Positions 1 to 19,208 of a stretch of 19,208 nucleotides of DNA are shown here, piece after piece. This DNA comes from Desulfovibrio sp. (GTDB lineage Bacteria > Desulfobacterota > Desulfovibrionia > Desulfovibrionales > Desulfovibrionaceae). The translations under genes and the position numbers were made by a program. Location: NCBI GenBank assembly GCA_003512875.1, contig DONZ01000027.1, forward strand, positions 1-19,208, in the 5' to 3' direction. Numbering within the stretch: the first letter of the stretch is position 1; every line of letters begins with the position of its first letter. A model generated the notes under the pieces. That model saw only the letters and a list, made by a program, of their open reading frames with translations, was not told the DNA's origin and ran no database searches.

Positions 1-22
1 CTGATTTAATCCTGCTAAAATC
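1..22 (+). CRISPR. Probable 3' end of the terminal CRISPR repeat (array continues left of the window)
   Basis: Bases 1-22 are the perfect reverse complement of 4886-4907, beside the cas9 start, as expected for a repeat and a tracrRNA anti-repeat. The match runs to the window edge, so the full repeat probably extends further left. Its 3' end, TGCTAAAAT (13-21), is an extended -10 box; II-C repeats of Neisseria and Campylobacter carry such a promoter in the same place. No second copy lies within the window at the usual spacing, so any array must lie to the left. The opposite reading (this is the anti-repeat and 4886-4921 is a lone repeat) cannot be excluded from the window alone. Confidence 0.6.
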
Positions 23-29
23 TGCTAAG

Positions 30-67
30 ATATTCCCTTGAAAATATTTACTTTTTCAAGGGAATAT
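30..67 (+). other. Perfect 15-bp inverted repeat in the cas1 leader
   Basis: Bases 30-44 (ATATTCCCTTGAAAA) pair perfectly with 53-67 across an 8-base loop. No T-run follows, so this is not by itself an intrinsic terminator. It lies just downstream of the terminal repeat and would be in any RNA started by the promoter in that repeat. The arm 30-40 also has a near-complementary alternative partner at 88-97 (one bulge), inside the loop of the next hairpin. Confidence 0.7.
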
Positions 68-73
68 GCTATT

Positions 74-129
74 AAAAACTCAAAAAGCAAGGGATATTTT
101 CTCCTGTTTTTTTGAGTTTTTTTATTTTT
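74..129 (+). terminator. Terminator-like hairpin just upstream of cas1
   Basis: Bases 74-86 (AAAAACTCAAAAA) pair with 109-121, giving a 13-bp AT-rich stem, and T-rich sequence continues to 129. The cas1 Shine-Dalgarno follows at 131. It could stop array transcription before cas1 or act as an attenuator. The stem has only two G-C pairs and a 22-base loop, so its efficiency is uncertain. Confidence 0.45.
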
Positions 130-140
130 GGGAGAGGGCT

Positions 141-1058
141 ATGGCAAGTCATATTTTAGAAATTGCGGAAAATAATCGTTATCTTTCAATCGCTCACGGG
201 AATGTTTGCGTAAAAGAGCAGGAAAAAATAATAGCGCGTATACCTCTTGATATGCTTGCTTGTGTGATGCTTACGGCACAAGGGGTGACGGTGAGCAAGA
301 CTTTTTTAATGAGCATGGGAGAGGCGAATATTCCTGTGCTTATTATGGGGAGCAATTATTTGCCCGTGTCCATGGCTTTGCCTGTGAGCTCGCATTATCG
401 GCATTTAATTGTTGCGCAGGAGCAGGTTAGGGCAGGCGAGGTGATAAAAAAACAGATATGGCAGAAAATAGTGATTGAAAAAATCCGTAATCAAGCCGAG
501 GCATTGGAAAAATGTGTTTTGCCCCATGACAGCGCTGTAAAAAAGCATGTTGAGAAGTTAAAATTCTTAGCGCAAAGGGTGCGTTCCGGGGATAAGGACA
601 ATAAAGAGGGACAGGCGGCTCAAATTTATTGGCAGGCTTTATTTGGAAGAGGATTTCTCCGTGATGTGGAAGAAGAGGGGATCAACTCTTTTTTGAATTA
701 TGGCTATGCCGTTGTGCGGGCGGTTTGTGCAAGGGCTTTATGCGCAAGCGGGCTTTTGCCGCTTTTTGGCGTTCATCACCATAACCAATTCAATGCGTTT
801 TGCCTTGCGGATGACATTATGGAGCCATTCCGTCCTTTTGTCGATTGTTTGGTTTATGAATATGTGCAAAAAAATGAAGTGCTTGTTCTGGATACGCAAG
901 CAAAGCGTTTTTTATCCTCAATTTTGCAGAACCCGTTTTATTTGCAGAAAGAGGAAAGCACTCTTTTGCCTCTTGTGTTGAAAGCCGCGCAGGGAATTTA
1001 TAAAAGTTATTGCGCCAAAGAGGTTCTTTTGGAATTTCCGCATTTAAAAGAGCAGTAA
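141..1058 (+). CDS. cas1: CRISPR-associated endonuclease/integrase Cas1 (type II)
   Basis: This 305-residue protein has the family's usual length. Cas1 forms a complex with Cas2 that integrates new spacers into the CRISPR array. The expected metal-binding residues are visible: E156 in EGQAAQIYW, H212 in GVHHHNQFN and E228 in DDIMEPFRP, matching the type II pattern. The N-terminal part (about 1-100) is the beta-rich domain and the rest is the helical catalytic domain. I chose ATG 141 because GGAGAGGG lies just upstream; the in-frame ATG at 66 falls inside a hairpin. The gene is on the strand opposite to cas2 and cas9, which is unusual, and its last 15 bases overlap the 3' end of cas2. Its promoter may be the extended -10 box in the terminal repeat. 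Confidence 0.96.
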   Translation: MASHILEIAENNRYLSIAHGNVCVKEQEKIIARIPLDMLACVMLTAQGVTVSKTFLMSMGEANIPVLIMGSNYLPVSMALPVSSHYRHLIVAQEQVRAGEVIKKQIWQKIVIEKIRNQAEALEKCVLPHDSAVKKHVEKLKFLAQRVRSGDKDNKEGQAAQIYWQALFGRGFLRDVEEEGINSFLNYGYAVVRAVCARALCASGLLPLFGVHHHNQFNAFCLADDIMEPFRPFVDCLVYEYVQKNEVLVLDTQAKRFLSSILQNPFYLQKEESTLLPLVLKAAQGIYKSYCAKEVLLEFPHLKEQ

Positions 1059-1409
1059 CTGCTGTATGGCTTGAAATTCTTGTTGTTCATTTCTCTTTTT
1101 CTTTTTTCCGAAAAAGTTTCTTGTCAGCCCGTACTGTCTGTCCGTGATGAAAAAGACGGAAACTTCGCCTTCTTCCAAAAGACAAAGTCCCACTTTTTCC
1201 GCCATGCGTTCCGCCGCAGCCATGTTTTCGCACGGCCGCAGATAAACAGAGAATTGCTTTCGGATAAAGCCGAGTTCGAGCAAATTGTTTCTGAACTGCG
1301 TCGCCTTTCGCATTTGTGTTTTTGTCAGCACCGGCAAATCGAACATGACCAATATCCACATGATCGTATACTCGGTGGGCTTTTGTATGTATTTATATTT
1401 TCTTGCCAT
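1044..1409 (-). CDS. cas2: CRISPR-associated protein Cas2
   Basis: This small protein (121 residues) has the Cas2 ferredoxin-like fold signature: a first strand MWILVMFDLPV with the conserved Asp at D24, then a GFIRKQFSVYLRP segment typical of type II Cas2. Cas2 is the structural partner of Cas1 in spacer integration. The start at 1409 overlaps the last 17 bases of cas9, suggesting translational coupling. A shorter start at the internal Met before WILV (1361) is possible but has no better ribosome site. The 3' end overlaps the convergent cas1 by 15 bases, so the last codons of both genes share DNA. The basic C-terminal stretch GKKKKRNEQQ is notable. Confidence 0.93.
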   Translation of the reverse strand: MARKYKYIQKPTEYTIMWILVMFDLPVLTKTQMRKATQFRNNLLELGFIRKQFSVYLRPCENMAAAERMAEKVGLCLLEEGEVSVFFITDRQYGLTRNFFGKKKKRNEQQEFQAIQQLLLF

Positions 1410-4400
1410 TCCATAATTTTTTATGTTTGCCGTTTATTTTTCCAAAGGGGCTGAGACTGACCTTGCGGGCTTGCAGTTCGCAGTAGGATTTTAGCCCTAA
1501 ACCACCGCTTGTCCAAAGGAGAAAGTTTTCAGGATGTTCTTTAAGGGCGTTTTTTGTTCCCGTTCTTGCATCGTATATGGACGTATAAACCATATAATTT
1601 TTACCAAAATCGTTTATTTTGGCAAGCATGGTATATTCCTGCTGTCCGTTTTTGCTGATTTTGCTGACAAACGCTTTTGGAACATTGTATTCTTGAAGCT
1701 GTTGCTCTGTGAAACGCAGTTCCAAAATATCGTCTTTGCAGACGCTCCAAATAAGCTTTGCGTTTTCTTGCTGCCAGCCGGGTTTAAAGTTCGGATTGGC
1801 GGCGTCAATGCTTTTTATGCATTCCCAGCCGATTTTTCCTTTTTGTTTGCCTTCGGTATGAACATAAAAATCAACATGGTGGTTGCTGTCCGGTTCATAG
1901 CCGCATTGCTGCTTTTCCCGGATATTGACAAGAGTGAATTTTTTCCCCACAGGATATTTTTTGCCGATATGGGCAAGACGTATGGCTTCCTGCACAAGGT
2001 TTTGTTCTGTCATGGCTGTTTCTTTAAGACCTTGCAGGCGGTTTTCGGCATTTTTTTCCATAAGGCTTTGTTCCGCCGCAAATTTTTGGGCATTGACCGC
2101 TTTTATGATTTCCGCGCATCGTTTGCGGATTTTTTGCACATCAGGGCTTGTGCCCAAATTTTCTGCAACAGCGATTTTTTCCAGTTTGCCGAAGCTGTCG
2201 ATATTTCCCAAAGAACGCATATAGGTTGCCGTATGGAGTCCTTTTTTCTCGTCATAATCTAAAATTCGGATGGCTGTTTCATTATGGAGCTGTGTATTGG
2301 TATCGTGCTCCGCTTTGTGGGAAATTCTGATTTCCTTGAGCGTTTCCAACACAAGTTCGCGGAAGCTTTTATGGTCCGGATTTTTAGGGGAAAGCCGGAA
2401 CGGCATGTTGATAATGCTTTCATCTATTTCTTTGCCCTGTTTTCTTGCTTTGTACATTTTAAGGGCGAGGGAACGGGTGACGGCGCAAAGCACCATGGCG
2501 TCAATGGCGTGGTGTCTGTGGTCGATGCGGGGCTTTTTTTCCCAGTCGCTGTTTTTGGATAAGTTGCCGTTTTCATCGCAATATACTTCGCCTGTTTCGT
2601 TATTGGTGAGGTATTTGGGAATATCCAGTCCCATGAGTTCGAACTCCATGCCGTCAAAACCCCACAAATGGCGGAGCTGCGCGGTCATGCCGCCGCGGAT
2701 TGCCAAAATATCGGGGCAAACGGCATGCAGGTACCGCAAAGCCGCTTTTGCCATGTAACGGGAATCCTGCAGGCGTCTGTCGGCATAATCTTCGTCTTTT
2801 TCGTCCCCTAAAAGAATGAAGCGGTCTTTTGCTTCGGCGGTGAAACGCCAAGCTTTGTTTTCAGGCAGTGTTTCCAAATGTTTTTTGATTGCCTCTTCAC
2901 GGTCCGCAAAATTTTGTCGGATAAAATCATAGGCAAACGTATCGCTTTTTACATTGTTAACCGTTGTCAGCACAAGATTGCAGAAAGAATTGGTCCCTCC
3001 TGCGGTCTGCGGAATGATATGGTCGATTTCATAAGCATTGAGGTCTGAAATTCTGAGGTTCGCCTGCGTATAAATATCTTTATAGCCTTGTTCTTTTAAC
3101 AGTTTATATTTTTTGCGGTTTTTGTCAGTGACCGCATAGCCGTTTTTCAGGAGTTCCTCGTCAATGATTTTATTGTATTTTTCATTGGCAAGGCGTTGTT
3201 TTTCCAATTTGTCACGCTTTTTTTTCGACATTCCGAAATCACGGGCGACTTCCAGTTTTATCATTTCCGGTTTGCCGTATAATCTGATGATTTCGTTGAT
3301 AACTTTACGCAGCTGATTGAGTATGGAATGGACGACAGGATTGGCTATGCGTCCGATTTTTTCTTCTTTTGCCGTTCTATCCAAATGCCATGGGTGTATG
3401 GGCAAAATTTCATCGTGCAGAATTTCTCCGTAATAGGGGAGTTCGTCATAACGCTTTTGCTCTTGGTTTTCCCGTGTGAAGCCGCAGGCTTTGACAGCTT
3501 CGTAATAGGTGGGAGCCTGCCAAATTCCATTTTCTTCATAACCTTCGATAAGTTTTTTCAAAATTTGTCTGCTTGCTTCTTTGCCCAGCATGGTTCTGTC
3601 TTTGGGCAGGCTGTTGAGGCAGGCGTAGAGTTTTCTTTCATCTTCGATTCCAGATAAATTCAATTTTTCCATGCAGATATGCAAAAAATCCTCTTCGTCG
3701 TAAAGCACGGGCTTAGCGGGGTTAGCTTTGGGATTGACGGGGTCTGCAATAAATTCCATAAGCCCGTCCTGCTCTTCTTCCGATAACTGCCAAAATGCGG
3801 GAATATCGGCAAAAGCTTTGATATGGGCAAAGGGCTTGATCGCTTTTATTTCTTCGTCTTCGGCATAAACATTGATACTGAGGATTTTTTCATCCGTGTA
3901 GGTTTGGAGCGTTTTTTTGATAAGGGTTTTATTCAGGCTTTCACCCTGCATGAGCATTGCAGCCAGTTTATCCCGCATTTCTCTGGTGAGTTTTTGGGTG
4001 GAATTTTCGGTTTTATAGCGTATGTTGTTGCATTGCTGATAGATTCGCAGCTGTTCCGCGAGCCTGTGCATTTTAGGCAGTCTGCCGCCGGTTTCGGGAA
4101 GCAGGGAACAAGGGGCGTTGGCATAAGGCGCCCTTGGGAAATCCATAAAAATGCAGTCATAAATTTTTTTGATTTGTTCGTCAGAAATGTTGAAATGCGG
4201 GGCTTGCCTGCTCATCAAGTCACGGTAATCCCGCTTTACAAGGTAGCGGGGCACAGAAAAAGGCACTTTATCCGCAATAAATTCTTTGCGTTGGCGTATG
4301 CAGCCGTTTTCTTGCAACTGCTTGTAAAGATACTCGGAAAGGGTTGTTTTTTCTTTGTTCAGGGCTTGCTCTAAGAGTTGATAGCGGTTGAGGCTCTTCT

Positions 4401-4833
4401 CTGATTTTTCTTCCTCGTCCGTTTCTTCAATAAAGCCCGCTCCGCGAAGTTTGGCGGTATGCATGATACAAAAGCCAAGTTCATGGGCGGAGTTTAAAGG
4501 CTCCTGCATGGCTTTTGCCCGCAAGGCATAGGGAGCGGAACGCAAACCGAGCTCAAGGTCGGATCGCTCTTTGGGCAGTAAATTATATTCCTGCAGTAAT
4601 TGTATCAGCTGTTTTTTACGGGCTTTTCTGTGTTTTTTGCTCTTGCGCTGGGAACGTAAAATACGGCGTTTTTCCGCACCCTCCGGGCAAGAACAGATAC
4701 GTACGCCTGCGTCCAATATTTTTTCATAGGAGTTGATGTCATTTAAATCTTTTGCTTCCGGAGCTATTTTGATAAGGGCTGTGCCTATGGAACTGATACC
4801 TAAATCTATGCCTAAGATATATCGTAATGCCAT
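1393..4833 (-). CDS. cas9: CRISPR-associated RNA-guided endonuclease Cas9 (type II-C-like)
   Basis: This 1146-residue protein is a two-nuclease effector that cuts DNA guided by crRNA and tracrRNA. Expected active-site residues are present: RuvC-I D10 (GIDLG), RuvC-II E528 (LEVARD), HNH H605 (EIDHIIPQ) with N627, and RuvC-III H775/D778 (HHAIDAMVL). An arginine/lysine-rich bridge helix covers about 55-75, a recognition lobe about 80-500, and the C-terminal WED/PAM-interacting region follows about 800. The start at 4833 is supported by AAGGA eight bases upstream and by Cas9 similarity beginning there; the in-frame ATG at 4923 would cross the anti-repeat. Length and the absence of csn2 or cas4 nearby point to II-C, although slightly long. 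It appears intact and catalytically competent. Confidence 0.97.
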   Translation of the reverse strand: MALRYILGIDLGISSIGTALIKIAPEAKDLNDINSYEKILDAGVRICSCPEGAEKRRILRSQRKSKKHRKARKKQLIQLLQEYNLLPKERSDLELGLRSAPYALRAKAMQEPLNSAHELGFCIMHTAKLRGAGFIEETDEEEKSEKSLNRYQLLEQALNKEKTTLSEYLYKQLQENGCIRQRKEFIADKVPFSVPRYLVKRDYRDLMSRQAPHFNISDEQIKKIYDCIFMDFPRAPYANAPCSLLPETGGRLPKMHRLAEQLRIYQQCNNIRYKTENSTQKLTREMRDKLAAMLMQGESLNKTLIKKTLQTYTDEKILSINVYAEDEEIKAIKPFAHIKAFADIPAFWQLSEEEQDGLMEFIADPVNPKANPAKPVLYDEEDFLHICMEKLNLSGIEDERKLYACLNSLPKDRTMLGKEASRQILKKLIEGYEENGIWQAPTYYEAVKACGFTRENQEQKRYDELPYYGEILHDEILPIHPWHLDRTAKEEKIGRIANPVVHSILNQLRKVINEIIRLYGKPEMIKLEVARDFGMSKKKRDKLEKQRLANEKYNKIIDEELLKNGYAVTDKNRKKYKLLKEQGYKDIYTQANLRISDLNAYEIDHIIPQTAGGTNSFCNLVLTTVNNVKSDTFAYDFIRQNFADREEAIKKHLETLPENKAWRFTAEAKDRFILLGDEKDEDYADRRLQDSRYMAKAALRYLHAVCPDILAIRGGMTAQLRHLWGFDGMEFELMGLDIPKYLTNNETGEVYCDENGNLSKNSDWEKKPRIDHRHHAIDAMVLCAVTRSLALKMYKARKQGKEIDESIINMPFRLSPKNPDHKSFRELVLETLKEIRISHKAEHDTNTQLHNETAIRILDYDEKKGLHTATYMRSLGNIDSFGKLEKIAVAENLGTSPDVQKIRKRCAEIIKAVNAQKFAAEQSLMEKNAENRLQGLKETAMTEQNLVQEAIRLAHIGKKYPVGKKFTLVNIREKQQCGYEPDSNHHVDFYVHTEGKQKGKIGWECIKSIDAANPNFKPGWQQENAKLIWSVCKDDILELRFTEQQLQEYNVPKAFVSKISKNGQQEYTMLAKINDFGKNYMVYTSIYDARTGTKNALKEHPENFLLWTSGGLGLKSYCELQARKVSLSPFGKINGKHKKLWNGKKI

Positions 4834-4843
4834 AAAATTTTCC

Positions 4844-4872
4844 TTGCTTTGTATCTGTTTTCTTGTTACAAA
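4844..4872 (+). promoter_or_regulatory. Predicted tracrRNA promoter
   Basis: TTGCTT (4844-4849), a 17-base spacer, then TACAAA (4867-4872) preceded by TGT form an extended -10 promoter. The predicted start near 4879 would place the RNA 5' end just before the anti-repeat. The promoter lies in the cas9 leader and faces the predicted cas9 promoter. Confidence 0.45.
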
Positions 4873-4886
4873 AAGTTGTCTGATTG

Positions 4887-4915
4887 ATTTTAGCAGGATT
4901 AAATCAGATAGGCAA
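4887..4915 (-). promoter_or_regulatory. Predicted cas9 promoter inside the anti-repeat
   Basis: On the minus strand, TTGCCT (4915-4910), a 17-base spacer and TAAAAT (4892-4887) preceded by TGC form a good extended -10 promoter. The predicted start near 4880 leaves a leader of about 47 bases before the cas9 ATG. The box is the same TGCTAAAAT found at the end of the terminal repeat. Confidence 0.5.
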
Positions 4916-4958
4916 TAAAACAAATGTAATTTTTTTTTAGAAATTACATGTAAAATTT

Positions 4959-4988
4959 AGAAAGTCCCCGAGGGGGCTTTCTTTTTTT
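4959..4988 (+). terminator. Intrinsic terminator of the predicted tracrRNA
   Basis: AGAAAGTCCCC (4959-4969) pairs with GGGGGCTTTCT (4972-4982), with one wobble pair, and is followed by a T-run to 4988. The T-run is present only in the plus direction, so a plus-strand transcript must come from the left, between cas9 and here. Confidence 0.85.
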
Positions 4989-5398
4989 ATGGTTTTGGGT
5001 GCTTTTTGATTTTCGGCGGATTGCTGCGGGGGTATTATCGCAGATTTTTATTTATGCGTTTTTTTTATGGATAGTTATTGATTTTTTTTTATCAGACCGC
5101 TTGACAATGAATGCGTTTTCGACAAAAATAAAGGTAAGGATAGTATTTTTTAGGAAAGACTTTTTGTTTTGCATGCACGGGCATGCGGAATGAAAGGCTT
5201 TTTCGGCGGTGTTTTTTGAACGCTTGTTTTTGAATGAGTTTGCCGTTTTCATATGCTTTTTGTTTCGAGTTTTATTCTTTGAAATATGAGATGGCGCAAA
5301 AAACAGTGCGGGATACTTTTCATGTTGCGGGGGAGCGTGTTTTTACACCTCGATATTTTTATTTTCAACATTTTTTATTTTCAGCAAAGGGCTATACC
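4989..5398. other. Intergenic region between tracrRNA and pap
   Basis: This AT-rich 410-base stretch has no convincing gene; the short open frames have neither ribosome sites nor recognisable products. It contains a possible plus-strand promoter (5101-5129) and a small inverted repeat, GCATGC-ACGG-GCATGC (5171-5186). The pap ribosome site AAAGG is at its end. Confidence 0.6.
5101..5129 (+). promoter_or_regulatory. Possible pap promoter
   Basis: TTGACA (5101-5106) is a perfect -35 box, followed after 17 bases by AAAAAT (5124-5129), a four-of-six -10 box. It would give a leader of about 260 bases before pap, unusually long for this window. Confidence 0.4.
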
Positions 5399-6907
5399 AT
5401 GTTATCAACTATGAATTTTTGCCAGTCTTACACTCAAAAGGAGTACAAAGCACTTGCGAGAGATGCGCGTATTAAGCTTTTTAATTTGCAGCAGCAGTGC
5501 ATGGCGCAAAAAGTTCCTGTGATTATTTATGTTGACGGCGTGAGCGGCACGGGAAAAGGTTCTTTTGTGAATTTATTGTCCGAATGGTGTGATGTGAAGC
5601 ACCTTAAAAATTATAGTTTCTGGTTTTCTTTTGACGAAGAAAGACTTCGTCCGGAAGCCTGGAAATATTGGATGAAAATTCCTAAAGCCGGTGAATTTGC
5701 CGTGTTTATCGCGGGTATGTATGACGAGCCGATGCGTAAGCTCGCCGCAAAAGAAATTACGGAAACGGAATTTAACGAAATCATGCACGACCGTGTGGAG
5801 TTTGAGCGTACTTTGGCGCAATCGGGATATGTCATCGTAAAGCTTTGGTTCCACATCACCGCCGACGAACACAAGAAACGCATGAAAGCCAGAAAAAAAC
5901 TCAATAACAAAGGCGAGATCGGCTTTTCGACCTATGATGAACAAAGCAATGAAAACTTTGAAAATCTGAACAGTGTCGTGGGAAAAATGCTGCCGCTGAC
6001 CGATAAGCATTTCGCCCCATGGTACATCATTGACGCGTATGATGAGAAATTCCGCAATATCAAGGCGGTGGAAGCCATTTCAAAATGCATTGAAAATGCT
6101 TTGGACGTGAAAAAAACAGTTGTGGAAGAATTTCCGTCCATGCCGGACAACATGGAGGCGCTTTCCGGTATTTCCGTGCTCGACCAAGTGGATTTAAGCT
6201 TGTCCGTGCCGAAAGATGAATATGAAAAAGAGCTGGAAAAATTACAGAAAGATATTTATAAGCTTACCTATAAAGCTTATGAGCTTGGCATTTCCTCGAC
6301 CATTGTTTTTGAAGGGTATGACGCAAGCGGCAAGGGAGGAGCCATACGCCGCCTGACGCAGTCCATCGATTCCCGTATCACGCAGGTTATTCCGATTTCA
6401 GCCCCCGGAAGCGAAGAAGCCGCTCATCACTATTTATGGCGTTTTTGGCGCCATGTGCCGCGTGCCGGTTTTGTGACGATTTACGACAGGTCTTGGTACG
6501 GGCGTGTTCTTGTGGAACGTGTCGAAGGATTTGCGAGCCAATGGGAATGCAAGCGGGCGTTTTCAGAAATCAACGCTTTTGAAAACGAGCTTATCAATAA
6601 GAAAAATATTCTGATAAAATTCTGGCTGCATATTTCTTTGGATGAACAGCTGCGCCGTTTCAAGGAAAGGGAAGCAATAGAATGGAAACGGCACAAAATC
6701 ACGGAAGAAGACTGGCGTAACAGGGAAAAGGCGGATCAATACAAAATTGCCGCCAATGAAATGTTTTTACGCACAAACACCGTGCAGGCGCCTTGGTTCA
6801 TCATTCCCGGCGAGAATAAGCTTTATGCCCGCCTTGAAATTCTGCGCACCTATAAACGCGTGCTTGAAGAAAGAATAAAGGAAATTAAGAAAGGCAAGAA
6901 AAAATAA
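5399..6907 (+). CDS. pap: Polyphosphate:AMP phosphotransferase (two-domain PPK2 family)
   Basis: This 502-residue enzyme has the length of two-domain PPK2 proteins such as the Pseudomonas PAP, which use polyphosphate to convert AMP to ADP in the cytoplasm. The N-terminal domain (about 15-235) has a P-loop, DGVSGTGKGS (46-55), but lacks the second catalytic signature. The C-terminal domain (about 270-495) has both: EGYDASGKGG (305-314) and YDRSWYGR (362-369), with VERVEGF after it. The C-terminal half is therefore the likely catalytic one, as known for this subfamily. ATG 5399 is chosen for AAAGG eight bases upstream and for family length; an in-frame ATG at 5234 would add 55 unrelated residues. 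A palindromic terminator follows at 6987. Confidence 0.92.
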   Translation: MLSTMNFCQSYTQKEYKALARDARIKLFNLQQQCMAQKVPVIIYVDGVSGTGKGSFVNLLSEWCDVKHLKNYSFWFSFDEERLRPEAWKYWMKIPKAGEFAVFIAGMYDEPMRKLAAKEITETEFNEIMHDRVEFERTLAQSGYVIVKLWFHITADEHKKRMKARKKLNNKGEIGFSTYDEQSNENFENLNSVVGKMLPLTDKHFAPWYIIDAYDEKFRNIKAVEAISKCIENALDVKKTVVEEFPSMPDNMEALSGISVLDQVDLSLSVPKDEYEKELEKLQKDIYKLTYKAYELGISSTIVFEGYDASGKGGAIRRLTQSIDSRITQVIPISAPGSEEAAHHYLWRFWRHVPRAGFVTIYDRSWYGRVLVERVEGFASQWECKRAFSEINAFENELINKKNILIKFWLHISLDEQLRRFKEREAIEWKRHKITEEDWRNREKADQYKIAANEMFLRTNTVQAPWFIIPGENKLYARLEILRTYKRVLEERIKEIKKGKKK

Positions 6908-6986
6908 AAATGTTGCTTGCGCTTGAGTGTTGTTTTTTGAAAATAGCGTTCGGGCTATGGGCAAAATCTGCCGTGAGGTTTGTTTG

Positions 6987-7020
6987 TGAGGATTGGATAC
7001 ATGTATCCAATCCTCATTTT
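6987..7020 (+). terminator. Perfect 30-base palindrome, probable pap terminator
   Basis: TGAGGATTGGATACA pairs with the reverse complement that follows (6987-7016), with no mismatch, and then TTTT. It is 80 bases after the pap stop. The short T-run makes termination likely but not certain, and the perfect symmetry could also bind a dimeric protein. Confidence 0.6.
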
Positions 7021-7242
7021 ATGCCGGAAAGGATAGTTACGGTTTTTGCCTGAATTTTTCCGCAGTTGGCGGGGAGTATTGGTATTGAATAAGATTTTTC
7101 GCTGAAAATACGGGTAACCCTGTATTGTTCGTGTTTAAGCCTGCTGTGTGGAACGTTCGCTAATGTCAAACGGAACCGCACCAACGCAGTTTTGCATAAC
7201 ATTCATAAATTTTTTTAGGCTCTGGATCATCACTTTTTATTT

Positions 7243-7362
7243 TTTGGGGGAATTATAGCTCTGCCGCTGTCCGTAAAGCTCGCAAACCCGCTGACGGCTG
7301 CCGCTCCCCCAAATCTTCCTGAACGTAAACCCGTTATGGACAAAATTTATAACGGATTTTTT
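7243..7362 (+). ncRNA. Candidate small structured RNA ending in a terminator
   Basis: TTTGGGGGA (7243-7251) pairs with TCCCCCAAA (7305-7313), enclosing 53 bases with a nested stem (CCGT 7271-7274 with ACGG 7294-7297, and AGC 7277-7279 with GCT 7290-7292). A plus-strand terminator follows: CCGTTAT (7331-7337) with ATAACGG (7349-7355) and six Ts. No plus-strand gene is downstream, so this is not a riboswitch for a visible gene. No matching RNA family is recognised, and no good promoter was found. It could instead be a dispersed palindromic repeat. Confidence 0.3.
7331..7362 (+). terminator. Intrinsic terminator of unknown plus-strand transcript
   Basis: A seven-base stem (CCGTTAT/ATAACGG), an 11-base loop and a six-T run lie 970 bases before the next plus-strand start on that side. 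The transcript it ends is unknown. Confidence 0.55.
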
Positions 7363-7421
7363 ATTATTTAATCTTATCAATAGGTTATTGTGCTATTAAA
7401 ACGTTTTGAAAGGGCAGGGGA

Positions 7422-7453
7422 AAACCTTTGGAAAAGCTTTCCTTTGAAGGTTT
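7422..7453 (-). terminator. Possible ade terminator (nested hairpin)
   Basis: AAACCTT (7422-7428) pairs with AAGGTTT (7447-7453), and an inner stem GGAAA/TTTCC (7430-7434 with 7438-7442) lies within. It is about 90 bases past the ade stop. On the minus strand only a short T-run follows, so the assignment is weak. Confidence 0.35.
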
Positions 7454-7542
7454 AAATTTTGTATCGTTAATTCTTGATATGAGAAAGAAATGCTCCGGGA
7501 TACCGCTTTATAATTGTTTTGTCAGCTTTTTGCCGTGGGTTT

Positions 7543-9303
7543 TCATTCTTCCGCGTCAAGGCTGACAAATTGGAATGTTGTGACGTCGAAAAGCCCTTGC
7601 GGGGTAAGTTTCAAGTCAGGAATAACGGGCAGAGCAAGGAAACTTAAAGACATGAACGCGTCTGCCTTATCCCAAATCTGATAGTGGTCTTTGGCGAGCT
7701 TATAAAGATGTTTCAATGCCGTTGCAACGATTTCGGGTTCTTGCATACTCATAAGCCCCCCAATGGGCAAAGCCAGCTTCGTCAAAATTTTTCCTTGGCT
7801 GATCATTGCGATTCCGCCGCCCATTTTTTCGATTTCCTCAAGAGCTATGCGCAAATCCTCATCGTTATCGCCTGCGGCGACAATATTATGGCTGTCGTGG
7901 GAAATGCTTGTGGCGATGGCTCCGTTCTTCAGTCCGTATTCGCCATGCAGAAGTCCCAACCCGAATTTTCCTGTTTTTTTGTGGCGTTCCACAACGGCAA
8001 GCTTGAGCATGCCTTTGTTTCGGCTGAAATCAAAATTGCCGTCCGCATCAACGGCGATGTCCGCAATTTCGCAGGCTGTGAGCAAAGAATGGGGTAAAAG
8101 GCGTATGACGCGGGCTTTTTTTGAAGGAATATGCAATGTCAGATCCTTGGGCAGTTCCGCATGCATGCTGTCCTGCATATTGTCGGTCAGCTGCTCCAGC
8201 TTCGCATTGTATTTCTTGCTGCCCGCGGCGATATACTTTCCGTTTTCGGCCGCCAGTCTGCCTTGGATGTAAACGGCATGGGGCATGCATTTTTTCATGT
8301 CTTTCACCAGCATGAAACTCGCTTCCATGCCCGGGGCTATAGCTCCTTTGTGCCTTATTCCGTAAGCTCTTGCCGTGTTTATGGTCGCCATGCGGACGGC
8401 GTCGATGGGGGTGATACCGTGTTCAATGGCGAGGCTGACGGAATTGTTGATATGCCCCCTGCGCATGATGTCGATACATTGCTTGTCGTCCGTGCAAAAA
8501 AGGCAGTTTTGAATGGTATGGCTGTTCACGGCGGGCAGAAGATTTACCAAATCGTGGGCGGCGGAACCCTCGCGGAGAAGCACGTACATGCCGCGGCGTA
8601 TCCTTTCCGCGGCTTCTTCCGCCGTGGTGCATTCATGGTCGGTGCTCACCCCGGAAAGAACATACATGTCAAGGTCTTTTCCGTGCACCTGCGGGGCGTG
8701 TCCGTCAATAATCCTGCCGTTTTTATATGCCAGTTCAAGTTTTTCAAGGACGCTTTCATCCTGCATGAGCACACCGGGAACATTCATCATTTCGCCAAGA
8801 CCGAGGACGTTTTCTTCCATGATGAGTTCCGCAAGGTCGAGGGCGGAAAGGTTTGCGCCGGAACATTCAAAGGGCAGGGCGGGCACGCAGGAGGGGAGCA
8901 TGATTTTCACATCCAAAAGGCTTTGCCTTGCGCTTTCAAGCATATAGCGTATGCCGTCTGTTCCCTTGACATTGGCTATTTCATGAGGGTCGGCGATGAC
9001 GGTTCCTGTTCCGAAAGGAATGACCAGCTCCGCAAATTTTTCCGGACAAAGCATTGAAGATTCAATATGCACATGGGCATCAAAAAATGCAGGCAGAAGA
9101 TAGGCGTTTTCAGCGTCAAAAACTTTTTTTGCGTACATGTCTTCGCTGAACCCGACAATAATTCCTTTATGGACGCAAACGGAGCCATGAAAAAACGTTC
9201 CGCTGAAAACATCGGCGATTTGGGCGTTGTCGATACGTAAGTCTATGGCGGTATTGTCTTTAATGTCTTGCATAATATCTTGAATTTTTGAATAGTTCAG
9301 CAT
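7543..9303 (-). CDS. ade: Adenine deaminase
   Basis: This 586-residue amidohydrolase converts adenine to hypoxanthine and ammonia. Metal-binding and catalytic motifs are all in order: DAHVHIESS (75-83), GTGTVIADPHEIANVKG (98-114), E171 in GLGEMMN, H202 in DGHAPQV, and DHE (222-224). CTDDK (270-274) carries the late acidic pair. The C-terminal lobe has the family block around SHDSHN. The full length is typical of Ade. The start at 9303 has GAGGT five bases upstream. A minus-strand promoter (9340-9367) overlaps the leader of the divergent cutA. With the neighbouring PfkB kinase and pap it suggests purine salvage. Confidence 0.95.
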   Translation of the reverse strand: MLNYSKIQDIMQDIKDNTAIDLRIDNAQIADVFSGTFFHGSVCVHKGIIVGFSEDMYAKKVFDAENAYLLPAFFDAHVHIESSMLCPEKFAELVIPFGTGTVIADPHEIANVKGTDGIRYMLESARQSLLDVKIMLPSCVPALPFECSGANLSALDLAELIMEENVLGLGEMMNVPGVLMQDESVLEKLELAYKNGRIIDGHAPQVHGKDLDMYVLSGVSTDHECTTAEEAAERIRRGMYVLLREGSAAHDLVNLLPAVNSHTIQNCLFCTDDKQCIDIMRRGHINNSVSLAIEHGITPIDAVRMATINTARAYGIRHKGAIAPGMEASFMLVKDMKKCMPHAVYIQGRLAAENGKYIAAGSKKYNAKLEQLTDNMQDSMHAELPKDLTLHIPSKKARVIRLLPHSLLTACEIADIAVDADGNFDFSRNKGMLKLAVVERHKKTGKFGLGLLHGEYGLKNGAIATSISHDSHNIVAAGDNDEDLRIALEEIEKMGGGIAMISQGKILTKLALPIGGLMSMQEPEIVATALKHLYKLAKDHYQIWDKADAFMSLSFLALPVIPDLKLTPQGLFDVTTFQFVSLDAEE

Positions 9304-9339
9304 AAAATACCTCGCAGGCTCTTTGTTCTTCCAAAAAGA

Positions 9340-9367
9340 ATTTTACTCTATCGCAGCAGAAAAGCAA
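9340..9367 (-). promoter_or_regulatory. Predicted ade promoter
   Basis: On the minus strand, TTGCTT (9367-9362), a 16-base spacer and TAAAAT (9345-9340). It overlaps the ribosome site of the divergent cutA, so ade and cutA expression may interfere. Confidence 0.5.
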
Positions 9368-9378
9368 AGGAAAAATTT

Positions 9379-9687
9379 ATGCCCCGATTATATTACATAA
9401 CAACGAAAACAAAGGAAGAGGCAAAAAAAATCGCCCGTAAACTGCTGCAGGAGAACTGCATTGCGGGAGCGAACATCTTTCCGATAGAAAGCCTTTATTG
9501 GTGGGAGGGGGAAATTTGCGAGGGAGAGGAATACGCCCTTGTCATGCAAAGCGTGAAAGAAAATTCCGCAAAAATCGAAGAATGGGTGAAAACATTGCAT
9601 AGTTATAAAATTCCTTGTATAGTTTCTTTGGAACTTGCCGGTGGCAGCAAGGATTTTTTTCACTGGATAAAAACGAATACGAAATAA
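9379..9687 (+). CDS. cutA: CutA family protein (divalent-ion tolerance family)
   Basis: This 102-residue protein has the CutA length and landmarks: a first strand MPRLYYITT, an A-to-I segment ENCIAGANIFPIESLYWWEGEI with the SLYWWEGEI signature (about 38-46), and a helix-rich C-terminus. CutA proteins form stable trimers; their role in divalent metal tolerance is proposed rather than settled. ATG 9379 follows AAAGGA. The next gene starts 12 bases after the stop, so the two are probably co-transcribed. Confidence 0.9.
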   Translation: MPRLYYITTKTKEEAKKIARKLLQENCIAGANIFPIESLYWWEGEICEGEEYALVMQSVKENSAKIEEWVKTLHSYKIPCIVSLELAGGSKDFFHWIKTNTK

Positions 9688-9699
9688 AGGGAGGCGGGC

Positions 9700-10644
9700 A
9701 TGAGTATCCATATCATGGGTTCGGTGGCGTTTGACAGAATTTTATCGTATAAGGGCGACATCAACGATCTGCTTTTGAAAGATAAATTCAATACGTTGAG
9801 CATTCTTATGCTTATTGACAGAATTGAGGAAAAACAAGGCGGAACAGCGGCGAATATCGCATATAACCTTGCCATGCTTCAAGAAAAACCGCATATTTAT
9901 ACGTGTGTCGGCTATGATTTCGCAGCCTCTTATAAAAAGAAGCTGCAAGCCCTGCAAATCAATCTTGACGGTGTGCGAACGCTTGAAAAGGAATTGACGG
10001 CTTGCTGTCATGCGGTTGCCGATTCCAAAGGCAATCTGATCAACTGTTTTTGCCCCGCCGCCATGAATACTCCTTGTGATGCAGACAGGCTGAACGTTGC
10101 CAAGGCAGGCGATTATGGTATCGTTTCCCCCGGAAACGCCGAAGATATGGGCAAATTTCCAAAGCTTTTCAAAGAAAAAGGTATCCCGTACATTTACGAT
10201 CCGGGTCAGCAAATTCCAGCCGTAAGCAAGGAAAATCATATTGCAGGCATTGACGGGGCTGAAATTCTTATCGGCAATGATTATGAAATAGCCCTTATTT
10301 CCGAACGTACGGGTTTATCCAAAGACGAGCTTCTCAGCCGTGCAAACTATGTGGTTTCGACTCTTGGCGAGGGCGGCTGCCTTATTTCCCAAAAAGGAAA
10401 GGCGGATATTGCCGTGCCTGCTCCGAAGATCAAAGGATTGGTCGACCCCACGGGCGCAGGCGATTCCTTGCGCGCAGGCCTGCTGAAAGGCTTGACCATG
10501 GGCTTTGATGTTGAAACCGGTATAAAAATGGGCAGCGTCTGCTCCGCTTTTTGTATCGAAAAATATGGAACGCAGGAGCATTCTTTTGATATTGAAGGTT
10601 ACAGAGCCCGTTATCAGGAGAATTACGGACCTTGTCCTTTATGA
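9700..10644 (+). CDS. PfkB-family carbohydrate/nucleoside kinase, possibly adenosine kinase
   Basis: This 314-residue kinase has the two PfkB signatures: GGTAANIAYN (47-56) near the N-terminus and DPTGAGDSLRAG (249-260) near the C-terminus, with D255 as the expected catalytic base. NDYE (193-196) fits the family metal/ATP region. PfkB enzymes phosphorylate sugars or nucleosides. The DPTGxGDxxRAG pattern, with Arg before AG, resembles bacterial adenosine kinases, and the proximity to ade and pap agrees, but substrate cannot be fixed from sequence. GGGAGG lies upstream of ATG 9700, 12 bases after cutA. A terminator follows at 10649. Confidence 0.85.
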   Translation: MSIHIMGSVAFDRILSYKGDINDLLLKDKFNTLSILMLIDRIEEKQGGTAANIAYNLAMLQEKPHIYTCVGYDFAASYKKKLQALQINLDGVRTLEKELTACCHAVADSKGNLINCFCPAAMNTPCDADRLNVAKAGDYGIVSPGNAEDMGKFPKLFKEKGIPYIYDPGQQIPAVSKENHIAGIDGAEILIGNDYEIALISERTGLSKDELLSRANYVVSTLGEGGCLISQKGKADIAVPAPKIKGLVDPTGAGDSLRAGLLKGLTMGFDVETGIKMGSVCSAFCIEKYGTQEHSFDIEGYRARYQENYGPCPL

Positions 10645-10675
10645 AAATGCCCGCTGCGGGCTTTTAATTTTTTTT
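10645..10675 (+). terminator. Terminator after the cutA-pfkB operon
   Basis: GCCCG (10649-10653) pairs with CGGGC (10657-10661) across a CTG loop. An A-run lies before it and a T-rich tail after it (10662-10675). The stop codon is immediately upstream. Confidence 0.75.
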
Positions 10676-10738
10676 CAATATATTAAATTTTTGCTTTAGT
10701 CCGATATGGCAAGTAATGAGTAATGTGTTGAGAGTTGT

Positions 10739-13450
10739 ATGTTAGAAATACGCAATATTTTAGACAGCCAGCCTGTGATACAGGATGAAATGCTCACATC
10801 CGAGGGTGTGTGCGTTTGGATCGTGTGGGGACAGGCGAACCGTCCGCAAAAAGCGACCGATATTCTGCTTGAGGCCGGCGGTCTGAATATTGTCACTCTT
10901 GTCAATCAATCCATATGGTATTTCTTCAATGCGGCTGTCGCAGTCAACAGTCTGGCAAAATTGGACCTTTGGGGGAAACAGTTCAGCGTGGGCATTACGG
11001 CGTTCACGTTTCCCGGTCAATTGATTGTCGATGTCAATCAAATAAAATTTATCAATGTTGCTGCGGAATACCGGCATTTAAAAACAGAAATAGCGAACAC
11101 AAGAAGTTATATCTACATACATCCGAGTTACGGTTCCATGGCGGCAAGCATTCCCGGCATCAGCGTTTACGAAATGCAGGGGCTTGACCAGCAAAGCGAT
11201 ATCAGCTGGAAAATGGTTGTGGCTGAAAGGCGCCTGCCTTTTTCCGTGGAACAAGGCTGGTACGCTTTCGTGCACCCTTTGGGCAATCCCCTCGATAAGC
11301 AGTTCCAGCGCGGCTGGCAAACCCTTTTCCGCTATCTTGAGGAATTTATCCGCGAACATAAGCTGAAATATTCCATAGAAGATAATTTTCTTATCGTTCC
11401 TTTGGATAATTTGCTTGTTTTTCGCGAATGGATGCGGACAACCGCGTCTATTTATGAAATTATCCATGAACAGCATTCCGATGCCTACTGGCCTTGTTTG
11501 AACGTTGTCGTCGATAAGAACAATCTCAACTTTACGCCCGATCTGCCGCAGAGAATCAATGTGGATTGGACCGATCTTTGCCCCGATATTCCGTATTTGA
11601 GCTATAAGAACGCTTTTATTTTGGGCGAAGATTTCATCATCAAGGACATTTTGTATTCCAGTGCGAAAACAAGCGTGGACACGCTGTGCACCGTTGTTGT
11701 CAAAACGCAAAACACGGAAGCCAATCCTTTCACCGTGCTTTTGCCCGAAAGCCTTGTGCCCAACAAGACTCCTTGTTTTTACTGCGGGGCGTCCAATCAT
11801 AGTCCCCGTCACTGTCCCAGCCGGAATATCGCTCCGGCAGGCGCGGATTATTTTGAAAAGCTCAGCCACATCAATCTTGCCGACATCAACAGCGCGTTTC
11901 GTGAAATTGATACGCGGATCACAAGAAACGGCGTGAAAGCCTATGATGAGATGATGGCGGAAAATGAAACGGCGGGACAGGTTTTAAAAGCTATTTTCGC
12001 CATTAACCATATTGTTCAATTACCCAATATCTGCCGTATTTGGCGGATAACAAGCCGTGACATCGAGGCGGAACCGGATTTTCCGCATGACCACGCTTCC
12101 GACCCCATGCATATCTTGCTGCAGCGTTTTATAAAATGTTCGCCCCAAGACAGCCATGCCTTTGAACGAGAATGTGTCCAGCTTGCCCATAACGACCCCA
12201 AAAATTGGCAGCTTCACTGCCTTTTGGGTTTCATCGTCATGGAAAGGGGGGATCTTGACAAGGCTGTGCAGCTTTGGATGGACGCTGACAAGCTTTGTAC
12301 CATAACCTTGCACCAGGCATGGATAAAATTCCTTATCGCGCGGGCAAAGGAAATTCAGGGGCGCTATGGGGAAGCTGTTGAGATGTATCAGCATATCACG
12401 CGTACGCTGCCGACATGGCAAGACCCGCATTACCGCAGTTTGGTCTGCAATATGAAGCGGGGCTTCACGGAAAAGGTCTCCAAGGAACTTCTTGAAGTCA
12501 TCAATAAAAATCCCTCATTTTTTCATAAGGTCATTTTCGATCCGGAACTTATCCGCGGGCAGCTTTATTTGATTTCCTCTTTGCAGCGGGTGTGGAAGGA
12601 AGCCTATAACAGATATTTTGTGGAAAAGGCGGCGTTGGAAGATTTGGATGCCGTCATAAAAGACTGGTTCAAGGACGATGACAATCCCATTGCGAAGCAG
12701 GCGGCGAAAGTGCGGACTTTGCTCAAACACGGCGAAATAAAAAACTATTTGCTTTTTTTGGATGTCGTCAAACAAAGACCTGCCCTTGAAGCGGAAGTCA
12801 TGGAAGCCATTAATGGCGAAATTATCCGGATGAAAGACGCGTATGAAAAATGTTTGTTCAAACTGGAATTTATCCGTGACGAAATGAGCTGGTTCGCCTT
12901 GCAGAAAACACTCACCAATTTCAATCAGTTATTCAACAGCTGCGCCAAAATTTTAAACTGGGCGTTCGGCTCCGATTTCACCAATCCTAAGATTTTTAAA
13001 GAGGCGAAAGAGAATCTTGTGACGCTTGAAGCACAGGTCGCGGAGCTTGAGAAAAAACTGAAAGCATTGCAAATGGTCCGCGATACCACTTTGTTTTTTC
13101 TTTTAACCATGCGCACATTTGTAAAGCTTGTCATGCTTTTTATGCCGTTGGGCATAGTGGGTATTTTCGTGAGCGTCTTTTTCGGGGCGGAAATAGGCAT
13201 GGGGCATATGCAGGGCATTATTAAAACAAATTTTTGGGCATTGATGAAAGTCGTGCTCAGTGTCACCCTGATGTTGTCCCTTGGTTTGGCATCGCTGAAA
13301 ACAACGATTATTTTTGAACGGAAAAGAAAAGAAATGATAGATAAGGCGAAGAATATCCGTCAGAAAAAACAGCAGGAACGTGTTGAAAAGGCAAGAAAGT
13401 TCAGAGCGTCCATCGATGCCGCCGCTAAAAAAGACGAAAAAGAAGAATGA
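10739..13450 (+). CDS. Large TPR-like membrane-anchored protein with a CCHC zinc knuckle
   Basis: This 903-residue protein has no function I recognise. About 1-330 is a mixed alpha/beta region. A CCHC zinc knuckle, C346-x2-C349-x4-H354-x4-C359, follows. About 450-620 has TPR-like helical repeats (PKNWQLHCLLGFIVMERGDL and the next helices). A coiled coil (about 755-790) precedes two membrane segments (about 793-818 and 832-852), and a Lys/Arg-rich helical tail ends the protein. There is no signal peptide, so the large N-terminal part is probably cytoplasmic. ATG 10739 has GAGAG upstream. The stop overlaps an ATG of the next frame, so it is likely coupled to the CYTH gene. Confidence 0.85.
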   Translation: MLEIRNILDSQPVIQDEMLTSEGVCVWIVWGQANRPQKATDILLEAGGLNIVTLVNQSIWYFFNAAVAVNSLAKLDLWGKQFSVGITAFTFPGQLIVDVNQIKFINVAAEYRHLKTEIANTRSYIYIHPSYGSMAASIPGISVYEMQGLDQQSDISWKMVVAERRLPFSVEQGWYAFVHPLGNPLDKQFQRGWQTLFRYLEEFIREHKLKYSIEDNFLIVPLDNLLVFREWMRTTASIYEIIHEQHSDAYWPCLNVVVDKNNLNFTPDLPQRINVDWTDLCPDIPYLSYKNAFILGEDFIIKDILYSSAKTSVDTLCTVVVKTQNTEANPFTVLLPESLVPNKTPCFYCGASNHSPRHCPSRNIAPAGADYFEKLSHINLADINSAFREIDTRITRNGVKAYDEMMAENETAGQVLKAIFAINHIVQLPNICRIWRITSRDIEAEPDFPHDHASDPMHILLQRFIKCSPQDSHAFERECVQLAHNDPKNWQLHCLLGFIVMERGDLDKAVQLWMDADKLCTITLHQAWIKFLIARAKEIQGRYGEAVEMYQHITRTLPTWQDPHYRSLVCNMKRGFTEKVSKELLEVINKNPSFFHKVIFDPELIRGQLYLISSLQRVWKEAYNRYFVEKAALEDLDAVIKDWFKDDDNPIAKQAAKVRTLLKHGEIKNYLLFLDVVKQRPALEAEVMEAINGEIIRMKDAYEKCLFKLEFIRDEMSWFALQKTLTNFNQLFNSCAKILNWAFGSDFTNPKIFKEAKENLVTLEAQVAELEKKLKALQMVRDTTLFFLLTMRTFVKLVMLFMPLGIVGIFVSVFFGAEIGMGHMQGIIKTNFWALMKVVLSVTLMLSLGLASLKTTIIFERKRKEMIDKAKNIRQKKQQERVEKARKFRASIDAAAKKDEKEE

Positions 13451-13473
13451 TGTTTTTCGCAGGAGCGCAGAAT

Positions 13474-13959
13474 ATGCACAGGGAGATTGAGCGGAAATTT
13501 TTAGTGAGGAATGACGGCTGGCGGGGAAAAGCGGAACCTGTTTTATTCCGTCAGGGGTATATAGCACGGACTGTGGACAGGACCGTGCGTATCCGTGTCG
13601 CCGGCAATCAAGGCATGATCACCGTAAAAGTCAAAGTCGGTCCCATTTCCAGACATGAATTTGAATATGAAATCCCCCTGCATGATGCCAATGAATTGTT
13701 AAATTCGCTCGCTCCCGTTGAAATCATTGAAAAATACAGGTATACGTTTTCCGAATGCGGGCATGTTTGGGAAATCGATGAATTTCTCGGGGCTAATTCA
13801 GGGCTGGTCATTGCTGAGGTTGAACTGCAGTCGGAAGAGGAAGAAGTGGAATTGCCCGTTTGGGTCGGCGAGGAAGTCAGCAAAATATCAAAATATTTTA
13901 ATGCCTCGCTTGTGCAGAGCCCTTACGGTTCATGGAACCATAATGAAAAGCAGCCCTAA
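13474..13959 (+). CDS. CYTH domain protein (triphosphate-binding; possible inorganic triphosphatase)
   Basis: This 161-residue protein starts with the CYTH signature ExExK (E4, E6, K8 in HREIERKFLV). Further family features are RIRV, TVKVK, EFEYEI, and EIDEF with VIAEVEL near the C-terminus. They line a tunnel that binds triphosphates. Small single-domain CYTH proteins of bacteria are often inorganic triphosphatases, but adenylate cyclase or thiamine triphosphatase activity is possible. ATG 13474 is chosen for AGGAG at 13461-13465; an in-frame ATG at 13447 overlaps the previous stop. It sits 23 bases after the zinc-knuckle gene and is probably co-transcribed. Confidence 0.88.
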   Translation: MHREIERKFLVRNDGWRGKAEPVLFRQGYIARTVDRTVRIRVAGNQGMITVKVKVGPISRHEFEYEIPLHDANELLNSLAPVEIIEKYRYTFSECGHVWEIDEFLGANSGLVIAEVELQSEEEEVELPVWVGEEVSKISKYFNASLVQSPYGSWNHNEKQP

Positions 13960-13968
13960 AGAACCGGC

Positions 13969-13999
13969 TTGAACCTGCCGATATGAATATTGGTACTAT
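13969..13999 (+). promoter_or_regulatory. Predicted promoter of the zinc-ribbon gene
   Basis: TTGAAC (13969-13974), a 19-base spacer and TACTAT (13994-13999) preceded by TGG form an extended -10 promoter. The predicted leader is about 23 bases. Confidence 0.45.
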
Positions 14000-14028
14000 T
14001 TCAAAGTTTAACAATAAAGGTCAGCGCC

Positions 14029-14448
14029 ATGATAGAATACTATCGCTTTTATGAAGTTGAAACTTTAATTTCACAGGGAAAAGTTCAGGAAGCTGTTGAG
14101 GAACTGCGCGCTTTGCAGAAACTGTATCTGGAACTTGCGCAGGAAAATTCCAAACTCAAAGTGCAGCTTCATGATTTGGAAGAAATTTTAAGCATTTCAC
14201 GAAACATCATTTTTGACGGAGACGCCTATTGGCTTATTTCCGGCGGGGAGAAGCAAGGTCCGTTCTGTCCCAAATGCTATCACGCAAACGGTGATTTGAT
14301 CCGTATGGCTGTTCAGAAAAAAGATGAATTCACTCCAAAAACCAAGTGGATATGCCCCCATTGCCAGTTTGCCGCAGAACCCGATGTGGATGTCGAAACT
14401 GCGAAAATACCTGTCCAGCGGGCGAAAATCATTCCTTTCATGCAATGA
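14029..14448 (+). CDS. Small coiled-coil/zinc-ribbon protein of unknown function
   Basis: The 139-residue protein has an N-terminal helical coiled coil (about 10-58) and a C-terminal zinc ribbon with paired CxxC motifs: C80/C83 (FCPKC) and C109/C112 (ICPHC). Such proteins often bind nucleic acid or protein partners, but none is indicated here. ATG 14029 is preferred over the in-frame ATG at 13990 for AAAGG at 14017-14021 and for the predicted promoter just upstream. An intrinsic terminator follows at 14499. Confidence 0.8.
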   Translation: MIEYYRFYEVETLISQGKVQEAVEELRALQKLYLELAQENSKLKVQLHDLEEILSISRNIIFDGDAYWLISGGEKQGPFCPKCYHANGDLIRMAVQKKDEFTPKTKWICPHCQFAAEPDVDVETAKIPVQRAKIIPFMQ

Positions 14449-14498
14449 TGTTGCAATAATGCCGCCGCAATAATGTCCGTTCTTGTGAAAATACGATG

Positions 14499-14526
14499 AA
14501 ACTTCTCGGTTCTGAGAAGTTTTTTT
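14499..14526 (+). terminator. Intrinsic terminator
   Basis: AAACTTCTC (14499-14507) pairs perfectly with GAGAAGTTT (14514-14522) across a six-base loop and is followed by a T-run. It ends the zinc-ribbon transcript and lies inside the upstream open frame of polA, which supports the later polA start. Confidence 0.88.
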
Positions 14527-14574
14527 GTTTTAAAAACCGCTGTCCGGTTAAAAATTTTCCTTGCTGCGCATATG

Positions 14575-14603
14575 TTGAAATTTATGTGTTCTTTTGCTAT
14601 CAT
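14575..14603 (+). promoter_or_regulatory. Predicted polA promoter
   Basis: TTGAAA (14575-14580), a 17-base spacer and TATCAT (14598-14603) preceded by TGC form a strong sigma70 promoter with extended -10. The leader is about 25 bases. Confidence 0.6.
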
Positions 14604-14633
14604 TTTTCATATCGTGCGGAAAAGGACAATATT

Positions 14634-17447
14634 ATGGCTCTACGTGAAAAATTAGGTTTTAAAGAAGAACCTCTCTATGTTATGGACGGAAACGCTTTTA
14701 TTTTCCGGGGCTTTTTCGCTAATCAGCGTATGGCTCGTTCCGATTCTTTTCCTACCGGTTCGATACATATTGTGGGAAAAACCGTTTTTAAGATTTTGCG
14801 TGAGGAAAAGCCGCAATATTTTCTTTTCGTGCTTGACGGACAGGGAAAACATTTCCGCCACGAACTGTATGCGGAATACAAAGCCAACAGGCCTCCCGCT
14901 CCTGAAGAGCTGAAACAGCAGTTCGAACCGGTTAAAACCATGCTCAAACGGCTTGGAATACATGTTGCGGTTTCCGAAGAAGCAGAAGCCGACGATTATA
15001 TCGCAAGCCTCGCCAAAAAATATTCCGCCGAACGTCCTGTCGTCATTATCGGCATGGATAAGGATTTAAAACAATGCCTCAATGAAAACGTGGTGATGTG
15101 GGACCCTGCCTCAAAAGAAGAAAAAATCGTCACCATGCGGTCTTTTATGGACGAAACGGGACTCATGCCCGAACAATGGGCGGACGTGCAGGCCCTTATC
15201 GGGGACAGCAGCGACAATATTCCCGGAATAAAAGGCATTGGTGAAAAAACAGCCATAAAATTGTTTCAGGATTTTCCAAGCCTTGAAAACATAAAAGAAA
15301 ATTTCGGGCGTTTGCCCGCTCCCATAAAAAAGAAATTGGACGGCAATCTCGAAGCCATGTTTTTGTACCGCAAACTGACCACGCTGAATACTTCCTGCTG
15401 CAGTTTCGATTTGCAGGAAATGCGGATACGCCCCGCTGACGAGCGGGAGGTACTGGGCTTTTTCAAAGAATATGAATTAAGCTCTTTGACTAAGGATTTT
15501 GAGGGATTGGCAAAAAAACACGTTATCGCCGTTGCCGAAAGCAGCACCATGCAGGGCTCCTTGTTTTCACTCGGTGAAAAGGAAGGGAACGGAGGACGGG
15601 ACGCGGCGGAAAAGCCCTTGCCGAAACCCAAGCGTGTGGAAAAAGGTTCTCTGCCCAGCGCCAAAAACAAGTGCCTCGCTTTTATCCCCGGTACTGTGCG
15701 GCAAACCCAGCCGGGAAACGAACATTTTTATTTCGCCCTTTGCCCCGTGCCAGCAAGCTTGCAGGCTATGAAAAACAACGAAAAAAAGGAAAAACAGGAG
15801 AAAACCAAGAAAGCGAAACAAGAGCAGTCAAGCCTTTTTTCTTTGCTCGGAGAAGAAAAAGCGAGTGTTTCTTCCGAGGTTTTCGCTTTGCCGTATGCGG
15901 AACGTTCCGACTATTGGTACGCCGGGGAATTTTCCGATTTAATTCCGCTTTTGCAGGAAGCCGAGCTTATTGTTTCCTGCGATGTGAAAGCCTTGTTCCA
16001 TTCCTATCCTTTATTGTGGGAACATTTTGCCGATAAGAATACGCTTTTCGATTTGAGTGTTTCCGCATGGCTGCTTTCACCCGATGAAAAGAATTACACG
16101 TGGCTGAGCCTTGCGAACCGTCATGCGGCGGAACACGGCTTGTCTATGGAAAATCCGGCGACAGTCGCTCTTTCCATGTTTGAATACGATGTGCGGCAAA
16201 TGGAGGGGCGTTCCTTGCTGTCCCTCATGGCTGAGCTTGAAATGCCCCTTGTTTCCGTGCTTTTCGCCATGGAAAAAGCGGGGATACAAGTCAATGTCGG
16301 AGCGCTGTTTGAGTTTCTGGAAGAAGTGCGTGATGAGCTTGATGTGTTGACGGATAAAATTTACGAAGCTGCCGGCACGACGTTTAATATCCGTTCGGGC
16401 AAGCAGCTGAGCGATATTTTATTTAAAAAGCTTGATTTGCCGATGGCAAAGTCGACCAAGGGCGGGCAGGCGTCCACGTCCCAAGATGTTCTTGAAAAAC
16501 TCGCAGGCACGCATCCGGTGATCGAGGCGCTTCAGGAATTTAGGAAACTGGAAAAACTGCGTTCCACGTATCTGGAGCCTTTGCCTAAAATGACCGGTGC
16601 CGACAGCAGAATACATACGAGTTTCAACCAAACCGGCACGGGCACGGGCCGTTTGTCTTCCAGCAATCCCAATTTGCAGAATATTCCGGTGCGCGGGGAA
16701 CTGGGACGCAGGATGAGGCGTTGTTTTGTCGCCCGCGAGGGGCATTTGCTCGTTTCTGCCGATTATTCGCAGGTGGAGCTTCGCGTTTTAGCCCATTGTT
16801 CGGGGGATATGACCTTGCGGACCGCTTTTTTGAATAATGAGGATATTCACGCCCGCACAGCCGCTTTATTATATGACATTCCACTTGAAAATGTGACGCA
16901 GGATATGCGCCGCCATGCAAAAACCATAAATTTCGGTTTGCTCTATGGCATGGGACAGCGTAAACTTTCGCAGGATTTGCATATCAGCATGCAAGAGGCG
17001 AAGCGCTTTATGGAAGTATATTTCGAGCGCTTTCAGACAATCAAGGAATTTTATGAAAAAGTGGAAAATTTCGCCCGCGAACATGCCTATGTCGTCACCA
17101 TTGCGGGCAGACAGCGCTCTTTGCCCGATATCATGTCAAACAATCATCAGGCGCGGGCTATGGCGGAACGCCAGTCCATCAATACGCTCATACAGGGCAG
17201 TGCCGCCGACATCATCAAACTTGCCATGCTTGCCGTGCATAGGGATAAACAGCTCAAAGAATGGAATGCGCGCCTCCTGCTGCAAATTCACGACGAACTG
17301 ATTTTGGAAGTGCCGGAGGAACATGCGGAACGGGCAGGAAAATGCGTCGCTGAAATCATGATGAACATTGCGCCGCTCGGCAAAAGGCTTTCCGTGCCTT
17401 TGCTTGTGGAATACGGGGTCGGCAAAAATTGGGGGCAAGCTCATTAA
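14634..17447 (+). CDS. polA: DNA polymerase I with degenerate proofreading domain
   Basis: This 937-residue protein repairs DNA and removes Okazaki primers. The 5'-nuclease domain (about 1-290) has LYVMDGNAF, EAEADDYIA and GDSSDNIPGIKGIGEKTA. The 3'-5' exonuclease-like domain (about 410-570) lacks a clear DxE motif I, so proofreading is probably lost. The polymerase domain (about 570-937) has motif A D710 (SADYSQVELR), motif B K763 (RRHAKTINFGLLYG) and motif C H886-D887 (QIHDELILE). A lysine-rich linker between nuclease and exonuclease-like domains carries QGSLF (307-311) and QSSLF (398-402), resembling sliding-clamp binding motifs. ATG 14634 follows AAAGGA; upstream frame extension contains a terminator. 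Confidence 0.96.
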   Translation: MALREKLGFKEEPLYVMDGNAFIFRGFFANQRMARSDSFPTGSIHIVGKTVFKILREEKPQYFLFVLDGQGKHFRHELYAEYKANRPPAPEELKQQFEPVKTMLKRLGIHVAVSEEAEADDYIASLAKKYSAERPVVIIGMDKDLKQCLNENVVMWDPASKEEKIVTMRSFMDETGLMPEQWADVQALIGDSSDNIPGIKGIGEKTAIKLFQDFPSLENIKENFGRLPAPIKKKLDGNLEAMFLYRKLTTLNTSCCSFDLQEMRIRPADEREVLGFFKEYELSSLTKDFEGLAKKHVIAVAESSTMQGSLFSLGEKEGNGGRDAAEKPLPKPKRVEKGSLPSAKNKCLAFIPGTVRQTQPGNEHFYFALCPVPASLQAMKNNEKKEKQEKTKKAKQEQSSLFSLLGEEKASVSSEVFALPYAERSDYWYAGEFSDLIPLLQEAELIVSCDVKALFHSYPLLWEHFADKNTLFDLSVSAWLLSPDEKNYTWLSLANRHAAEHGLSMENPATVALSMFEYDVRQMEGRSLLSLMAELEMPLVSVLFAMEKAGIQVNVGALFEFLEEVRDELDVLTDKIYEAAGTTFNIRSGKQLSDILFKKLDLPMAKSTKGGQASTSQDVLEKLAGTHPVIEALQEFRKLEKLRSTYLEPLPKMTGADSRIHTSFNQTGTGTGRLSSSNPNLQNIPVRGELGRRMRRCFVAREGHLLVSADYSQVELRVLAHCSGDMTLRTAFLNNEDIHARTAALLYDIPLENVTQDMRRHAKTINFGLLYGMGQRKLSQDLHISMQEAKRFMEVYFERFQTIKEFYEKVENFAREHAYVVTIAGRQRSLPDIMSNNHQARAMAERQSINTLIQGSAADIIKLAMLAVHRDKQLKEWNARLLLQIHDELILEVPEEHAERAGKCVAEIMMNIAPLGKRLSVPLLVEYGVGKNWGQAH

Positions 17448-18406
17448 TGCAGGAATTGCTTGCCGTATTGCCCCCTTTCAAGCCTCTTTTGAATATTTTT
17501 ACGGGACTTGCCGCGGGGCTTTTTTTTGCTTCGTTTTTGGAAGCGCTGAATTTGACGAAATATGTCGCAAAATTTATGCGTCCTTTTGTGCGCTCCGCCC
17601 ATTTATGCGATATTTCCGCGGCAAGTTTCGCGTTGGCGCTGTTTTCGCCTGCGTCGGCAAACGCCATGCTTGGCGAGGCATTGCAAAATAAGAAACTGTC
17701 AGAAAAAGAAGTGATTATTTCAAATTTATTCAACAGCCTGCCCTCAACGCTTACGCATATCCCCACATTTTTTTTCATGTCTTTTCCCATTATCGGGAAG
17801 GCTGCGGTGATATATACGGCAATATCGTTCATTTCAGCTTTAATGCGCACTGCGGCGACGCTTTTGGTAGGGCGCTTTCTTTTGCCGGCTTCCTCCTGCG
17901 GCGTTCAGCGCGTAAAAGACGGCGAGGCGCAGGCAAAAACGATTTGGCGGCAAGCGCTTTTGCTTGCTTTCAAACGGTTCGCAGCACGTTTGCCGCGTTT
18001 TTTGTTTGTCGGTATTCCCGTGTATTTTTTGATGTTCTATCTGCAATATTTCGGTTGTTTCAAACTTGTTGAAAATTGGCTTGTCCATTCGGCGGGCTTT
18101 GATTTTTTAAAAGCGGAAAGCCTTGGTATCATTGTGCTGTATATGGCGGCGGAATTGCGGGCTTCTCTTGTGGCGGCGGGAACGGTCTATCAGGCGGGAT
18201 TGCTCGGTGCCGATGAAGTCGTGCTCGCTTTGCTTATCGGCAATGTGCTTTCAACTCCCATGCGGGGCATACGACATCAGCTGCCGGCGTATGTGAGCTA
18301 TTATCCGGCGCGCTTCGCCGTAAAGCTGCTGTGCTGCAACCAATTTTCCCGCGTTTTATCGACCGCCCTTGTCGCTTTTATCTTTTACTATTGGGGGATA
18401 GGATAA
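17447..18406 (+). CDS. Nucleoside-recognition (Gate) domain membrane protein
   Basis: The 319-residue protein is strongly hydrophobic with about seven or eight membrane segments. Two similar blocks, FALALFSPASANAMLGEAL (61-79) and ALLIGNVLSTPMRGIRHQLP (261-280), are typical of the Gate/nucleoside-recognition family, whose substrates are mostly unproven. ATG 17447 overlaps the polA stop (TAATG), implying translational coupling; a TTG start at 17429 is less likely. Position beside purine-salvage genes is suggestive but not evidence of substrate. Confidence 0.8.
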   Translation: MQELLAVLPPFKPLLNIFTGLAAGLFFASFLEALNLTKYVAKFMRPFVRSAHLCDISAASFALALFSPASANAMLGEALQNKKLSEKEVIISNLFNSLPSTLTHIPTFFFMSFPIIGKAAVIYTAISFISALMRTAATLLVGRFLLPASSCGVQRVKDGEAQAKTIWRQALLLAFKRFAARLPRFLFVGIPVYFLMFYLQYFGCFKLVENWLVHSAGFDFLKAESLGIIVLYMAAELRASLVAAGTVYQAGLLGADEVVLALLIGNVLSTPMRGIRHQLPAYVSYYPARFAVKLLCCNQFSRVLSTALVAFIFYYWGIG

Positions 18407-18586
18407 ATCAAATTAGTTTAATACGCCATTCTCATGCATTCTGTCCTCCATAATCAACAATAATAAAAGCAAATCATAAGGCTATGCTGTTGTTCCGCTT
18501 GCAGGCAGAAATAAAACAAAAGTTAAGCGTATATTTTCAAATCCCTGCGTACAAGCTAAGAGAACAGCCTGTGAACATACATAAGC

Positions 18587-18850
18587 TTATTCATAGTGCG
18601 TCCGCATTCTCAAAATTTTGACGGTCTTTGCTTGAATATCAACTTCATAAACAAGGCGGTTGCGGATATCAATGCGTCTGGAATATTTGCCTTCCAAGTC
18701 AAATTTCAGTTTTTCATAAGGCGGAGGATTCTGAAAGGGGTTTTTCTTGAGAAGCCCAATCAGCTTTTTGGCTTTTTCTTTTTGCCGTTCCTGCATTTTT
18801 TTGGCATCTTGCTGGGCTTGTTTGGAAAAATATATGGTATAGGCTACCAT
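18587..18850 (-). CDS. yoeB: YoeB/Txe-family toxin of a type II toxin-antitoxin pair
   Basis: This 87-residue protein has the YoeB size and key residues of the RelE fold RNase: E46 (PPYEKL), R65 (NRLVYEV) and the C-terminal H85-Y86 (RTHYE). YoeB toxins cut mRNA in the ribosome. Residue order and positions match closely, so it looks active. The start overlaps the antitoxin stop by seven bases, typical coupling. GAGG lies upstream inside the antitoxin gene. The operon is at the right end of the window, separated by 180 bases from the membrane protein gene. Confidence 0.88.
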   Translation of the reverse strand: MVAYTIYFSKQAQQDAKKMQERQKEKAKKLIGLLKKNPFQNPPPYEKLKFDLEGKYSRRIDIRNRLVYEVDIQAKTVKILRMRTHYE

Positions 18851-19089
18851 TCAAAGTTTTCCTCTTTTATGCATTCTTCAAGAGGAGTATTGCTTGCTTC
18901 AAGAATACTTTCTTTCATTTTAGGAATAGAGCAAAGATAAACGGTTTCTTCCAGATTTCTGTATTCTTCCTCGCTCATCAAAATTGCGTTGCCGTTTTTC
19001 GTATTTACTCGGACAGGCTCAAAGTTGAGAACGTTTTCAACCGTTTTATATAGGTCTTTGCGGAGATTTGAAATATTGATAGTCTGCAT
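18844..19089 (-). CDS. yefM: YefM/Phd-family antitoxin
   Basis: This 81-residue protein begins MQTINISNLRKDLYKTVENV, the DNA-binding N-terminal part of Phd/YefM antitoxins. The acidic C-terminus (about 60-81, EECIKEENFEW) is the usual toxin-binding tail. ATG 19089 has GGAGGTG upstream; the in-frame ATG at 19185 lies outside the promoter and operator and is rejected. The protein is expected to repress its own operon with the toxin. Confidence 0.88.
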   Translation of the reverse strand: MQTINISNLRKDLYKTVENVLNFEPVRVNTKNGNAILMSEEEYRNLEETVYLCSIPKMKESILEASNTPLEECIKEENFEW

Positions 19090-19100
19090 AAACACCTCCA

Positions 19101-19121
19101 TATAGTACGTTTTATAGTACG
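19101..19121. promoter_or_regulatory. Operator of the yefM-yoeB operon (tandem TATAGTACG)
   Basis: TATAGTACG occurs at 19101-19109 and 19113-19121, a 12-base period that places both copies on about the same face of DNA. The second copy overlaps the -10 box. This is a likely binding site for the antitoxin-toxin complex; the core GTAC resembles the YefM operator core. Confidence 0.6.
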
Positions 19122-19142
19122 CTATTAAAAGAATACTGTCAA
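19114..19142 (-). promoter_or_regulatory. Predicted yefM-yoeB promoter
   Basis: On the minus strand, TTGACA (19142-19137) is a perfect -35 box, then 17 bases and TACTAT (19119-19114). The predicted leader is about 18 bases. Confidence 0.65.
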
Positions 19143-19208
19143 TGCGGCAGTATCTTGCAGGATATTCCTTAATAAAGCATACCAACTATGGGGGGACAGA
19201 ATAAATGA

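What the first reader, a model, noticed from the sequence alone, without database searches (positions are those of the whole stretch)
4844..4921. The anti-repeat doubles as the cas9 promoter and faces the tracrRNA promoter
Reading minus strand, TTGCCT-17-TGCTAAAAT inside the anti-repeat is a full extended -10 promoter for cas9. The predicted tracrRNA promoter (4844-4872) points the opposite way, so the two transcripts start within a few bases of each other and polymerases run through each other's promoter. This would link cas9 and tracrRNA levels by interference. It also suggests that the tracrRNA arose from an inverted repeat whose built-in promoter was captured by cas9. Autoregulation of cas9 through tracrRNA is known in S. 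pyogenes by another mechanism.
Basis: partly seen in the sequence, partly recalled or inferred. Interest (0 to 1): 0.8.

Follow-up and report, generated by a model that had tools for sequence, protein, structure and literature searches.

The report
CRISPR repeat's promoter surviving inside tracrRNA
The gene for a CRISPR helper RNA still carries, on its opposite strand, the promoter built into every CRISPR repeat, and here it points at cas9 and may drive it; in nearly all the related systems compared that promoter is weaker or broken, so this looks like an unusual local arrangement rather than a general rule.

Summary
The sequence claim holds. Minus strand 4915-4887 reads TTGCCT-17-TGCTAAAAT inside the 35-nt anti-repeat (4887-4921) of a rightward tracrRNA. 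The anti-repeat is a nearly unchanged inverted copy of the CRISPR repeat, which carries the same promoter, as type II-C repeats are known to. It is the best cas9-strand site in 600 nt (7 of 300 shuffles reach its score). The opposing tracrRNA promoter (4844-4872) is weak here, better in two relatives. The -10 boxes are 14 bp apart and both predicted starts fall near 4880, so the two open complexes should exclude each other.

In 36 of 37 comparable loci the anti-repeat promoter scores below the repeat's; the tie is this species. An extended -10 in the repeat is kept in the anti-repeat in 2 of 16 loci; the bare TANNNT in 18 of 34. One unrelated planctomycete has a strong anti-repeat promoter. 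Selection against the promoter is not shown.

New lead: in 6 of 7 loci of this lineage the tracrRNA leader can pair with the anti-repeat and partly covaries with it, a possible self-masking hairpin. No transcripts were available; regulation by interference is untested.

The parts
1393..4833 (-). cas9 (1146 aa), ATG at 4833-4831
   Evidence: TIGR01865 406.6 bits against a cut-off of 100; Pfam RuvC_III and HNH_4
4841..4845 (-). probable Shine-Dalgarno of cas9 (AAGGA); overlaps the tracrRNA -35 by two bases on the other strand
   Evidence: read from sequence
4844..4872 (+). tracrRNA promoter TTGCTT-17-TACAAA with TG; weak here
   Evidence: counterparts TTGCTT-17-TATAAG (G039) and TTGCAA-17-TATAAA (G101)
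4875..4916 (+). leader arm (4875-4890) complementary to the anti-repeat (4901-4916): predicted hairpin, -12.5 kcal/mol for 4871-4922; 4875-4879 lie upstream of the predicted start
   Evidence: with the start at 4880 a shorter stem remains; both-side changes in 6 of 10 pairs over 7 loci; matched against swapped leaders, 12 of 720 permutations as low
4887..4921 (+). anti-repeat of tracrRNA; inverted copy of the CRISPR repeat with one deletion and one substitution
4887..4915 (-). repeat-derived promoter facing cas9, TTGCCT-17-TGCTAAAAT
   Evidence: identical in G039, -7T displaced in G101
4880..4990 (+). tracrRNA (start inferred)
   Evidence: fold -31.3 kcal/mol, z -5.3, 0 of 200 shuffles as low; anti-repeat, promoter and terminator on this strand
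4959..4982 (+). intrinsic terminator of tracrRNA
   Evidence: stem changed but kept in G101 and D. cuneatus
1..22 (+). 3' part of a CRISPR repeat, the end of the array next to cas1; the contig begins here
66..1058 (+). cas1, transcribed towards cas2-cas9 (first in-frame ATG at 66; ATG at 141 with a good Shine-Dalgarno is likelier)
   Evidence: TIGR03639 265 bits against a cut-off of 120; start read from sequence
1044..1409 (-). cas2
   Evidence: TIGR01573, PF09827

Best explanation
The tracrRNA gene contains a full-length inverted copy of a CRISPR repeat, so its opposite strand automatically carries the repeat's own crRNA promoter, aimed at cas9. In nearly all loci compared that promoter is weaker than in the repeat, while the pairing part of the anti-repeat is kept. 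In this species it is intact and is the best candidate for the cas9 promoter: transcription would start near 4880 and give a 47-nt leader. The tracrRNA promoter starts at the same place in the other direction, so one polymerase at a time can open this DNA, and cas9 and tracrRNA initiation should compete. Shown: the sequences, their likeness to the repeat, the geometry, the lack of conservation. Inferred: promoter activity, use by cas9, competition.
For: Repeat and anti-repeat share the promoter. It is the best cas9-strand site in 600 nt and rank 1 within 300 nt in G039. II-C repeats are known promoters (PMC3656092 and PMC4607530, passages). A divergent putative tracrRNA upstream of cas9 is described for Bordetella pseudohinzii (PMC4624362, passages) and predicted for Neisseria (PMC6199352, section 16). 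L250 has a strong anti-repeat promoter in an unrelated lineage.
Against: The sister species G101 lost the -7T and has a stronger cas9-strand site farther upstream (14.0 at -263). 36 of 37 loci have a weaker promoter in the anti-repeat than in the repeat, so selection to keep it is not seen outside this species. N. meningitidis has a described cas9 promoter with Fur and MisR sites (PMC13431127, passages); whether it lies in the anti-repeat could not be seen, as figures are not held. No RNA data. The matrix is recalled from E. coli and was not tested in Desulfovibrionaceae.
Confidence: 0.5

Rival explanations
1. By-product only: the promoter match persists because the anti-repeat was copied from, or must pair with, the repeat. 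It may fire weakly but has no role, and cas9 uses another start.
For: Positions 16-28 and 30-33 of the anti-repeat match the repeat in 24 to 28 of 28 loci whatever the promoter does; only 3 of 37 anti-repeats score 8 or more.
Against: In the window species the -7T at the end of the duplex and the TTG in the region of frequent mismatch are both kept, and no comparable site lies within 250 nt.
Confidence: 0.3
2. cas9 is transcribed from a promoter beyond the tracrRNA terminator (upstream of 4990), giving a transcript antisense to the whole tracrRNA.
For: G101 has TATAAT at -263 scoring 14.0; the window has TTGAAA-17-TAAAAA at -506 scoring 9.6.
Against: In the window that site is weaker and far from cas9, and the stem of the tracrRNA terminator lies in between.
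Confidence: 0.17
3. Selected regulatory switch: mutual exclusion of the two facing promoters holds cas9 and tracrRNA at a set ratio.
For: Both predicted starts fall near 4880 and the -10 boxes are 14 bp apart (sequence); face-to-face promoters are known to interfere (general knowledge, recalled).
Against: Not conserved in G101 of the same genus; the tracrRNA -10 differs even between window and G039.
Confidence: 0.15
4. The antisense promoter is usually harmful to tracrRNA supply, and relatives disarm it; this species is a lineage that has not, or not yet. (Lowered from 0.3 after the re-run.)
For: Loss by three routes: -7T, TG to TA, T31 to A. G-to-A at the TG: 6 of 16 against 5 of 70 other G at positions 16-33, Fisher p 0.004.
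Against: By lineage the TG test falls to 3 of 7 against 5 of 43, p 0.07. A test of whether the score drops more than random placement of the same mismatches gave p 0.03 on 10 hand-picked loci but p 0.14 on 17 chosen by rule, 10 of 17 above the null mean. The bare TANNNT is kept in 18 of 34. Structure can explain losses at the bulge and at the duplex end; in two co-directional controls the anti-repeat also fails at its first base or bases.
Confidence: 0.2

Closest known systems
Repeat-embedded crRNA promoters of type II-C (Campylobacter jejuni, Neisseria meningitidis)
   Same: A -10 box at the 3' end of each 36-nt repeat
   Different: Here the same promoter sits, intact, in the anti-repeat of tracrRNA and faces cas9
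tracrRNA encoded divergently upstream of cas9 (Bordetella pseudohinzii; predicted for N. meningitidis)
   Same: Position and orientation of tracrRNA relative to cas9
   Different: The passages seen do not describe a cas9 promoter within the anti-repeat
tracr-L autoregulation, S. pyogenes type II-A
   Same: A tracrRNA locus that affects, or could affect, cas expression; a 5' extension pairing with the anti-repeat (that detail of tracr-L is recalled)
   Different: tracr-L guides Cas9 to the cas promoter; here the predicted start leaves no guide and no 12-mer target was found in the window
Leader-repeat hairpins that block extraneous crRNA (type VI, PMC13187072, abstract)
   Same: A leader RNA masking a CRISPR-pairing element
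   Different: Here the leader would mask the anti-repeat of tracrRNA, by prediction only

Membership tests
type II-C CRISPR-Cas | cas9, cas1, cas2 without csn2 or cas4 | tested here: inconclusive
   cas9, cas1, cas2 found; only five window ORFs were scanned and the array side runs off the contig
type II-C CRISPR-Cas | 36-nt repeat with -10 at its 3' end | tested here: met
type II-C CRISPR-Cas | Cas9 falls in the II-C clade | not tested
   no tree was built; TIGR01865 hit only
type II tracrRNA | anti-repeat, own promoter, terminator on one strand | tested here: met
   (promoter weak in the window genome)
cas9 promoter in the anti-repeat | cas9 transcript starts about 7 nt from the anti-repeat -10 | not testable with these tools
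   no RNA data
cas9 promoter in the anti-repeat | co-conservation of promoter and anti-repeat in relatives | tested here: not met
   kept in the same species; weaker in G101, D. cuneatus, G193
tracr-L type autoregulation | guide upstream of the repeat mimic with a target in the cas promoter | tested here: not met
   predicted start leaves no guide; no 12-mer match in the window; shorter matches were not sought

The most novel reading that the evidence does not exclude
In this Desulfovibrionaceae lineage the tracrRNA gene is a two-way control element: an intact repeat promoter in the anti-repeat fires cas9 and excludes tracrRNA initiation at the same start point, while the tracrRNA leader folds over the anti-repeat as a repeat mimic so that only a true crRNA repeat can displace it.
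Probability: 0.15. Interest if true: 0.75.

Novelty: new variant of a known kind. Interest (0 to 1): 0.45.

Why it matters
If the anti-repeat drives cas9, one short stretch of DNA would serve as repeat complement, tracrRNA 5' end and cas9 promoter, and would show how an array repeat can be turned into a regulated gene pair. The comparison matters either way: a repeat with a built-in promoter, copied in reverse beside cas9, brings an antisense promoter into the tracrRNA gene, and in 36 of 37 loci it scores below the repeat's. The leader hairpin, if real, would be a self-masked tracrRNA, which bears on how tracrRNA avoids pairing with other cellular RNAs.

Tried and rejected
Rfam at gathering threshold found nothing in the window. 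A tracr-L-like guide model was considered: no matching target 12-mer in the window and no start far enough upstream. Phage contigs were scanned for an exact 21-nt piece of the repeat to look for decoys: none. Of 122 Bacillota genomes with a Cas9 match I fetched 20, chosen by Cas9 length; none gave an anti-repeat facing cas9 (4 had no array in the stretch, 1 a contig edge). Of the Actinomycetota 3 were fetched: two have the match in the other orientation and one no array; the Acidothermus locus was used.

Rows dropped: 103 Cas9 stretches were fetched (7, 20 in 38, 10 in 39, 16 in 59, 20 in 79, 16 in 80, 9 in 49-57, 5 in 88-92); 37 entered the table. The rest had no array in the stretch, no usable anti-repeat match, tracrRNA in another orientation, a contig edge, or were the window genome's own copy of a used locus (L105). 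Of the 14 named loci those not re-fetched through a genome were not examined. Dropped rows whose anti-repeat end can be read: L069 TGCTAAAGA, L070 TGCTAAAAA, L025 and L106 TGCTACAAA (no -7T), but L165 keeps TACACT like its kin. L109, L110, L114, L118 and L119 match the repeat over 11-16 nt of its 5' half only. L139 and L143 in the table are poorly aligned at the 3' end. The lineage groups were assigned by eye from repeat likeness, not from a tree. An earlier count said 15 loci with an extended -10; the output shows 14 (16). The random-placement test used 10 loci picked by hand; repeated by rule on 17 of 37 it lost significance.

Literature searches for a cas9 promoter in the anti-repeat: (83 and 104 for related points); the passages I saw do not describe it. 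Zhang et al. 2013 is not held, so its Neisseria start sites were not seen.

Full report
What is there. The window is contig C235 of a 245-contig genome of 1.73 Mb, 80% complete. The window holds cas1 (+), cas2 (-) and cas9 (-, ATG at 4833). Most of the array lies off the contig; a repeat is read from contig C179: GTTTTACTTGCCTGTCTGATTTAATCCTGCTAAAAT, 36 nt with 30-nt spacers. In the same-species genome G039 the array lies on the cas1 side with the same repeat.

The tracrRNA. On the plus strand, upstream of cas9, lie a promoter (4844-4872), an anti-repeat (4887-4921) and a terminator (4959-4982). The anti-repeat is the inverted repeat with one deleted base and one substitution. The terminator stem is changed but kept in G101 and D. 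cuneatus, and the promoter is better in G039 and G101 than here, so the strand is well supported. The predicted RNA 4880-4990 folds at -31.3 kcal/mol, z -5.3.

The promoter in the anti-repeat. Because the repeat contains TTGCCT-17-TGCTAAAAT, so does the opposite strand of the anti-repeat, pointing at cas9. Repeat promoters at this place are established for type II-C: C. jejuni crRNAs start from individual promoters in the repeats (PMC3656092, passages), and a survey of II-C repeats placed the -10 at the 3' end (PMC4607530, passages). With a recalled E. coli sigma-70 matrix the anti-repeat site scores 12.8, equal to the repeat, and is the best of the cas9 strand over 600 nt; 7 of 300 shuffles reach it. 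By the usual spacing both transcripts would start near 4880, and the two -10 boxes are 14 bp apart. Two open complexes could not coexist there, so exclusion at initiation is likelier than collision (inference).

Is it conserved? I collected loci in which the anti-repeat lies upstream of cas9 with the repeat sense reading towards cas9, from Desulfovibrionaceae and other Desulfobacterota, Acidobacteriota (58), Planctomycetota (77), Acidothermus (29) and plasmids (48, 85). 37 of 103 fetched stretches could be scored. The anti-repeat promoter was weaker than the repeat's in 36 and equal in 1, this species. The repeat has a full TGNTANNNT in 16 loci; the anti-repeat keeps it in 2, this species and a Pigmentibacter plasmid whose -35 TTG reads AAG. 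The bare TANNNT fares better: 34 repeats have it and 18 anti-repeats keep it, many of them Acidobacteriota and Planctomycetota loci with TACACT and no TG. Anti-repeat scores of 8 or more: 3 of 37 (this species 12.8, planctomycete L250 11.5, sister species G101 9.1). In G101, Cas9 68% identical, an extra A displaces the -7T; D. cuneatus and G193 also lack it. Rows are related to each other, so the p value of the paired test is not to be read literally, and a mutation in a good promoter mostly lowers its score.

Why is it weaker elsewhere? Over 28 loci, matches to the repeat are fewest at position 1 (8 of 28), 7 (14), 9-10 (13 and 11), which hold the -35 TTG, and 36 (13), the -7T; position 29, the G of the extended -10, has 20, while 16-28 and 30-33 have 24 to 28. 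The -35 coincides with a region of frequent mismatch and the -7T with the end of the RNA duplex, so structure alone may explain them. At position 29, G-to-A keeps a G-U pair but removes the TG: 6 of 16 against 5 of 70 other G, p 0.004, but 3 of 7 against 5 of 43 by lineage, p 0.07. Random placement of the same mismatches gave a combined p of 0.03 over 10 loci picked by hand, but 0.14 over the 17 of 37 that pass a fixed rule, with the drop above the null mean in 10 of 17. In two loci where tracrRNA runs with cas9 the match also stops short of the anti-repeat's first base or bases. Selection against the antisense promoter is therefore possible but not shown.

An unexpected feature. In the window species, G039, G101, G193, L029 and G246 the leader just upstream of the anti-repeat is complementary to it, giving hairpins of -10 to -13 kcal/mol (z -1.0 to -3.9, G246 the weakest); D. 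cuneatus is weak (-6.6, z -0.7) and two loci of the genus's second Cas9 system lack it. On an alignment of 7 sequences, 6 of 10 pairs change on both sides in some sequence and 82.9% of cells pair, against 52.9% or less when slid; 4 of 500 shuffles reach the covariation score and 13 of 500 the percentage paired, but the number of further pair types is ordinary (209 of 500). Two of the 7 rows are nearly identical, and 3 of the 10 pairs lie upstream of the predicted start. Summed over loci, leaders fold better with their own anti-repeat than with swapped ones: 12 of 720 permutations as low, 1 of 120 or 6 of 120 after dropping one of two near-identical rows; singly, only 3 of 6 leaders have their own as the best or tied partner. 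In this lineage the best tracrRNA -10 lies 14-23 nt from the anti-repeat in the 4 loci measured, against 4-10 nt in 20 of the 25 others, which leaves room for a transcribed leader. The leader may mask the anti-repeat until a crRNA displaces it. Related ideas in print are the leader-repeat hairpin of type VI systems (PMC13187072, abstract) and tracr-L of S. pyogenes (PMC11417352, passages); the first acts on crRNA, the second needs a guide that is not seen here.

Verdict. Regulation by interference is untested, and capture of the promoter by cas9 is not borne out as a general rule.

Noticed in passing
window 4875-4916 +: tracrRNA leader complementary to the anti-repeat, partly covarying in relatives: possible self-masked tracrRNA.
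   Followed up: partly
L105 (G000:C4) and L104 (G039): The same species has a second Cas9 locus with repeat GTTATAGTTGCCTTTCCAATTTAGACATGCTAAAAT; its anti-repeat -10 is degraded (TAATAAATA).
   Followed up: partly
window 1-1409: cas1 is on the opposite strand to cas2 and cas9, next to the array end; the last repeat's promoter points at cas1, with inverted repeats and a T-run in between (read; genes).
   Followed up: no
window 4867-4872 against L021: Between the window genome and same-species G039 the stretch from the anti-repeat to the cas9 ATG differs at two bases, both in the tracrRNA -10 (TACAAA here, TATAAG there).
   Followed up: no
   Followed up: partly
survey repeats, positions 8-14 and 31-36: In many of the 37 repeats a TTG of -35 type lies 16-17 nt before the 3' -10, so a whole promoter fits inside the repeat in several phyla.
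   Followed up: partly
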